64,000 nt of DNA from Ignavibacterium sp. (lineage in GTDB: Bacteria > Bacteroidota > Ignavibacteria > Ignavibacteriales > Ignavibacteriaceae). The first letter of the stretch is position 1; every line of letters starts with the position of its first letter. Shown here in pieces: positions 1 through 64,000 of this stretch. A model generated the notes under the pieces. The model saw nothing but the letters and a program-made list of their open reading frames with translations. It was not told the DNA's origin and ran no database searches. A program made the translations under genes and the position numbers. The stretch is taken from assembly GCA_032027145.1 (NCBI GenBank), contig JAVSMP010000001.1, forward strand, positions 2,361,116-2,425,115, in the 5' to 3' direction.

Positions 1-419
1 TTGAAACTTTTCCAAAAATTGGTAAAAAATCATCTGCGTCTGCTTTTAAGTGGGTTGAAAAAGAAAAATTCAAAACTGTTGATAAGTGTTATTCTGAACT
101 GCGTAATAAAGGGTTTAAAATATTTGCTTCCTCTTTAACCGATCACTCAAAAAAACTGTACGAGCTTGATTTAACAAAGAAAGTGGCAATTGTTGTAGGT
201 AACGAACATCGAGGAGTTTCTGAAGAAGCTGCAAAAAATGCCGATGATGTTTTTTTAATTCCACAATTTGGAATGGTGCAGAGTCTGAATGTTTCTGTAG
301 CAGCTGCGGTTATTTTGTATGAAGCAATGAGGCAGAGAATGAATAAAGGTATGTATAATAAAAGTGAACTGGATACTGCTGCTTTGGAAAAAATAATTGA
401 TGAATGGTGTGAGAAATAA
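1..419 (+). CDS. TrmH/SpoU-family RNA 2'-O-methyltransferase, C-terminal part
   Basis: The 5' end lies outside the window; the reading frame is open from base 3 to the stop at 417-419. The visible part carries the SpoU motifs: GNEHRGVS (motif 2, SAM and RNA binding, knot region) and IPQFGMVQSLNVSVAAAV (motif 3, the knot-forming, SAM-binding end). SPOUT enzymes of this group transfer a methyl from S-adenosylmethionine to a ribose 2'-OH in tRNA or rRNA. The stretch before motif 2 (KKSSASAFKWVEKEKF) resembles TrmH, the tRNA Gm18 enzyme, more than RlmB, but the N-terminus is missing so the substrate is not settled. The next gene, aroA, starts at the base after the stop. Confidence 0.88.
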   Translation, partial: ETFPKIGKKSSASAFKWVEKEKFKTVDKCYSELRNKGFKIFASSLTDHSKKLYELDLTKKVAIVVGNEHRGVSEEAAKNADDVFLIPQFGMVQSLNVSVAAAVILYEAMRQRMNKGMYNKSELDTAALEKIIDEWCEK

Positions 420-1700
420 TTGATTAAAAACTTCTCAAAAGTAAAATCTGTAAAAGGGGAATTAAACCTGACAGGTGATAAATCAATATCACATCGGGCG
501 ATTATATTTTCTGGTATGGCTTCAGGTAAATCATCAATTACAAATCTTTCTCAGGGCCACGATGTAATTTCAACACTGGTTTTGATGCATAATCTTGGAG
601 CAGGTGTATTAACAAAAAACAGAAGTGTGATTATAAACGGTCTTGGTTATAAAGGATTTGAAGCTCCTTCTTCTGAATTATACTGCGGAAATTCAGGAAC
701 GACAGCAAGATTAATCTCAGGTCTTTTAGCTGTACAAAAATTTTCCTCTAAATTAACTGGTGATGAATCGCTTTCTAAAAGACCAATGAAAAGGGTAATT
801 GAACCATTAAAGAAAATGGGCGCACAATTTATAACTAATGAAAATTATACATTACCTTTTACTATTAATCCAGCTGAAAAAACAATAAATATAACTTATG
901 AAATGCCAGTTGCAAGTGCTCAGGTAAAGAGTGCAATCTTGATCGCTGGTTTACATTCGGAAGATGAAACAACAATTATTGAAAAGGACAGAACCAGAAA
1001 TCACACTGAACTGATGCTTGGATTGCCTGTAAAAACTGAAAATGAAAAAATTATTTCTTCATCTTCGTTAAAATATTATCCTTCTGCAAATGAATATTTT
1101 ATTCCCGGCGATATTTCAACTTCTGCATTTCATATTGTGTTAACACTGTTAACATCTGATTCCGAGCTTAAGATTAATAATGTTTCACTAAATCCAACAA
1201 GAACAGGGTTTATTGAAGTATTAAAAAAAATGGGTGCTGATATCAAATATGAGGATATTAAATTCTCTAGCAATGAACCGTACGGAAATGTTATAGTTAA
1301 ATCATCAGTTCTGAAAAACATTAAAATTAATTCCGATATAATTCCCAATATAATTGATGAGATTCCTATACTTACTATTGCCGGAATATTTGCTGATGGG
1401 GATTTTGAAATCAGGAATGCAAAGGAACTTCGCGTAAAGGAGTCTGACAGGATTAAATCTTTATGTTACAATCTTAATTTGCTGGGATTGGATATTGATG
1501 AATTTGATGATGGATTCATTATATCCGGTGGTATCAAAAAATCAGATTTGTCTTTTCAAAGTTTTAATGATCATAGAATTGCAATGACATTTGCAATTTT
1601 AAGTATGTTATTAGAAAGCGGGGGAGAAGTAAATGATTTTGAATGTGTCAGTATTTCAAATCCAAAATTTGAAAATCAGATTAATTCAATTATTCAATAA
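420..1700 (+). CDS. aroA: 3-phosphoshikimate 1-carboxyvinyltransferase (EPSP synthase)
   Basis: Cytosolic enzyme of the shikimate pathway that joins PEP to shikimate 3-phosphate. Family signatures are all present: GDKSISHRA near the N-terminus, CGNSGTTARL, LSKRPMKRVIEPL, GDISTSAFH, the LRVKESDRI motif and NDHRIAM close to the C-terminus. At 426 residues it has the normal length. The start is TTG at 420, directly abutting the upstream stop, which suggests translational coupling; an ATG alternative is not available before the conserved N-terminal motif. It converges on bshC, with only 15 bases between the stops. Confidence 0.97.
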   Translation: MIKNFSKVKSVKGELNLTGDKSISHRAIIFSGMASGKSSITNLSQGHDVISTLVLMHNLGAGVLTKNRSVIINGLGYKGFEAPSSELYCGNSGTTARLISGLLAVQKFSSKLTGDESLSKRPMKRVIEPLKKMGAQFITNENYTLPFTINPAEKTINITYEMPVASAQVKSAILIAGLHSEDETTIIEKDRTRNHTELMLGLPVKTENEKIISSSSLKYYPSANEYFIPGDISTSAFHIVLTLLTSDSELKINNVSLNPTRTGFIEVLKKMGADIKYEDIKFSSNEPYGNVIVKSSVLKNIKINSDIIPNIIDEIPILTIAGIFADGDFEIRNAKELRVKESDRIKSLCYNLNLLGLDIDEFDDGFIISGGIKKSDLSFQSFNDHRIAMTFAILSMLLESGGEVNDFECVSISNPKFENQINSIIQ

Positions 1701-1715
1701 ACTTTTCAGAAATCT

Positions 1716-3344
1716 CTATAAAATAATTATCTGATGTTCGAACTCGTTTACTGATATTTCTTCAAATATCTTTTTAATCAGCTCTATTCCATATTTATTG
1801 AAAAAATAAGTAAAGTTAATTTCCCGTTCCTGAAGGTTTTCATTAGGATATAAAAGATGAGATATTCTTGTAAGCTGTCTTACAGTAGTTTCGTGCTTAT
1901 TCTCCTGAGCTTTAACAGCTTTATTTCTTAACTCATTTAATACATAGATAACTCTATCTTTATATTTATCACTTGAATCAACAAGAGTTTTATCAACTGC
2001 AAAAAGATTTTCTTTTATCCGGTCAAAAATCAATTCAATTTCATTTTCAGCATTTACAAATGAAGTATCAATATTACTTTCTGAAAGACCGGCAATAACT
2101 TTATGTTTTAGATCGGTTAATCTTGAAAAAATATCTTTCAATGTTAAATCATATTTGTTTAGTGCATCATTGACATTTTTCTCAATAAGTGTAATAGAAG
2201 TTCTTGGATAAATTACCGGCGTTGGGATTTTATAAAAATCATATAGAGGAGTTACTTGTGCAAAGTAAGATATTTCACTTGGACCGGCAATATAAAATCC
2301 GGTTGGCAGCAGATAGTCCTGACAAATTGGTCTTAGCAAAACATTAGGACTAAATCTTTCAGGATGTTCTTCAATTTCGTTCAGTATTTCTTCTTTAGTG
2401 AATTGCTTTCTTTTTCGTCTGAGTTTGAATATTTCGTCAACAGGCTCAACAGAAAACCTTCCGTCATCAGTGTGATAAAACAAATTAACCGGTTTAACTT
2501 TTACCTGAGCATGATATAATTCTTCAAGATCTGCACTTCTTTGAATTAAATTTTCTGTATGCTGTTGAAAATTGATGACTTCTTTTTTGAAAATTGGTTT
2601 TAATAACTGTTTAATTGCTGCATCCTGTGGATCAAAAATCACAAGTCCATATTCATCAAACAGCCAGAAGATAAGTTCCTTGAAACTTTGTTTAAAAGTT
2701 TTACCCTGGGCATAAAAGGTTTTCAGTTTACTCAATAATCCATCTTTAAAATCAGTCTGCCTTAAAGAGTTTTCAAGTGATGATAAAAAATCGCTGATTG
2801 ATTCATCAAAACTTATATTGCCAACACTTAGTTTAGCTTCATCATCTTCAATTTCAGTTTTATACCCTAAATTCTGAACTTGATTTTCAGTATCAAAGAT
2901 ATTAATTGACCTGACCTCATTAAAATCATGATCATCACCTTCGAGCCAGAATACGGGTACAAATTTATACTCTTCAAATCTTTCATTAAGCTGATTTGCA
3001 AGTCTTACTGCAGTAAGTATTTTGTAAACTGTGTAAAGCGGTCCGCCGAGTATCCCGACTTGTTGTCCGGTTACAATTGTTATGGTTTTAGTGTTATCAA
3101 GCGAGTCAATATTTTTGAGTGTTCTGGCAGAGACTGTTTGAAAATCAGAATACTGATTTTTAATAATTGGTGAGATTTGAAATTGTTTATCTTTTTTTGA
3201 TTCAGTGATACTTTTAAATAAATTGGAAAAACCTTCCTTATTTCTAAAATTATTTTTATAGAATTCTTTTACATTATCGAATCTGTAAAGATAATCTAGG
3301 AATAAATTCTGATGTTTAGGTATCTCGCTGAAATTAATGAACAT
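1716..3344 (-). CDS. bshC: Bacillithiol biosynthesis cysteine-adding enzyme
   Basis: Putative ligase that adds cysteine to GlcN-malate, the last step of bacillithiol synthesis. Family features: TVTGQQVG-like segment (ITIVTGQQVGILGGPLYT), PVFWLEGDDHDFNEV, LLRPICQDYLLPTGFYIAGPSE and a C-terminal coiled-coil region. The frame is open further upstream, to an ATG at 3404, but I choose the ATG at 3344 because a GAGG ribosome binding site lies just upstream and the protein then begins MFINFSEIPK, giving about 542 residues, the usual length. BshA and BshB are not in the window. Its presence implies the cell uses bacillithiol as low-molecular-weight thiol, consistent with the Bacteroidetes/Chlorobi placement. 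Confidence 0.93.
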   Translation of the reverse strand: MFINFSEIPKHQNLFLDYLYRFDNVKEFYKNNFRNKEGFSNLFKSITESKKDKQFQISPIIKNQYSDFQTVSARTLKNIDSLDNTKTITIVTGQQVGILGGPLYTVYKILTAVRLANQLNERFEEYKFVPVFWLEGDDHDFNEVRSINIFDTENQVQNLGYKTEIEDDEAKLSVGNISFDESISDFLSSLENSLRQTDFKDGLLSKLKTFYAQGKTFKQSFKELIFWLFDEYGLVIFDPQDAAIKQLLKPIFKKEVINFQQHTENLIQRSADLEELYHAQVKVKPVNLFYHTDDGRFSVEPVDEIFKLRRKRKQFTKEEILNEIEEHPERFSPNVLLRPICQDYLLPTGFYIAGPSEISYFAQVTPLYDFYKIPTPVIYPRTSITLIEKNVNDALNKYDLTLKDIFSRLTDLKHKVIAGLSESNIDTSFVNAENEIELIFDRIKENLFAVDKTLVDSSDKYKDRVIYVLNELRNKAVKAQENKHETTVRQLTRISHLLYPNENLQEREINFTYFFNKYGIELIKKIFEEISVNEFEHQIIIL

Positions 3345-3487
3345 TTTCGCCTCAATGAATGAATTATCAAAGGCAAAAGTAAACAAAAGCTGTAAGCCTA
3401 ACAATATCTTAAAACCATTACTCAGACAAAAAACTTTTATCAGTTATAAGCTTTGATTATTTTCTCAACTGAAAAATCAGGTATTAT

Positions 3488-4504
3488 TTGGAAATAAATT
3501 TCTTTAAATATTTTACTCTCAAGAGATTGATAAATGCAGTAAGCATAATTTTATCATTCAATCTTTCCAAGTTATTCCGCAGACCAATTGTCTGGGGAAT
3601 GCCTCTTTCTTATTCAATCGAGCCAACAAATCATTGTAATTTAAAATGCCCTGAATGTCCATCAGGACTTGGCTCGTTAACGCGTCCGCTTGGCCTGTTG
3701 AAACCTGATGATTTCAAAAACTGGATTGATCAAATTAAAGATAAAGGATTTTATGTTCAGCTTTTTTTTCAGGGTGAACCTTACATTAACAAACATTTAC
3801 CCGAGATGATAAAATATGCACAGGATTGTAAAGTTTATATTTCTATAAGTACTAATGGACACTTTATAAATGAAAAAAATATAGATCATATTCTTGCTAA
3901 TGCGCCGGATAAGCTTATTTACTCAGTTGATGGTCTTGATGAAAAAAGTTATCAAAATTACAGAGTCGGCGGTACATTTAAGCAAGCTGATGAAGGTTTA
4001 AGATTATTAATTAGAAAACGAAACAAACTTAAACAAAAAAAACCATTTGTGGAATTTCAGTTTATTGTAATGAAACAAAATGAACATCAACTTGAGGATG
4101 TAAAAAAATATTGTAACGATGTTGGTGTAGATAAATTAGTGTTCAAAACAATGCAAATATCATCTTACGAAAACGCCATAAAATTTCTGCCTTCCAATCC
4201 AAAATACCGAAGGTATAAAATTGGGGATGAATCATTCGAAATGAAAAATGGATTAAAGAATCATTGTTTTGCTTTGTGGAGAACTTCAGTAATTACCTGG
4301 GATGGCAGAGTTGTTCCTTGCTGCTTTGATAAAGATGCAAAACATACACTTGGAATTCTAAATGGAAAAAGTTTTTCTGATATTTGGACATCAGATCAAT
4401 ATCAGCAATTCAGAAAGTCTGTGCTCCTAAACAGAAGCGGGAATGATATCTGCAGAAACTGTACTGAAGGATTAAAAGTAAATATTTTTGAAATTGAGCA
4501 ATAA
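3488..4504 (+). CDS. Radical SAM protein with SPASM-like C-terminal domain
   Basis: A 338-residue protein. Residues 50-57 (CNLKCPEC) are the CX3CX2C cluster-binding motif for the SAM-cleaving 4Fe-4S centre. The C-terminal 80 residues hold further cysteines (HCFALWR, VVPCCFD, ICRNC), the pattern of a SPASM auxiliary-cluster domain. The N-terminal 35 residues include a hydrophobic stretch that may associate with the membrane. The start is TTG at 3488. Three bases separate it from a flippase-like gene and a GT2 gene follows, so it probably acts in making or modifying an envelope lipid or polysaccharide. The substrate is unknown. Confidence 0.85.
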   Translation: MEINFFKYFTLKRLINAVSIILSFNLSKLFRRPIVWGMPLSYSIEPTNHCNLKCPECPSGLGSLTRPLGLLKPDDFKNWIDQIKDKGFYVQLFFQGEPYINKHLPEMIKYAQDCKVYISISTNGHFINEKNIDHILANAPDKLIYSVDGLDEKSYQNYRVGGTFKQADEGLRLLIRKRNKLKQKKPFVEFQFIVMKQNEHQLEDVKKYCNDVGVDKLVFKTMQISSYENAIKFLPSNPKYRRYKIGDESFEMKNGLKNHCFALWRTSVITWDGRVVPCCFDKDAKHTLGILNGKSFSDIWTSDQYQQFRKSVLLNRSGNDICRNCTEGLKVNIFEIEQ

Positions 4505-4507
4505 GAA

Positions 4508-5497
4508 TTGGTTGAAGTTGTAAAAGATATTGTTAATAAAAACATTTTTATACAACGATATAAAAATGTTATTGCAATTATCGCTAAAGCAGCAATTGCC
4601 TTAGGATTATTATATTATTTAATAAACTCAGTAAACTTAAACGAAATTGTCTCAGCAATTCAAAATGCTGATATAGTTTTATTATCAATTGCCTTTGCTT
4701 TAAGCATATTAAATATTTGGCTTCAGTTTTATAAGTGGAAACTAACATCAAATGTAATTCTGCAGGAAAATAAAAACTCTAAAATCTGGCTATCATTATT
4801 TTATGGTTTTTCAGCCGGAGTTTTTACACCAGCTAGAACAGGTGAGTATATTGGAAGAGCGTTAGCATATAAAGATAAATCGTTATTAACAGTAACTATA
4901 GCAACCTTTCTGGATAAACTGTTCCTTCTGATAATGGTAGCTTTTATCGGCTCCTTATCAAGCATCCTTTTTTTGCACTATTATTATAACATAACCTACT
5001 ACATAACTATTAGTTTGTTTTTAACAGTCTTTATCCTGTTCTATCTGGTAATAATGCTGATTTTTAATGCAGAGTTTTGGAATAATTTTCTTTTTAGAAA
5101 AATCAGTAATTCAAAGAAGTTCAAATGGTTTTTCGCAAAGATTAAACATTTCCATTTGCTTGACAAAAAATATGCAGTTAAGATGATATTTGCCTCATTC
5201 TTGCTTTATAGTTGCTTTATTATTCAGTTTGCTTTTCTTGCTGCAGCTTTCTCAAATCAACATAGTTTTTTACACTACATTTGGGCTGGTAATCTTGTAA
5301 TGTTTGCCAAAACAATTATTCCGCCGGTTTCATTCGGAGAATTAGGAATTCGAGAAGGTGCGTCAGTTTATTTTATAAAACAATTTGGCGGAACTGCGTC
5401 AACAGGATTTAATGCTTCTATTTTTCTTTTTTTGATCAATTTATTATTACCCTCATTGCTGGGCTTGATTTTACTGTTGAAGAGAAACAATGATTGA
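4508..5497 (+). CDS. Flippase-like integral membrane protein (LPG synthase TM-region / UPF0104 family)
   Basis: A 329-residue polytopic membrane protein with roughly eight hydrophobic segments. The motifs FYGFSAGVFTPARTGEYIGRA and the late segment IIPPVSFGELGIREGASVYF match the lysylphosphatidylglycerol-synthase transmembrane-region family, which occurs as a stand-alone protein next to glycosyltransferases. The start is TTG at 4508. It overlaps the following GT2 gene by 8 bases. Family members are thought to move or present lipid-linked substrates across the inner membrane; that role here is inferred from the neighbours. Confidence 0.8.
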   Translation: MVEVVKDIVNKNIFIQRYKNVIAIIAKAAIALGLLYYLINSVNLNEIVSAIQNADIVLLSIAFALSILNIWLQFYKWKLTSNVILQENKNSKIWLSLFYGFSAGVFTPARTGEYIGRALAYKDKSLLTVTIATFLDKLFLLIMVAFIGSLSSILFLHYYYNITYYITISLFLTVFILFYLVIMLIFNAEFWNNFLFRKISNSKKFKWFFAKIKHFHLLDKKYAVKMIFASFLLYSCFIIQFAFLAAAFSNQHSFLHYIWAGNLVMFAKTIIPPVSFGELGIREGASVYFIKQFGGTASTGFNASIFLFLINLLLPSLLGLILLLKRNND

Positions 5498-6626
5498 GTT
5501 AATAGTAATTCCTCTTATCCTTATTTTACTCATACACTATATATATTTTCTTCTTAAAATATTATTTGGTCTAAACAAACTAGAAAGTAATCTGTCAGCT
5601 AAAGGATTAAGCGAGTTTGTTTCTATTATAGTTCCTTTCAGGAATGAAGAAGAAAATATTGCACAAACCTATCATAATTTAACTAAACAGAATTACCCAA
5701 CTGATAAATATGAAATACTTTTTGTAAACGATTTGTCTGAAGATAATTCACTTAAGATTTTAGAATCATTATCACCTCAAAAAAATGTTAAAGTATTTAC
5801 AGTACCTAATGATTATTCTGTTTCAGCTCATAAAAAACGGGCAATAAGATTTGGAATTGAGCAATCAAAAGGTGAGATAATAGTTACAACTGATGCTGAT
5901 TGCATTCATTCAGAAGAATGGTTAGCAAATTTATTGAAATATTTTGACGATGATACTGCATTTATATCTGGTCCGGTTGAGTTTAAATCAAATGGTTCAC
6001 TATTTAACAAAATGCAGAGATTAGAATTTGCAGGACTTGTAATTGCTGGTGCAGGATTAATCGGTTCAGGCAATCCAACTATATGTAATGCAGCTAACAT
6101 TGCGTACAGAAGAAATGTGTTTTATAAGGTTGGAGGATTCATTTATCAGATGAGTTTATCTTCAGGGGATGATGAGTTGTTAATGCAGAAGATTCATAAA
6201 GATACAGAGTATCGGATAAAATTTGCTTATGATAAAAAGGCTTTGGTTTCAACTGATGCAAATCCAACCGTGGGTGATTTTTATGCACAAAGAAAAAGAT
6301 GGGCAAGCAAAGGACTTTTTTATAATAATAAAGCTCTGATCATAAGACTGGTGTTGATATTTCTATTTTACCTCTCATTGATTGTACAGCCTGTTTTAGG
6401 GATTATATTTTCAAAAGTATTTTTTATTTCTTTAGGAATATCTGTCTTGTTCAAAATGCTATTTGAATATTTTATCATATTGAAGGGAACAAAAAGGTTG
6501 TTTAATCCTACTATACTTAAACCATTTTTAATTACAGAATTATTGCAGGTGCCATACATTTTAACTGCTGGATTCATGGGTATGTTTGGTAATCTGAATT
6601 GGAAAAACCGCAAGATCAAACGATAA
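5490..6626 (+). CDS. Membrane-anchored family 2 glycosyltransferase
   Basis: A 378-residue processive-type GT2. An N-terminal membrane segment (residues 1-25) is followed by a GT-A domain: SIIVPFRNEE near residue 44, a VNDLSEDNS segment, the DXD-like TTDADC, the acceptor-site SSGDDELLM, and the QRKRW motif (QxxRW). Two C-terminal hydrophobic segments follow, around residues 280-365. It transfers a sugar from a nucleotide donor to an envelope acceptor. The 8-base overlap with the flippase-like gene indicates one operon with the radical SAM gene. Confidence 0.9.
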   Translation: MIELIVIPLILILLIHYIYFLLKILFGLNKLESNLSAKGLSEFVSIIVPFRNEEENIAQTYHNLTKQNYPTDKYEILFVNDLSEDNSLKILESLSPQKNVKVFTVPNDYSVSAHKKRAIRFGIEQSKGEIIVTTDADCIHSEEWLANLLKYFDDDTAFISGPVEFKSNGSLFNKMQRLEFAGLVIAGAGLIGSGNPTICNAANIAYRRNVFYKVGGFIYQMSLSSGDDELLMQKIHKDTEYRIKFAYDKKALVSTDANPTVGDFYAQRKRWASKGLFYNNKALIIRLVLIFLFYLSLIVQPVLGIIFSKVFFISLGISVLFKMLFEYFIILKGTKRLFNPTILKPFLITELLQVPYILTAGFMGMFGNLNWKNRKIKR

Positions 6627-6760
6627 AATAAAGGCGGCTTATACATAACTGTATATTCAATTGTACAATCATTTGATCAATTCTATTATTCTGATGCAAA
6701 TCAAAACTATTTTAGTGGCATAAAGCTTGGCTGATAATTGTTGACAGAAAGGAGATTGTC

Positions 6761-8125
6761 ATGAAAAAGTTAATCATAATTACAGCAATCATAATCTTTG
6801 GTATTAGTAACTATTCTAATGCAGCTACTGATTATGCCAAAAGAGTAGATGGGTATTTCTACACATCACTCAGAACACACGGAACCTGGATTGATATTGG
6901 ATTTGGAACTCCGGTTTGGCGTCCGACAATAATCAGAAAAAATTGGTCGCCTTATTATTATGGTCAATGGGTTTATACAAATTACGGATGGTATTGGGAT
7001 TCTTATGAACCATTTGGATTTATAGTTTATCATTATGGAAGATGGTATTATGATGATTATTACGGATGGATATGGATCCCTGATTACGAATGGGCTCCTG
7101 CCTGGGTTGATTGGAGATACGATGATGATTATGTAGGATGGGCTCCTTTATCACCTTATGCAGTATTTTATATAAACATTGGCATTCATTATACCTACGA
7201 CTATTATGTTCCTTACAATTATTGGAACTATGTAAAATACAACAGATTCTGTGAAAACAATGTTTACAATTATTATGTTGCTCCAAAATATAAGTATAGG
7301 GTTTACAACCGTACAAAAGTTAGAACAAACTATTCTTATTATGATGGAAGAGTTAGAAATAATGGAATTGATTTCGATAGATTGAGAGAAAAAGTAGGAA
7401 GAACAATTGAAAAGAGAAATCTGGTTGCAGTCAGAGATCCTAATGAACTAAACAGACAAAGAAATGGAAATACAAAAGAAAGAGAGGTCAGAACGTATTT
7501 TGCTGATGAAAGAGATCTTTCAAGAGATGGATTAAAAGATGTTAGGATCGAAAAAAGTGATAGAAAGTCTTCTCTTGAGACGTCAAGAATTGAACTAGGA
7601 AAAGAGAGAACAACTGACAGAAATAATGAGAGAAAAGTAAAAGAGAACCGAAAAGTTGAAAAAGAGCGAACAGTAGAGATAAATAGAAATAATACTGACA
7701 GAACCAGAAACGATATAAACAAGAATCGTGTTGAAGATGAAAAGAGACTTCAGGAAAGACAGAAAATTGAAAAAAGATTCTCTGAGATTGAAAATAGAAA
7801 TAATGAAGTAACTAAAAGAAACGATGAGATTATTCGAAATGAGCAAATTAAGAGAAATCAGAATGTTAATCGTGAAGAAAGAACTGTTGATAATAATAAT
7901 AATGTTCGGAAAGATGACAAGCGATCGAACACTGAAGTCTATAAGCAAAATACAGAAAGAAAAATTGAACAAAAGAATGAAACCAGGGTTAATGAAAATA
8001 GAAATCAGGTGAATTCTAATACTACAAAAAACACCGAGATAAGAAAAAATGATTCGGGTAATCGTAATGAAACTAGAAATAATACAAGAGAAAATGTAAA
8101 TAATAACAGAACAAAAAGCAGATAA
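6761..8125 (+). CDS. Exported DUF6600-type protein with long charged repeat tail
   Basis: A signal peptide (MKKLIIITAIIIFGISNYSNA) opens the protein; an AAAGGAGA-type ribosome binding site precedes the ATG. Residues 25-150 are rich in Trp and Tyr with repeated WxxGxW/Y-like units (THGTWIDIG, YYGQWVYTNYGWYW, YHYGRWYYDDYYGW), which is the DUF6600 / WXXGXW pattern. From about residue 215 to the end the chain is almost only Arg, Asn, Glu and Lys with heptad-like spacing, probably disordered or coiled-coil. The location should be periplasm or cell surface. Function unknown; such proteins are common in Bacteroidetes/Chlorobi genomes. A good terminator follows. Confidence 0.8.
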   Translation: MKKLIIITAIIIFGISNYSNAATDYAKRVDGYFYTSLRTHGTWIDIGFGTPVWRPTIIRKNWSPYYYGQWVYTNYGWYWDSYEPFGFIVYHYGRWYYDDYYGWIWIPDYEWAPAWVDWRYDDDYVGWAPLSPYAVFYINIGIHYTYDYYVPYNYWNYVKYNRFCENNVYNYYVAPKYKYRVYNRTKVRTNYSYYDGRVRNNGIDFDRLREKVGRTIEKRNLVAVRDPNELNRQRNGNTKEREVRTYFADERDLSRDGLKDVRIEKSDRKSSLETSRIELGKERTTDRNNERKVKENRKVEKERTVEINRNNTDRTRNDINKNRVEDEKRLQERQKIEKRFSEIENRNNEVTKRNDEIIRNEQIKRNQNVNREERTVDNNNNVRKDDKRSNTEVYKQNTERKIEQKNETRVNENRNQVNSNTTKNTEIRKNDSGNRNETRNNTRENVNNNRTKSR

Positions 8126-8155
8126 CCTGCGAAAAGCTCACTCTCCATAAAACAA

Positions 8156-8188
8156 GCGGTTCCGGTATTACCGGAGCCGTTTTTTTTT
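8156..8188 (+). terminator. Rho-independent terminator after the DUF6600 gene
   Basis: CGGTTCCGGT and ACCGGAGCCG pair as a 10-bp stem (one G-U) around a 3-base loop, followed by nine T. It lies about 30 bases after the stop at 8125. Confidence 0.9.
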
Positions 8189-8508
8189 ATCTTATAAATA
8201 AATTCAAGTTGTCCAAGAAAATCGTATCCTATACTTAAATGAATAAATAATTAATCTTTTTTAAAATTGATGAGTACAAAATTTAATTTTTCACTAATTT
8301 TGGAATAACAAATATTTGTAAGCATAAGTTTTGCAGATATAGATATAATATAAGCTGCAGGTGAAATTTTGAAATCAATTATTCATCATTTCCTTAACAC
8401 TAAAGCAGAATTATCTGAGTGTGCAGTTTTAACTCACATTGAATTATCATATAACTTTGTATCTAAAAATTTTAACTATCAATTATCAAAATATGACAGG
8501 AGAGAAAA
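8189..8508 (+). other. Leader region of maeB, no clear gene
   Basis: AT-rich intergenic stretch. A TTG-initiated frame from 8369 runs 47 codons, preceded by AGGTGA, and its TGA (8510-8512) overlaps the maeB ATG. It could be a coupled leader peptide but has no recognisable content and may be chance. TAACTTTG near 8447-8455 resembles the Bacteroidetes -7 element (TAnnTTTG). The maeB ribosome binding site (AGGAGAG) lies at the end. Nothing else stands out. Confidence 0.3.
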
Positions 8509-10770
8509 ATGAAACTCACAAAAGAAGAGTCGCTTCAATACCATAGTTCTGACCGGAAGGGTAAGATAGAAGTTGTACCAACAAAGCCCTGTTTAACTGC
8601 AAGAGATCTTTCAATGGCTTATACTCCTGGTGTAGCTGAGCCTTGCAGGGAAATTCATAAAAACGTTGAAGAAGTTTATAAATACACAGCTAAAGGTAAT
8701 CTTGTTGCTGTTCTTTCCAATGGTACTGCAGTACTAGGCTTAGGAGATATTGGTCCTGAAGCTGGTAAACCTGTTATGGAGGGGAAAGGAGTTCTCTTTA
8801 AAAGGTTTGCTGATATAGATGTGTTTGATATCGAAGTTAATTCGCACGACCCAAAGGAAATAATACGATTAACACAAATACTTGAACCAACCTTTGGCGG
8901 GATAAATCTTGAAGATATTAAAGCACCTGAATGTTTTGAAATTGAAGAAACATTAAAAGCAACAATGAATATCCCTGTCTTTCATGATGATCAGCATGGA
9001 ACAGCAATTATTTCCTGTGCTGCTCTAATAAATGCTGTTGAGGTTGCTGGAAAGAAACTTGATAAGATTAGGATTGTTGTTAATGGTGCAGGAGCATCAG
9101 CTATTTCTTGTTGTAAACATTATGTAAGGGCGGGTGCAAAAAGAGAAAACATTTATATGTTTGATTCTAAAGGTTGTATTACTAAGGGAAGAAAAGATCT
9201 GAACAAATACAAAGAAGAATTTGCTCAGGAAAAAGGATATGATTCTTTGGAAGAAGCATTCAAAGGTGCGGATGTTTTCATTGGTCTTTCGGTGGGCAAT
9301 GTTGTGCAAAAAGATTGGGTTAAAACAATGGCTCCAGATCCAATAATTTTTGCTATGGCTAATCCTGACCCTGAAATTACTTATGATGATGCGATGTCTG
9401 TAAGAAAAGACCTGATTATGGCTACAGGCAGAAGTGATTTTCCAAATCAGGTAAATAATGTGTTAGGATTTCCATTTATTTTTCGCGGTGCATTAGATGT
9501 ACGAGCTACTCAAATTAATGATGAAATGAAATTAGCTGCTACATTAGCACTTTCAAAATTAGCGAAAGAAAAAGTTCCTGAAATGGTTATCAGAGCTTAT
9601 GGCGGAGAAGAGTTTGAGTTTGGCAGAGACTATATTATTCCCAAACCTTTTGATCCAAGAGTTTTGTGGTATGTTGCACCTGCTGTTGCTAAAGCTGCAA
9701 TTGAAACCGGAGTTGCGAAAATTACTGAAGTTGATTGGGTTAAGTATGAAGAAGAATTAAAAGAGAGGCTTGGATTATCAAAAGAGATAATAAGAGTGAT
9801 GATTCATAAATCTCAGAAGTATCCTAAGAAAGTGGTCTATCCTGAAGGTGAAGAAGAAAATATTATCAGAGCTGCTCATACTGTTGCACAGGATGGAATA
9901 GCAAAACCAGTTTTACTTGGTAATGAAAAGTTTATTAAAAGTGAGATTGAAAGAATTGGTTACGATATAAATGAATTTCAGATTATTGATCCGGAAGATT
10001 GTAAAAAGTGTGATATTTATGCAGAAGCATTTTTTAAGAAACGTCAGAGAAGAGGCGCAACTTTATGGGATGCAAAAAATCTGATTAAAAAACCAAATTA
10101 TTATGGTGCTATGATGGTTGAGCTGGACGAAGTCGATGCTATGATAAGTGGTTATACAACAAGCTATCCAAATACTATTAGACCTGCATTACAATGTATT
10201 GGTGTTAAAGAAGGGTTAAAGATAGTTTCAGGACTTTATATTGTTATTGCCAAAAAAGAAACTTATTTCTTTGCCGATTGTACAGTAAATATTAATCCGA
10301 ATTCCGAACAACTTGCGGAAATTGCAGTCTCAGCTGCTGAAACAGTTAAGGCTTTTGATGTGGATCCAAAGATAGCGATGCTGTCTTTCAGCAACTTTGG
10401 CAGTGCACCATATCCTGAATCAACTAAAGTAAAAGAAGCAGTTAAGATTGTAAAAGCAAAAATGCCTGATCTGATTATTGATGGAGAAATGCAGGCTGAT
10501 ACTGCAGTTGTTCCGGAAATACTGGAAAAAACTTTTCCGTTTACCAATATTAAAGGCGGCGCAAATGTGTTAATCTTTCCTGATCTAAGCTCAGCAAATA
10601 TTGCTTATAAACTTATGGCAAGAATTGGACAGGCAACAGTTATTGGTCCTATCTTAATGGGAATGAAAAAACCGGTTCATGTTTTACAGCGTGGAGCATC
10701 AGTTGATGATATTTACAATATGACTGCAATCGCTGTTGTTGAAGCTCATCAAAACTCATTAAAGAGATAA
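8509..10770 (+). CDS. maeB: NADP-dependent malic enzyme (malic enzyme-phosphotransacetylase fusion)
   Basis: Oxidative decarboxylation of malate to pyruvate in the cytosol. The first ~420 residues are the malic enzyme: YTPGVAEPC, the metal-binding FHDDQHGTA, the nucleotide-binding VVNGAGASA, and [18 protein letters not shown]. Residues ~430-753 are a phosphotransacetylase-like domain ([54 protein letters not shown]), regulatory in the MaeB class. The 753-residue length is normal for the fusion. AGGAGAG precedes the ATG by a good spacing. The gene stands alone, flanked by terminator hairpins on both sides. Confidence 0.97.
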
Positions 10771-10780
10771 AACTTACTTA

Positions 10781-10815
10781 ATATCGCGGGTGAATTAAAA
10801 ATTCACCCGCGATAT
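10781..10815. terminator. Perfect 16-bp inverted repeat after maeB
   Basis: ATATCGCGGGTGAATT (10781-10796) is exactly complementary to AATTCACCCGCGATAT (10800-10815), loop AAA. It begins 10 bases after the maeB stop. No strong T tract follows, so it may act as a weak terminator or as an mRNA 3' end stabiliser. Confidence 0.75.
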
Positions 10816-11016
10816 AGTTTGAACATCCAATCATAAAATAACTTTTTCTGTCATCCTTTATATCAGTTAAACCGCTCATAGCACTTGACTTTAATTTTGT
10901 GATAATTATCACCGTTTACAGCATTCTAAAACTCTAATTTCGAGGCACAAATAAAACAAATTAAATTAATTTAGATAATTATTGTAAGCTCATAACTATC
11001 GTTTTACTTGAGATAA

Positions 11017-11634
11017 ATGATTACTGAGAATAACATAATAGATAAAGTTGAATTTTATGTTAAGGATCTTTATAGCAATAGGTCAGCACAAGAAGATCTC
11101 TATCATAATATTATACACACTATCGAAGTAGTAGAAACAGTTAAGAAGCTTTCTAAACTTGAAGGTATTACTGAAAGTGATCAGGTAATTCTTGTTATTG
11201 CAGCCTGGTTTCATGATACTGGTTATTTCAATTGTTGCAATGGACATGAAGAACAAAGCTCAGAATATGCAAAGGAATTTTTAGATAAAGAGTCTTATCC
11301 TGCTGATAAAACAGAAATAGTACTTAGTTGTATCAAAGCAACTGAATGTCCTCAAAATCCTAAGAACAAATTGGAAGAGATTATTTGCGATGCTGATTTA
11401 CATCATCTGGGGTTGCCTAATATGGAAACTAAAAGTAAACTATTGCGTAAAGAGTTAGAGATTAAGGGAATAAAAAAAACAAATGAACTTGAATGGTTGA
11501 AAATCTCATTGGATTTTATAACAAAGCATCACTTCTTTACTGTTTCTGCTCAGAAGGAATATGGATTTCAGAAAAATATTAATCGGACGATTATTGAAAA
11601 AAGTATAAAAGAAATTGAAGCACAGGTTAAATAA
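11017..11634 (+). CDS. HD-domain metal-dependent phosphohydrolase
   Basis: A 205-residue soluble protein. The HD-superfamily ligands can be read in order: H in YHNIIHT, the HD pair in AAWFHDTGYF, a later HE in CNGHEEQS and the D of ICDADLHHLG. The family hydrolyses phosphomonoesters or nucleotides; the substrate here is unknown. Start ATG at 11017 is preceded by GAGATAA. It stands between maeB and a convergent lipoprotein gene without operon partners. Confidence 0.82.
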   Translation: MITENNIIDKVEFYVKDLYSNRSAQEDLYHNIIHTIEVVETVKKLSKLEGITESDQVILVIAAWFHDTGYFNCCNGHEEQSSEYAKEFLDKESYPADKTEIVLSCIKATECPQNPKNKLEEIICDADLHHLGLPNMETKSKLLRKELEIKGIKKTNELEWLKISLDFITKHHFFTVSAQKEYGFQKNINRTIIEKSIKEIEAQVK

Positions 11635-11876
11635 AAAATATCAGCAATTTGAAAATCAGCTAAAAGAATCTAAATCTTTATGAGTTTAAATAGCATCTAA
11701 ACAGGGGAGCATAAATGATTAAAATAGAGATAAACAAATTTTCGTTGTACGCCGGTTTTTATCAGAATAAATTTTACTAAAAGCACTTAGCTAATCTCTT
11801 ACTTTAACCATTTACACAGAATTATTTCTACTCCCCAAATTATTTTACAGACTCGAATTTTTACACTCCCTATATA
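11635..11876. other. Convergent intergenic spacer, no gene seen
   Basis: AT-rich spacer between the HD hydrolase and the convergent lipoprotein gene. No open frame with a start and ribosome binding site, and no strong hairpin, was seen. Confidence 0.5.
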
Positions 11877-12599
11877 TTACTCTACTGTTATTTTACTATT
11901 TTCTAAAAGAACATTATAATAATATCCTGAGCCAAAATCTTTATCCTTTATAACCTTACCTTCAGCTATAATAGTTGAGCCTGCCTTAACAGATTGATTG
12001 GAAGTTAAAAGCAGATCATGTGTACCATTTGATCCTGTACCATCTTGAATATGAATCCAATTAGTGCCCATTATATTTTCATTAACCTTAACAACTTTAC
12101 CTTTAACTTTAACTATTTTAAACTCCAGCTCATCTTTCTTCTGGTAAATTTGTTCAACAGTGTATCCATCTTTCAATTTGGAAATATTAATAGATTCATC
12201 TTTACCAGCAGCAATATTTTGATGAGGCGATTTTAAGTCAGTATTACTCTCACTTTTTCTTGCATCATCTACAAATAAAATTTTATCAAATGTTTTATTT
12301 AAAGATTCACTCTTAAAATTCTGCATTTCCATAGCTTGTGAAAACATCAGATATTCGCCGGGATTTATATCCATTTTATTAACTGCAATCCAATATGAAT
12401 TATTATTTTCATTTACTTTAAGATAGCTATAAGTAGATGCGTCAATTTTTTCTTCAACAAGTACATTATGAACATTTGTTCTCATAATGTTTTGATCATT
12501 CATATTAGGCATTTGATTTTCAGATTCTTCTTTATTTCCGCATGCGGTTATGACTGCAAAAAAAGATATGAGTAAGAAGGCTGATAGTAGTTTGTTCAT
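11877..12599 (-). CDS. Lipoprotein with OB-fold-like domains
   Basis: A 240-residue exported protein with lipobox ITAC (Cys20) after MNKLLSAFLLISFFAV. I choose the ATG at 12599, not the one at 12614, because GGAG lies 7 bases upstream of it. Residues ~45-110 hold NSYWIAVNK, and the last ~85 residues hold VKGKVVKVNENIMGTNWIHIQDGTG-type text. That is the pattern of OB-fold DNA-binding-like / NrfJ-type periplasmic proteins that appear beside c-type cytochrome or metal genes. It is followed, 147 bases upstream on the same strand, by an L,D-transpeptidase gene. Function unknown. Confidence 0.7.
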   Translation of the reverse strand: MNKLLSAFLLISFFAVITACGNKEESENQMPNMNDQNIMRTNVHNVLVEEKIDASTYSYLKVNENNNSYWIAVNKMDINPGEYLMFSQAMEMQNFKSESLNKTFDKILFVDDARKSESNTDLKSPHQNIAAGKDESINISKLKDGYTVEQIYQKKDELEFKIVKVKGKVVKVNENIMGTNWIHIQDGTGSNGTHDLLLTSNQSVKAGSTIIAEGKVIKDKDFGSGYYYNVLLENSKITVE

Positions 12600-12746
12600 T
12601 ATTTCTCCATTCATTTTAAAATATTACTGGCGAAAAATAAGGAACATTATTCAAGTAATCATTAGAAAAAATAAATCTAAAAAAAAATCTTTGTTTAAGG
12701 AAATAACTGAGCTGAGAACCAATATTTCTTTGAATCACAACATTGA

Positions 12747-14522
12747 TTACTTACTCATAGCAGGTTTGAGATTCTCCAAGAGGATCGCATCTCTTGAATA
12801 AACATCATCCCGATAATTAAAAAATCCATCTTCATCGACCCAGGTTGTATAATAATCAATAAATAATGGGATTTTTTTTGTAAGCTTTACTTCAGTTGTT
12901 ACACCATAGCTATTTCCTTTTCTAAGCGAATCACGTACTCTGGCAAATTCGTTTTTTGTCATTGGGTCATCAACTTTTTGACCTATTTCAATTTTAAGAA
13001 AGTCAAGATTCCAATTTGAATTATTGTTAAGCAAATACTCAGCAAGTTTCATAGGCTTTTCCACTCTTACGCAACCATGACTTACAGCACGATTAACATA
13101 TCCAAATGGGGCTCTGGTTGGTGTATCGTGCAGATAAATACCAAATGGATTTGTAAACATAAATTTAATTTTGCCGAGTGCGTTTCCAGCACCTGGATCC
13201 TGAATTAAAGTATAGCTGTTTGAGGAAGAAAGATCTTTTGCTGTTAATCCGTCTAAATCAATCCGCTCACCAGCTTTATAAACTCTAAAATTTCTTTTTT
13301 TAAGATAACTTGAATCATTTCTTAAACCATTTACAATTTCTTCTTTAATTATACTTCTTGGTACAGACCAGGTTGGATTTAAAACAAAATAAGATAATTG
13401 ACCATAAAGCGTTACTGTCTGCCAATTGTTTTTTCTGCCTGTACACGCCTTAATTTCGAATAATGGTTTTTGATTTTCAACTGCGGTTACACTAAAGTCC
13501 GGGATATTTACAAAAATATATTTTGCAGTATCACTGTAATCAGACCATCTCAATCTTTCTAAGTTTAATTTTATTTTTTCAACATATTGTTTTGGTGTTA
13601 TATTAAATCTTTCGATAGTTCCTTTTCCAATTACACCATCATTGGCAAGTCCGTTTATTTTCTGAAATATTTTTACTGAATTAGCCAAAACAGAATCATA
13701 AACTGTCGGATCATTAGTTTTGTACAGTGCTGTATCAAGTAATCCCAAATCAACCAATTTGTTATATATAGCAGGAATATTCTCAGAACTTTGACCAACT
13801 TCAATTTTCTTATCAGTTAATGGAATCTGCTTCCATTCTAACGATTCCATTTGCTTAAACTTTAATAAAGATTGTTGAAGATTTTTGTAGATAACACTTT
13901 TAGGTTGAATATTTTTAAGATATGCAAGGATATTATTTTGTTTTACAGGCTCTAAATATTTTGTATTTAATGAATCATTTACGGGAAGGAAATGAGTTTT
14001 TTCATAAAGGATGCGGGGATTCAAGACTCCATGTCTCATATCAGTAGAGAATTTTATAATTGCATCAATAAGTAACACCTCAGACTGAGCTAATTGCTTT
14101 ATCCTTTGTTCCGGATTAAGTGCAGCATTAAAAGATGATTCAAATAAATTCTTAATAATACTAAAATTGTATCGTTCGGGATTTAATCCATGTAATTCTG
14201 CTTTTCCAATTATGTCAATTATTGAGTCTATTATAGGTTTAGATTCTAGAGAATTAATTAGCAGAGCCTTATAATTTTTTGAAGCATATAATGATTCTAA
14301 TGTGTCAATTGACTCGACATTAATATTTCCGGCTTTAATCCACGAATTAAAAATTAATGCATCTTTTAGATTTTGTTCAAACAATTTTGGATCGAAGCCA
14401 AGTTTCTCGTCAATACTCTGTTCAGGAGCTTTATTATCGCAACTAAGGAAAGGCAAGGTAAAAAGTATTAATATGATAATAATTACAAAATGTATATTTC
14501 GTTTGCCAATATTTTTTGTCAT
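12747..14522 (-). CDS. Murein L,D-transpeptidase, YcbB/LdtD-like lipoprotein
   Basis: A 591-residue envelope enzyme making 3-3 peptidoglycan cross-links. The N-terminus is a lipoprotein-type signal (LPFLSC, Cys28). A helical scaffold occupies residues ~35-250, then a peptidoglycan-binding helix bundle (SVKIFQKINGLANDGVIG). The YkuD catalytic domain comes next, with YLHDTPTRAPFG and SHGCVRV, where Cys484 is the nucleophile. The length and order match the LdtD group rather than short Ldt enzymes. It faces the T9SS esterase gene divergently across a 187-base spacer. Confidence 0.92.
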   Translation of the reverse strand: MTKNIGKRNIHFVIIIILILFTLPFLSCDNKAPEQSIDEKLGFDPKLFEQNLKDALIFNSWIKAGNINVESIDTLESLYASKNYKALLINSLESKPIIDSIIDIIGKAELHGLNPERYNFSIIKNLFESSFNAALNPEQRIKQLAQSEVLLIDAIIKFSTDMRHGVLNPRILYEKTHFLPVNDSLNTKYLEPVKQNNILAYLKNIQPKSVIYKNLQQSLLKFKQMESLEWKQIPLTDKKIEVGQSSENIPAIYNKLVDLGLLDTALYKTNDPTVYDSVLANSVKIFQKINGLANDGVIGKGTIERFNITPKQYVEKIKLNLERLRWSDYSDTAKYIFVNIPDFSVTAVENQKPLFEIKACTGRKNNWQTVTLYGQLSYFVLNPTWSVPRSIIKEEIVNGLRNDSSYLKKRNFRVYKAGERIDLDGLTAKDLSSSNSYTLIQDPGAGNALGKIKFMFTNPFGIYLHDTPTRAPFGYVNRAVSHGCVRVEKPMKLAEYLLNNNSNWNLDFLKIEIGQKVDDPMTKNEFARVRDSLRKGNSYGVTTEVKLTKKIPLFIDYYTTWVDEDGFFNYRDDVYSRDAILLENLKPAMSK

Positions 14523-14709
14523 AAAATGAATAATTTTATTTCTATCTTGATAATGGATTAATTATTAAAATGACTAACTAAATTATTAAAGAGAGGATAA
14601 AAAACCTCAATTAAAAAGTATAATCATTAAATTTTGTATCAGAGATCATTTAATTTTAATTTATGTTAAAAACATCAATCGAAAAAAGCTAACAATAAAA
14701 GGTTAAACA

Positions 14710-16167
14710 ATGCTTAAAAAATACATTATAATAACATTGATAATTTCATTTGATATTTACTCACAAAGTCAATTTCAGCAATTTCTGAGCCATGTAAATT
14801 CATTAACAGACCCAACTCAAAAAAATGCAGCAGTTGATAGTTTTATGATTTATGCCCGTACTGTAGGAATACCATTTATTGAAGATTCAACTGCAAACTT
14901 TTTGTATTTAGGTAATACAAATTCGGTTGCTGCGGCAGGAGATTTTAACGGCTGGAATACTAATTCCTGGCCGCTTACAAGAATTTATCAAACAAACTTA
15001 TGGTATCGTTCTGTCGTATTTGAAGAAGATGCCAGGCTTGATTACAAATTTGTCCTTAATAACAGCAATTGGATTTTAGATCCGGAAAATCCTAATACTT
15101 GTGCTGGAGGTTTTGGTCCAAACTCTGAATTGTCAATGCCTCTTTATGTTCAGCCGTGGGAAATAAATTATCAGAGTTCTGTTCAACACGGCAGCCTGAC
15201 ATATAAAACTCTGTTCAGTTCTAATGTCGGCACAAATTATCAGATCACAATTTATCTGCCACCGGGTTATGATACACTTTCACAAACAAAATATCCTGTT
15301 GCCTATTTTCAGGATGGTTCGGAATACATATCACTTGGAAGAGCAGTTAATGTCATTGATAATCTGATCGACAGCGCAAAAATTGAAAAACTGATAGCAG
15401 TCTTTGTTACACCAAATAACAGGAATGAAGAATATGCAGGCAATAAAAGAAATCAATATCAATTATTCTTTGTGAATGAATTAGTTCCTTATATTGATAA
15501 TACTTACAAAACTATTCCTTCATCTGATAAAAGATTAGTTATGGGTGATTCATTTGGCGGTAATATTTCTGCTCTGATAAGTTATAATTATCCTGAAGTA
15601 TTTGGTTTGTGTGGACTGCATTCAGGTGCATTCTGGCCAAATAATTATGAGGTATATAATCTGATTATTAATGGTCCAATCAAAAATATTAAATGGAGTG
15701 CTGTTTGGGGAACCTATGAAAGTCTGTTCTCTAATATGAGATCTTTTCGTGATTTTTTGATTTCAAATCAATATGAAATTGACTGGCTTGAAAGACCAGA
15801 AGGGCATAGTTGGGGATTATGGAGAGCATCTATAGATAGAATACTTGAATTCTTTTTTCCCAATTCTTCATCAGATGTTATTCATTCAAATGAATTAGTG
15901 ATTAATCAATATAGATTATTCCAAAATTATCCAAACCCGTTCAATCCTCGTACGGTGATTAACTATCAGTTACCGAAGAGTTGTTTTGTAACACTTAAAG
16001 TATATGATGTGATTGGAAAAGAAGTTGCAACGTTGGTAAACAAAGAACAAAATGCAGGTAGTTTTACAACTGAATTCAATCCCACTGGTTTAGCAAGTGG
16101 AGTTTATTATTATCAATTAAAAGCAGACGAGTTTATAGATACTAAGCAGATGATATTATTGAAGTAA
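14710..16167 (+). CDS. Secreted esterase with N-terminal E-set domain and T9SS sorting domain
   Basis: A 485-residue protein: a signal peptide ([20 protein letters not shown]), then a CBM48/E-set-like region (AAGDFNGWNTNSWPL, residues ~75-140), then an alpha/beta-hydrolase of the enterochelin-esterase/esterase-D type (residues ~155-385) with nucleophile motif GDSFGG and a late His in PEGHSWGLW. The last ~85 residues are a type IX secretion C-terminal domain (YPNPFNPRTVINYQLP ... YYYQLKADEF ... KQMILLK). The substrate, an ester or a glycan ester, is unknown. The C-terminal domain is the best lineage clue in the window. Confidence 0.9.
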   Translation: MLKKYIIITLIISFDIYSQSQFQQFLSHVNSLTDPTQKNAAVDSFMIYARTVGIPFIEDSTANFLYLGNTNSVAAAGDFNGWNTNSWPLTRIYQTNLWYRSVVFEEDARLDYKFVLNNSNWILDPENPNTCAGGFGPNSELSMPLYVQPWEINYQSSVQHGSLTYKTLFSSNVGTNYQITIYLPPGYDTLSQTKYPVAYFQDGSEYISLGRAVNVIDNLIDSAKIEKLIAVFVTPNNRNEEYAGNKRNQYQLFFVNELVPYIDNTYKTIPSSDKRLVMGDSFGGNISALISYNYPEVFGLCGLHSGAFWPNNYEVYNLIINGPIKNIKWSAVWGTYESLFSNMRSFRDFLISNQYEIDWLERPEGHSWGLWRASIDRILEFFFPNSSSDVIHSNELVINQYRLFQNYPNPFNPRTVINYQLPKSCFVTLKVYDVIGKEVATLVNKEQNAGSFTTEFNPTGLASGVYYYQLKADEFIDTKQMILLK

Positions 16168-16195
16168 ATAAGCTGAATCATATCGCATTTCCTGG

Positions 16196-16218
16196 ACGTC
16201 ATGGACGCTCCGTGACGT
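16196..16218. repeat. Palindrome after the T9SS esterase
   Basis: ACGTCATGGA and TCCGTGACGT pair with one G-U around CGC. It lies 28 bases after the stop and is GC-richer than its surroundings, with no T tract. It could be a processing or termination hairpin. Confidence 0.5.
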
Positions 16219-16431
16219 TTATGATTTCATAAAAATTTTTCTCTCTTCATTTCTTCGGATCAGGTTGGGAATTCTTCAGAATAAATTAATATCTAGTGGC
16301 TTATCTTTTTGTCTAACTGGATAAGCCAGTATTAAGTGCTTTAGATCATTCTTTTTAGATCAGTGTATACCCTTATTAATGCCTGCGGGAATAGAGACTA
16401 ATAAGACTTTGGTAAAAACTTGTCGATAGAT

Positions 16432-16460
16432 AAAAAAAAGCTTCTCAAAAGAGAAGCTTT
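16432..16460 (-). terminator. Terminator of tRNA-Ser
   Basis: On the minus strand, AAAGCTTCTC / GAGAAGCTTT form a 10-bp stem with a TTTT loop followed by a run of T (plus-strand A run 16432-16439). It begins 3 bases past the tRNA 3' end. Confidence 0.88.
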
Positions 16461-16462
16461 CG

Positions 16463-16552
16463 CGGAGAGGGAGGGATTCGAACCCTCGGTACCGCTTTAC
16501 ACAGTACGACGGTTTAGCAAACCGTTGGTTTCAGCCACTCACCCACCTCTCC
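16463..16552 (-). tRNA. tRNA-Ser (anticodon GCU)
   Basis: The minus strand folds as a class II tRNA. The acceptor arms are GGAGAGG / CCTCTCC with discriminator G. The D arm includes GAGTGGCTGAAA. The anticodon stem ACGGT / ACCGT holds the loop TTGCTAA. A long variable arm contains TACTGTGTAAAGCGGTA, and the T arm is GAGGGTTCGAATCCCTC. The anticodon GCT reads AGC/AGT serine codons. CCA is not encoded. A terminator hairpin follows. Confidence 0.97.
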
Positions 16553-16787
16553 AGACTGAAAAATTGACAGGGCAAAGATAATACTTAATTAGGTTTATTA
16601 AAAACTGGTTAATAATAAGTTTTATGTTTTATTTCTTTCTTTCTAATCGATTGTTGGAGTTCTATCTGTTTCGGTAATTTACTTCAGATTATTACTTCAA
16701 AATTTGTATAATTTAGCGAGTGTAAAATAATTGTTTCTCTACAAGCCTTTTAATAATTTTACTAATCAAATAATTAAGAAAGTATAG
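16553..16787. other. Spacer between tRNA-Ser and the acyl-CoA dehydrogenase gene
   Basis: AT-rich divergent spacer that must hold the promoters of the tRNA gene (minus) and the dehydrogenase/guaB group (plus). No convincing consensus promoter or open frame was seen. Confidence 0.4.
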
Positions 16788-17957
16788 ATGAATACGTTTA
16801 ATGGAGTTGACTATTTTAACATTGATTCTCTCTTATCAGAAGAAGAATTATTGATAAGAGATACAGTAAGGGATTTCGTAACTGAACAAGTAATTCCAAT
16901 AATTGAAGAATACAACAGAGAGTCAAAATTTCCAGAACAACTCATTCCAAAAATGGCAGAAATGGGATTGTTTGGACCTACATTACCTTCAAAATACGGC
17001 TGTGCTGAACTGAACAATGTTGCCTATGGCTTGATTATGCAAGAACTTGAAAGGGGAGATAGTGGAATAAGAAGTTTTGCTTCAGTACAAAGTGCACTTG
17101 TAATGTATCCTATTTTTTCATTTGGCAGTGAAGAGCAAAAGGATAAATGGCTCCCATTATTAGCTAGTGCAAATAAAATAGGATGTTTTGGTTTAACTGA
17201 ACCAGATTATGGTTCTAACCCAGGCGGGATGATTACCAAAGCAGATAAAACTGATGGCGGCTATCTACTCAATGGTGCAAAAATGTGGATAACCAATGGA
17301 ACAATTGCTGATGTTGCTGTTGTATGGGCAAAATTAGATGGTGTTGTTAAAGGTTTTTTAGTAGAAAAAGGAATGAAAGGATTTACAGCTCCGGAAATGA
17401 AACGAAAACATTCACTTAGAGCTTCGATTACTTCAGAACTTATTTTTGATAATGTTTTTGTTCCGGATTCTAACTTGCTCCCTAAAACTGAAGGTCTAAA
17501 AAACGCATTAATGTGCCTTAATCAAGCGAGATATGGTATAGCCTGGGGTGTTGTTGGTTCTATGATGGCTTGTTACGATTCAGCATTAAATTATGCCAAA
17601 TCAAGAATCCAATTCAGCAAACCTATAGCTTCATATCAAATTACACAAGCTAAGTTAGTTCAAATGGTTACAGAAATTACTAAAGCTCAATTATTGAATC
17701 TACAACTTGGAAGGCTAAAAGATAATGCGCAGTTAAAACACACACAGGTTTCTATGGCAAAAAGGAATAATTGTAAAATTGCTCTGGATATTGCACGTGA
17801 ATCACGACAAATTCTGGGAGCAAATGGTATCTTAGATGAATATCCAGTTATGCGGCACGCTGCTAATTTAGAATCGGTGATAACTTATGAAGGAACACAT
17901 GAAATGCACACTCTGATTATCGGAGAAGACATCACTGGTTTTTCTGCTTTCGATTAA
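16788..17957 (+). CDS. Acyl-CoA dehydrogenase, glutaryl-CoA dehydrogenase-like
   Basis: A 389-residue flavoprotein of the acyl-CoA dehydrogenase family. FAD/substrate motifs: FGLTEPDYGSNPGGM and MWITNGTIADV. The C-terminal ITYEGTHEMH places the catalytic base Glu368 in the context seen in glutaryl-CoA dehydrogenases (TYEGTHDIH in the human enzyme, from memory). The predicted reaction is glutaryl-CoA to crotonyl-CoA plus CO2 with electrons to ETF; other short-chain or aryl substrates remain possible. guaB begins 23 bases downstream, but the metabolic link is not obvious. Confidence 0.87.
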   Translation: MNTFNGVDYFNIDSLLSEEELLIRDTVRDFVTEQVIPIIEEYNRESKFPEQLIPKMAEMGLFGPTLPSKYGCAELNNVAYGLIMQELERGDSGIRSFASVQSALVMYPIFSFGSEEQKDKWLPLLASANKIGCFGLTEPDYGSNPGGMITKADKTDGGYLLNGAKMWITNGTIADVAVVWAKLDGVVKGFLVEKGMKGFTAPEMKRKHSLRASITSELIFDNVFVPDSNLLPKTEGLKNALMCLNQARYGIAWGVVGSMMACYDSALNYAKSRIQFSKPIASYQITQAKLVQMVTEITKAQLLNLQLGRLKDNAQLKHTQVSMAKRNNCKIALDIARESRQILGANGILDEYPVMRHAANLESVITYEGTHEMHTLIIGEDITGFSAFD

Positions 17958-17980
17958 TTTAATATTTTATTAAAGGGATT

Positions 17981-19453
17981 ATGTTAGATAAAAAACAATT
18001 GGACATGGGATTAACATTTGATGATGTTCTGCTTATTCCGGCCAAATCTTCTGTTCTTCCAAGGGAAGTTAATATAACAACATTTCTTACTCCTGATATT
18101 AAACTCAATATTCCTATTCTTTCTGCTGCGATGGATACAGTTACTGAGTCAGATATGGCAATTGCAATTGCACGGGAAGGTGGAATTGGAGTATTGCATA
18201 AAAACCTATCTATTGAAGAACAAGTAAATGAAGTAGATAAGGTCAAAAGATCTGAAAGTGGAATGATAATAAATCCTATTACACTTACACCAGATGAAAC
18301 AATTGGTGATGCATTAGAAATTATGAAAAAATATAGGGTATCTGGTATTCCGGTTGTTGATCAGAATAATAAATTAGTTGGGATACTTACAAACCGCGAT
18401 CTTCGTTTTGAACCTAATCGAAAATTAAAAGTATCTGATTTAATGACAAAAGAACATTTAATTACTGCACCGGTTGGAACTACACTTGAGAAAGCAGAGA
18501 CTCTTCTGCAAAAATATAAAATAGAAAAGCTGCCCGTTGTTGATAAAGCAGGATCTTTAAAAGGTCTGATAACTTTTAAAGATATTATGAAAAAGAAGAA
18601 ACATCCAAATGCTTGTAAAGATGAACATGGAAGATTAAGAGTAGGAGCTGCAGTAGGAATAACTTTTGATACTTTGGATAGAGTTAAATCACTTTCTGAT
18701 GCTGGTGCTGATGTTATAGTTGTTGATACTGCACACGGTCATTCAGCAGGGGTTATTAAGACTATAAAGCAAATAAGGAAAAAATTTAGATATATCCAGT
18801 TAATCGCTGGTAACATAGGAACTTATGAAGCTGCAATTGATCTTGTAAATTGTAAAGTTGACGCAATAAAAGTCGGAATTGGGCCAGGCTCAATTTGCAC
18901 AACTAGAGTTATTGCAGGAGTTGGGATTCCACAAATATCTGCAATTGGATACGTATATTCAGCAACAAAAAAATATGGAATACCAATAATAGCTGATGGC
19001 GGAATTAAACAAACTGGTGATGTTCCAAAAGCAATTGCTGCTGGAGCAGACTCTGTTATGATTGGTGGACTTTTCGCTGGTGTTGATGAGAGTCCTGGTG
19101 AAAAGATATTGTATGAAGGACGAAGTTTTAAACTATATCGAGGTATGGGTTCACTAAGTGCTATGAAAAAAGGTAGTAAAGATAGATATTTTCAGGATGC
19201 TGAAGATGATATTAAAAAACTTGTACCTGAAGGAATTGAAGGTCGAGTTCCTTACAAAGGACCATTAGAAGATACAGTTTATCAACTTGTTGGCGGGTTA
19301 AGAGCATCAATGGGTTATACTGGAAATAAAAACATAAAGGAATTAAAATCAAAAGGAAAGTTTATCAGGATTACTCTTGCAGGACTTAAAGAAAGTCATC
19401 CCCACGATGTTATTCTTACACAAGAAGCACCAAATTATCAAAGCAGTAAATAG
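17981..19453 (+). CDS. guaB: Inosine-5'-monophosphate dehydrogenase
   Basis: Converts IMP to XMP with NAD+, the committed step to GMP. N-terminal [11 protein letters not shown], two CBS domains at residues ~95-205, and the catalytic loop [11 protein letters not shown] with Cys306; the flap region includes KGSKDRYFQ. Its 490 residues are the normal length. A glycosyltransferase gene starts 8 bases after the stop and purD follows that, so two purine genes share a transcript with an envelope enzyme. Confidence 0.98.
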
Positions 19454-19461
19454 GATTAAAA

Positions 19462-20748
19462 ATGTTTAAAGTTTTGGTAGTTGCTTATTATTTTCCTCCA
19501 ATGGGATTAAGCGGGGTTCAAAGAACTCTCAAGTTTGTGAAGTATATGAAAAACTATAACTGGGAACCAACCGTTATTACCAGTGGAAATGTTGCTTATT
19601 ATGCTCATGATACATCTTTAATGAAGGAATTGGAAGAATCTGAAATAAAAGTGATCCGAGTTTCTGGAAGTAAAGAACCTAATTCCATTTTATCGAAGTT
19701 AGGAACAGTTAAACCACCAAGTGAATTTATCCGAAATATTCTTGATAAGATAAGTCAAACTGTTTTCATCCCTGATAATAAAAAATCCTGGTCCAGAATT
19801 GTATATAAAAAAATTGATGAAATATTATCAAAAGAAAAATATGATGCATTATTCATAACTTGTCCGCCTTTTTCAGCTTTTGATATAATATCAAAAATCA
19901 AAAAGGTACACGATATTCCTTTATTTGCAGATTATCGTGATCTGTGGTATAAAAGTTATTTTTCGTTTTATGCAACTCCATTTCACAAACTTCTGCATAA
20001 GAAAAAGGAATATCATGCACTTAAAGCTGCTGATAGAATTACAGTTACAAACAGAAAGATTAAAGAAAAACTGTTAAACACTTATCCTTTTTTGACTTTT
20101 GAAGATGTCGTGATAATATCGCACGGCTATGATCCGGAAGATTTTGAAAAAATTCCCGCCCAACCAAAACCTCAGAACAAATTGGTTTTAATGTATTCAG
20201 GAATATTTATGGTTTACAATACACCAAAATATTTTCTTAGGGCATTTAAACAAATAACGATTGAGCGCCCAGATATAGCTTCGAATATTGAGCTCCATTT
20301 TGTTGGATTTTTAAGGAAAGAGAATCAAAAACTGATAAGAAAACTTAAACTTCAGACTTTTATTAAAGATCACGGATATGTAAATCATACTGAGGCTATT
20401 GCAAAAATTAAATCAGCAGATGTATTGTGGTTTATGGTTGGAAGAAGAAAAAATATTGATGCAATTTTACCTGGAAAAGTTTATGAATATATTGGTGCCC
20501 GCAAACCAATCTTAGCTTGCGTTCCAGATGGTGCTGCTAAAATGGCTGTTGAAGAATCAGGAGCGGGATTTATCTGCAGTCCGGATAACATAAATGAAAT
20601 AAAAGAAACAATCCTAAATGTTTATAACAGCTACAATGAAGGTACCTTACCAACTCCATCTGATGAGCTGGTTGAAAAATACAGACGAGATAATTTAACT
20701 GAACAGTTGACAAAACAATTTCAAATGAAATTAAGGGCTGATCTGTAA
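19462..20748 (+). CDS. GT4-like glycosyltransferase
   Basis: A 428-residue cytosolic GT-B protein. The N-terminus LVVAYYFPPMGLSGVQRTLKF is the usual GT4 start. The C-terminal half has PQNKLVLMYSG, a middle HGY, and the donor-binding EYIGARKPILACVPDGAAKMAVEE-type segment, where the family has its acidic motif. It probably builds surface polysaccharide or a glycan. It lies between guaB and purD with 8 and 0 bases of spacing, so it is cotranscribed. Donor and acceptor are unknown. Confidence 0.83.
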   Translation: MFKVLVVAYYFPPMGLSGVQRTLKFVKYMKNYNWEPTVITSGNVAYYAHDTSLMKELEESEIKVIRVSGSKEPNSILSKLGTVKPPSEFIRNILDKISQTVFIPDNKKSWSRIVYKKIDEILSKEKYDALFITCPPFSAFDIISKIKKVHDIPLFADYRDLWYKSYFSFYATPFHKLLHKKKEYHALKAADRITVTNRKIKEKLLNTYPFLTFEDVVIISHGYDPEDFEKIPAQPKPQNKLVLMYSGIFMVYNTPKYFLRAFKQITIERPDIASNIELHFVGFLRKENQKLIRKLKLQTFIKDHGYVNHTEAIAKIKSADVLWFMVGRRKNIDAILPGKVYEYIGARKPILACVPDGAAKMAVEESGAGFICSPDNINEIKETILNVYNSYNEGTLPTPSDELVEKYRRDNLTEQLTKQFQMKLRADL

Positions 20749-22032
20749 ATGAATGTTTTAGTAATTGGATCAGGTGGAAGAGAACATGCAATTGCTTTAG
20801 CAATAAGTAAAAGTAAAAAATTAAAAAAATTGTTTTGCGCACCTGGAAATCCTGGAACAAAATCAGTTGCTGAAAACATATCTCTGAATATATCAAATCA
20901 CAACGATGTAATTGAGTTTTGTAAATCGAAAGAAATCAATCTTGTTGTAGTAGGACCAGAGCAACCTTTGGTTGATGGTTTAGCTGATAGTCTGAGAGCA
21001 AATTCAGTTTTAGTTTTTGGGCCTTCATCAAATGCTGTCCGTATTGAATCAAGCAAATCTTTTGCTAAGGAAATAATGACTAATGCTAAAGTTGCTACGG
21101 CTGCTTATAAAGAATTTTATGCTGATCAGTTCGAAGAAACAATTAGTTATCTTAAAGAGAAAAAGTTTCCGATAGTCTTAAAAGCTGATGGATTGGCAGC
21201 AGGAAAAGGTGTTATTATCTGTGAAAATTTTTCTGAAGCTGAAATTGCAGTTAAAGATTTTTTTATAAATAAAATATTTGGCAGCTCAGGCGATAAAATT
21301 GTTATCGAGGAATTTTTAACCGGTGAAGAAGCATCAGTTTTTGCAATTACTGATGGCGAAGATTTTGTTTGTTTATCTGCAGCACAAGATCATAAAAGAA
21401 TTGGTAATAATGATACCGGTAAAAATACTGGTGGTATGGGTGCTTATGCGCCTGCCCCTTTAATAACCGAACAACTACAACAGAAAATTGAGAAAGAAAT
21501 TATTGCACCTACTTTAACTGAACTAAAGAGATCCGGTAATAAATTTATAGGATGTCTTTATGCTGGTTTAATAATTACTAAATCAGGACCCAAGGTAATT
21601 GAATTTAATTGCAGATTTGGAGATCCTGAAGCTCAGGTTGTTTTACCATTAATCGAGGGTGATTTTCTTGGACTGCTTTATTCTGCAGCGAAAGGGAAAG
21701 TTGAGAAAAATTTAATCAAATATTCAGGCGGATGCGCTGTTTGTATCGTTGCTGCTTCCGGTGGTTATCCGGATAAGTATGAAAAAGATTTTGTGATAAC
21801 TGGACTTGATCTTGTTCAGGATAATATTATTATTTATCACGCCGGCACCGCTGAAAAGGATGGTAAGATTTTAACCAACGGCGGTAGAGTTTTGGGAGTC
21901 ACTTCTGTAATTAATTCAAATGATTTATTAACTGCAAAGAAAATTGCTTATCAAGCAATTGAGAAAATAAACTTTAAGGGAATGTATTACCGTAAAGATA
22001 TTTCTGACAAAGCGTTAAAGAATATCAAATAG
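20749..22032 (+). CDS. purD: Phosphoribosylamine-glycine ligase (GAR synthetase)
   Basis: ATP-grasp enzyme of purine synthesis. MNVLVIGSGGREHAIA at the N-terminus, VVVGPEQPLVDGLAD, the glycine-rich LKADGLAAGKGV, the GARS signature FGDPEAQV, and FNCRFGDPE for metal binding. 427 residues is typical. The ATG follows the upstream stop directly, indicating translational coupling with the glycosyltransferase gene. Confidence 0.97.
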   Translation: MNVLVIGSGGREHAIALAISKSKKLKKLFCAPGNPGTKSVAENISLNISNHNDVIEFCKSKEINLVVVGPEQPLVDGLADSLRANSVLVFGPSSNAVRIESSKSFAKEIMTNAKVATAAYKEFYADQFEETISYLKEKKFPIVLKADGLAAGKGVIICENFSEAEIAVKDFFINKIFGSSGDKIVIEEFLTGEEASVFAITDGEDFVCLSAAQDHKRIGNNDTGKNTGGMGAYAPAPLITEQLQQKIEKEIIAPTLTELKRSGNKFIGCLYAGLIITKSGPKVIEFNCRFGDPEAQVVLPLIEGDFLGLLYSAAKGKVEKNLIKYSGGCAVCIVAASGGYPDKYEKDFVITGLDLVQDNIIIYHAGTAEKDGKILTNGGRVLGVTSVINSNDLLTAKKIAYQAIEKINFKGMYYRKDISDKALKNIK

Positions 22033-22367
22033 TTCCGATCAACTAATTTTATATAACCAACAATACTTTTACTTGGATAACCTGAAGAATATTTTTGTTC
22101 AGTGTTAAGTGTAGGAAAATAATTGCCTAAGTTGAATCAATCTCATCCACATTTGCTGTGTACTTTAATAATGTTGAATTCCTTTTATCTTATACTTTAA
22201 AAACAGAATTACTGCTCTAAAAAGAAAAGCTTCCGAAAAAAATGGAAAAATAAATCTTAAGCAAACTTTATTAGAATCACTGCAAGAATTAGTTGTGGTA
22301 AGTATAAAAATTATTATTTTTTAATCAGGTTTAGGAATAATTTATTATCAAAATATCAGGAGTTAAA
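22033..22367. other. Intergenic region upstream of the sugar module, no gene seen
   Basis: AT-rich, no open frame with a credible start, no strong hairpin. It ends with the ribosome binding site CAGGAG before the ATG at 22368. The promoter of the sugar module is presumably here but I could not pin it. Confidence 0.4.
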
Positions 22368-23783
22368 ATGAAAAATAATTTTTCCCGCAGAAATTTTATT
22401 AAACTTTCTGCTCTTAGCAGTGCTTTTCTTGGCTTATCAGGATTTGCAACTCCTGTAAGTCGTGAAACTATTCTCGAAAAAATTAACAATTTATCCAAAT
22501 CTCCTACTACAAAAGGTAAATCAGTAATTGGTTTAACTGTTGCTCCAATCAAACAGGTTAAAGTAGCATTTATTGGTTTGGGTAATAGAGGGATAGAACA
22601 TTTAAAACTGGTGAATGCATTAGCACCGGATAAAGCAATTATTACTGCAATATGCGATGTTCAAAAAGTAAAAACTGATGCTGCTTTAGAAGAATTAAAG
22701 AAATCCGGGCACGGACAAAAACCAGCGGTCTATTCCGGAACACTTGATATATGGAAAGAGATGATAAAGCGTGATGATATAGATTTAGTTGTAATATCTA
22801 CTCATTGGGAATATCATACTCCAATGTGCATTGAAGCTATGAGAAATAAAATACACGTTGCCGTTGAAGTTCCCGCAGCATATATACTTGATGATTTATG
22901 GGCTCTTGTTGATACTGCCGAAGAAATGCAGGTTAATTGTATGATGATGGAAAATGTTTGTTATGGTGATGAAGAACTTTGGCTGCTTAATATGGCTCAA
23001 CAAGGAGTTTTAGGAACACTTACTTATGCTGAATGTGCGTATATACATAATTTGCGTGAGCTTATGTTCAGTAAGGACTACTATTATAATATGTGGCGTA
23101 TTCGTCATCACGAAGAAAGAGATGGAAACTTTTATCCTACTCATGGTTTAGGACCTGTTGCGCAATATATGGATATAAACCGGGGTGATTCGTTTGTAAA
23201 TATGGTTTCAATGAGTTCGCTTCAAGCATCTCTTGACGAATATTCAAAACAAATTGAAACTACAAATGAATTTTACAACAGAACAGGTTACAAACATGGA
23301 GATATGGTAAATACATTGATCAAAACTGCAAAGGGAAGAAATATTCTTGTTCAGCATGATGTTGTTACTCCAAGACCATATAACAGAATCAATGCATTAG
23401 CAGGAACAAAAGGCTATCATGAAGGATATCCAAGCAGATTATCACTTGTTAGCATTGATAAAGGACATAAATGGCTGAATGAAAAAGATTACAAACAATA
23501 TTGGGATAAATATCAACATCCGATCTGGGCAAAACTGAAAAAGGGAATTGAAAAATATGGCGGACATGGTGGAATGGATTTCGTGATGATTTACAGAATA
23601 ATTGATTGTCTGAATAATGGATGGTTTCTTGATCAGGATGTATATGATGGAGCAGCCTGGTCGGTTGTTGTTCCACTTTCTACACTATCAATTGAACTTG
23701 GTAGTGTTCCTGTTAAGTTTCCTGATTATACAAGAGGTAAATGGAGTGAATTCAGGGAATTAGGAATTCTGAAAAATTTCTAA
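22368..23783 (+). CDS. Gfo/Idh/MocA family oxidoreductase, GH109-like glycosidase
   Basis: A 471-residue exported protein. The N-terminus SRRNFIKLSALSSAFLG is a Tat-like signal (RR then hydrophobic run). A Rossmann domain follows (VAFIGLGNRGIEHLKL), then the GH109 signatures: STHWEYHTPMCIEAM, MMMENVCYGDEELWLLNM, and NFYPTHGLGPVAQYMDINRGD. GH109 enzymes cleave alpha-N-acetylgalactosaminides by an NAD+-dependent redox mechanism; NAD is carried along, which fits Tat export. It starts a module with a symporter, a sugar kinase and a nucleotidyltransferase. The actual sugar could differ from GalNAc. Confidence 0.87.
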   Translation: MKNNFSRRNFIKLSALSSAFLGLSGFATPVSRETILEKINNLSKSPTTKGKSVIGLTVAPIKQVKVAFIGLGNRGIEHLKLVNALAPDKAIITAICDVQKVKTDAALEELKKSGHGQKPAVYSGTLDIWKEMIKRDDIDLVVISTHWEYHTPMCIEAMRNKIHVAVEVPAAYILDDLWALVDTAEEMQVNCMMMENVCYGDEELWLLNMAQQGVLGTLTYAECAYIHNLRELMFSKDYYYNMWRIRHHEERDGNFYPTHGLGPVAQYMDINRGDSFVNMVSMSSLQASLDEYSKQIETTNEFYNRTGYKHGDMVNTLIKTAKGRNILVQHDVVTPRPYNRINALAGTKGYHEGYPSRLSLVSIDKGHKWLNEKDYKQYWDKYQHPIWAKLKKGIEKYGGHGGMDFVMIYRIIDCLNNGWFLDQDVYDGAAWSVVVPLSTLSIELGSVPVKFPDYTRGKWSEFRELGILKNF

Positions 23784-23825
23784 AGTAAAAAAAATAAGTT
23801 TAATAATCTCCGTGAGGATTACATA

Positions 23826-23978
23826 ATGTATTTTGACTGGATAACATGGTCAATTTGGCTGATTGGTGTCATTATAATGATCATCTGGATTGTTGTTCCA
23901 ATACGTGAATTTAAGAAACTCCTTCAGCAAAAAAGAAACGAGTTAAAAAACAAAACAAACTCAATTAATCACTCTTAA
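23826..23978 (+). CDS. Small membrane protein, symporter accessory type
   Basis: A 50-residue ORF starting ATG at 23826, with GAGG 9 bases upstream. One transmembrane helix (residues ~8-25, WSIWLIGVIIMIIWIVV) is followed by a basic/polar tail (REFKKLLQQKRNELKNK). It sits 12 bases before the sodium:solute symporter gene. Small one-helix proteins in this position are known as symporter small accessory proteins. The ORF is too short for many gene callers, and position plus ribosome binding site are the support. Confidence 0.72.
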   Translation: MYFDWITWSIWLIGVIIMIIWIVVPIREFKKLLQQKRNELKNKTNSINHS

Positions 23979-23990
23979 TGGAGAAATAAT

Positions 23991-25637
23991 TTGATTACAG
24001 CAGATTATATAATTGTATTTGTTTTCCTTGCCGCAATGTTTTACATCGGCTCAATCTTTTACAAATGGGTTGGAAGTTCTGATGATTTTTATCTTGCCGG
24101 AAGACAACTCACTCCTTTTATTCTTGCCGCAGTTCTTGCAGCAACCAATGTTAATCTTTATAGTTTTGTGGGGCAAGCAGGTATCGCATATAAAGAGGGA
24201 ATACCGATTATCTGGCAAACCTGGACCGGAAATATGGCTATGGTTATTTCAGGATTATTTGTTATTCCGATTTTCAGAAGATTAAGGATTAGAACCATTC
24301 CGGAATTTCTGGAAAAAAGATATAGTAAAGGAGTAAGAACCTTTGTCGCATTTATATGGATATTACGCCTTACTTTTTGGTTAGGTGTGGTTTTATACAC
24401 AGCAGTAATTGCCGCACAAACAATATCCGGATTAACTTCATTTACTGCCTGGGTACTAATTTTTTCTGTTGTAGTTGTTATTTACACTATACTCGGCGGT
24501 ATGTGGTCAGTTGCGTTTACGGATGTTATTCAGTTTGTGTTGATGCTTGCCGGAGCTTTGTTATTATTACCTTTAGCAATGAGTGCGGTTGGATGGTTTC
24601 CTGGATTGACAGCTAAATTACCCGAAGGAGCTTTAACATTAGTTAAAGAAACCGGTACATATAATTGGCGATTTGTTATTGCGATTTTTCTTTTAGGTAT
24701 TGAGTGGGCTTGTGTAGATCAGGGTTTGCTGCAAAGAGCCTTCGGTGCTGAAAGCACAAGAAGTGTTGCCAAGGGCTTGGTATTGGCTGGTATTATAACA
24801 ACTCCTTTTGCACTGTTGTGGAATCTGCCCGGGTTAGCTGCAAGAATTATTTATCCAGATCTGGCAAATGCAGATTCTGCTGTTCCAATTTTAATCGCGA
24901 ATTTAATTCCCAATATAATTCTCGGATTCGTTGTGATTGGATTGTTGTCATCACAGCTTTCAACTATTTCCGGAAATCTAAATGGTGTAGCAACTATCTT
25001 TGCAAGCGATGTTTATGAAAATGTTATCAACAGAAAAGCAACCGATAAAGATGTTCTTCGTATAGCAAGAATTATTACTTTGATAACAGGTATTGGAATG
25101 ATTCTTTTTGCATATCTTGTTCCAATACTTGGCGGAGCAGTTAATGCCTATCTTACAATAATAGCAATTATGGATATGCCGTTATTTGTAATTGCAGTTG
25201 TTTATGGTTTGCTGTGGAAACGGGTAAACTGGCAGGGGGCTGTTACTGGTTATATACTTGGGGCAATTTCGGGAATAATAGGTCAGTTCTTTTTTGATCT
25301 TGATTTTAATCTTACAACCTTTATTACTGCAGGTACTACATTAATCTTTACTCCAATTGTTAGTTTGTTTACAAAAGAAGTTTCAAACGAAAGAATTGAT
25401 GCGATATGGAGGGCAAGAACTATCAGTGATGAGGAGATAGCAAGTAATAATGTATATAACATTATTCCCAAAACATTTAATGGAAAACTTAGTCTGATAG
25501 TTTTCTTTTCTGGTTTGATAATTTTTTTAATCGGTATATTTATGGGCAGCAGCGGTTCAAGTGCTGCTTCAATTGTTGCAGTAACTGGTATGGTTATTTA
25601 CTTTATTGGCGGATTGTTCAGAGCTTACACTAATTAA
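23991..25637 (+). CDS. Sodium:solute symporter (SSS family)
   Basis: A 548-residue inner-membrane transporter with about 14 hydrophobic segments. The N-terminal DYIIVFVFLAAMFYIG and DDFYLAGRQL are typical, as is the helix-1 to -3 text AATNVNLYSFVGQAG and the sodium-site region QLSTISGNLNGVATIFASD. TTG start at 23991, with GGAG 8 bases upstream. It sits between the accessory micro-protein and a sugar kinase, so the predicted substrate is a sugar released by the GH109-like enzyme. Confidence 0.92.
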   Translation: MITADYIIVFVFLAAMFYIGSIFYKWVGSSDDFYLAGRQLTPFILAAVLAATNVNLYSFVGQAGIAYKEGIPIIWQTWTGNMAMVISGLFVIPIFRRLRIRTIPEFLEKRYSKGVRTFVAFIWILRLTFWLGVVLYTAVIAAQTISGLTSFTAWVLIFSVVVVIYTILGGMWSVAFTDVIQFVLMLAGALLLLPLAMSAVGWFPGLTAKLPEGALTLVKETGTYNWRFVIAIFLLGIEWACVDQGLLQRAFGAESTRSVAKGLVLAGIITTPFALLWNLPGLAARIIYPDLANADSAVPILIANLIPNIILGFVVIGLLSSQLSTISGNLNGVATIFASDVYENVINRKATDKDVLRIARIITLITGIGMILFAYLVPILGGAVNAYLTIIAIMDMPLFVIAVVYGLLWKRVNWQGAVTGYILGAISGIIGQFFFDLDFNLTTFITAGTTLIFTPIVSLFTKEVSNERIDAIWRARTISDEEIASNNVYNIIPKTFNGKLSLIVFFSGLIIFLIGIFMGSSGSSAASIVAVTGMVIYFIGGLFRAYTN

Positions 25638-25640
25638 GGT

Positions 25641-26750
25641 TTGATTTTGATAAATCATAAATTAAATAAATTAAAAATTTCAACTCCCGGAAGAGTCTGT
25701 CTGTTTGGTGAGCATCAGGATTATTTACATCTTCCTATCGTTGCCTGTGCAATATCGCTTCGGATATATGTTGAAGGGGTTCGCAGAAACGATATGCTTT
25801 TCAATATCCAGCTGCCCGATATTTCTAAAGAGGAATCTTTTTTTATAGATAAACCAATAGTGTATTCAAAAGAAAGAGATTACTTTAAAAGTTCATTAAA
25901 AGTACTGTTAAGAAAAGGATATACTTTTTCGAGTGGTTTTGATTGTGTTATAAATGGACAAATACCAATTAATGCCGGTACATCAAGCTCCTCTGCTTTG
26001 ATAGTAACCTGGATCAATTTTCTAACTAGAATGAGCGATCAATCCGAAATATTATCTGATGAAAAACTTGCTCAATTTGCTTACGAAGCTGAAGTTCTTG
26101 AATTCTCTGAACCGGGCGGTATGATGGATCAGTATTCAACTTCCATCGGCGGAATTATTGCAATTGATTTTTTTCCCGAACTGAATGTCTCAAGATTAAA
26201 TACTGAACTTAAATCGTTCGTGCTCGGAAATTCTCTTCAGCCGAAAGATACAAAGTATATTTTAAGTCATGTTAAAAATAAAATATTGGAAGTTGATAAA
26301 ATTCTTAGGAGTATTGATCCGGATTTTAATTTGCAGAGTTTTAAAGAAGATGATTTGAATAACTATACAAAACATCTTAACCAATCACAATTTCAGATTC
26401 TTGAAGGAACAATAAAGAACAGGGAATTAACAGTAATTGCCAGAAAAGAATTAGCAAACAAAAATCCTGACCATAAAATTATTGGGCAATTGTTAACCGA
26501 ACATCATATTGTTTTAAGAGATATTTTAAACATTTCTACTCCTAAGATTGAAATGATGATCAATGCAGCTATTAAGGCTGGTGCGTATGGTGCAAAAATA
26601 AACGGCTCAGGCGGCGGCGGATGTATGTTTGCATATTCTCCCGATTATCCTGAAAGAGTAAAATCAGCAATTGAAAATGCCGGAGGCGAAGCGTTTATCA
26701 TATTACCTGATTCCGGTTCACGTGAAGAATTGCCGGAGGAAGCAAAATGA
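25641..26750 (+). CDS. GHMP-family sugar kinase, galactokinase-like
   Basis: A 369-residue cytosolic kinase. Substrate motif PGRVCLFGEHQDY near residue 15 parallels the galactokinase signature; the ATP loop is INAGTSSSSAL (~residue 113), and the third GHMP motif is GAKINGSGGGGCMFAY (~residue 318). TTG start at 25641, four bases after the symporter stop. It probably phosphorylates C1 of an imported sugar (galactose-, GalNAc- or heptose-like), feeding the nucleotidyltransferase whose gene overlaps its stop by 4 bases. Confidence 0.87.
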   Translation: MILINHKLNKLKISTPGRVCLFGEHQDYLHLPIVACAISLRIYVEGVRRNDMLFNIQLPDISKEESFFIDKPIVYSKERDYFKSSLKVLLRKGYTFSSGFDCVINGQIPINAGTSSSSALIVTWINFLTRMSDQSEILSDEKLAQFAYEAEVLEFSEPGGMMDQYSTSIGGIIAIDFFPELNVSRLNTELKSFVLGNSLQPKDTKYILSHVKNKILEVDKILRSIDPDFNLQSFKEDDLNNYTKHLNQSQFQILEGTIKNRELTVIARKELANKNPDHKIIGQLLTEHHIVLRDILNISTPKIEMMINAAIKAGAYGAKINGSGGGGCMFAYSPDYPERVKSAIENAGGEAFIILPDSGSREELPEEAK

Positions 26751-27622
26751 AAGACGGCAGGATGGTAATATTAGCTGGCGGAATTTCATCACGAATGAAA
26801 AAGCCCTCAGCTGATAATCTGAAGGTTGAAGATAAACTAATTAAAGATGCAGATGAAAAGGCTAAATCAATGATTGGTGTTGGTAAAGATTACAGACCAT
26901 TTCTGGATTACCTTTTGTTCAATGCAAGAGAATCAGGTTACACTGATATAATGATTGTTATTGGTGAAAATGATAATTCAATAAAAGAATATTATGGTCC
27001 GAAAGATTATGATAATGCTTTTAACGGATTAAAAATTTCCTATGCAGTGCAGCCAATTCCTGATGGAAGAAACAAACCATTTGGAACAGCAGATGCGCTG
27101 ATGTGGGGATTAAAATCAAAACCGAACTGGGCGGGTAAAAAGTTTACTGTCTGCAACAGCGATAATCTTTATTCTCAAAAAGCATTAAGGATTGTGCTGA
27201 ATTCTGAATATCCGGGATTATTGATTGATTATGATCGTGAAGCTCTTGAATTTGAACATTCAAGAATAGAAAGGTTTGCGATAACAATTAAGAACAAAGA
27301 AGGTTTTTTAACAGACATAATTGAAAAACCAACTTCAGAAATTATTGATAGTGTGTTTAATCAAGATGGATATATTGGTGTAAGTATGAATATATTTTCA
27401 TTGGACTACGATTTGATTTTACCAATACTTGAAACAATTGAACCAAATCCGGAACGTGATGAAAAAGAACTTCCTGAAGCGGTTAAAAAATTAGCAAATA
27501 AAATAACTAACTCTGTGTTCGTCTATCCCTTAGCTGAGCATGTGCCTGATCTTACAAGTAAATCTGATATCTTAAATGTTAAAAAGTATTTAGAAAAATA
27601 TTATTATAATTTTTCTTTTTAG
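26747..27622 (+). CDS. Sugar-phosphate nucleotidyltransferase
   Basis: A 291-residue NTP_transferase. It has VILAGGISSRMKK, the variant of the LxGGxGxR nucleotide-binding loop, then CNSDNLYSQKAL as the metal-binding acidic motif, and IEKPTSE. It starts within ATGA, overlapping the kinase stop by 4 bases. The N-terminal loop carries a ~35-residue insertion (KPSADNLKVEDK ... GKDYRPFLDYLL) compared with RmlA/GlmU types. It is inferred to make an NDP-sugar from the kinase product. Confidence 0.87.
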   Translation: MKDGRMVILAGGISSRMKKPSADNLKVEDKLIKDADEKAKSMIGVGKDYRPFLDYLLFNARESGYTDIMIVIGENDNSIKEYYGPKDYDNAFNGLKISYAVQPIPDGRNKPFGTADALMWGLKSKPNWAGKKFTVCNSDNLYSQKALRIVLNSEYPGLLIDYDREALEFEHSRIERFAITIKNKEGFLTDIIEKPTSEIIDSVFNQDGYIGVSMNIFSLDYDLILPILETIEPNPERDEKELPEAVKKLANKITNSVFVYPLAEHVPDLTSKSDILNVKKYLEKYYYNFSF

Positions 27623-27697
27623 TAATGATATAATTATTTCCGAACTTTCCACTAAGGTACCCTTTTCTTAATTTCGTATAAAAATTATTCTTTAATA

Positions 27698-29308
27698 ATG
27701 ATACCCGTTCACATCCATACAAATCACTCATTGCTTCAAAGCACTGTTAGAATTGATGAGCTGATAAACAAATGTAAAGCAGAAAATATTCCTGCCGTTG
27801 CTGTTACTGATACAAATTCGATGGCAGGGTTAATACAATTTGCCAAAAAAGCGAAAGATGAAAATATCAAAACATTATTTGGCAGTTACATAAACGACCG
27901 GGTAAACAATGAGCTTTATGTTTTGTTAATTGCAAAAAATAATCAAGGTTATTCAGAGCTTTGTAAAATTATAACTCAAAGGAAATTAAATGATGATTTT
28001 GAACTCAAATCTATAATTCAGAAAAGACTGAAAAATTTAATCATAATTACTCCTTTTATCGAGCTATTGAAAGTGGCAGGGATAAATAATCTGGTTTATG
28101 CTGAATTGATTGTTACAAAAAAGAATAAAAAGAACAGCAGGGCATTATTTAGTTATGCAACAGAAAATAAAATACCTTTTGTTGCTTCAAATCCGGTTTA
28201 TTTTTTGGTAAAAGAAGATTATGAAATTTACAAACTTGTTTCATCAATAAGAGAAAACAAAACATTAGATTCTATTTCAGAAAGTAATTTGGTAGATGAG
28301 GAATTTTATTTTAAGAATAAAAGTGAAATTCAAAAGATATTTCAAAAAATTCCCGAAGCAATTGAAAACACTTACAAAATTGCATCAGAGTGTAATGTGG
28401 ATTTAAGTTTTGGTAAATATAAATATCCAATTTACAGTACTGATAAAAAAACAAGTTCTATAAATCTGCTTAAGGAAATTTCTTTCGAAGGCTTTTTGAA
28501 AAAATATAGTTCAGATAATTCAATTGCATATAAAAGACTTGAATATGAACTAAGTGTAATCTCAGAGCTTAATTTTGCAGACTATTTTTTAATTGTTCAA
28601 GATATTGTAAAAGAAGCAAAGAGAAGGGGAATGATGTTAATCGGAAGGGGATCTGCTGCAAACAGTATTGTATCTTATTGTCTGGATTTTACACAAATAG
28701 ATCCAGTTAAATATAATCTATACTTTGAAAGATTTCTTAACAAAGCCAGAAGTAATCCGCCTGATATTGACCTTGATTTTTCATGGAAAGAGCGGGACGA
28801 AATTATAAAATACATTTTTGAAAAATGGGGTTATGAAAGAGTTGCAATGATATCAACAATTGTAACCTTTAAAGCCAGATCAGCATTTCGGGAAACTGCC
28901 AAAGCATTTGGAATTACTGAAAGAGAAATATCCGGATACAGTAAGAAAATTCCTTGGACAAGCGCAGTAAACCTGAATAATATTTCACAAAAATTTCCTG
29001 AATCAAAAAAATTAGGATTTGATAAAGAGCCATGGAAATCAATTGTAAGATTAGCATCAAGACTTGCGGATTTCCCGCGTCATTTAAGTATTCATCCAAG
29101 CGGATTGGTTATAACTCCAGGTAAAATAACAGAATATTGTGCTTTAGAATACGCAAAAAATAAAGGGCTGGGTTTAATTATAACTCAACCAGATATGTAT
29201 TCAGTTGAAGACCTTGGTTTGATTAAGATTGATTTGTTAAGTCAGAGATCTTTGGGAGTTTTAAGAGACACGATGAATGTTTTAGAAAACAGAAGTGAAG
29301 AGACCTAA
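27698..29308 (+). CDS. DnaE-like DNA polymerase III alpha, N-terminal half only (PHP and palm)
   Basis: A 536-residue protein homologous to the first half of bacterial C-family polymerases (normally over 1000 residues). The PHP domain starts HIHTNHSLLQS (H5, H7), with VTDTNSM. The palm has GRGSAANS (~residue 317), PDIDLDF with D358 and D360, HLSIHPSGLVI, and KIDLLSQRS with D512, the three expected catalytic aspartates. It then ends 24 residues later. The fingers, beta-clamp-binding and OB regions are absent. No continuation is found downstream, where a convergent gene overlaps its stop by 3 bases. It is either a split or truncated gene or a specialised short form. Confidence 0.8.
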   Translation: MIPVHIHTNHSLLQSTVRIDELINKCKAENIPAVAVTDTNSMAGLIQFAKKAKDENIKTLFGSYINDRVNNELYVLLIAKNNQGYSELCKIITQRKLNDDFELKSIIQKRLKNLIIITPFIELLKVAGINNLVYAELIVTKKNKKNSRALFSYATENKIPFVASNPVYFLVKEDYEIYKLVSSIRENKTLDSISESNLVDEEFYFKNKSEIQKIFQKIPEAIENTYKIASECNVDLSFGKYKYPIYSTDKKTSSINLLKEISFEGFLKKYSSDNSIAYKRLEYELSVISELNFADYFLIVQDIVKEAKRRGMMLIGRGSAANSIVSYCLDFTQIDPVKYNLYFERFLNKARSNPPDIDLDFSWKERDEIIKYIFEKWGYERVAMISTIVTFKARSAFRETAKAFGITEREISGYSKKIPWTSAVNLNNISQKFPESKKLGFDKEPWKSIVRLASRLADFPRHLSIHPSGLVITPGKITEYCALEYAKNKGLGLIITQPDMYSVEDLGLIKIDLLSQRSLGVLRDTMNVLENRSEET

Positions 29309-29742
29309 TCTTTACCAGTTAGTTTCAAATAATCCGAACCGAAAAAGACTAATAACAAAGAACCTATTATCATCAATAAATTCTCGCCAAGTTTAAGAAG
29401 CCCGATTTGATTTCCTTTACCGAAGCATCCGCACTCAATATTTAATCCTCTGAACAAACTGATTATGATAGCTATCGTAAATACACTTAAGAAAAATAAA
29501 ATTATTGATGAATTTTCCTTTACCAAGATGCCAAACAATAATAATAAACCTGCAGCTAATTCAATCCATGGAAGTGTTATTGCAAAAAGATTTACTATTG
29601 CAACAGGTAATAATCTATAATTTGAAATAGACATTGAAAATCCTTCAGGATCCGAAATTTTTTCAATACTTGCGTAAACAAAAATAAATCCAATTATAAT
29701 TCTTATTATAAACAATAAATATTTATTTGATAATAATTTCAC
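29305..29742 (-). CDS. MauE/DoxX-like membrane protein
   Basis: A 145-residue protein with four transmembrane segments: LLFIIRIIIGFIFVYASIEK, an IELAAGLLLLFGILV stretch, a third hydrophobic run, and a C-terminal helix. The loop ECGCFGKGN holds the paired cysteines of the MauE-type family, which is linked to disulfide formation or thiol redox at the membrane. Its gene lies 2 bases after the rhodanese gene on the same strand, so both likely act together in periplasmic sulfur chemistry. Confidence 0.83.
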   Translation of the reverse strand: MKLLSNKYLLFIIRIIIGFIFVYASIEKISDPEGFSMSISNYRLLPVAIVNLFAITLPWIELAAGLLLLFGILVKENSSIILFFLSVFTIAIIISLFRGLNIECGCFGKGNQIGLLKLGENLLMIIGSLLLVFFGSDYLKLTGKD

Positions 29743-29744
29743 TG

Positions 29745-30359
29745 TTACCTTTCAACCGGAAGATTATTTTTTAGCCAGTCTTTCCAGCCTCCGTAAAAGA
29801 CATAAACTTTTTTATAACCTTTCTGAAATAATTCATCACCCAGCAAAATACTTAAATCACAATCATCACCATCACAATAAGTAACAACAAACTCGTCCTT
29901 TGCAATTTGAGCCAAAACAGATTCATATTCTTCTGATCCATAAAAAGGAATATTTATTGCACCTTTAATATGTCCTTCAGCAAATTCTTCGACAGTTCTT
30001 GCATCAATAAACTTAACATTTTGATTAAATAACTTCTGTGCAAACTCAAGTTTAATTGCTTTTGGCTGATCAAAATTCCCGTTCATTTCATTATGAGTCA
30101 GTTCTTGGTTGCTTGATGAAAAATTATTCTCCTCAAGAAAAGTTTCTTTTTCTGAATTGTCTAAAGCAGAGCTGTCTTCCCAAATTAATACTCTCTCTTG
30201 ACGTATTAGATTAAGTCCATTTGGATTAAAATGATTATAGACTAAAGAAATGAGGATTGAAACAAGAATGATCTTAAAAATTCTAAATAAACTAATTCTC
30301 ATTTTGTAAAGATATTTTACTAACTGTATAATAATATTAGCCAAAAGTATCGAGATCAT
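29745..30359 (-). CDS. Membrane-anchored rhodanese-like protein
   Basis: A 204-residue protein with an N-terminal hydrophobic segment (residues ~18-40) and a C-terminal single rhodanese domain: KFIDARTVEEFAEGHIKGAINIPF and the active-site loop VVTYCDGDDCDLS with the catalytic Cys. It could transfer sulfane sulfur or serve as a redox partner outside the membrane. The start at 30359 is preceded by GGAGG inside a terminator stem; an internal ATG at 30302 (MRISLFRIFK) is also possible and gives a cleaner signal anchor. Confidence 0.82.
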   Translation of the reverse strand: MISILLANIIIQLVKYLYKMRISLFRIFKIILVSILISLVYNHFNPNGLNLIRQERVLIWEDSSALDNSEKETFLEENNFSSSNQELTHNEMNGNFDQPKAIKLEFAQKLFNQNVKFIDARTVEEFAEGHIKGAINIPFYGSEEYESVLAQIAKDEFVVTYCDGDDCDLSILLGDELFQKGYKKVYVFYGGWKDWLKNNLPVER

Positions 30360-30360
30360 T

Positions 30361-30382
30361 AAAAAGCCTCCGCAGGGGAGGC
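30361..30382 (-). terminator. Rho-independent terminator at the island's left edge
   Basis: On the minus strand GCCTCC / GGAGGC pair around a 5-base loop and are followed by five T. It lies directly upstream of the rhodanese start and would end transcripts coming from the island. Confidence 0.7.
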
Positions 30383-30384
30383 AT

Positions 30385-30573
30385 AGTACCGAAGGCCGGA
30401 TTCAATTTTGGAAAATTTCCAATCCTCGCATTACGCTTGTAATTTCAATAAAATAAATAAGTTACCGAGCTTTTCTAATAAAATACTTTCCTAAAAATTC
30501 CCTACTTTTCTCGACACTTCAGCAAAAAGTTGACACGTATTTGCCACTTTTTCTATTTACAAAAGTACCGAAG
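30385..30573. repeat. Structured non-coding block with a 10-bp direct repeat at the island edge
   Basis: AGTACCGAAG occurs at 30385-30394 and again at 30564-30573. Between them is an inverted repeat: GGATT (30398) pairs with AATCC (30421), and TTGGAAA pairs with TTTCCAA in the middle. No coding frame is visible. Position at the border between chromosomal genes and the accessory island makes it a candidate attachment or recombination site, but no matching copy was found near 41.2 kb. Confidence 0.35.
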
Positions 30574-30592
30574 TGGAGCCATTTAAACAAGA

Positions 30593-31282
30593 TCATTTTT
30601 TCTTCTTATGCTCCAGAAATTCATCAAGGTCTTTTCTCCTGAACTTGCCACCTTTTAATGATTTCAGTTTACCCTGCGATGCATAATTCTGCAATGTTTT
30701 TTTTGAGCTTCTTGTGTAAACAGCAGCTTCATCAGACGTTAATATGTCCTTCTCTATTATTCCAGATTTTTTAGGGGCTAATGTGGATCCTTGACTACCT
30801 AACATAGCTCTTTTAACAAAATACTGTCTCCAAATTAAATCATTAGGTTCAGCTTTTATTTGTGAATAAACATCTTCAGTATCCTTTTCAATAGAGGCTT
30901 TTATTGTAATATTATTTCTTCCGGTAGGATTATAAAAGCTATAGATTAATGTATCTTCCTCTCCAATATAAATATCAGTGGCCACCTCTTCTGGATCAAC
31001 AACTAATTGCTTGAGATTGTATCCAGGTCTTAGTTCCAGATAATATATTCCTCTAGGACCAACATCAGGTGCTAAACTTGTGAGACCGCTTGCATTAAAC
31101 AGAGGAGTATAGGAAATGTCAGGTTTGTACCTACTTATCTGAGATTTGTCCTTTGGAACCAGCTGCTGCAGCATTCCAGCAGCGAAAGGGAATTCTATCT
31201 CAGTTTTGAGGTCATACGTATAAGTCTCATAGCCCCAATCCCAGTCACGTTCAAAGATAATTTTATTGAGTTTATAGGACAT
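30593..31282 (-). CDS. Unknown protein with C-terminal HTH_17 (excisionase-like) domain
   Basis: A 229-residue protein. The last ~50 residues (ILTSDEAAVYTRSSKKTLQNY ... GGKFRRKDLDEFLEHKKKK) are a helix-turn-helix 17 / excisionase-type winged domain, a common DNA-binding module of mobile elements. The first ~175 residues (many aromatic and beta-prone stretches, GYETYTYDLKTEIEFPF, PRGIYYLELRPGYNLKQL) match nothing I recognise. It lies downstream of the giant gene on the same strand, but a terminator-like hairpin lies between them, so it may have its own promoter. Confidence 0.65.
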   Translation of the reverse strand: MSYKLNKIIFERDWDWGYETYTYDLKTEIEFPFAAGMLQQLVPKDKSQISRYKPDISYTPLFNASGLTSLAPDVGPRGIYYLELRPGYNLKQLVVDPEEVATDIYIGEEDTLIYSFYNPTGRNNITIKASIEKDTEDVYSQIKAEPNDLIWRQYFVKRAMLGSQGSTLAPKKSGIIEKDILTSDEAAVYTRSSKKTLQNYASQGKLKSLKGGKFRRKDLDEFLEHKKKK

Positions 31283-31369
31283 TTTGTAAAGCCTTTGAAA
31301 ATTGCTTAAAAATCAATATTACACTATTACACTTATTTTGTTGATAATTTATAAATTATGAAAATTGTA

Positions 31370-31397
31370 AAAATTTGGACATAAATAGTCCAATTTT
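31370..31397 (-). terminator. Hairpin after the giant radical SAM gene
   Basis: TTGGAC (31375-31380) pairs with GTCCAA (31388-31393), extended by AAAAT / ATTTT with one bulge. On the minus strand it is followed by a T-rich stretch. It lies about 90 bases past the stop at 31485 and 88 bases before the next gene, so it may be a terminator or an operator for the HTH gene. Confidence 0.5.
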
Positions 31398-31484
31398 CAA
31401 CAAAAAAAGAACTTTTCTATCCATTAATATGATTTAATGCCTAATATCTGAATATTATAATAAAAAAGTGTAATTCCGTAATTC

Positions 31485-34400
31485 TTAACCTTGATATTGA
31501 TAAACATAATCCTTTAAATGCTCTTTATAGCTCATTCCCAGTTTATCCCAAATCGATGGATATTCGCAGGCTAAAGCTAATTTGCTTCGGTATGCAGCAA
31601 ACTCTTCAAGCAGAACCTTGTATACCTCTATTCTGAGATCCTCTCTATACCTCATCTTATTATCTGGCTTTACTGGCTGAAACATTTCCTCTGTTTCAGA
31701 GAACAAGGTGGTTTCTGGAAAATAATTCAATAAGTCTTGTTTAAGTAACGGCCCTATTCTTAGACAACCAAATCTTATCTTGGAGACATTCTTAGCCTCA
31801 AGATTTAATTCTTTCTTCATTCTCTTTGCTAATTCCTGGTATTCTTTAATAAATCCATTGTAAGCTATAACTGGTTCAATGCTGGGACGGATGATGAATC
31901 CTTTTGCTTTCTGAATTTTATTAAAAGCATCCATTCTTTCATCAAGCGAGGAAGTATCTTTTTCCCATGTAGTAATGGCGTGATCAGTATTGAATCCTAA
32001 TGTAACCTGAACTCTATTATGACCATTATATTTTACTAAATCATCTATATCTGCTGATTTTATATACATTGTGATATTAAAATCTTGTTCTCTTTGGATT
32101 CGTTGCATTAAAAAATCAAGATGACCAGTCAGGTGATTTGTCCTGACAATATCAGTATATTCTCCAACATTTAATTTTAATTTCAGCTTTGCATTCTCGC
32201 TGAAATAAGATCGTAAATCTTTTTTGATTTCATTAACTCTTGGGTAATCAAATTGCAGTCCCATACGACCAATAATATCGGCCAATCTTTTCTCAAGCTC
32301 TCTTTTCACATCTTCTAATTCATTAATAGAAGACCTAGGTCTTAGTATTTCTTTTCTGAAATCATCAACAACATCCTTGAATCCCTCTGGAATCTTTGGT
32401 AAAGTTTCTTTTTTGTAGAATGAGATTGCACTCCATAGACTATTTGCAAAATCAAATACTAATCTTTCTTTTTTTATTTCTTCTTCCCATCGATCAAGAT
32501 TTGTATATATTTTTCTCCAACGAGGTTCACCTGTCTGTGTCCCGTGCAGATAACAAAATTCACAGTTACTACTGCAATGGAACTGCAGGTTTGTAGTTAC
32601 TGTCATACCCTCAACAATATTTCCGGGTGACTCAAAACAGGCAGTAAATGGTGAACTTTCGCTTCTTGTTCCTAGTAAAAGAGTTTCGCTTAAGTATTTG
32701 TATCTTTCACTAATACCTAAGCTATCAGGATAAGTTGGTCTTTCACTGCTAACTTTTTCAATTTCAACTTTTGGGTTAAGCTGTTTAACTGTATTGATGA
32801 TTTGATTTGTGAGTGGTTGATCCTTCGCATTCTCTGTAATTAATAATCTGTTGGGTATAAACTTAGTTGATGCACTACTCTTGGTTCTAACAATACCTTC
32901 TGTAGAAAACTCAACATTATATCTCTTTGCGAAATCAGCAAGTTCATTCAGTTTTACCTCATAACATTTTTCATTGCCAGTAGTGTTTTTAACTTCAATG
33001 CCGAGTTTATTAAGTTCTCTTGAAAACTTACTTATAGAAATACTTCGCTTTCTGTAATCAGGAAGACTCGTTGTATAATTATAAACATCATTAGTTAAAT
33101 AATATAAAATATTTTCCCCATCAAGTTCCTTGAGCTTTTTATATCTGACAGATTTTAATGTTGTATTTAGTGCTTCAATTAATTTTATCAGTTCACTCGA
33201 CTCAGCATCAAGCACTTGGTGATATTTATATTCAGTTTTTGAATAAGCTAAAAGTGAATCTGATATTGATTTTGATTGCATATTAGCAGTGGACTCAATA
33301 ACATCGGCAATGATAAACATAGGAGCCCAGATGTCATACCTTCTGCTATCAAAATTCTTGAGGTAAGTATTGGCGGAATCGGTAACAGGATATCGCGAAT
33401 TTATCTCCGGTGCATAATGGAGGGCAAAATTATATAAATCATTCCGCAACGTTTGATGAAAGGTCTGCAGAGATTGGTTGTCTATATAACGCTCTAGTTT
33501 TTCCTCCTCAAGTTTCCTTTTCATTTGAATTTTAATGGTACGACTGTCAAGAGTTGCATTTATATCATTTATCCCCGCAAACATTTTGGGAGAATACGTT
33601 TTGTATTTTTCTATTCCACCTTTTTTACCGCTTCTGGATCTTGCAACATCTCCACTTTTAGCATAACCACTATTTAGTATGCTCATCAAATCATTAAACC
33701 CTGGTTTATTATATTTCTTAAAATCTTCAATTTCATCAAGTAGTAATGTTCTGGAATTTCTGTCAACATCTCGGAACAGGGTTGCAGTTGTAAGCGTTAC
33801 ATACATTGCGCCGTTGAAGCATAATGGTTTTATTATTTCGAAAAGATGAGATTTTCCTGATCCCTTTTCAGCTTGAATATGCACATAAGGGTAGTGACGG
33901 AATATCCTGAATACATAAGTTCCTATAATCCAAATTGATAAAAGATCATAAACATTCTGATTATCTATAAAAACATATTTCTTTAAGTAATCTCTAATTT
34001 TGTTAAAAAGATCAAACGGGTTTACCTTATAGTTTTTTATGAGATAATTTTCAACTCCTTCAAGACTAAAAAGGCTCTCATCTATGTCTTCATACTTTGT
34101 TTCAAGATTTTCTTTTTCCAGATCTTCAAGTTCAATTCTCCCATAGTTTGAAGTAATCACGCTTAGTTCTTCGTTGATATAGATGCCGAAATACATTTTG
34201 TCATTTATATAGTCCTGAGCAAGATTCAACTCATTTTTTTTACTGACCGAAGACTTCGCAGTTTTAATAAGTTCATAATTATTTACAAAATTTGCATCAA
34301 TGGTTTTTGATGTCTTAACTATTTCCTCAAAATCCTGAGTTGATTTTTTACTTCTGACGAAGAAACTTGAAACACTGTTATTTAGTGCAACTTGGGTAAG

Positions 34401-36227
34401 TTTACTTGCCTTGCCCTTGAATTGAATTGCCCAACGAATTGATTCTTCAACGTCATCAGTAATAATTAAAATTTCTTTACCCTTAATAAGTTTATTCCAT
34501 TCAGGATGCCACTTTGTTTCTTCTTCTATATTATAAAGAACATCATACCCAACCTGCCGCAGATAAATTGCATCGAGAATATCATTTACAAATAAAAATC
34601 TTGTTATGTTTTTAATATTTTTCGAAATCCTGCTGTAGTCCAGAAGTATTGAACAACCAATCACCACATCCTTTTTAGAGGTTTTATTAATTGGAAACTC
34701 AACATACTTCATAGCAACAATACCAGCTTGAGTAGCATTCAGAATTGGAAAGATTAACATTTGCTTCTGACCGTCATAACCAATCTGGTAATCCTTAATT
34801 GTTGAATCTGTTAGCCCACGATTGTTTTTAAGGTAATCTAACACGGGACTATTTGTTGGATCAAATAGGTTTTGTGAATGATTCTGAATAGTCTGCAAAT
34901 CTGGAAGAATACCTCCAGCGCTTATTAATTTGAAATAATCCATTACAAACGGTTCAGGTATTCCTTCAACCAATTGATAGAACTGAGCAGGAAATCCAGT
35001 ATTTTGAGTTCTTTTGCAAGTAAACAAACCACCCTTTTCAATTGTTAAATTTTTCCCAGTGTCATTTAAGATAAAGGGACTGTTAAAGTCATAGATTTCC
35101 TTATCGGGTGACTCCTTTAACATTTCAGGATAGTAGGATGAATAAAATTTTTGCGCAGTTGATAGATTTGAATTGCTCATAATATTAGTCCTAATTGAAC
35201 TCTGTAAATTATTCATTTTACTTTTTATATACCCCCAGTTAACATCATTTAATTCATCGTAACCCATCTCGACTTTTGCCAAGGGTTGGACTGATGACCG
35301 TTCCTGAAATTTGCTCATAGAAGCCCAGGCTTTATCAGAGGGCATTACAATATCGATTGTTTCCGCTTGACCGTTTACCAGATATTCCTCTCCACTCTTT
35401 ATCATATGAGCCTGACTGATAATCGTGTCAGTTCTACTACCAGTCTGTGGCAGTTTATACTGAACGAGATCGTCGAATGAAATATTTTTAACATCATTCC
35501 ACTGAAAATAATTCAATGCTTTATTCTTCAGTGCTTGTGCACCGGCATTAAAAGTAATTCTTTTTAATTCGTCCAGTTCAGTGACACCACCATAAAATGG
35601 CATAGCCATAACTCGAACAAATATATCTTCCTTGGATAGTTTCTCAATAGTCTCTAATCTTTTTTTAATTGTTGGTGTAAAAAGTTCCAAATCACGAAGT
35701 TGACTTTCATAGGGAGTTGAAAAACTCATCTCTACCTGAATCATATCCCTCATCACTTTAAGTTTATTAATATGTCGCTCTATTAAATGGCTTTTGGTCA
35801 AGATGTGAAGCATCCATTTGTTCCCATTTATCCAATGGTTCTGAAAGACTTCTAGAATTTTCATCATCAGGTCCCGATTCTGATTATCAAGCTCTGTAAG
35901 AACTTCACTCAAATAATAATCACTTGTTTCATTTATCTGGACACGCTTTAGATGCTGAGGCAGTGATTTCAGTCTCTCTAGATCTTTATTTAATGATTCA
36001 GCTAAATCTATTTTTATCGTTGATTCATTGAAAAAATGGTCTCTTCCACTTTTAGCAAAATTTTTTCGATAGGTCAATGGCGAATAACAAAACTTGCAAC
36101 CAAAGCTACAGCCCATTGTGGGATTAAGGGTAAATGGAAAGCCATAGGGATAGATACTAGAAGGGGTTTGGGCGTTTAAAGCATTAACTGCACCTGATCT
36201 TATTGATGTTTTATGTAATGGGGGCAT
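31485..36227 (-). CDS. Giant fusion: SPL-type radical SAM, degenerate primase/TOPRIM, AAA-type ATPase, second SPL-type radical SAM
   Basis: One uninterrupted 1580-residue frame. Residues ~25-290 are a COG1533 (SplB-like) radical SAM domain with NPTMGCSFGCKFCYSP (C40, C44, C47). Residues ~395-435 look like a decayed DnaG zinc finger (GGLFTCKRT). Residues ~461-512 resemble the DnaG TOPRIM_N part (LDYLKNNRGLTDSTIKDYQIGY) and ~543-613 a TOPRIM domain lacking the usual Glu (FVNDILDAIYL; ITDDVEES). Residues ~755-905 are an ATPase with Walker A AEKGSGKS (K792), Walker B TLLLDEIED (D831, E832) and NATLDSRTIKI, like DUF3631-type helicases. Residues ~1175-1545 are a spore photoproduct lyase-like domain with HCSSNCEFCYLH (C1218, C1222, C1225) and long SPL similarity afterwards. 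Substrate is likely nucleic acid. No ribosome binding site is seen before the ATG. Confidence 0.85.
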   Translation of the reverse strand: MPPLHKTSIRSGAVNALNAQTPSSIYPYGFPFTLNPTMGCSFGCKFCYSPLTYRKNFAKSGRDHFFNESTIKIDLAESLNKDLERLKSLPQHLKRVQINETSDYYLSEVLTELDNQNRDLMMKILEVFQNHWINGNKWMLHILTKSHLIERHINKLKVMRDMIQVEMSFSTPYESQLRDLELFTPTIKKRLETIEKLSKEDIFVRVMAMPFYGGVTELDELKRITFNAGAQALKNKALNYFQWNDVKNISFDDLVQYKLPQTGSRTDTIISQAHMIKSGEEYLVNGQAETIDIVMPSDKAWASMSKFQERSSVQPLAKVEMGYDELNDVNWGYIKSKMNNLQSSIRTNIMSNSNLSTAQKFYSSYYPEMLKESPDKEIYDFNSPFILNDTGKNLTIEKGGLFTCKRTQNTGFPAQFYQLVEGIPEPFVMDYFKLISAGGILPDLQTIQNHSQNLFDPTNSPVLDYLKNNRGLTDSTIKDYQIGYDGQKQMLIFPILNATQAGIVAMKYVEFPINKTSKKDVVIGCSILLDYSRISKNIKNITRFLFVNDILDAIYLRQVGYDVLYNIEEETKWHPEWNKLIKGKEILIITDDVEESIRWAIQFKGKASKLTQVALNNSVSSFFVRSKKSTQDFEEIVKTSKTIDANFVNNYELIKTAKSSVSKKNELNLAQDYINDKMYFGIYINEELSVITSNYGRIELEDLEKENLETKYEDIDESLFSLEGVENYLIKNYKVNPFDLFNKIRDYLKKYVFIDNQNVYDLLSIWIIGTYVFRIFRHYPYVHIQAEKGSGKSHLFEIIKPLCFNGAMYVTLTTATLFRDVDRNSRTLLLDEIEDFKKYNKPGFNDLMSILNSGYAKSGDVARSRSGKKGGIEKYKTYSPKMFAGINDINATLDSRTIKIQMKRKLEEEKLERYIDNQSLQTFHQTLRNDLYNFALHYAPEINSRYPVTDSANTYLKNFDSRRYDIWAPMFIIADVIESTANMQSKSISDSLLAYSKTEYKYHQVLDAESSELIKLIEALNTTLKSVRYKKLKELDGENILYYLTNDVYNYTTSLPDYRKRSISISKFSRELNKLGIEVKNTTGNEKCYEVKLNELADFAKRYNVEFSTEGIVRTKSSASTKFIPNRLLITENAKDQPLTNQIINTVKQLNPKVEIEKVSSERPTYPDSLGISERYKYLSETLLLGTRSESSPFTACFESPGNIVEGMTVTTNLQFHCSSNCEFCYLHGTQTGEPRWRKIYTNLDRWEEEIKKERLVFDFANSLWSAISFYKKETLPKIPEGFKDVVDDFRKEILRPRSSINELEDVKRELEKRLADIIGRMGLQFDYPRVNEIKKDLRSYFSENAKLKLKLNVGEYTDIVRTNHLTGHLDFLMQRIQREQDFNITMYIKSADIDDLVKYNGHNRVQVTLGFNTDHAITTWEKDTSSLDERMDAFNKIQKAKGFIIRPSIEPVIAYNGFIKEYQELAKRMKKELNLEAKNVSKIRFGCLRIGPLLKQDLLNYFPETTLFSETEEMFQPVKPDNKMRYREDLRIEVYKVLLEEFAAYRSKLALACEYPSIWDKLGMSYKEHLKDYVYQYQG

Positions 36228-36387
36228 TAAATATTTTTTAATTTAAAGAGGAGGTCGCACCTGAGTATTCCAAAGATGGTGCATGCTCAATCTTCAACAG
36301 ATTAAAGGTGCATAATTCCACCGACACTCATCTGGATTGTAATAAATTACAACCATTCATCGCCATTTCTGACAGATACGAACCTCC

Positions 36388-36780
36388 CTACATTATTTTA
36401 GTCTTTCGTCTAATCCTAACTCTTAACGGATTCTGATAGAACTCAACAATTTTAGCACGTCGGATTGTAGTTATTCTTTCCTCTCCAGTAATTTTATTAT
36501 AGACATGCTTCACCAACCAAGCAATAACCTTATCCCTATGCTTTCTATCTTCAATAAGAAAAACCTCAACTTTATCTACAAACCCATATTTTTTTGAATT
36601 CCAGCTCTTTTTCTGATAAATTCTTTTTGCATCTCTATGATACCATCTTAAATCGATGTTTGCATTTGTTACTCGGTAAATATCTAAGTCAAAATTAAAT
36701 TCAAATTTCTTAATCATATAAAATAGTCTATTGAATAAACTATACTCAAAATATTTTGGGTATCTATTACAAAAATACAA
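36388..36780 (-). CDS. Hypothetical basic protein of the island
   Basis: A 130-residue protein, strongly basic toward the C-terminus (VRIRRKTKIM). It has no signal peptide or membrane segment and no family I recognise. An internal ATG at 36717 (MIKKFEFNFD) could be the true start; neither has a clear ribosome binding site. It lies 160 bases upstream of the giant gene, same strand, and would be its first operon partner. Basic charge would fit a nucleic-acid-binding role, which is a guess. Confidence 0.5.
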   Translation of the reverse strand: MYFCNRYPKYFEYSLFNRLFYMIKKFEFNFDLDIYRVTNANIDLRWYHRDAKRIYQKKSWNSKKYGFVDKVEVFLIEDRKHRDKVIAWLVKHVYNKITGEERITTIRRAKIVEFYQNPLRVRIRRKTKIM

Positions 36781-36840
36781 TACTAATACATAACGATTGT
36801 ATTAAATAATTTTGCTCATTAAATATTTTTTCATCAGCAC

Positions 36841-36888
36841 TTGACAGCATGGTCGATAATTAATATATTATAGACAGGACAGGTCTAT
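36841..36888 (+). promoter_or_regulatory. Near-consensus promoter with overlapping palindromic operator
   Basis: TTGACA (36841-36846), 17 bases, TATATT (36864-36869): one mismatch from the sigma-70 consensus at ideal spacing. Immediately after it, ATAGACAGGACAGGTCTAT (36870-36888) is an imperfect palindrome (ATAGAC / GTCTAT) covering the expected transcription start. It lies in the divergent spacer and points toward the DUF5659 and primase genes. A repressor encoded in the island could bind it. Confidence 0.65.
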
Positions 36889-36977
36889 TGATTTTGTTCT
36901 TTCTGAAAACAGAGAAATTTACCAAAATACCACTTCTAAAACTTACCACCTGAAAAATTAAAAACAAATTATTTATA

Positions 36978-37006
36978 GGAATGCTCTTTCAATGAGAGGG
37001 CATTCC
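36978..37006 (+). promoter_or_regulatory. Leader hairpin before the DUF5659 gene
   Basis: GGAATGC (36978) pairs with GCATTCC (37000-37006), with a shorter TCT/AGA extension inside. It would form in the 5' leader of the transcript made from the promoter at 36841. No T tract follows, so it is not a terminator; a role in translation control is possible. Confidence 0.4.
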
Positions 37007-37034
37007 ACCAATTCAAAGACAACTATCAGAGGTA

Positions 37035-37259
37035 ATGAAAATGTATAAAACGAAAGATTTTTATTTGGCAGCCGTGCTGGTTTTGTATGGTTACAAAATC
37101 AAGTATCACGTAAATGAACAGAATAAGTCCGTCTTCTATTTTGAAGAAGATGAAGGACTCCGTGAATTAGTGCAGGACTACTTTTACGATAAGCTTAAAG
37201 TATCTCCTCATCAGTTTCAAAGTTCAGTCAAGACTGTGAAAGCACTGATTTACAATTAA
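37035..37259 (+). CDS. DUF5659-like small protein
   Basis: A 74-residue protein. The layout (YKTKDFYLAAVLVLYGYKI ... SVFYFEEDEGLRELVQDYF ... VSPHQFQSSVKTVKALIY) matches the DUF5659 family, small proteins of unknown function found in phages and mobile elements. AGAGGTA precedes the start. A primase-helicase gene follows after 27 bases, so the two are probably one operon. Confidence 0.75.
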   Translation: MKMYKTKDFYLAAVLVLYGYKIKYHVNEQNKSVFYFEEDEGLRELVQDYFYDKLKVSPHQFQSSVKTVKALIYN

Positions 37260-37286
37260 CCTCCAAATCTTTAGGAGGCACCCAAA

Positions 37287-39446
37287 ATGAAAGATGATAA
37301 AATAAATGAAGAAGCATATAAAAAATTAAAATATTCCTATCATCCCGAAATAACATTCGAACTAACAAAAGAGGAAGGGGGAAAGAAAAATAAAGGCTGG
37401 TTACTCACCGAGACTAACTGGAAAGAAGAATCTCTCAAGGAAATGGTTAAAACTGTTTCTTACCTGCCGTCAAAACTTAAACACGGTCATAAAATAAAGA
37501 AGAATGTCGAAGAAGTATATTTTCTGACATTGGACTTTGACAAGAATGATCCTACTATAGAAGAGTTTAAGAAAAATTGGGAGAAGACACAGTTCTCCTG
37601 GTTCCTGCATACAACCGTAAATCACCAGAAAACAATTAGCGACGAAGGCGAAAGCATTCGGGCAATTGATAAATTCAGAGTTATCGTTCCGCTATCAAGA
37701 CCTATTTCACTTAAAGAGCTGGATAAAATGGAAGAGTTCTGGGAAGAGAAATTTCCATTAATTGATACAACTTGTTTTGATGGTAATCGTTATTTCAAGA
37801 TGAGTCCGAATGCGATTACAGAGCTGCATAATTTTTATGATATTGATGGTAATGTTGTTTTTCTGAATCCCGATGATGAACAATTACAGGTAAAGAAGAA
37901 AAAGTCCGGCAAATCCAAAAAAGAAGAGATAACAATATCCCTGGACGATGAAATATTACTCGAGGATGAGACTACAAAAATTAAAGTTCGTGATATAACT
38001 CAGAAGACAAGGATTTTTTGTCCGTTCTGTGACCATTCAACTAGAACACATCCTCATACTCAAAACGCATTCATCGATATCAATAATGCAGGACAATATT
38101 ACATTTTCTGTTCAACTGAGGATACAACATACTGGCAGAAAAACACGGAAATAGATGCGGCTCGAAGTAAGTTGTTCTGGAATACATCTATTGGAGCTCC
38201 CTCTATGATTGGATTTAAATCCGCTAACGGTGATGGCTCGTTATATCTGTTCAAGAATGCGGCTGATTTTGATAATTATTGTATTCAGAATCATATTAAC
38301 CCGAATATTCGGGATTATCTGCCTCGCAGGGAAATAATATTCAATCCTCAAAGACCAGAGGGCTTGAATGATGAGTTCTATAATCTGTTTGAGGATAGTG
38401 AGTATTTGAAAAAAGATTATTCTACCTTACTACCCTTACCCCTTAATCAGGTCATCGAGGAACTTCAGTTACGATGCAAGGTTATTTACGAAATACTTAT
38501 AAACATATTCGGTGAGAAGAAATTTCTTGAGAGGTTCTTAAACTGGGTCGCTTACATTCTTCAGGAAAGAGAAAAAGCATATACAGCCTGGTTAATTACT
38601 TCTAAGATACAGGGAACCGGGAAGGACTTGATGTTCATTCGGATCCTGATGCCGTTGTTCGGAGAAAAACAGTCTCAATTGATGAATGGAAGTCGTATTG
38701 CAAAGAACTTTAATAAAATAGATATGAATTGTTTTCTTCGTGGATATAATGAGGTATTCAGCGCAGGTAATGTAAAAGAAAACCTTCATCGCAAGGAGAT
38801 GTTAAAGGATCTGATTACGGCTCCTTATCAGAGCATAGAAATAAAAGGAGTTGATACATTTCAGACATTCAACTTTATGAACTTCATTTTATTTTCTAAT
38901 TCGCAGCATCCAATAATCATTGATGATGAAGACAGAAGATTCAACGTAATCAGAAATGAAGAGGCAAAAAAAGTTAGTCAACTGGACATTTACAGAGGCC
39001 TGGAATATCTGGAACCTGACATTGAAAAAGAGCTTCCTGAATTTGCCAATATCATTTTCACTCTTGACTTTGATACAGAGCTGGCTAACATTCCGATTGA
39101 ATCAGATGCGAAGGATAGGTTAAAATCATTATCCAAGGATGAGTATGAGGAATTTGCTGAGAGATTAAAAGCAATGGATGCGGATTACTTTCTTCTGGAT
39201 GAGATATTTCCAGTTACAGAAAAGGAGAAATTACTTGATCAGTCAAGATCAGAAATAGCTCAGATGGTAATTGATACGATAACTTCTGATGGAGTAATTC
39301 CTGCAAGGTATATGAGCAGGATATGCAAATATCATTTTAGCCACCATCACTACAAGTCAATACTTGAGAGGTTGAAATTGAAGGGTATAGAAGAGACAAC
39401 TAAGAGAATACTAACAGGACCTACGAAAGTATATGAATGTAAGTAA
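37287..39446 (+). CDS. Primase-helicase: AEP-like primase with zinc finger and SF3-type ATPase (DUF5906-like)
   Basis: A 719-residue replication protein of phage/plasmid type. The N-terminal domain has FLTLDFDKND (D83, D85), SWFLHTT (H108) and DKFRVIVPL, the layout of archaeo-eukaryotic primase motifs. Residues ~245-278 are a zinc finger (CPFCDH ... YYIFCSTE). Residues ~410-560 are a DUF5906/D5-like ATPase: IQGTGKDL as Walker A (K446, followed by Asp not Ser/Thr), GYNEVFS as Walker B and FSNSQHPIIIDDEDRRF as the sensor/arginine region. The C-terminus is probably a winged helix. AGGAGG lies upstream. It should open and prime DNA at the repeat cluster that follows the gene. Confidence 0.87.
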   Translation: MKDDKINEEAYKKLKYSYHPEITFELTKEEGGKKNKGWLLTETNWKEESLKEMVKTVSYLPSKLKHGHKIKKNVEEVYFLTLDFDKNDPTIEEFKKNWEKTQFSWFLHTTVNHQKTISDEGESIRAIDKFRVIVPLSRPISLKELDKMEEFWEEKFPLIDTTCFDGNRYFKMSPNAITELHNFYDIDGNVVFLNPDDEQLQVKKKKSGKSKKEEITISLDDEILLEDETTKIKVRDITQKTRIFCPFCDHSTRTHPHTQNAFIDINNAGQYYIFCSTEDTTYWQKNTEIDAARSKLFWNTSIGAPSMIGFKSANGDGSLYLFKNAADFDNYCIQNHINPNIRDYLPRREIIFNPQRPEGLNDEFYNLFEDSEYLKKDYSTLLPLPLNQVIEELQLRCKVIYEILINIFGEKKFLERFLNWVAYILQEREKAYTAWLITSKIQGTGKDLMFIRILMPLFGEKQSQLMNGSRIAKNFNKIDMNCFLRGYNEVFSAGNVKENLHRKEMLKDLITAPYQSIEIKGVDTFQTFNFMNFILFSNSQHPIIIDDEDRRFNVIRNEEAKKVSQLDIYRGLEYLEPDIEKELPEFANIIFTLDFDTELANIPIESDAKDRLKSLSKDEYEEFAERLKAMDADYFLLDEIFPVTEKEKLLDQSRSEIAQMVIDTITSDGVIPARYMSRICKYHFSHHHYKSILERLKLKGIEETTKRILTGPTKVYECK

Positions 39447-39458
39447 TTACATAATCTA

Positions 39459-39494
39459 CCACGCACAGTCAGAGATGGCTGTGCTGGTTTTGTT
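39459..39494 (+). terminator. Terminator-like hairpin after the primase gene
   Basis: ACCACGCACAG (39459-39469) pairs with CTGTGCTGGT (39480-39489) with a small bulge, followed by a T-rich stretch that runs into the first GTTACC repeat. It lies 13 bases past the stop at 39446. Confidence 0.6.
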
Positions 39495-39772
39495 ACCTTT
39501 GTTACCTCTGTGTTACCTTTTTGTTACCTCTGGATTGTGGGAATTTGAGCTGAAATTGAAGAAAACAGGGGTTTGTAACTTTGTAACCTGTTTTTAGAAG
39601 TCCAGAAAATAAATAAATAATAAATTTTTTTTAAGGAGAGACAAGAAAAAAAATAATTTAATTAATTTCTTTGAGCGACTTGAAAAATGAGGTTACAGAG
39701 GTTACAAGGTAACAAATTGCAAATTTAAACTAAAAACATAAGATCGTGTTACCTTTCTGTTACCTTTGTAAC
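39492..39772. repeat. Iteron-like cluster of GTTACC/GTAAC repeats, putative replication origin
   Basis: The palindrome-related core GTTAC/GTAAC occurs 12 times in 281 bases: 39492, 39501, 39512, 39523, 39575, 39583, 39692, 39701, 39709, 39748, 39759 and 39768. Six of these are direct copies of GTTACC, four of them spaced 9, 11 and 11 bases, and two more spaced 11; others are inverted. A very AT-rich stretch (39601-39665) lies between the two groups. Position directly behind the primase-helicase gene, helical spacing and an AT-rich core are what a plasmid-type origin looks like. The rest of 39447-39879 holds no gene. Confidence 0.6.
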
Positions 39773-39879
39773 TTTTAGCGAGGTCTAGTACAAAGAGATA
39801 TAAAAAGAATGATTAAAGCGTGGTAGGGACGTTTAATTAAACCACCAAAATACTACCGAAAAATGGAGGACTTAAGAAA

Positions 39880-40197
39880 ATGAGGGACACTAGTTATAGT
39901 ATGACACAAAAACTAATAAAAACTTTAGGAATTGCTGAAGTAGAAAAAGCCTGGATTGGCAAAGGAATGAATGCCTGGAGAGAACTAAGCGAAAGAATGA
40001 ATGAGTATGTCAGTCCGTATGTTCTCAGGTATATGAGCAATAAGTATTCGTGGAAACGGATGTGCAATCCAAGATCTGCAATATATAAGGCTGTGGTTAT
40101 TAAAAAGACAATGCCAGCAGCCTACTATAAACATTTAATATTCCCAACGGAGGAATTAAGAGATGGAAAAAGAAACAATTCAGAACTATCTGAATAA
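39880..40197 (+). CDS. Hypothetical small island protein
   Basis: A 105-residue protein with a strong ribosome binding site (GGAGG, 11 bases before ATG). Basic and helix-rich (QKLIKTLGIAEVEKAWIGKGMNAWRELSERMNEY ... SIYKAVV-type end), no signal peptide or membrane helix. No family recognised; size, charge and position would suit a DNA-binding protein. Its last 35 bases overlap the next ORF. Confidence 0.6.
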   Translation: MRDTSYSMTQKLIKTLGIAEVEKAWIGKGMNAWRELSERMNEYVSPYVLRYMSNKYSWKRMCNPRSAIYKAVVIKKTMPAAYYKHLIFPTEELRDGKRNNSELSE

Positions 40198-40543
40198 TTA
40201 TCCTGAAATAGTCTACGATGGAATAAATAGAGATTTTAGTAACCCAAATTATGAAAGAGATAGAGAACTATTATTCAATGCAACTGATGAAATTGAAAAA
40301 TGTATTTATTGGTTGGTTGAGTTCTACAAGCCAAGTAAAACAATGAAAAAACCAAGCAGCACTCTGCAATTGAAATTCTATGTTGAGAAGTTCTTTGGCA
40401 AATATATTTCTAATGGTTCTTTTATTTCGGCTGTAAAAATTCTAGGATATGAGTATCACGAATTGCCGGATGATAACAGTATTTATCTATCGTTTGATAA
40501 ACAGCAGAGAAAAAAATACAGAGAAAAGTTCTTTAAAGCATAG
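40163..40543 (+). CDS. Hypothetical small island protein
   Basis: A 126-residue protein whose ATG at 40163 overlaps the end of the previous gene by 35 bases; GGAGG lies at the right distance inside that gene, so the overlap is believable. The sequence is mixed-charge with no signal peptide. Middle section YWLVEFYKPSKTMKKPSSTL and a C-terminal basic end (KKYREKFFKA). No family recognised. Confidence 0.6.
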   Translation: MEKETIQNYLNNYPEIVYDGINRDFSNPNYERDRELLFNATDEIEKCIYWLVEFYKPSKTMKKPSSTLQLKFYVEKFFGKYISNGSFISAVKILGYEYHELPDDNSIYLSFDKQQRKKYREKFFKA

Positions 40544-40587
40544 ATGAGTTTTTACAAATCAATTAACCAAATCCTGGAGGTGAGCAA

Positions 40588-40776
40588 ATGAACCAAAAAA
40601 TTAAAGACAAATCAATGGACGATATCCTGAGGGATACACAGCATAACTCAAAAGCACAGGAAGTCTTTCTTAAGCTTCTTGCTAAACAGAAGAAACCAGC
40701 TAATCCTTTTGACAAGGTAAGGTCTGAGACCTGGAATCCATCAGGTGAAATTAAACCAGGGCCTGATTATGCTTAA
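40588..40776 (+). CDS. Hypothetical 62-residue island protein
   Basis: ATG at 40588 preceded by GGAGGTGA, one of the best ribosome binding sites in the window. Short, polar, lysine-rich (MNQKIKDKSMDDILRDTQHN; KLLAKQKKPANPF), probably cytosolic. Not recognised. Its stop overlaps the start of the next gene (8 bases), suggesting coupled translation. Confidence 0.6.
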   Translation: MNQKIKDKSMDDILRDTQHNSKAQEVFLKLLAKQKKPANPFDKVRSETWNPSGEIKPGPDYA

Positions 40777-41209
40777 ATATATTTATACATTAGCTACACT
40801 GCTTGATTCTAAATCAAAGATCAGAAAACATTACAGCCCAGAAACTGTAATTTCTGATTTATTTGATGAAGATCTGGATGAAATAGATTTTATTAAGTCT
40901 CTATCAGAACTTGAATTGATTTATGGATTTGAAATCCCAGAGGATCTATACGATAAAACAGATTTAACTCTTGGTGAGTTTGCGGATGAGCTTTCACATA
41001 TACCAGTAATCCCTGATGAACTTTATCCTGAATTCTTTGATATAAAATTTACATCAATGAAGCTGACTAAAAGATATATTGAACTGGAAAATAAAACAGA
41101 TGCATATTCAGTTCGTGAAAAGAATGAGATTAGTAAAAAGTTTGATGAACTAACACTTGAGTTGAATATGCTAATGGAATATGAGAATAAGATTTATTTG
41201 ATGAATTAG
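40769..41209 (+). CDS. Acyl-carrier-protein-like protein lacking the phosphopantetheine serine
   Basis: A 146-residue protein from the ATG at 40769 (MLKYIYTLATLLD); an in-frame ATG at 40745 gives 8 more residues but lies well inside the preceding gene. Residues ~20-70 (VISDLFDEDLDEIDFIKSLSELELIYGFEIPEDLY ... DLTLGEFADEL, with my break) follow the acyl carrier protein pattern, but the DSL motif that would carry phosphopantetheine reads EIDFI, with no serine at the attachment position. A helical C-terminus of ~70 residues follows. It could be a structural ACP-fold protein or a chance resemblance. Last gene of the island. Confidence 0.55.
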   Translation: MLKYIYTLATLLDSKSKIRKHYSPETVISDLFDEDLDEIDFIKSLSELELIYGFEIPEDLYDKTDLTLGEFADELSHIPVIPDELYPEFFDIKFTSMKLTKRYIELENKTDAYSVREKNEISKKFDELTLELNMLMEYENKIYLMN

Positions 41210-41287
41210 ATCCTTAATTCCCATTTGCACAAATTATTTTATCAACTAGTAATTTCTAAAATGGAAATATCATTCACCTAAATTTTA

Positions 41288-42346
41288 TTATTGTAAAGAT
41301 TGAACTTCTACTAAGCTTAGATAAAAAATACCATTTCCATTAATCCGGATTCCAACACCCCCTGATTCAGGTTCGGTTCCATGCCCGTGAACTACCATTT
41401 TATTGTTAATATAACCTCTGAAATGAGTTCCTTCGCTTACAACTTTTATTTCAAGCCAGTCTTTATTAGTGAATTTCTCTTTTTCAAAGATTTTAATTTC
41501 GCCATTGCTTTTCCTCGATAGAGAAATTTCTCCATCTTTTAGACCGAGAAAATCATAATTGTTTTTATCCACAAAGTGATGAATCAATTCTAACTCACCA
41601 GTAAAATCATCAATATTAATTTTCGCTGTAACCTGAACACCTTTTAATTTATTATCATAAATGAAAATTGATTCAGGTACCTTATGAAACATTAAAACAG
41701 ATTCAGCAGGATCAAACATTGGACTGAGTCCATCCAATGAACCTTCTATCCATTTGAATTTTTCTGATAGTACTTTAATTATTCCATTATCCGCAATTAG
41801 TTTCCAGGAACCATTTCCATTTATAGTAAAGGTTGAATCAGATATATGTTCTTTTTCTGTGGTATCATTTTTTTGTTTTTCTTGTTTGATAAGGTTTCCA
41901 GTCCCTACACCATATCCGAATACCATCTGTGCGCCGTGATCGCCTGTTTGATATAAGAAATAAATACCTAAAATACCGATAAGAACAATTGGTATAATGA
42001 AAATCTTTTTCAAAGATTTAAAAAAGATTCCGATTGACAATCTTATAATTGTGTAAATGCTAAAAAACCATAATGTAGTTTCAGCCCAATCGGCGTGTTC
42101 ATTTATTGCTGAGAATGCATTAGCGGGAATTTCAATACTATCGGAAGCGGCATTGCCTGTAATAAACGCAATTACTGCCGCTATTGTTCCTAAAATATAA
42201 AGCAGAAATGCTGACTTTCTAATCCAATCGGATTTTGACAATAGCAATCCGGTAAGATCTAGCAATACTGCAAGGATTAAAAGCACAATCGGAAAATGAA
42301 TAATCATCGGATGAATATTCGGTGCCCAATCAGGTAGTAATTTCAT
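41288..42346 (-). CDS. DUF2231 membrane protein with C-terminal LamG-like domain
   Basis: A 352-residue protein. The N-terminal ~140 residues are a DUF2231-type membrane domain with four helices and the motif HPMIIHFPIVLLILAVLLD, which contains histidines often proposed to bind heme or metal. The rest (~residues 175-352) is a concanavalin/LamG-like beta sandwich (WKLIADNG ... GYINNKMVVHGHG) that would be periplasmic. GGAGG precedes the ATG. It is the last gene of the minus-strand metal cluster. Confidence 0.78.
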   Translation of the reverse strand: MKLLPDWAPNIHPMIIHFPIVLLILAVLLDLTGLLLSKSDWIRKSAFLLYILGTIAAVIAFITGNAASDSIEIPANAFSAINEHADWAETTLWFFSIYTIIRLSIGIFFKSLKKIFIIPIVLIGILGIYFLYQTGDHGAQMVFGYGVGTGNLIKQEKQKNDTTEKEHISDSTFTINGNGSWKLIADNGIIKVLSEKFKWIEGSLDGLSPMFDPAESVLMFHKVPESIFIYDNKLKGVQVTAKINIDDFTGELELIHHFVDKNNYDFLGLKDGEISLSRKSNGEIKIFEKEKFTNKDWLEIKVVSEGTHFRGYINNKMVVHGHGTEPESGGVGIRINGNGIFYLSLVEVQSLQ

Positions 42347-42390
42347 AACAACCTCCTTATTAATTTTATGACTGAAAAATAATTGCGAAA

Positions 42391-43308
42391 TTATAAACTG
42401 AAATTTATACCTGCGCTCAAACTAAAGTCCGGACTGTAATTACTTAAACCTTTAGAACCAATTAAAGATAAAACCATTGTATAGTTTAATTTAAAATTAA
42501 ATCCAAGAGATAATCGTCTCGGCGGTTCATAATTATCGAGTATAGATGTATAGGAAAGAAAATAAAGCAAAACAGAATTTCCGTTTTCAGAAATAAATTT
42601 TCCCAATCCAATTCCATAAGTAAATGGATTTTTATAATCTATTCCATCAGGATCTCCGAATTTTATAAATCCGACTTCAGCTAAAAGCACAAAAGATTCA
42701 ATTGATCGTCTCACATTTGCCGAAAGACTATAATCAAATTTTCCTGTACCAATTGTTGTGCTTGCGGAAGCAGTTGGAAATTTTATACCCGGAGTAATAT
42801 AAAGGTCTATAGGATTATTAATTTCATTAAGAAACTGGTATGATCCGTATATATAAAAATCACCTAAAGATATTTGCGAATTCATCATAGAACTTTGATT
42901 AACAGAATTATTCCCACCGTGCATATTACCACCTTCATTTATCATTCCTCCGTTGCTTTCACCTTCTCTGCCTGTTGGAATAATCATCATCCCGGATTGT
43001 GTAAACCCGGGACGATTTTGTGCTATCACTGGAATATAGCTGTATAAGGAGAAGTTTTCATTTTGATAACTAATTCCTCCATAAAGAAAATAAAGAGTGT
43101 TGTATTCATTATAAAAATAATTTCCGCCTGTAACCTGGAATGATGTTGATAAAATCCACCCGGAACTTCTTTCAGAGAGGTATGATTGACCATTCACTTC
43201 AACAGGTAGAATTATGACAGAAAATATTACTATAAACAATCTGGCTACGGCTTGGCGCTTCGCCAGGACGAGAGAGGTTACTAAAAAAGAATTAATAAGA
43301 GTTCTCAT
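42391..43308 (-). CDS. Outer-membrane beta-barrel or transporter-like protein
   Basis: A 305-residue exported protein with many alternating beta strands and the terminal aromatic pattern of an outer-membrane barrel (SAGINFSL at the end). Internal Gly/Asn/Met-rich loop (SNGGMINEGGNMHGGNNS) might bind metal. The N-terminus is odd: the signal peptide is interrupted by LAKRQAVARL, encoded by a GC-rich palindromic insert. Translation might instead start at the TTG downstream. It lies 7 bases after the methionine-rich gene in the same operon. Confidence 0.65.
   Translation of the reverse strand: MRTLINSFLVTSLVLAKRQAVARLFIVIFSVIILPVEVNGQSYLSERSSGWILSTSFQVTGGNYFYNEYNTLYFLYGGISYQNENFSLYSYIPVIAQNRPGFTQSGMMIIPTGREGESNGGMINEGGNMHGGNNSVNQSSMMNSQISLGDFYIYGSYQFLNEINNPIDLYITPGIKFPTASASTTIGTGKFDYSLSANVRRSIESFVLLAEVGFIKFGDPDGIDYKNPFTYGIGLGKFISENGNSVLLYFLSYTSILDNYEPPRRLSLGFNFKLNYTMVLSLIGSKGLSNYSPDFSLSAGINFSL
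43242..43276 (-). repeat. GC-rich palindromic insert inside a signal peptide
   Basis: TGGCG / CGCCA (centre 43253-43265, 3-base loop) within a ~35-base GC-rich stretch in an AT-rich gene. In frame it encodes LVLAKRQAVARL in the middle of an otherwise ordinary signal peptide. It resembles protein-coding palindromic elements, but no second copy is in this window to prove it is a repeat. Confidence 0.5.
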
Positions 43309-43315
43309 CTTTAAT

Positions 43316-43801
43316 TTATTTTTCTTCCATAAGTTTTTGAGTTTCTTCCATATTACTCATCATATCTTCAAAGTTGCCCATCATCTCATCCATATTATCC
43401 ATCATTTCATCCATCTTGTTTTGGAATTTTTTATTGTTCATCATTTCTTTGTTTCCCATCATATTTTGCATATGCTGAGTCACTCCTTTCATATTCACAG
43501 ACATTTGATTCATAGATTCCATCATAGGCATCATATTTTCGTTCATCATACTTTGCATATGCTGTTGCTGCATATTCATCTGCATATTCTGATGCTGCTG
43601 ATGCATTTCATTCATATTCTTCATCATTACGTTCATTCGTGAGGATATGTCATTCATCCTGTTCATCATATTTTGCATATTCTGCATTTGCATATTCATT
43701 CCCTGCTGCTGTCCGCCGTGCATCCCGTGATCGTGCTGAGCGATTACGTTAAGGTTAAGAACCGCCATTAACATTACAGTTGTTAAGATTATTAACTTCA
43801 T
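43316..43801 (-). CDS. Methionine-rich periplasmic protein, putative copper/silver buffer
   Basis: A 161-residue exported protein (signal MKLIILTTVMLMAVLNLNVIA) with 44 methionines, mostly as MxM, MM and MxxM, plus Gln, Asn and several His (HDHGMHGG). Such composition binds Cu(I) or Ag(I) as in CopK, PcoE or SilE, none of which is a close match. GGAG lies 9 bases before the ATG. Predicted to be helical. The context, a CusA-type pump operon, supports a metal-buffering role; that is an inference. Confidence 0.75.
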   Translation of the reverse strand: MKLIILTTVMLMAVLNLNVIAQHDHGMHGGQQQGMNMQMQNMQNMMNRMNDISSRMNVMMKNMNEMHQQHQNMQMNMQQQHMQSMMNENMMPMMESMNQMSVNMKGVTQHMQNMMGNKEMMNNKKFQNKMDEMMDNMDEMMGNFEDMMSNMEETQKLMEEK

Positions 43802-43833
43802 TTTAATTCTCCTTAAAGTTTTAAGATTATGTT

Positions 43834-44778
43834 TTATTTTATATTAAGAAGAGAATAAACCATTATTTTAGAATTATTCTCATTTAGTTGTTTCGCTTTT
43901 ACAAGATATAGTCGTGACTCTGATTCATCACCAATAATTTTATATAAATCGCTTAACATATAATATGCATCCGCTTCCTGTGGATAGTTTTTAATTTCAA
44001 GAAGTGCATATTTAATAGCCGTTTTTATTTTACCTTCCAGATATTGCTGGCTTGCCTTCAAAATATTTAAATGCTGTAAGTCTGGTGAGATTGCTTCTAA
44101 TCCATTCAAATATTCTAACGATTTTTTAAGTCTGTTCTGATTCTGATAAATAATAACTAATCCTTTTCTTGCTTCGATTAGATTATTATCTAATCTCAAC
44201 GCTTCAAAAAAATATTTTTCAGCATCGGTGTATAGATTTTGAGATAAATAAAATAATCCGAGAGTTTGGTAATTTTCACTGTTGTAAGGATTGATAGCGA
44301 TTAATTTTTTCAGAGTGTTTACAGCTTTTGGAAACTCACCAATTGTTCCGTATAAAACACTCAAATTGTAAAGTGCTTGCTCATTATCAGGTTGTATATT
44401 TACCGCTTTCGCAAGAAGACTTTCTGCTTTATCAAAATTCCCGTCATTAAGATTTATAACGCCAAGACTTATTAGTGCGTCTTCATCATTTGAATCCAAT
44501 TCCAATACTCTTTCATAGTAGTATTGAATCATTTGTATATTTTGTTTTGCTATAGAAATTTCAGCAAGATACTTTAATGTATTTATATCATCCGGCTTAT
44601 TATTTAGTGCTAATTGAAAGTAATCTTCTGCTTTAGGAATATTTCCTTCAAAAAAATATTTAACTCCTTTATCATAAGATTGGTTGAATTCTTTTTCGGC
44701 TGCTGACTCTGAACTGTCTTGTGCTTTTATAAAAATAAAAGATAAAAGCACTTCAACGAGTATTAAAATTCTTTTCAT
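43834..44778 (-). CDS. Periplasmic TPR protein
   Basis: A 314-residue protein: signal peptide MKRILILVEVLLSFIFIKA, then about seven tetratricopeptide repeats (EGNIPKAEDYFQLALNNKPDD, EALISLG ... style, in ~34-residue steps). The ATG at 44778 is chosen over the one at 44793 because GAGG lies upstream of it. TPR scaffolds organise protein complexes; here it probably serves the surrounding metal-handling genes, but no partner can be named. Confidence 0.82.
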   Translation of the reverse strand: MKRILILVEVLLSFIFIKAQDSSESAAEKEFNQSYDKGVKYFFEGNIPKAEDYFQLALNNKPDDINTLKYLAEISIAKQNIQMIQYYYERVLELDSNDEDALISLGVINLNDGNFDKAESLLAKAVNIQPDNEQALYNLSVLYGTIGEFPKAVNTLKKLIAINPYNSENYQTLGLFYLSQNLYTDAEKYFFEALRLDNNLIEARKGLVIIYQNQNRLKKSLEYLNGLEAISPDLQHLNILKASQQYLEGKIKTAIKYALLEIKNYPQEADAYYMLSDLYKIIGDESESRLYLVKAKQLNENNSKIMVYSLLNIK

Positions 44779-44817
44779 ATCATACCTCAGCATTGGTGGA
44801 ATTTCTTCAATGTAATA

Positions 44818-45030
44818 TTATTCGTTTGATTGTTCATTCTTATTAACCTTAGCGTGTATTGCTGCAAAATATTTTTCGGGATCAGCTTCAAATTTTTCTT
44901 TGCAAGGATATGAGCAAAAGTATAATATTTTGCCCTTGTAGAAATCTAAATCAGCAGCGTATTCCGGGTCTATATGAATTCCGCAAACCGGGTCACGAAC
45001 AAGGAAATCTTTCTTACTTATTTTTAGCAT
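44818..45030 (-). CDS. YHS-domain protein
   Basis: A 70-residue cytosolic protein. DPVCGIHIDPEYAADLDFYKGKILYFCSYPC-type text (broken here) gives the YHS layout: DPVCG, then YFCSYPCKEKFEADPEKY. YHS/TRASH domains bind metal, commonly copper, through these cysteines. The gene overlaps the end of the ABC ATPase gene by 7 bases. Confidence 0.88.
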   Translation of the reverse strand: MLKISKKDFLVRDPVCGIHIDPEYAADLDFYKGKILYFCSYPCKEKFEADPEKYFAAIHAKVNKNEQSNE

Positions 45031-45692
45031 ACCAATTTTCCATCAGATAGATTAATATTTCTGGATGAGTATTTTTTAAAATCTGCATTATGAGTAACCA
45101 TAATTATGCTCTTACCAGCTTGATTTAGGTGTAAAAAAATGTTCATAATATCTTCACTGGTTTTGCTGTCAAGATTGCCGGTTGGTTCATCTGTTAAAAG
45201 TATAAGCGGATCATTGATAAGTGCACGTGCGATTGCTACTCTTTGCTGTTCACCACCGCTTAATTCATTAATCAACCTCTTTCTTTTACTCTCAAGGTGA
45301 ACTTTGTTTAAAATTGATGATGCAAGTTCAGCTTGCAGTTTTTTGGAGTGACCGTTTGTTGCAAGAGGAAGCTGAACATTTTCTATAACTGTTAAATATG
45401 GTATTAGCTGAAAAGATTGGAACACAATCCCGATATACTCTCTTCTAAAATCGGCAAGACTATTTGGAGAAAGATTGTAAATATCAATTTCATCAATAAT
45501 AATATTGCCGTTAGTAGGTTTATTTAGTCCGCCAATCATTGTAAGCAAAGTGCTTTTGCCGGAACCGGATTCACCCATTAAAGAAATGAATTCACCTTGT
45601 TTTATTTCTAATGAAATATTGTTTACAGCCGTAACTTTTTCGTTACCGCTTTTGTATTCTTTTGTAAGATTATTTATTTGTATTAAGCTCAT
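45024..45692 (-). CDS. ABC transporter ATP-binding protein, MacB/LolD-like
   Basis: A 222-residue ATPase: Walker A GESGSGKST (~residue 37), Q-loop in FQSFQLIPYLT, signature LSGGEQQRVAIARAL, Walker B LLTDEPTGNLDS, and H-loop MVTHNADF. It pairs with the FtsX-like permease encoded just upstream (9 bases). Such pairs either move lipoproteins or substrates through the envelope or work mechanically. The neighbouring DUF2318 and YHS genes suggest a metal-linked function. Confidence 0.95.
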   Translation of the reverse strand: MSLIQINNLTKEYKSGNEKVTAVNNISLEIKQGEFISLMGESGSGKSTLLTMIGGLNKPTNGNIIIDEIDIYNLSPNSLADFRREYIGIVFQSFQLIPYLTVIENVQLPLATNGHSKKLQAELASSILNKVHLESKRKRLINELSGGEQQRVAIARALINDPLILLTDEPTGNLDSKTSEDIMNIFLHLNQAGKSIIMVTHNADFKKYSSRNINLSDGKLVC

Positions 45693-45701
45693 ATCATTTC
45701 C

Positions 45702-46880
45702 TCACAAACTTCTGAATGCAACAGTAGGATCGAGCCTGGCTGCTTTAAGTGCGGGGAGAACACTTGCAAGCAGCCCGGCAGTTACAGCCAGTCCGGCTGA
45801 TATGAATAATAAAGTATAGCTGAAATTAATTTTTATGCTGTTATCCATACTTAAAATCGGAGTAATAATTTTTGCCCCGGCAATACCGATGAAGAAACCA
45901 AAAACACCAGCAATAAAACTTGCTATTAAAACTTCAAGTAAAATGATTTTAATAATGTGCCACCTTCTGAACCCTACCGACATAAAAATTCCAATCTCTT
46001 TTGTTCTTTCATTAACTGAGGCATTAACATTTGTGAAAACTATTAAAAGGGAGATAATAAGAATTACCCCAGAGATACCAAGTGAAAAATGTTCAAAGCG
46101 ATGTATCGCTGTCATTTTGGATTCGATTGATTGCTTAATGGCGGTTACTTTGGCTCTAGGTAATTTGCCGGAAGTTTGTCTTACAATTTCTTCGATTGGG
46201 CAATCGTAGCAGCGAGCAGCTATTTCAATTAAGCTTAACTCATTCTTTTTATTAAAAAGATCTTGAGATTTTTTTAGGTCAAGAAATATAAGAGCATCAT
46301 CCTGCGAGCCCGTTTCCTCTAAAATTCCAGAGATTAAAAATTCTTCTCCATTAAGATTTATTTTCTGATTTAATTTTGTTCCTAAAAGTTTTGAAACTTC
46401 ATTGCCAACTAAAATTTCATTCTCCTGCGAAGGATACTTGCCTTTTATTCTCCACCATTTCTTCAATCTTATTTCATCTTTAAAATTGATACCTGCAGCA
46501 ACCATATTTTTTTCATTGGTTCCATTTAAAGTTATAATCTTTACAGAGTTGAAAAGCTTCGGTGCAATTACGCTTAGGTTATCTTTATTTTTTATTGTTT
46601 TAATTTTTTCTATGTCTTCCTGATTAAGATTGTTGTTTTCAAATGTTAGTCCTGTTATGGATATACCACCATAGTTAAGATTCAAACCATCACTTTGAGG
46701 TGTAATAAGCATATTAGCGCCGAATTCATCAAGATTTTCTGCAACACTTTTATTTACATTTTCTGAAACAACATACAGTGTTACAAATGATGCAACAGCC
46801 AGCAGCAACCCAATTACAAGGAAAGCCGTTCTTGATTTCCTTCTTCTTAAACTCTGCAGAGAAATGTTATATAGTTTCAT
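45702..46880 (-). CDS. ABC transporter permease, FtsX/MacB-like
   Basis: A 392-residue protein with the MacB topology: one N-terminal helix (AFLVIGLLLAVASFVTLYVV), a ~220-residue periplasmic domain and three C-terminal helices ending DPTVAFRSL. The periplasmic part contains AARCYDCPIEEI, a cysteine pair that is unusual for MacB-type permeases and could bind metal or form a disulfide. Permeases of this sort also accompany DUF2318 in Campylobacter-type iron-uptake clusters, from memory. Confidence 0.9.
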   Translation of the reverse strand: MKLYNISLQSLRRRKSRTAFLVIGLLLAVASFVTLYVVSENVNKSVAENLDEFGANMLITPQSDGLNLNYGGISITGLTFENNNLNQEDIEKIKTIKNKDNLSVIAPKLFNSVKIITLNGTNEKNMVAAGINFKDEIRLKKWWRIKGKYPSQENEILVGNEVSKLLGTKLNQKINLNGEEFLISGILEETGSQDDALIFLDLKKSQDLFNKKNELSLIEIAARCYDCPIEEIVRQTSGKLPRAKVTAIKQSIESKMTAIHRFEHFSLGISGVILIISLLIVFTNVNASVNERTKEIGIFMSVGFRRWHIIKIILLEVLIASFIAGVFGFFIGIAGAKIITPILSMDNSIKINFSYTLLFISAGLAVTAGLLASVLPALKAARLDPTVAFRSL

Positions 46881-46980
46881 CTATTTAAACTCCATTGAAG
46901 GGTACAAGGTAAAAAGTATTTCTCCTGACTTCCCATTTTTCCTCCAAAAGCGGATTTCGCTTCGCTTAACATTTCTCATT
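46881..46980 (-). other. Spacer between the DUF2318 and permease genes
   Basis: 100 bases with no ORF. It contains a GCGGATTTCGCTTCGCTT-type stretch that looks out of place in its AT-rich surroundings and may be a degenerate short palindrome. Confidence 0.3.
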
Positions 46981-47664
46981 TTAATTCCTTCTGGTCCAGC
47001 TTGTTACAGCGTATTCATCTATCTGAATTTCATTTCCAACAACTTTACTTGGAACAGGGTCTGGTGGATATTTACCACACGAACCGCTTATTGCATCAAG
47101 ATTATTTAAATCCCAGGTAGTACCGCAGGAGTTGCAAATTAAATTACTTCCCTGAATGTGAAAATCTTTTGAGTCGCAAGGCTCGCATAAGCTTATTGCA
47201 GTTACTACTTTACCGTCCTCTGTAAGATAAGCCAGAAGCGGAATGGAGGAGTTTGTGCCCTGGTAATCAAACTTTACAAACTTCTTTTCTTTTACAACAT
47301 CAAGAGGCAAGATAATTTTCCCATTCTGTTCAAATGCAATTGAATAGAAATGATCGAACCGGGTAAACGGATAGTTTACAGCATTTGTAATTTTGGGCTG
47401 CTGGTTGATTACCGCTTCTTCCTTTGAGGGCTTTGCATTGATATAAAAAATTATTGCACTAACAAATAAAACTATTACTCCTGCCGTTATAAAACCTTTC
47501 TTATTACTACCGCTTCTTTGATTAAGAACTTTTTCTCTCTTTGAATTATCTCTATTATAAGCTACAGACGGTTTATTGTAAATTTTATGACCGCAGGAAG
47601 GGCAGAATATTACCTTTCCGTTTATTTTTTCACCGCATTGTGGACAGTAATTAATTTCATGCAT
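46981..47664 (-). CDS. DUF2318 protein with N-terminal zinc ribbon
   Basis: A 227-residue protein. Residues 1-30 are a zinc ribbon (CPQCGEKINGKVIFCPSCGH, at the 20-residue limit), followed by a membrane helix (~residues 65-82). The C-terminal ~140 residues form a DUF2318 domain: FVKFDYQG, SLCEPCDSKDF, LICNSCGTTWDLNN and GSCGKYPPDPVP, with cysteines that may hold a metal or Fe-S centre. I choose the ATG at 47664, where AGGTGA lies upstream, over the one at 47682. The domain is associated with membrane metal uptake or ABC systems. Confidence 0.88.
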   Translation of the reverse strand: MHEINYCPQCGEKINGKVIFCPSCGHKIYNKPSVAYNRDNSKREKVLNQRSGSNKKGFITAGVIVLFVSAIIFYINAKPSKEEAVINQQPKITNAVNYPFTRFDHFYSIAFEQNGKIILPLDVVKEKKFVKFDYQGTNSSIPLLAYLTEDGKVVTAISLCEPCDSKDFHIQGSNLICNSCGTTWDLNNLDAISGSCGKYPPDPVPSKVVGNEIQIDEYAVTSWTRRN

Positions 47665-47683
47665 ATTATCACCTATATTCAAA

Positions 47684-47896
47684 TTAGTTTAACAAATCTT
47701 TTTTCTTTTCTTCAAACTCTTGTTTATCAATTTCTCCTTTAGCATAACGCTTCTTTAACAGATCCAGCGGTGTTTCGCTGGATATATTTGGCATACTGCC
47801 ACGCGAATTATTTGAATAAACAAGAATGATTACTACAGCAATTATTATTATCAGCCATAACCACCACATTCCCATAAAGCTCATATCGTGAAACAT
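47684..47896 (-). CDS. Small membrane protein with SHOCT domain
   Basis: A 70-residue protein. MFHDMSFMGMWWLWLIIIIAVVI is a membrane segment with Met/His at its outside end; the C-terminus (LDLLKKRYAKGEIDKQEFEEKKKDL) is a SHOCT domain, a short helical module found at protein C-termini. It lies between the DUF2318 and zinc-ribbon genes. Likely a small accessory protein of the metal cluster. Confidence 0.85.
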   Translation of the reverse strand: MFHDMSFMGMWWLWLIIIIAVVIILVYSNNSRGSMPNISSETPLDLLKKRYAKGEIDKQEFEEKKKDLLN

Positions 47897-47924
47897 TTTT
47901 TTCTCCTTTCTTCAATCATTCTTT

Positions 47925-48896
47925 CTATATTTTTTTACCGCCGTATTTTTTATCTACAAAGTCAATTATATCATTCACTGAATATTTATTTTCATTAATC
48001 TTTTCATCAATAAATTTCTTTACTTCTTTAGCTCCATTCGGATGAGGGCAGTTGCAATCCTTCAGTTCGTCAATTCTGCATTGACCACATGGACAGTTAA
48101 ATGCAGAGTAAATCGTATACCTGTCTGAAATCGTAGCTTTGTTATTTGACGTTGCAGGTGCTGGCGAAATAGGAGGAATTATATTATTGGAAATTTGCAA
48201 TTGGTTGGGATTCCAAACCTTTGAAGCATCTACATTAAAAGCAGATGCAAACTCTGCCTTAAGCCAGCCATATTTATTTGCAACTGCCACAACTATATCC
48301 TCTGATTTCTGATTTTGTTCTAAGTAATCACGGATAAATTGTCTTTCTTCCACAGCACGACCACAAGTACATACTTCAAGCGATTCCTCATTACAGGTTC
48401 CACAGGAACAAACGAACTTTGAAGCTATCTCAAATACTTTTGCTTCAACAACAGGATTACTGCTTTTTATTTCAACGGGAATATCTTTTGTCTGAGGACG
48501 AAATATCAAATCAAATGAGGTTGCAAGTATAACTGAACCTAAAACAACTCCCACAGTTATCCACAATAATTTTAGATTTTTTAGGCCGGAAAATTTTCTT
48601 GCCTGTTTTCTTTTAAAACTGCCTTTCGATTCCCGGTGCAACTGCTTTTTGCTTTTCCCTTTTTTACCCGTGCTGGTAACAGCTTTGCTTTGTTCAGCAA
48701 AGTTTTTTCTTTGTCCAGCATTTTTATTTAATTGATGACCGCAGGAAATGCAAAACTTATTTTCTTCATCGTTTTCTGCTCCGCAATTGGGGCAGTCATT
48801 CCCGGAAGTATTTTCTGCCACTATCAATTCATCACCGCAATTTATACAGAATTTATTTTCTTCTTTATTATTTACGCCGCAGCTATTACAAATCAT
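47925..48896 (-). CDS. Zinc-ribbon membrane protein with tandem CcmH/NrfF-like cysteine motifs
   Basis: A 323-residue protein. Residues 3-20 and 35-52 are two zinc ribbons (CNSCG...FCINCG; CPNCG...FCISCG). A basic linker (80-105) leads to one membrane helix (109-131). Two related exported segments follow: C163SCGTC168 with C176TC178, and C268PCGQC273 with C281NC283. Each is followed by a helix pair ending in a VxNKYG or VDKKYG motif, reminiscent of CcmH/NrfF (which has LRCxxCQN and a similar following helix). The function is unknown; thiol redox or metal relay is plausible. Confidence 0.78.
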   Translation of the reverse strand: MICNSCGVNNKEENKFCINCGDELIVAENTSGNDCPNCGAENDEENKFCISCGHQLNKNAGQRKNFAEQSKAVTSTGKKGKSKKQLHRESKGSFKRKQARKFSGLKNLKLLWITVGVVLGSVILATSFDLIFRPQTKDIPVEIKSSNPVVEAKVFEIASKFVCSCGTCNEESLEVCTCGRAVEERQFIRDYLEQNQKSEDIVVAVANKYGWLKAEFASAFNVDASKVWNPNQLQISNNIIPPISPAPATSNNKATISDRYTIYSAFNCPCGQCRIDELKDCNCPHPNGAKEVKKFIDEKINENKYSVNDIIDFVDKKYGGKKI

Positions 48897-48915
48897 TTTA
48901 TCATCTCACTTTAAT

Positions 48916-48961
48916 CTCACCCCCATCTTCTCTCCGTATCAAGGAGAGGAGGGGGGAGTGA
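48916..48961. repeat. C-rich/G-rich palindrome between metal genes
   Basis: CTCAC-CCCC-ATCTTCTCTCC pairs with GGAGAGGAGGGGGGAGTG across a 7-base loop. It is strikingly GC-rich and fills almost the whole spacer between two minus-strand genes. It looks like a mobile palindromic repeat; no second copy was noticed in the window. Confidence 0.55.
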
Positions 48962-48970
48962 TGGAAAGGT

Positions 48971-49414
48971 TTATTCTTTTACTTTGAAATTATGTTTAAC
49001 AAGATTTTCTTTTGCTTTTTCGATAGTAACCTCTTTTAGTTTCATTCCGCAAAGCGGGCATTCACCAGCTTCATCTGATATGACATTCCAGTCCATCATA
49101 TCCTGAAAAACTTTGCCATCTTTATTTTTATCAATTGCTTTAAGGTCTATTTCACCTTCTCTTACCCAGGATTCTTTATTTGTTTTGCTGGAATCCATCT
49201 TCATATTTTTATGATCTTTCATATCCATATGTTTATGACCTGATTTAGTGCTGTCCATTTCCATATGTGCTATTGTCATCGTTTCTGATTCATGACCTGA
49301 ACAGCATCCCTTTGCACACTCTTTCTTTTCTTGTTTATCAGTTTGTTCCTGTGCAAGCATGAATGCACTAAAGAAAGAAACAAGTGCGATTGTGATTAAG
49401 AGTTGTTTTGACAT
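48971..49414 (-). CDS. Exported heavy-metal-binding-domain protein
   Basis: A 147-residue protein: signal peptide (MSKQLLITIALVSFFSAFMLA), an early CAKGCC motif, a His/Met/Asp-rich linker (GHKHMDMKDHKNMKMDSS), then a ~60-residue C-terminal domain DLKAIDKNKDGKVFQ ... ECPLCGMKLKEVT. The same domain forms the C-terminus of the CusB-like adaptor at 54029-55738. AGGAG lies 8 bases before ATG. Predicted to pass copper or silver to the pump. Confidence 0.83.
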   Translation of the reverse strand: MSKQLLITIALVSFFSAFMLAQEQTDKQEKKECAKGCCSGHESETMTIAHMEMDSTKSGHKHMDMKDHKNMKMDSSKTNKESWVREGEIDLKAIDKNKDGKVFQDMMDWNVISDEAGECPLCGMKLKEVTIEKAKENLVKHNFKVKE

Positions 49415-49463
49415 TGTGTTACTCCTTTTGTTGATTGTGAATTATTTAATTTATTACTTTCTT

Positions 49464-49490
49464 GTCATCCCGAACTTGTTTCGGAATCTT
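49464..49490. repeat. REP-like palindromic repeat
   Basis: The segment GTCATCCCGAACTTGTTTCG followed by GAATCTT contains a CCGAA / TTCGG hairpin with a 5-base loop. This wording is a familiar intergenic repeat of Bacteroidetes/Chlorobi genomes. It lies immediately beside the truncated signal-peptide ORF below. Confidence 0.6.
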
Positions 49491-49496
49491 CTTCTG

Positions 49497-49553
49497 TCAT
49501 AAAGATGCTGAAACGAATAACGCCACAGCAAAGATTTTTGTTAGTTGTTTCAT
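49497..49553 (-). pseudogene. Truncated exported-protein ORF (signal peptide only)
   Basis: On the minus strand an ATG at 49553, preceded by a GAAAG ribosome-binding-like site, opens MKQLTKIFAVALFVSASL and stops at codon 19. That is an almost complete signal peptide without a mature protein, and the REP-like repeat starts 6 bases beyond it. It looks like the remnant of an exported gene cut by the repeat insertion, but a chance ORF is possible. Confidence 0.45.
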
Positions 49554-49597
49554 TGTACTTTCTTCATTATTAATGTATATGTTATTTTTTGAATTAA

Positions 49598-50014
49598 TTA
49601 TTTTAATGTACTGGATTTCTCCTTTTTAATCACATTTCCTGTAATAGCAAGTTTTATTATGCTGTTATCAGGATCATTTGTACTAACGGTAATAGTTTTA
49701 TTCTGCTTGCCTGTTCTTCCTTTTGAATCAAATGATACTTCAATTTCTGTTGACTCACCGGGTTTTAGTTCGTGCTCACCAACGACTACTGCGGTGCATC
49801 CGCAAGAAGCTTTAACATCCTTTATTTTAAGGATATCATTACCTTCATTAGTAATTACAAATATTGTTGTTACAACCGAGTCCTGAACAATATTGCCATA
49901 ATCATAACTCATTGGATGAATCACTGCCTTCGGTTCGAACTGCGCCCATACAAAACTTGAAGAGGCAGATATTATAATAATGAGCAAAAATATTTTTAGT
50001 GAACTGAGTTTCAT
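49598..50014 (-). CDS. Exported DUF1573 protein
   Basis: A 138-residue protein with signal peptide (MKLSSLKIFLLIIIISASSSFVWA) and one Ig-like DUF1573 domain: FVITNEGNDILKIKDVKASC, then GCTAVVV, KPGESTEIEVSFDSKG. DUF1573 domains are periplasmic, function unknown, with a conserved CGCT motif that is present here and might bind metal. AGGAATA precedes the start. Confidence 0.88.
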   Translation of the reverse strand: MKLSSLKIFLLIIIISASSSFVWAQFEPKAVIHPMSYDYGNIVQDSVVTTIFVITNEGNDILKIKDVKASCGCTAVVVGEHELKPGESTEIEVSFDSKGRTGKQNKTITVSTNDPDNSIIKLAITGNVIKKEKSSTLK

Positions 50015-50056
50015 AACCTATTCCTTTTTAGCTGACAAATTTTTTAATTCTAAAAA

Positions 50057-50395
50057 TCAAAGCGCTTCAGCACCGTGCTGTTTGGTTCTAATGCTTATAG
50101 CGTCTGTAATATCGGAAACGAAAATTTTTCCGTCTCCTTTTCTACCTGTATGAGCATTCTCTAAAATTACAGTTACAAATTTTTCGAGCTCTTCATCTGA
50201 GCAAACGAGTTCTATCTTAACACTGCTGCAATATTTCTCGCAGTAATCAATAGACATTTGTGAGCGTTCGGGATCTACCCAACCTCCGATTGTAGAAACA
50301 TCTATGATCGTCATTCCCTTAATACCCGCTAATTCAAGACTAGAAATTACCCTGTCTGCCATATCCGGTCTTATGTATGCTTTTATTTCTTTCAT
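50057..50395 (-). CDS. P-II family protein of the metal-efflux-associated type
   Basis: A 112-residue P-II-fold protein: MKEIKAYIRPDMADRVISSL, VKIELVC and the C-terminal signature AHTGRKGDGKIFV. The T-loop (residues ~37-56) reads GGWVDPERSQMSIDYCEKYC; it lacks the uridylylated Tyr context of GlnB/GlnK and carries two cysteines. Together with its place in a CusA operon it fits the group named PII-NG, which is found next to heavy-metal efflux genes. It may sense metal or adenylates and regulate the pump. Confidence 0.85.
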   Translation of the reverse strand: MKEIKAYIRPDMADRVISSLELAGIKGMTIIDVSTIGGWVDPERSQMSIDYCEKYCSSVKIELVCSDEELEKFVTVILENAHTGRKGDGKIFVSDITDAISIRTKQHGAEAL

Positions 50396-50410
50396 TACTT
50401 TCCCTTTTTA

Positions 50411-50509
50411 TTATTTGCAGCAATCTTTGCCTTGAGAGGCTTTTTTGAATTTTCTAACACCAAAGAAAATAAACAGACTTATCACACCAGTTAAAACAAT
50501 ATATTCCAT
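50411..50509 (-). CDS. 32-residue membrane micro-protein with CC end
   Basis: ATG at 50509 follows the stop of the preceding gene directly. The sequence is one transmembrane helix (MEYIVLTGVISLFIFFGV) and a basic tail RKFKKASQGKDCCK. It resembles FeoB-associated Cys-rich membrane proteins, small one-helix proteins with terminal cysteines. No long gene is lost by calling it, as the region is otherwise empty. Supporting evidence is position, start and the helix-plus-cysteine pattern. Confidence 0.6.
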   Translation of the reverse strand: MEYIVLTGVISLFIFFGVRKFKKASQGKDCCK

Positions 50510-50809
50510 CTAAGCATCCTTTCCATTTAATTTATCTTCATAAGCTTTTGGATTTTTTAGGAATGCCTCATCGCATACTTCACAGCAAAAACCGATTATT
50601 TTATTATTATAAATAAGTTGAGTTATCGTTGAATTAATTTCCTCACCCTCAACAGGACAAAGCTCATTTTTCGGTTCAGTAATTTTTCTATCCAAAGGAT
50701 TTACTTCTATTACCTTTTCATCAGAAAAAACTTCAGTGTTATTTTGCTGAGAAAAAGTTAAACCGGCTGCTACTATTAAAATTGATATTAAAGCCAAAAT
50801 TTGTTTCAT
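50510..50809 (-). CDS. Exported YHS/TRASH-like metal-binding protein
   Basis: A 99-residue protein: signal peptide (MKQILALISILIVAAGLTFSQ), then a metal-binding YHS-like domain ELCPVEGEEI ... IGFCCEVCDEAFLKNPKAY, where three or four cysteines and the FCCEVC cluster would hold Cu or Ag. It lies 12 bases after the CusA gene. It likely hands metal to or from the pump. Confidence 0.85.
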   Translation of the reverse strand: MKQILALISILIVAAGLTFSQQNNTEVFSDEKVIEVNPLDRKITEPKNELCPVEGEEINSTITQLIYNNKIIGFCCEVCDEAFLKNPKAYEDKLNGKDA

Positions 50810-50821
50810 TTTTTTACCTCT

Positions 50822-53800
50822 TTAATTAACTGCAGGATTTAATTGTTCTTGTTCTTTCCACATTTTTCTGACTTCACGTCTTTTTAATGCATAGAATATT
50901 GCCGGGTAAACAGTAAGCTCCATTATAAAACTTGTAAGAATTCCACCTACCATTGGTGCAGCAATTCTTTTCATTGTATCAGAACCAACACCAACACCTA
51001 TTAGGATCGGAAGCAGACCCAGCATAGTAGTTAATACAGTCATCATTTTAGGGCGGACTCTCTTAACAGCGCCTTCGAAAATTGATTCTTTCAGGTCTGC
51101 CATAGTTTTTAACAATCCATTCTTCTTAAATTTTTCGTAAGATATATCGAGATATAAAAGCATTACTACACCGGTTTCTGCATCAACGCCTAGCAAAGCT
51201 ATTATACCAACCCAAACAGCAACACTAAGGTTGAATCCTGCAAGGTAAAGGAACCAAATAGCGCCCACCAGAGAAAAAGGAAGTGCAAGCAGAACAATAC
51301 CTGTTTTCAACATCGATTTTGTGTTCATATAAAGAAGCACAATTACTATTAAGAGAGTTAGAGGAATAACTAACGAAAGATGAGCAGAAGCTCTTTCCAT
51401 ATATTCATACTGGCCGCTCCATTTAATTGAATAGCCGGGGGGAAGTGTAATATGTTTGTCTATTGCACTTTTTGCATCTTCTATAAATGAACCAATATCA
51501 GACACAGTAAGATCCACGAACACCCAGGTGTTAGGTCTTGCATTTTCAGATTTGATCATAGGAGGACCTTTAACTACTTCAATGTTGCCGAGTTCTTCTA
51601 ATGGAATATTCCCGCCGCCGGGAATCGGGACCAATACTCTTTTTAAAGATTCTATATTTTCTCTATAGTCTCTCTGATACCGGAGGTTTACCGGGTACCT
51701 TTCAATCCCTTCAACCGTTTTTGTTATATTCATGCCGCCGACAGCGGACATAAACACATCCTGAACATCCTGAATATTCAATCCGTATCTTGCAATTGCT
51801 TCTCTATCAATGTTAAAGTCAACATAATTACCACCTACGGATCTTTCTGCATAAGCAGAGCGCGTGCCGGGAACTGTTTTAATAACTTCTTCAACTTGTT
51901 TACCAAGATCTTGCAGAATATTTAAATCCGGTCCTGCTATTTTAATTCCTACAGGAGTTTTAATTCCTGTAGAGAGCATATCAATTCTGGTTTTAATCGG
52001 CATTGTCCAGGCATTTGTTAAACCGGAAATTTGAACAGCATTATTTAATTCTTCAATTAATTTTTCGGGCGTCATTCCTTCACGCCATTGGTCCTTCGGT
52101 TTTAGTTGAATAGTGGTTTCAATCATTGTAAGTGGAGCCGGATCAGTAGCTGTTTCAGCACGTCCAATTTTTCCGAATACCGTTTCTACTTCGGGAAAAG
52201 ATGCAATGATCTTATCAGTCTGCTGTAATATTTCTCTGGCTTTTGTAATTGATACTCCGGGTAAAGTTGTAGGCATATAGAGAAGATCGCCTTCATACAA
52301 CGGCGGCATAAACTCTGATCCGATCTTTGTAAAAGGAATTATTGTGACAAGAATAACAGCAAGTGCAGTCCCCATAACCCAATATCTTCTTTTCATTACA
52401 AAGTCAACAACAGGATGATACAGTTTTACCAAAAACCTTGTAATAGGATTGTCTTCTTCTTTTCTCATTTTACCACGTACAAAATATCCGAGTAAAACCG
52501 GCACAATTGTAACGGCTAATATTGCAGCGGCACCCATTGCATAAGTTTTTGTAAAGGCTAACGGTTTAAATAGTCTTCCTTCCTGCTGCTCAAGTGTAAA
52601 CACGGGAAGAAAAGAAACGGTTATAACAAGCAGTGAATAAAATATTGATGGACCTACTTCCTTTGCCGACTCCATAATTATATTCCAATGAGGCCTTTGC
52701 TTTTCTTTCGGCTTGTCCTGGTCTTCAGACATATGCGACGCAGCATTTTCAACAAGAATAATTGAGGCATCTACCATTGCCCCGATCGCAATGGCAATTC
52801 CGCCAAGTGACATAATATTCGCGTTTATTCCCTGCAGCTTCATGATTAAGAATGAAACTAAAACTGCTGTAGGAAGCGTAAATATTGCAACAAAGGAGCT
52901 TCTAAAATGAAGTAAAAAAGCAATGATAATAAGTGCAACAATTATCGTTTCTTCGGTAAGCGTCATTTTTAAATTATCTATTGCGCTATTAATTAATGTT
53001 GACCGGTCGTAAGCCGGAAGAATTTTAACATCAGGCGGCAAAGATTTTTTTAATTCTTCAAGTCGCTCTTTTACTTTATCAATAACTGCAAGAGCATTTT
53101 CACCGAATCTTATAATTATAATGCCTCCAACCGTTTCTCCCTCTCCATTCCATTCAGCAAGTCCTCTCCTTAACTCTGGACCTATGCCTATACTTGCTAC
53201 ATCTCTTAGATATATTGGAGAGCCGGTATTCGGGGAAACACCTATCGAAATATTTTTTAGATCTTCTTCATTCTTTATATATCCTAATCCTCTCACCATA
53301 TATTCCATTTCGCCCATTTCCATCAAACGACCGCCAACATCATTGTTGCTTCGCTGAATTGCCATTTTTACTTTTTGCAGCGGAATATTGTAAGAAGCTA
53401 ATTTTGTAGGATCTACATTAACCTGGTATTGCTTAACATAACCGCCAATACTTGCTACTTCTGCAACTCCCGGTATAGAAGTAAGTTCATATTTCAAAAA
53501 GAAATCTTGAATTGAACGCAGCTCCTGTAAATCTTTTTTATCGGATTGAAGCACATATTGATAAACCCATCCCAATCCGGTAGCATCGGGACCAATCTGC
53601 GGACTAACGCCATCTGGAAGCGCACCTTTCAAGCCGCTCAGGTACTCAAGTACACGGCTTCGGGCCCAGTATATATCCGTTCCATCCTCAAAAATTATAT
53701 ACACCATCGAATAACCGAACATTGAGTAACCTCTAACATCCTTTGCATAGGGAACAGAAAGCATTTTAGTGGTAAGGGGATAAGTAACCTGATCTTCAAC

Positions 53801-54010
53801 AATCCGTGGTCCCTGTCCAGGGTATTCGGTTAAAATTATTACTTGAACATCGCTTAAATCGGGAAGTGCATCTATAGGCGTATTAGCCACAGCCCATATT
53901 CCTGCGAATATTAAAGCTGTAGTTAATATTATAACCATTACTTTATTATTTATTGACCATTCAATAAGTTTGGCAATAATACTTTCTTTATTTCCGGTGC
54001 CAGGTACCAT
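50822..54010 (-). CDS. cusA: CusA-type copper/silver efflux RND transporter
   Basis: A 1062-residue inner-membrane proton antiporter subunit. It has the two RND repeats, NTPIDALPDLSDVQVII in the N-terminal periplasmic entry, and the TM4 motif SLGGIAIAIGAMVDASIILVEN. The segment PIKTRIDMLSTGIKTPVGIK matches E. coli CusA around its methionine ligand (Met623 there, Met678 here) and SENARPNTWVFVDL matches its periplasmic domain. So it is assigned to Cu(I)/Ag(I). It forms a tripartite pump with the CusB and TolC-like proteins encoded upstream. GGAG precedes the ATG. Confidence 0.95.
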   Translation of the reverse strand: MVPGTGNKESIIAKLIEWSINNKVMVIILTTALIFAGIWAVANTPIDALPDLSDVQVIILTEYPGQGPRIVEDQVTYPLTTKMLSVPYAKDVRGYSMFGYSMVYIIFEDGTDIYWARSRVLEYLSGLKGALPDGVSPQIGPDATGLGWVYQYVLQSDKKDLQELRSIQDFFLKYELTSIPGVAEVASIGGYVKQYQVNVDPTKLASYNIPLQKVKMAIQRSNNDVGGRLMEMGEMEYMVRGLGYIKNEEDLKNISIGVSPNTGSPIYLRDVASIGIGPELRRGLAEWNGEGETVGGIIIIRFGENALAVIDKVKERLEELKKSLPPDVKILPAYDRSTLINSAIDNLKMTLTEETIIVALIIIAFLLHFRSSFVAIFTLPTAVLVSFLIMKLQGINANIMSLGGIAIAIGAMVDASIILVENAASHMSEDQDKPKEKQRPHWNIIMESAKEVGPSIFYSLLVITVSFLPVFTLEQQEGRLFKPLAFTKTYAMGAAAILAVTIVPVLLGYFVRGKMRKEEDNPITRFLVKLYHPVVDFVMKRRYWVMGTALAVILVTIIPFTKIGSEFMPPLYEGDLLYMPTTLPGVSITKAREILQQTDKIIASFPEVETVFGKIGRAETATDPAPLTMIETTIQLKPKDQWREGMTPEKLIEELNNAVQISGLTNAWTMPIKTRIDMLSTGIKTPVGIKIAGPDLNILQDLGKQVEEVIKTVPGTRSAYAERSVGGNYVDFNIDREAIARYGLNIQDVQDVFMSAVGGMNITKTVEGIERYPVNLRYQRDYRENIESLKRVLVPIPGGGNIPLEELGNIEVVKGPPMIKSENARPNTWVFVDLTVSDIGSFIEDAKSAIDKHITLPPGYSIKWSGQYEYMERASAHLSLVIPLTLLIVIVLLYMNTKSMLKTGIVLLALPFSLVGAIWFLYLAGFNLSVAVWVGIIALLGVDAETGVVMLLYLDISYEKFKKNGLLKTMADLKESIFEGAVKRVRPKMMTVLTTMLGLLPILIGVGVGSDTMKRIAAPMVGGILTSFIMELTVYPAIFYALKRREVRKMWKEQEQLNPAVN

Positions 54011-54028
54011 CCAAAATCTCCAGTGTTT

Positions 54029-55738
54029 TTATTTTACTTTAAATTCGTTTTCAATTAAGTTTTTCTTTGCTTCATCAAGAGTAACTTCCTGCAACTCCAT
54101 ATTGCAAATAGGGCATCTACCGGGTTCATCAGAAATTACGTTCCAATCCATAACATCCTGAAAAACTTTTCCATCTTTATTTTTATCAATTGCTTTCAAA
54201 TCAATTACTCCGGTTCTTATTAATGGGGAAGAATGTTCATGACCGGAATGAGATTCCATATCTTTATTCATTTCCTTATCACTTTGTTCCGGCATATCCA
54301 TTTCTTCTTTATCAGCATCAGACATTGTATCAAGTTTATGTTCGGGTGTTTCTTCTTTCTCCGGTGTTTTTAATTTATCAGCACCTTTAAACTGACTAAC
54401 TGCAGCTCTCAGATTACTCTCCGAATCAATTAAGAATTGAGCTGATGTTACTATCTTACTTCCTTCAGATAATCCTCTTATAACTTGATAATATCCATCT
54501 GAATAATCACCTAGAGTAATTTCCTGCGGTTTGAATTTTCCTTCACCCAATGCAAGAATTATTATATCTTTTCTTCCGCTTCTTATTACAGCATTTTCAG
54601 GTATAACCGGTTTAACTCCTAAATCTTTTCCTTTAATAACTACGTTGGCAAACATTGAAGGTTTCAGTTCGCCTTTAGTATTGGGAATATCTATTCTTAT
54701 CTTTACTGTTCTGGTTTTCGTTTCAAGTGTGGGATAAATGAATGATACTTTCCCTTCATAGACTTTTCCGGGGAAGTAATTAAATCTAATCTCAGCTTTA
54801 GAGCCTTCTTTTATTTTAGAAAGTTCATACTCATAAACGTCCGCTGTTAACCATAGATTAGAAAGATTAGCAATTTTTAGGAGCGGCATACCAGCCATTA
54901 TTTTCTGTCCATCCAGAATATTTTTTTCTAAAACGGTTCCGCTGCTTTGTGCATAAAGTGTAACATAAGTTTTTACTTCACGTGTCTCTTTAATTTTTTC
55001 AATGTCGCTTTCAGGTATTTCCAAAAGCTGAAGTTTTCTGACAGCATTCTTTAAAAGCTCATCGCCGCTTTCGCGAACCTCATCGAAACTTGTCTTGTTC
55101 ACCGCTTTCTGATAATTAAGTGCTGTAATCAACTCCTGTTGGGCAGCAACGAGTTCAGGGGAGTATATGTCCATCAGCTTTTGACCTTTTGTAACAGGCT
55201 GACCTGTATAGTTTATGTAAAGATTTTCAACCCACCCGTTAACTCTTGTTGTAACTATATACTCTGTTTTTTCATTGGTGGTTAAGATTCCATTTGTAAC
55301 AACTTCTGAGGAAAGACTTTTCTTTTCTACAAGCGCAGTTTTAACATTCATATTTTGAACAACTGTTGGATCTATTGAAACAATGCCTTCAGCGCCTGCT
55401 GCATCTTCATAAACGGGAACCAGATCCATCCCCATTTTTGATTTTCCGGGTGCATCATAAATTTCATTTGGGTCCATCGGGGCGCGCCAGTAAAGAATTT
55501 TTCTTTCTCCACTAATCGTAGATGACCCTGTTCCTTTTTTCGGAAGCAATTTCATACCGCATATAGGGCAATCCCCTGGTTCTTCGGATATTACGTCAGG
55601 ATGCATTCCGCAGGTGTAAAGCTGTTTCTCAGATGTGTTTGTTGAACTATCCCCACCGTTAGATTCAATTATAAAGTACAATCCAACTGCTATTATTATA
55701 AACGCAAGTCCAATTATTATTATGATTTTCTTTTTCAC
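54029..55738 (-). CDS. cusB: CusB-type membrane fusion protein with three metal-binding modules
   Basis: A 569-residue periplasmic adaptor with GTG start (AGGAG upstream). After an N-terminal anchor (residues 4-22) come two heavy-metal-binding motifs: YTCGMHPDVISEEPGDCPIC (residues 41-60) and a degenerate one (YWRAPMDP ... KMGMDLVPVYE, 84-110). The adaptor core follows (barrel-sandwich hybrid, beta-barrel IRFNYFPGKVYEG, membrane-proximal domain). Residues ~475-505 are Met/His/Asp-rich. Residues ~506-569 (DLKAIDKNKDGKVFQ ... RCPICNMELQEVT) duplicate the C-terminus of the protein encoded at 48971-49414. Confidence 0.94.
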   Translation of the reverse strand: MKKKIIIIIGLAFIIIAVGLYFIIESNGGDSSTNTSEKQLYTCGMHPDVISEEPGDCPICGMKLLPKKGTGSSTISGERKILYWRAPMDPNEIYDAPGKSKMGMDLVPVYEDAAGAEGIVSIDPTVVQNMNVKTALVEKKSLSSEVVTNGILTTNEKTEYIVTTRVNGWVENLYINYTGQPVTKGQKLMDIYSPELVAAQQELITALNYQKAVNKTSFDEVRESGDELLKNAVRKLQLLEIPESDIEKIKETREVKTYVTLYAQSSGTVLEKNILDGQKIMAGMPLLKIANLSNLWLTADVYEYELSKIKEGSKAEIRFNYFPGKVYEGKVSFIYPTLETKTRTVKIRIDIPNTKGELKPSMFANVVIKGKDLGVKPVIPENAVIRSGRKDIIILALGEGKFKPQEITLGDYSDGYYQVIRGLSEGSKIVTSAQFLIDSESNLRAAVSQFKGADKLKTPEKEETPEHKLDTMSDADKEEMDMPEQSDKEMNKDMESHSGHEHSSPLIRTGVIDLKAIDKNKDGKVFQDVMDWNVISDEPGRCPICNMELQEVTLDEAKKNLIENEFKVK

Positions 55739-55752
55739 TTTTATTGCTCCTG

Positions 55753-57012
55753 TTAAAATTCTATTCCTGTTAAAAATTCAAGTTCGTTAATTTCTTTTAG
55801 GTATTCTGATTTTAACCTGTAAAGGTTTGTCTCTACCTGGTATAATTTATTTTGTGCATCAACTACGTTGATAAAATCAATCTGTGCAACCTGATAGCTT
55901 GAAAGAGATGCAGAATAAGTCTGCTGTGCCTGGGGAAGCAAAGCTTCTTCAATCAGCTTTATTCTTTCCTGCAGAGTGTTAAGCTTTGCAATTGATGATC
56001 CAAAAGTTCCGTTTAGCATTTGTAAAGATGCCTGATATTGTTCCTCATACATATTCTGCATTGCTTCTGCTTCTTCAACTTTTGCGGTTACTTTGCCTCC
56101 ATAATTAAGCGGTATGGAAAGACCAACCATAACAGAAAAGAAATCATCCAGAGGCATATTTGTTTTTTCAATTTTATCTCTGAATGAGTACTGCAATGAC
56201 AAATTGAAGTTGGGATAGTAATCATATTCTGCAAGATCTTTCATCAACTCAGCTTTTTGTTTTGCTAATTGAATACCTTCGAGAAAAGGTCTGTAAGATT
56301 TAGCGAGAGAATCAAGCTTATTCTGAGTAATTTTTAAATATTCAATTGAAGGAAGGTCATTTGTATAGATAAATGATTGAGCATCTCTTAAAAGCTGTGC
56401 ATTTATCATTGAAACGAGAGAATTTTCTTTGCTCTTCATCTCTTCAATTCTATCTGTAATATTTGTTATTTCAAGTTCAACTTTTAAAAGGTTCTGCTGG
56501 CTTGCCTTCGAAACGGAGTAATTAGCTCTGACAACTTCCGCTATATCTTTCAATAATATTTTGCTCTCATTTGCAACGTCAATTGCTTTTCTGACGAACA
56601 CCAGTTCCCAATAATTCTGGGAGATAATCTTTTTGATTTCATTCTCTGAATCTGATATTTCTTTGGTAACAATTTCAGCATCTTTTTCAGCTACATCCGC
56701 AACAGAGCCCAGCTTGCCCGGAAATGGAAAAGCCTGGCTTAAACCGACTATTTTTCCTGTCATTGGTTCCTGTGTAAAAGAAAATGAATTAGTGGGTAAG
56801 TTCATTAACCCGAGAGTAAGCATCGGGTCGGGCAAATTTGAGTTTACTTCAATCCTGCTCTCAGATGCATTATACTTTGCTTTTAACATTTTTAATTTGG
56901 GACTAACCAGAAGTGCCTGGTTTATTAAAGAATCGAGAGAGCTATCATTTGTTTGTGAATAGGAAGAAATAATTCCTGCAAACAGAAGAAACAATACAAG
57001 AGCTTTAGTCAT
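55753..57012 (-). CDS. TolC-family outer-membrane channel (CusC-like)
   Basis: A 419-residue outer-membrane efflux protein with signal peptide (MTKALVLFLLFAGIISSYS). Two OEP repeats: alpha-helical hairpins with long coiled segments and beta strands around PDPMLTLGLMNLPT and FNLSLQYSFRD. The C-terminal helix EINELEFLTGI is a normal ending. 14 bases separate it from the adaptor gene, so it completes the tripartite copper/silver pump. Confidence 0.92.
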   Translation of the reverse strand: MTKALVLFLLFAGIISSYSQTNDSSLDSLINQALLVSPKLKMLKAKYNASESRIEVNSNLPDPMLTLGLMNLPTNSFSFTQEPMTGKIVGLSQAFPFPGKLGSVADVAEKDAEIVTKEISDSENEIKKIISQNYWELVFVRKAIDVANESKILLKDIAEVVRANYSVSKASQQNLLKVELEITNITDRIEEMKSKENSLVSMINAQLLRDAQSFIYTNDLPSIEYLKITQNKLDSLAKSYRPFLEGIQLAKQKAELMKDLAEYDYYPNFNLSLQYSFRDKIEKTNMPLDDFFSVMVGLSIPLNYGGKVTAKVEEAEAMQNMYEEQYQASLQMLNGTFGSSIAKLNTLQERIKLIEEALLPQAQQTYSASLSSYQVAQIDFINVVDAQNKLYQVETNLYRLKSEYLKEINELEFLTGIEF

Positions 57013-57026
57013 AAAAATTTCCTGAT

Positions 57027-57125
57027 TTATCTTTTTTTATCCTTAAAAACTTTTAAAAAAGTAACAATTAATCCGGTCGTAAAAACCAGGTAACCCAAAT
57101 ACCATATCAAACCATTTTCAAACAT
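57027..57125 (-). CDS. 32-residue membrane micro-protein at the head of the Cus operon
   Basis: ATG at 57125 opens MFENGLIWYLGYLVFTTGLIVTFLKVFKDKKR, broken here by description: a single helix of about 20 residues and a basic tail. It ends 14 bases before the TolC-like gene and is the operon's first ORF. No strong ribosome binding site was seen. Together with the micro-ORF at 50411 it suggests small helper proteins of the pump. Confidence 0.5.
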   Translation of the reverse strand: MFENGLIWYLGYLVFTTGLIVTFLKVFKDKKR

Positions 57126-57501
57126 TTATTTATCACTACTTTTCAACATTTGAAATTTCTTATGAAACTCTGATGCCAAAGAAAAAACTATGGAATTGAT
57201 TTGAAAAGTGAATTTTTAGTTTTGATTTTTAAAGCGGTTTTTTAAGGAGTTTAAATATTTTTAAAGTTCTTAAAAGTTCGAGTGCTAAAATATTTTAGTT
57301 GATTTAAAAAATGCCCGGCTATGTGTGCAGCCGGCATTTTAAAAGTAAAAGACGCTTATTTAACAACATAAAGCCGTAAGATTAAACAGCTATTAAAAAT
57401 GAAATTCTTAATAGCAGGAATAGGTTTTTTAACAACAATAATTGATTGTCATTATTAATTAACCTTTCATAAATAATAAGAAATCATTATATTTTCAGCC
57501 A
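57126..57501. promoter_or_regulatory. Divergent control region between the two efflux operons
   Basis: 376 AT-rich bases with no gene. Apart from the hairpin at 57307 it holds GCTATTAA (57389) paired with TTAATAGC (57408), and repeated TTTTTAACAACA/TATTTAACAACA stretches (near 57358 and 57426). Promoters of both operons must be here. No regulator gene is adjacent; the P-II proteins are the only regulatory candidates in view. Confidence 0.45.
57307..57340 (-). promoter_or_regulatory. Leader hairpin with T tract upstream of the Cus operon (possible attenuator)
   Basis: AAAATGCC(C)GGCT pairs with AGCCGGCATTTT over an 8-base loop, one bulge. On the minus strand the stem is followed by TTTTTT, i.e. 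a terminator shape, yet no minus-strand gene lies upstream of it. The only transcript it could end is the leader of the minus-strand operon starting at 57125, so attenuation is a possibility. Confidence 0.5.
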
Positions 57502-57963
57502 ATGAAGAGAAAGAATCTAAATATTTTTAAAAGTATTGTTGAGCGTGTCGCTGTTCGAAAAGTATTTCTGCAGATATTTGTTATTCATCTTTTGCTTGCA
57601 CATGTTGTATTACAAAGTTATGTAATTTGTTTCGAAAGTGATGGACGTGTAGTGCTGGAAAGTATGGCTAACAAACAATACTGCTGTGCTACTATTATTT
57701 CGTCATCAAACAATACTAACTATTTAGAAGCAAATATTAATGAGGAATGTAATCTTTGTGAGGATGTTGCTATAACCGAAAATTGTGATGAAGAATATTC
57801 AGTTACCGTAAAGAAATACCAGCCATTAAATTCTACAATATTAATTGATTTTAACAATCTTAATGTTTCAAGTGAAGAAAAAAAATCTACTTTAATAACA
57901 CAAGAAATAAACTACAAATCGACACAACTCGATTCATATAAAACTGTTCTTCTTCTGATTTAA
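57502..57963 (+). CDS. Cysteine-containing exported protein heading the second efflux operon
   Basis: A 153-residue protein with a basic N-terminus and a hydrophobic segment (residues ~20-42, IFVIHLLLAHVVLQSYVI). The mature part has CFESDGRVVLE, KQYCC, ECNLCEDVAI and a later Cys, so at least six cysteines. The CFESDGR context is reminiscent of small exported proteins found at the head of czc/cus clusters in this lineage; the family is not named. It may bind metal in the periplasm. Confidence 0.65.
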   Translation: MKRKNLNIFKSIVERVAVRKVFLQIFVIHLLLAHVVLQSYVICFESDGRVVLESMANKQYCCATIISSSNNTNYLEANINEECNLCEDVAITENCDEEYSVTVKKYQPLNSTILIDFNNLNVSSEEKKSTLITQEINYKSTQLDSYKTVLLLI

Positions 57964-58025
57964 TCCTACTCTTGTTCTTACTCCACAAAATCCATTAATA
58001 AATTTTAAGACCATTTGGAGAATGT

Positions 58026-59291
58026 ATGCGCATTATAAGTGTATTAGTTCTCTTGTTATTAAGCTTGATTGTTCAGACAGGTGCACAACAAGGGAATGAT
58101 TCAATTAAAAATCAAACAGAAGAAATAACAATTACTGAAGCAGTTGAAATTGCCTTAAAAAACAATCCGAATCTGAAGGCATTTGAATATGAGTTAACTT
58201 TTCTCGAGAAACAAAAAATTCAAGCCGGGCTAATTCCCAATCCCGAAGCGAATTTTGAAGCAGAAGATTTTCTCGGCGGAAAGGAATTAAGCGGCTTCAA
58301 AGGAAGTCAATATACTCTTTCAGGCAGCCAGCTTTTTGAGCTTGGAGGAAAGAGAGGCAGCCGTTTAAATCTTGCTGAAACTGAAATTGTCTCCTCAAAG
58401 GGAGAGTATGAACTGCTAAAGCTTGATGTTATTGCCAGCGTCAAATCAACTTTCTTTTTGTTGTTTCAAATTCAAATGCAGATTGAGCAGCAAAGAAAAT
58501 TTGTTGAACTCAATGAAGATATTCTGAAAACTATTTCAGAACGTGTAAAAGCAGGACGAACTTCTCCGGCTGAAGAATCAAAAGTAAAAGTTGCTTTGAT
58601 TAACAGCCAGATAGAATTGCAGCGTCTGCAAAGAAGTTATTTATCGGTTCAAACAAGATTAAATTCTTTATTGGGTACAACTGGAAAAAATCTGGTACCA
58701 TCTACGGATTTGTTTGAAAATCTTCTTACGCCGCCAAACAAAGAAAACGTGCTACAAGATTTAGAAAATATTCCTTCAATAAAAAACCTAAATAATGAAA
58801 CTAATATCAGAAAAGCACAGCTTGAGTTGGAAGAATCACAGGCAATTCCGGATTTAACGGCAAGCTTGGGCGTAAGATATTTGAATGAACTGAAAACCAA
58901 TTCATTTGTTGCCGGAGTTTCAATCCCGCTTCCTTTTTTTAGCAGGAACCAGGGAAACATCCAGGCAGCAGAAGTAAGATTAGAGCAAATAGATGCAATT
59001 AAAAATGCACGAAGGTTAAATGTAATAGCAAAATTAAATACAGCTAATAATAATCTTTTGAGTTCTTACAATAATTCGCTGCAGTTGAAGAACAACATCA
59101 TCCCCGAAGCGGAGAATGCATACGAGATAACAAGACAAGGATATATACAAGGAAGATTTGCTTTTATTGATTTATTGGATGCACAGAGAACATTATTTGA
59201 AACCCAAACGCAATTCTTGCTTGAGTTGGCAGATTATTACAACGCATTGATAGAAATAGAAAACATAACAGGGAAAAATTTAATAAAATGA
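58026..59291 (+). CDS. TolC-family outer-membrane channel (CzcC-like)
   Basis: A 421-residue outer-membrane efflux protein: signal peptide (MRIISVLVLLLLSLIVQTGA), two OEP repeats with long helices (ITITEAVEIALKNNPNLKAFE, one word over by design so cut), PDLTASLGVRYLNELKT, and SFVAGVSIPLPFFSRNQGN, typical of CzcC. Its stop overlaps the ATGA of an in-frame alternative start for the adaptor gene. It completes the second pump. Confidence 0.92.
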   Translation: MRIISVLVLLLLSLIVQTGAQQGNDSIKNQTEEITITEAVEIALKNNPNLKAFEYELTFLEKQKIQAGLIPNPEANFEAEDFLGGKELSGFKGSQYTLSGSQLFELGGKRGSRLNLAETEIVSSKGEYELLKLDVIASVKSTFFLLFQIQMQIEQQRKFVELNEDILKTISERVKAGRTSPAEESKVKVALINSQIELQRLQRSYLSVQTRLNSLLGTTGKNLVPSTDLFENLLTPPNKENVLQDLENIPSIKNLNNETNIRKAQLELEESQAIPDLTASLGVRYLNELKTNSFVAGVSIPLPFFSRNQGNIQAAEVRLEQIDAIKNARRLNVIAKLNTANNNLLSSYNNSLQLKNNIIPEAENAYEITRQGYIQGRFAFIDLLDAQRTLFETQTQFLLELADYYNALIEIENITGKNLIK

Positions 59292-59314
59292 AAAAGTATT
59301 TTGGAGAAAAACAA

Positions 59315-60280
59315 ATGAAACTAATAGGAATATTGTTCATAACATTATTAGTAGTTTTTGCAGCCGGATGTTCCGATGAAAAAACAGAGATTGAAGGTGT
59401 TGAAACAGAAGAACATAGCAAAGCTGAAACGCAAAATGAAAATGAAGAGCATTCGGAAGAAATTGTTCTTACAGAAGAAACAATGAAAGAATTCGGAATT
59501 GAAGTTAAAGAAGCTGGACCCGGAATAATAAAAACACACATTGATTTAACCGGTGAAATAATTGCTGAACCTTCGAGAATTTCACATATAATTCCGCGGT
59601 TTAATGGTATAGTTAAAGAAGTTTATAAAACTGTGGGCGATAAAGTAAAAAAAGGAGAAACTCTTGCCTTAATAGAAAGCAATGAAAGTTTAACCACCTA
59701 TGAGGTTCAATCATTGATAAGCGGAACAATAATAGAAATGCATATGACACAGGGTGAACTGATTGGAAATGAAGCACACGCTTTTACAATTGCAGATCTT
59801 GATAGAGTCTGGGCTAATTTTAATATTTATCAAAAAGATCTTGGAAAAATCAGAGGCGGGCAGAGAGCGCTTGTTTCGGTTGGTTCAATGGATATTGAAG
59901 AGACGGGAACCATTTCCTATGTGAGTCCTATTGTTGATGAAAAAACAAGAACAGCCACCGCAAGAGTAATATTGAATAATCAATCCGGTAAATGGCTGCC
60001 AGGGATGTTCGTGACTGCAAAAGTATATGCAAGCGAAAAAAAATTTCCGATAGTAGTTGAAAAAACAGCATTGCAAACTTTAGAAGAACAGATAGTTGTT
60101 TTTGTAAAAGATGAAGATGGCGGATTCAAGCCTCAAGTTGTAAAAACAGGTAATGAAAATGATGATAATATTGAAATTATTAGTGGATTAAAAGCTGGCG
60201 ATCAATATGTATCTAAAAATTCATTCATACTCAAAGCCGAGATATTGAAAGAATCTTTCGGCGGCGGACACGGACATTAA
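59315..60280 (+). CDS. CzcB-type membrane fusion protein (lipoprotein)
   Basis: A 321-residue periplasmic adaptor. The ATG at 59315 has GGAG 9 bases upstream and gives a lipoprotein signal (MKLIGILFITLLVVFAAGC); an ATG at 59288 in the same frame is less likely. Short core: biotinyl-lipoyl-like LIPRF/VKEVYKTVGDKVKKGETL, hybrid and barrel (VSPIVDEKTRTATARVIL), membrane-proximal part. An acidic, His-containing stretch (EEHSKAETQNENEEHSEEI) near the N-terminus and a C-terminal GGGHGH could bind divalent metal. Confidence 0.93.
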   Translation: MKLIGILFITLLVVFAAGCSDEKTEIEGVETEEHSKAETQNENEEHSEEIVLTEETMKEFGIEVKEAGPGIIKTHIDLTGEIIAEPSRISHIIPRFNGIVKEVYKTVGDKVKKGETLALIESNESLTTYEVQSLISGTIIEMHMTQGELIGNEAHAFTIADLDRVWANFNIYQKDLGKIRGGQRALVSVGSMDIEETGTISYVSPIVDEKTRTATARVILNNQSGKWLPGMFVTAKVYASEKKFPIVVEKTALQTLEEQIVVFVKDEDGGFKPQVVKTGNENDDNIEIISGLKAGDQYVSKNSFILKAEILKESFGGGHGH

Positions 60281-60291
60281 AAGGAGATGAA

Positions 60292-63200
60292 ATGAATAAA
60301 ATAATAGATTTTGTATTAAAGAACAGACTTCTGATTCTTGTTTTAGGAATAATAATAATGGCTGCTGGTTATTTAAGTTATAAGCAGCTTCCAATAGATG
60401 CTTTCCCGGATGTTTCACCTTCACTTGTTCAGGTTTTTACAGTTACAGAAGGATTAGCGCCGGAAGAAGTTGAAAAATATGTTACTTATCCTATTGAAGT
60501 AACAATGAACGGTCTGCCAAATCTTGAAACCATAAGATCTGTTTCAAATTTCGGCTTATCGGTTGTGAATATATATTTCAAGGATGGAACCGATATTTAT
60601 TTTGCAAGGCAATTAGTAAACGAGAGACTTACTGAAGCAAGAGAACAGATACCGGAAGGTTTTGGTGATCCGCAGATGGGACCAATATCAACCGGAATGG
60701 GCTTGGTTTTGTTTTATTATCTTGATGATACTACCGGCACATATACACTTGAAGAATTAAGAACAATACAAGACTGGCTGATAAAATACCAGCTTCAAAC
60801 AGTTCCCGGTGTTACAGAAGTGCTTGGTATTGGCGGATATGAAAAACAGTTTCAGGTTGCTATAGATCCGAATGCACTACTGCGCTATGATGTGACTATA
60901 AATGAAATTGTTGAGAAGATAAAAGCAAATAATTTAAATGTTGGTGCACAATTTATTGAAAAGGATGCTGAAGAATTTGTTGTCCGGTCTGTCGGGCTAA
61001 CACAAAAAATTGAAGACATTGAAAACATTATAATAAAAGCTGAAGATGGAATACCCATTTATCTTTCCCAGTTGGCGGATGTTGAAATAGGTGGTGCAAT
61101 CAGGCGGGGTGTTCAAACAAGGAATGGAATTGGTGAAGTAGTTTCGGGTATGGTAGTGAAATTGTACGGAACAAACTCTTCTACTGTAATTAGCGCGGTT
61201 GAACAAAAGCTTGCTGAAATAAATAAAATACTTCCGGAAGGAATAAAAATAGTTCCTTACTACGAACAAAAATCACTTGTAGAATCTGCAGTTACAACGG
61301 TAACAAATGCATTATGGCAGGGAATAATTTTAGTAGTAATTATTCTGATGATTTTTATGGGATCTCTGCGCCCAAGCATAGTGGTTGCACTGTCAATACC
61401 CTTTGCTATTCTTTTTGCGTTTATTGGGATGAGCTACTTTAATATTTCAATAAACCTTATGTCCTTCGGCGGGCTGGCTATTGCCATTGGAATGATGGTG
61501 GATGCGACAATTGTTTTGGTGGAAAATATTGACCGGCTGAAACGAGAATCTGGTAAAGAAGAAAACTTCATTCATATTATATCTGTAGCAGGTAAAGAAG
61601 TAATCCGTCCAATTACTTTCGCAATAATCATTATTATTGTTGTCTTTATTCCGCTGTTTACACTTCAGGGTGTTGAAGGAAAAACATTCAGTCCCCTTGC
61701 ATATACCATTGCACTTGCGATGCTGGGGTCATTAATATTTGCCGTACTAATTGCTCCGGTTCTTTCTTCTTATTTAATGAGAAGAACAAAAAAAGAAATC
61801 AACAGCAATAAAGAACAAAAAGAATTATGGATTGTATTACAACTGCAAAAAGTATATGAACCGGTTGTAAGATTTTTTGTGCGAAGAAGAATAATTGCAG
61901 TAATGCTGGCTTCATTAATATTATTATTCGGAATAATAATTTTTCCTCAGCTTGGCTCCGAGTTTACGCCAACCTTGCAGGAAGGAACTATTGTAATGAG
62001 GATGTCAATGGCTCCGTCAATATCGTTAACTGAAAGCACAAGATTAACATTGATTGCCGAAAGAAGATTAATGAAAATACAGGAAGTAGCAGGAGCAGTT
62101 ACAAGAATTGGCAGAGGTGAAGTGGGTGCTCATACGGACCCAATAAATAGTGCGGAAATGTATGTACTTCTTAAGCCCAAAGAACAATGGCGGCGCGATA
62201 TGAGTCAGGGTGAATTAGAAGAAATTATTCGTGAAGAATTTGGAGAAATACCGGGCGCGCTTGTTAACTTCACTCAGCCGATTCAGATGACTGTTGATGA
62301 ACTTCTCGAAGGTGTAAGAGCAGAATTGGCTATCAAATTATTTGGCGGTGACCTTGAAGTTTTAAAGAATGAAGCAGAAAAAATTGCTTCGGTTATCAGA
62401 ACTGTAAAAGGAGCCGAAGATGTTCAGGTTGACCAGGTAACGGGTGCACCGCAGTTAAAAATTGTGATAAACAGACATAGCATAGCCCGTTACGGAATTA
62501 ATGTTGAAGATGTGCAGCAGGTAATTAGAACAGCGGTAGGCGGAGAAACTGCAGGACAAATATTTGAAGAAATAAGAAGATTCGATATACTAGTCCGATT
62601 CACACCCGAAGCAAGATTAACGGCAAGCGACATTGGTAAAATACTTATTAAAGCACCAAATGGGACAAATGTGCCGCTAAGTCAGCTTGCTGAAATAGAA
62701 GAAGTAATAGGACCGAGACAAATAACCAGAGAAAATAACCAGCGGTTTATAACTATACAGGCAAATGTTGTTGGTAGAGATATAGGTTCATTTGTTGAAG
62801 AAGGACAGCAAGTAATCGAATCAAACGTGAAGCTGCCAGCCGGCTATCTTGTAACGTGGGGCGGACAGTTCAGACTTCAGCAGGAAGCAAATAAAAGATT
62901 TGCAGTAGTTATTCCGATCACGTTACTTCTGATATTTTTATTACTCTTTTTCAATTTTGGATCCGTTAAAAACTCACTGCTTATTCTTTTGAATATTCCG
63001 CTTGCGTTAATCGGCGGTGTAGTAGGGCTCTGGATAACAGGACAAAATCTTTCTGTTCCTTCCTCGGTTGGCTTTATTGCGTTATTTGGCGTCGCATTAG
63101 AAAACGGAATGATACTCGTTACTTATTTTAATCAACTGATGAGAGAAGGTTTAAAAATAGATGAAGCGTCGGTTAAAGGAGCTTTGTTAAGAGTAAGACC

Positions 63201-63396
63201 GGTTTTAATGACCGCGCTTACAACCGCTCTTGGTTTAATTCCATTATTGTTTGCGGCAGGTACAGGGAGTGAAGTTCAAAGACCTCTTGCAACCGTGGTA
63301 GTTGGTGGATTGTTTACTTCAACTATACTTACTCTATTAGTTTTGCCCGCTTTATACAAATGGTTTTCAATAAAATTCAGCGAACGTGAAATGTAA
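60292..63396 (+). CDS. HME-RND heavy-metal efflux transporter, CzcA-like
   Basis: A 1034-residue inner-membrane pump with AAGGAG before the ATG. TM4 motif: SFGGLAIAIGMMVDATIVLVEN. In place of the CusA-type RIDMLSTGIK it reads TVDELLEGVRAEL, without the methionine ligand, so it should move other divalent metals (Co, Zn, Cd or Ni) or use another route. RND repeats are both intact, and the C-terminus ends KWFSIKFSEREM. The TolC-like and adaptor proteins encoded just upstream are its partners. The exact metal cannot be read from the sequence. Confidence 0.93.
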   Translation: MNKIIDFVLKNRLLILVLGIIIMAAGYLSYKQLPIDAFPDVSPSLVQVFTVTEGLAPEEVEKYVTYPIEVTMNGLPNLETIRSVSNFGLSVVNIYFKDGTDIYFARQLVNERLTEAREQIPEGFGDPQMGPISTGMGLVLFYYLDDTTGTYTLEELRTIQDWLIKYQLQTVPGVTEVLGIGGYEKQFQVAIDPNALLRYDVTINEIVEKIKANNLNVGAQFIEKDAEEFVVRSVGLTQKIEDIENIIIKAEDGIPIYLSQLADVEIGGAIRRGVQTRNGIGEVVSGMVVKLYGTNSSTVISAVEQKLAEINKILPEGIKIVPYYEQKSLVESAVTTVTNALWQGIILVVIILMIFMGSLRPSIVVALSIPFAILFAFIGMSYFNISINLMSFGGLAIAIGMMVDATIVLVENIDRLKRESGKEENFIHIISVAGKEVIRPITFAIIIIIVVFIPLFTLQGVEGKTFSPLAYTIALAMLGSLIFAVLIAPVLSSYLMRRTKKEINSNKEQKELWIVLQLQKVYEPVVRFFVRRRIIAVMLASLILLFGIIIFPQLGSEFTPTLQEGTIVMRMSMAPSISLTESTRLTLIAERRLMKIQEVAGAVTRIGRGEVGAHTDPINSAEMYVLLKPKEQWRRDMSQGELEEIIREEFGEIPGALVNFTQPIQMTVDELLEGVRAELAIKLFGGDLEVLKNEAEKIASVIRTVKGAEDVQVDQVTGAPQLKIVINRHSIARYGINVEDVQQVIRTAVGGETAGQIFEEIRRFDILVRFTPEARLTASDIGKILIKAPNGTNVPLSQLAEIEEVIGPRQITRENNQRFITIQANVVGRDIGSFVEEGQQVIESNVKLPAGYLVTWGGQFRLQQEANKRFAVVIPITLLLIFLLLFFNFGSVKNSLLILLNIPLALIGGVVGLWITGQNLSVPSSVGFIALFGVALENGMILVTYFNQLMREGLKIDEASVKGALLRVRPVLMTALTTALGLIPLLFAAGTGSEVQRPLATVVVGGLFTSTILTLLVLPALYKWFSIKFSEREM

Positions 63397-63404
63397 AACT
63401 TGTA

Positions 63405-63435
63405 GAGATGACATCTTTCTAAAAGATGTCATCTC
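63405..63435. repeat. Perfect 14-bp inverted repeat between the pump and P-II genes
   Basis: GAGATGACATCTTT (63405-63418) and AAAGATGTCATCTC (63422-63435) with a 3-base loop. It begins 8 bases past the pump stop. No T tract. It could lower or stabilise the downstream P-II message, or end the upstream one. Confidence 0.65.
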
Positions 63436-63463
63436 GCTTAACTAAAAAATATGGAGAATAATT

Positions 63464-63805
63464 ATGAAAGAAATAAAAGCAATTATAAGAGATTTTAAAC
63501 TCGATGCGGTAATAACTGAGCTTAAAAAAATAGAAGGATTGCCCGGTATTACAATTTCGGAAATAAAAGGATTTGGTAAATCAAAAGCCAGAAATGCACA
63601 GGATAAAATCAGTGAAGGGTTACACGAGTTTGTGCCAAGAGTTAAAATAGAATTGGTTGTTCATAATGATATTGTTGATCAAGTGATAGATGTAATTCAA
63701 AGAACGGCTCATACGGGAAATCCGGGAGATGGAAAAATATTTGTAATTGAAGTTAGTAACGTTGTTAAGATAAGAACAAATGAGAGAGGCGCAGTAGCGA
63801 TTTGA
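63464..63805 (+). CDS. P-II family protein of the second efflux operon
   Basis: A 113-residue P-II-fold protein: MKEIKAIIRDFKLDAVITEL, KIEGLPGITISEIKGFGKSK, VKIELVVHNDIVDQVIDVI, and AHTGNPGDGKIFVIEV. The T-loop (KARNAQDKISEGLHEFVP) lacks the Tyr of the nitrogen regulators. GGAG lies 11 bases before ATG. It is the last gene of the operon, as its cousin is within the first one, so each pump has its own P-II protein. Confidence 0.88.
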   Translation: MKEIKAIIRDFKLDAVITELKKIEGLPGITISEIKGFGKSKARNAQDKISEGLHEFVPRVKIELVVHNDIVDQVIDVIQRTAHTGNPGDGKIFVIEVSNVVKIRTNERGAVAI

Positions 63806-63881
63806 TGGAAGATGTTTGATGGGAAATGGATTGTGGGATTGGATTTACAGTTAAAATGGAATATTAGAATGAGATGAAGTT

Positions 63882-64000
63882 GTGAAAGAATATTTCTCAA
63901 AAAATATTGTTTTTGTTTGTTGGTTCTTTACGGTCTTAAACTCTTGCTTAATCGCACAAAGTATGAATGGATCCGCAAAAAAAACAATAGGAAAGGAAAA
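63882..64000 (+). CDS. Start of an exported protein, cut by the window end
   Basis: GTG at 63882, preceded by GAGATGAA, opens a frame that is still open at the end (39 codons). It reads as a signal peptide: basic start KEYFSKN, hydrophobic IVFVCWFFTVLNSCLIA, then QSMNGSAKK. The stretch NSC may be a lipobox-like cysteine. Nothing can be said about its function. Confidence 0.5.
   Translation, partial: MKEYFSKNIVFVCWFFTVLNSCLIAQSMNGSAKKTIGKE

Follow-up and report, generated by a model that had tools for sequence, protein, structure and literature searches.

The window, a 64,000-nucleotide stretch of Ignavibacterium DNA, carries a 536-codon open reading frame whose predicted product has a PHP domain and the palm of a C-family DNA polymerase (Table 1). 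An earlier note on this DNA had read the frame in this way, naming PHP and palm motifs with D358, D360 and D512; the ORF call, Pfam and an alignment of 17 palm halves, in which the three catalytic aspartates are invariant, bear this out. The convergent gene said to overlap its stop is also there, a MauE/DoxX-like gene on the reverse strand (29305-29742) with an overlap of 4 nt. Fingers, HhH and OB domains were not found by Pfam in the 536-aa ORF. An AlphaFold2 model of the palm half, made from 17 of the available sequences, had a mean pLDDT of 79.1 and was weak from about residue 470 to the end. Residues 1-534 of the model, re-aligned to an entry on the Foldseek list, E. coli Pol III alpha (2hqa), gave a Z of 33.0 and an rmsd of 3.9 over 524 residues.

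Table 1. Positions of the two polymerase genes and their features (window coordinates, except for the last row)
Feature	Position	Strand	Basis
Palm half (N-half) of split DnaE2-type polymerase, 536 aa, ATG start	27698..29308	+	ORF call, Pfam, AF2 model
PHP domain, residues 4-115	27707..28042	+	Pfam, E 9e-22
Palm/thumb catalytic domain PF07733, residues 258-514	28469..29239	+	Pfam, profile 3-259 of 260, E 1.5e-79
Catalytic aspartates D358 and D360 (PDIDLDF)	28769..28777	+	Invariant in 17 aligned sequences
Catalytic aspartate D512 (KIDLLSQRS)	29231..29233	+	Invariant in 17 aligned sequences
Palm end and short variable tail; fused relatives continue directly into fingers	29264..29305	+	Alignment
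Region 5' of palm half; neither LexA-type palindrome present	27448..27697	+	Whole-genome pattern searches, upstream scans
Fingers-half gene (fingers, HhH, OB; 554 aa)	G000:C1:1731540-1733204	+	Genome-wide profile search, Pfam

The window also encodes a 1580-aa protein on the reverse strand (31485-36227), an unusual fusion with an N-terminal radical SAM domain (Pfam) and a C-terminal spore-photoproduct-lyase-like domain; in between lie a DUF3631 stretch and one resembling DnaG-N, the latter under its cut-off. A gene for a small HTH_17 protein (30593-31282) adjoins it.

The two halves and the class of the polymerase

The window genome is a single contig of 3,665,746 bases and is 99.54% complete. 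Two palm domains were detected in it, one belonging to the window gene and one to DnaE1, a frame of 1155 codons. Of the two fingers domains, one is likewise that of DnaE1, and the other lies at C1:1731.5k, in a separate frame that also contains the genome's second HhH_6 match. Thus, the genome search for a separate fingers half that the earlier note had proposed yielded one fingers domain besides DnaE1, in a palm-less ORF. This gene (L037:9541-11202 plus stop; 554 aa from its ATG, 573 from an upstream GTG) carries PF17657, PF14579 and PF01336 (27.8 against a cut-off of 27) and no palm in Pfam. It lies about 656 kb from the palm-half gene on the same contig, between a 5' gene, which we take to be ftsZ, and a 3' yajQ-like gene. 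A fingers remnant adjoining the window gene was also considered and rejected, as the genome-wide fingers search matched nothing but DnaE1 and the partner gene. Three 87-aa ORFs, identical to one another, stand in tandem next to the fingers half, 317 bases apart (L037:11837-12734); they presumably resemble GIY-YIG nucleases.

The model of the fingers half, made from 16 of the available sequences, had a mean pLDDT of 72.5, and its re-alignment to residues 598-1099 of M. tuberculosis DnaE1 (7pu7), likewise on the Foldseek list, gave a Z of 17.4 and an rmsd of 5.8 over 448 residues. In the alignment, the protein ends about 57 residues past its OB match with a tail unlike the DnaE1 C terminus. Judged from their sequences, the two genes jointly encode a single polymerase of the DnaE type, in which no tau-binding C-terminal domain is recognisable.

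Long stretches of the fingers are invariant in 16 aligned fingers halves, as is a leucine-phenylalanine pair at what we take to be the position of the DnaE1 internal clamp motif. The earlier note held all motifs to be intact, which is true of the polymerase site but not of the PHP domain, where the HxH pair is kept nearly always in the split rows and the other comparable metal-ligand columns are substituted. Five columns (D23, H48, E73, D226 and H228, M. tuberculosis numbering) were mapped by motif; that H48 and H228 are ligands, and that columns can be matched by motif, are our assumptions. The part of PMC5636811 available to us names D23, E73, H107 and D226 as PHP metal ligands. All 16 split rows have substitutions in the five columns (for example, TDTN for TDHG and NPVYF for NDCHY), two rows having a glutamate at the D23 column. 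The genome's own DnaE1 retains all compared ligands, and L169, an unsplit relative described below, has lost H48 alone of the five. The PHP domain in the window is probably without exonuclease activity, and with a site so degenerate the enzyme should not proofread. This resembles DnaE2, which, in the sections of PMC12926913 at hand, is an error-prone, non-essential polymerase with a PHP site inactivated with few exceptions.

The PF07733 palm with three aspartates in one gene and the fingers, HhH and OB domains in the other place the pair in the C family. The absence of a tau-binding domain after OB in the alignment, the degenerate PHP site and the tree position with DnaE2 assign it to DnaE2, which lacks a C-terminal tau-binding domain after OB according to the portion of PMC3919608 consulted. 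Within DnaE2, the pair resembles DnaE2B, as no ImuA or ImuB was seen and the Y-family polymerase (PolY) has a RecA-NT-like tail (one IMS and one RecA-family match). It does not belong to the ImuA-ImuB-DnaE2A mutasome: the genome holds no imuB-type inactive PolY, and the rows fall outside the DnaE2A clade.

Conservation, origin and gene order

We counted strong matches above the DnaE1 level in 59 genomes from the same genus, family and order, with the window genome included and related genomes treated as independent. Both halves were present in 39, the palm half only in 2 (G029 and G035), the fingers half only in 2 (G007 and G053) and neither in 16 (Fisher p 2e-10); some of the four one-half genomes may be assembly gaps. 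The split-half reading in the earlier note is thus supported by co-occurrence of the two genes across related genomes, 39 of the 41 genomes with a palm half having a fingers-half match as well. Fingers halves counted as present include one truncated at a contig end (G001), two that are each divided between two contigs (G031 and G048) and the interrupted one of G040 (L200, G040:C11), a 480-codon open frame with about 120 internal residues missing or unalignable, in a genome that keeps its palm half. Three genomes counted as having neither half contain traces: in G008, where no fingers half was found, about 100 codons of the palm half remain directly after dinB, interrupted by an in-frame stop; G010 has a palm-half fragment at a contig end; and G028 has an apparent fingers-half remnant and no palm half. 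G040 also has a full-length DnaE-like gene, L185 (G040:C29), of 1005 aa and with a long branch, which groups neither with DnaE2-like nor with DnaE1 rows.

The palm halves of the other genomes are 48-90% identical to that of the window, and in the 41 genomes all lie in frames of 530-579 codons. Relatives with a full-length gene here and a decayed palm in the window gene, the pattern that the earlier note had set against its own reading, were not seen: all 41 matches in the 59 genomes have at most 579 codons, and the palm residues are invariant. Among 395 genomes across the phylum (E <= 1e-68), a half-size gene was found in 25, all of this order, 40 members of which were counted (15 without the gene); with this cut-off, half-size genes of weaker similarity in other orders may have escaped detection. 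In other families, the open frames whose matches span almost all of the palm half are 974-1100 codons long.

We further surveyed named loci, taking the best 80 of 203 and setting aside L169, a single ORF matching both half models, which left 79 split loci. These are labelled mostly Ignavibacteriales, Ignavibacteria, Ignavibacteriaceae and Melioribacteraceae, several only Bacteroidetes, and single ones Chlorobiota (L118) and Cloacimonadota (L112). Among these best 80 of 203 loci, the palm-half ORF is intact at 529-592 aa in 72 of the 79 split ones, ends at a contig edge in five and is shorter in two (311 and 406 aa). The stop position, which the earlier note had suggested checking, is thus conserved. 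Besides, comparison of the window genome with two same-genus relatives gave dN/dS values of 0.084 and 0.113 for the palm half (synonymous sites being close to saturation against G003) and of 0.086 and 0.081 for the fingers half, which indicates that both halves are under purifying selection. The fresh deletion that the earlier note had considered possible, that is, a recent truncation, is therefore ruled out by the conserved stop, the dN/dS of about 0.1 and the SH-aLRT of 99 for the clade of N-halves. On these comparisons, the window ORF is a genuine palm half (PHP, palm and thumb) of a DnaE2-type polymerase and no truncated relic. The mirror-tree correlation of the two halves (r 0.81, with 0 of 2000 permutations as high) was not counted as evidence, since shared species history yields the same.

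The closest unsplit relative among the matches listed is L169, one ORF of 1008 aa on a contig labelled candidate division KSB1 bacterium. It has PHP, palm, fingers and HhH domains and a weak OB match (25.2 bits, below the cut-off of 27), and its palm half is 47% identical. It stands in a run of DinB, DnaE2, DUF72 and SRAP genes, a layout perhaps close to the ancestral one; DinB and DUF72, which flank it, recur beside split genes too.

Trees were made of palm halves (42 rows) and fingers halves (41 rows), including 17 fused rows selected from the matches of a phylum-wide search, and were rooted on DnaE1 by choice. In the palm-half tree, the 16 split rows form one clade (SH-aLRT 99) with L169 as sister (93), both lying in a larger group (99) with the 17 fused rows, which stem from other families of the phylum. 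The larger group is joined, with a support of 100, by three DnaE2A rows and a long Streptomyces row; DnaE1, L185 and an Anoxybacillus DnaE fall apart from the DnaE2 branch. In the fingers-half tree, the 15 split rows form one clade (100), L169 lies at an open fork and is not resolved as sister, and the split and fused rows join the DnaE2A and Streptomyces rows with a support of 98. The three DnaE2A rows, two from beside imuA and an imuB-like gene and one from beside an imuB-like gene only, form a separate clade in both trees, where the long Streptomyces row, flagged as unsure, joins them. Thus, in both trees the split rows group with the fused DnaE2-like rows that represent other families of the phylum, and the simplest reading would be one split event near the base of the order.

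Alignment with fused relatives places the cut in the linker that joins palm and fingers. In fused DnaE2-like rows, nothing is inserted between K(x)D(x)L and the fingers motif. The split palm half, by contrast, has a short and variable C-terminal tail, and its fingers counterpart has about 25-60 extra N-terminal residues and a conserved C-terminal tail (LDKEKLxxAY), the latter missing from L169. The added ends of both halves are candidates for docking.

The arrangement of the two genes varies. Among the 79 split loci (best 80 of 203), the fingers half lies within the examined flank in 26, in the order fingers-then-palm on the same strand in 9, palm-then-fingers in 4, divergently in 11 and convergently in 2. 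In the same survey (best 80 of 203), a DinB gene lies within the flank in 33 of 79, a dinB or fingers half on the strand of the palm half in 41, and no partner in 36, many of these on short contigs. Among the 59 genomes, six one-contig ones have both halves, which are far apart in five (G000, G002, G006, G012 and G024) and about 2 kb apart in G054. The varied arrangements and the wide separation imply that the halves have moved independently and that the split is no reading-frame accident. DUF72 also recurs beside the polymerase module (23 of the 79 split loci, best 80 of 203; L090-L169).

LexA-type palindromes and the DinB partner

We noticed a palindrome, AGTGNNCANNTGNNCACT, upstream of fingers-half genes. 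The pattern AGTRNNCANNTGNNYACT has three exact sites in the window genome, two in tandem before lexA (the LexA-1 gene, L206:5957-6604, TIGR00498, of canonical type) and one before the fingers half; a reversed-pattern control gave 0 sites in the same genome. Because of its position before lexA, we read this first palindrome as a putative LexA site. With one mismatch allowed, it lies upstream of 39 of 48 fingers-half genes as against 1 of 83 palm-half genes, and of 10 of 39 DinB genes, 0 of 25 DUF72 genes and 3 of 487 other ORFs; exact sites number 29, 1, 4, 0 and 2, respectively. These counts exclude contig-cut genes, genes with fewer than 120 bases upstream, copies identical in residues 61-200 and ORFs longer than 850 aa. 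The single palm-half gene with the site belongs to a divergent pair sharing it, and two of the three other ORFs are divergent neighbours sharing the site of a fingers half (L072 and L141). The fingers-half count is partly circular, because the pattern was drawn from part of the same upstream regions, which leaves the lexA sites and the contrast with the palm halves unaffected.

A second LexA gene (LexA-2, L089:7589-8212) leads a lexA2-DUF72-dinB run and has its own palindrome, CCATACAAATGTATGG; with one mismatch allowed, the whole genome has one site of this type, before that run. The genome thus has two LexA paralogues with different palindromes, one common to the fingers half and the other heading the DUF72-dinB run. 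Among the loci examined, the second palindrome precedes 1 of 9 fingers-half genes without the first type (G014) and one palm-half gene (L143). Control of the window palm half by LexA-2 was rejected, no site being nearby, and eight AT-rich inverted repeats 5' of the gene were taken as chance. With dinB or the fingers half often nearby on the same strand (41 of the 79 split loci, best 80 of 203), a palm half may be co-transcribed with a controlled gene. Bacteroidetes SOS repressors that recognise other motifs control dinB-polymerase III alpha operons, as described in the available part of PMC8565304.

The sole Y-family match in the window genome is a DinB-like protein that has the catalytic residues and a clamp-type motif, QEYLF (QxxLF). 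Its tail, VRDKFGYESLLFG, resembles by eye the N terminus of the genome's own RecA, IEKTYGKGAIMKLG. ImuA-ImuB partner genes were considered and rejected, as the genome has only one Y-family and one RecA-family match. The Bacteroidetes DnaE2B-PolY-RecA group has the same make-up, and the accessible text of PMC12926913 does not mention a split DnaE2.

Interpretation, alternatives and known systems

We consider it likely that the two genes encode a heterodimeric, DnaE2-type (DnaE2B-like) translesion polymerase that is completed by a damage-induced fingers half and works with a RecA-binding DinB; the pairing of the halves is the firmest part of this model. The sequences themselves show the split and its conservation, the pairing, the loss of PHP ligands, the uneven distribution of the palindrome and the association with DinB and DUF72; binding of LexA, assembly of the chains, polymerase activity, gating and the partnership with RecA and the clamp are predictions. 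Upon DNA damage, RecA filaments would cut LexA-1 and LexA-2, so that the fingers half and DinB would be produced. The fingers half would then bind the palm half without covalent joining and complete a non-proofreading polymerase, its active site rebuilt from the aspartates of the palm chain and the nucleotide- and template-holding fingers of the other chain, and DinB would link this split polymerase to RecA and the clamp. Since each half by itself should lack polymerase activity, the enzyme would become complete once damage induces synthesis of the fingers half. More tentatively, we suggest an AND gate, which seems possible rather than probable to us across the order: the palm half would be made beforehand and be harmless alone, cleavage of LexA would release the fingers half, and the second LexA would link the system to the RecA-binding DinB. 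Such gating through one half would be an attractive model wherever the palm half stands alone, as in this genome, and a weaker one where dinB or the fingers half lies nearby on its strand (41 of the 79 split loci, best 80 of 203).

The same loci, where a transcript is possibly shared, would suit a heterodimer made constitutively, or with both halves induced alike, in which the palindrome asymmetry has no functional consequence; so would the 10 of 39 dinB genes with a site and the palm-half gene with a LexA-2-type site. We regard this as unlikely, because the site is found at 39 of 48 fingers-half genes but at just 1 of the 83 palm-half genes, and in this genome its exact form occurs only at lexA and the fingers half. 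As for the palm half itself, the earlier note had left open either half of a split polymerase or a short protein with a new role, and our results favour the former. A stand-alone protein unrelated to the fingers half would account for the 36 of 79 split loci (best 80 of 203) without a partner in the flank, many of them short contigs, and for the 2 of 59 genomes with a palm half only, but it is very improbable given the invariant polymerase-site aspartates, the fingers-half match in 39 of 41 palm-half genomes, the existence of an unsplit relative and the case of G008, where the fingers half is absent and the palm half has decayed.

A catalytically silent complex, serving DinB as a scaffold in the way that the inactive ImuB serves DnaE2, is also improbable. 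An apparently active DinB does recur nearby (33 of the 79 split loci, best 80 of 203), yet in a silent complex some loss would be expected among the aspartates invariant in 17 sequences and the fingers stretches invariant in 16. Post-translational joining by a split intein, as in cyanobacterial DnaE, is hardly credible. Inteins are larger than the residues available at the added ends: only 15 residues follow the last invariant position of the palm half, and the fingers half has about 33 extra here, so that these ends, fewer than 50 residues in total in this genome, leave no room for two intein parts. Besides, the added ends differ between relatives, and no intein domain is among the Pfam matches of either half; we thus rejected an intein, although cyanobacteria are known to have intein-split C-family polymerases (PMC3919608, in the part available).

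The heterodimeric polymerase that we favour comes close to the DnaE2B-PolY-RecA system of Bacteroidetes (PMC12926913, as far as its available text goes), which likewise has a DnaE2 outside the ImuA-ImuB module, with a degenerate PHP site and tied to a Y-family polymerase that is apparently active and bears a RecA-NT-like tail. It differs in consisting of two genes cut between palm and fingers and often far apart, in the extra N- and C-terminal segments of the fingers half, and in a LexA-type palindrome mainly on the fingers half. With the ImuA-ImuB-DnaE2 mutasome (DnaE2A/ImuC) it shares the SOS link, a non-replicative role and a Y-family partner; that DnaE2 is in one piece and works with an inactive ImuB and ImuA, whereas the present genome has a single RecA-family match and a single Y-family match, the latter with catalytic residues. 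In cyanobacteria, the split DnaE is the replicative enzyme, joined by a split intein. That enzyme is also a C-family polymerase in two genes (PMC3919608, in the part at hand), unlike which the present one is of the non-replicative DnaE2 type, with no intein found. The dinB-polymerase III alpha operons of Bacteroidetes also combine a Y-family and a DnaE-type gene under an SOS repressor; as described in the accessible sections of PMC8565304, they have one polymerase gene in the operon, a non-canonical LexA and the motif GGA-N5-TCC, whereas here we find a two-gene polymerase, another palindrome and a canonical-type LexA. A natural two-gene DNA polymerase is also known in the split PolB3 of Methanobacteriales, an archaeal enzyme of family B, the origin of which is thought to be erratic intein excision (PMC4104785, available portion).

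To our knowledge, C-family polymerases have been treated as single chains, except for the intein-joined cyanobacterial DnaE. In the accessible parts of the literature searched (including PMC3919608, PMC12926913, PMC8565304, PMC9318685, PMC4104785 and PMC5636811), a split DnaE2 is not described, and neither is an intein-free palm/fingers split of a C-family polymerase with a palindrome mainly on one half, which thus appears to be a new variant of DnaE2. The consulted part of PMC3919608 lists DnaE1 and DnaE2 for one Ignavibacteria genome and states that fragmented sequences were reconstructed where close relatives were intact. Such systems may be overlooked or misjudged in surveys that search for full-length DnaE2 or only for the palm domain. 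The palm half has been kept, with the split, in three families of one order, and an intein-free division between palm and fingers that has lasted so implies that a C-family active site can be built from two proteins, offering a natural split polymerase for studies of mechanism and for engineering. Furthermore, the one-sided LexA-type palindrome suggests that these bacteria may control mutagenesis by assembly of the polymerase, as opposed to making the whole enzyme.
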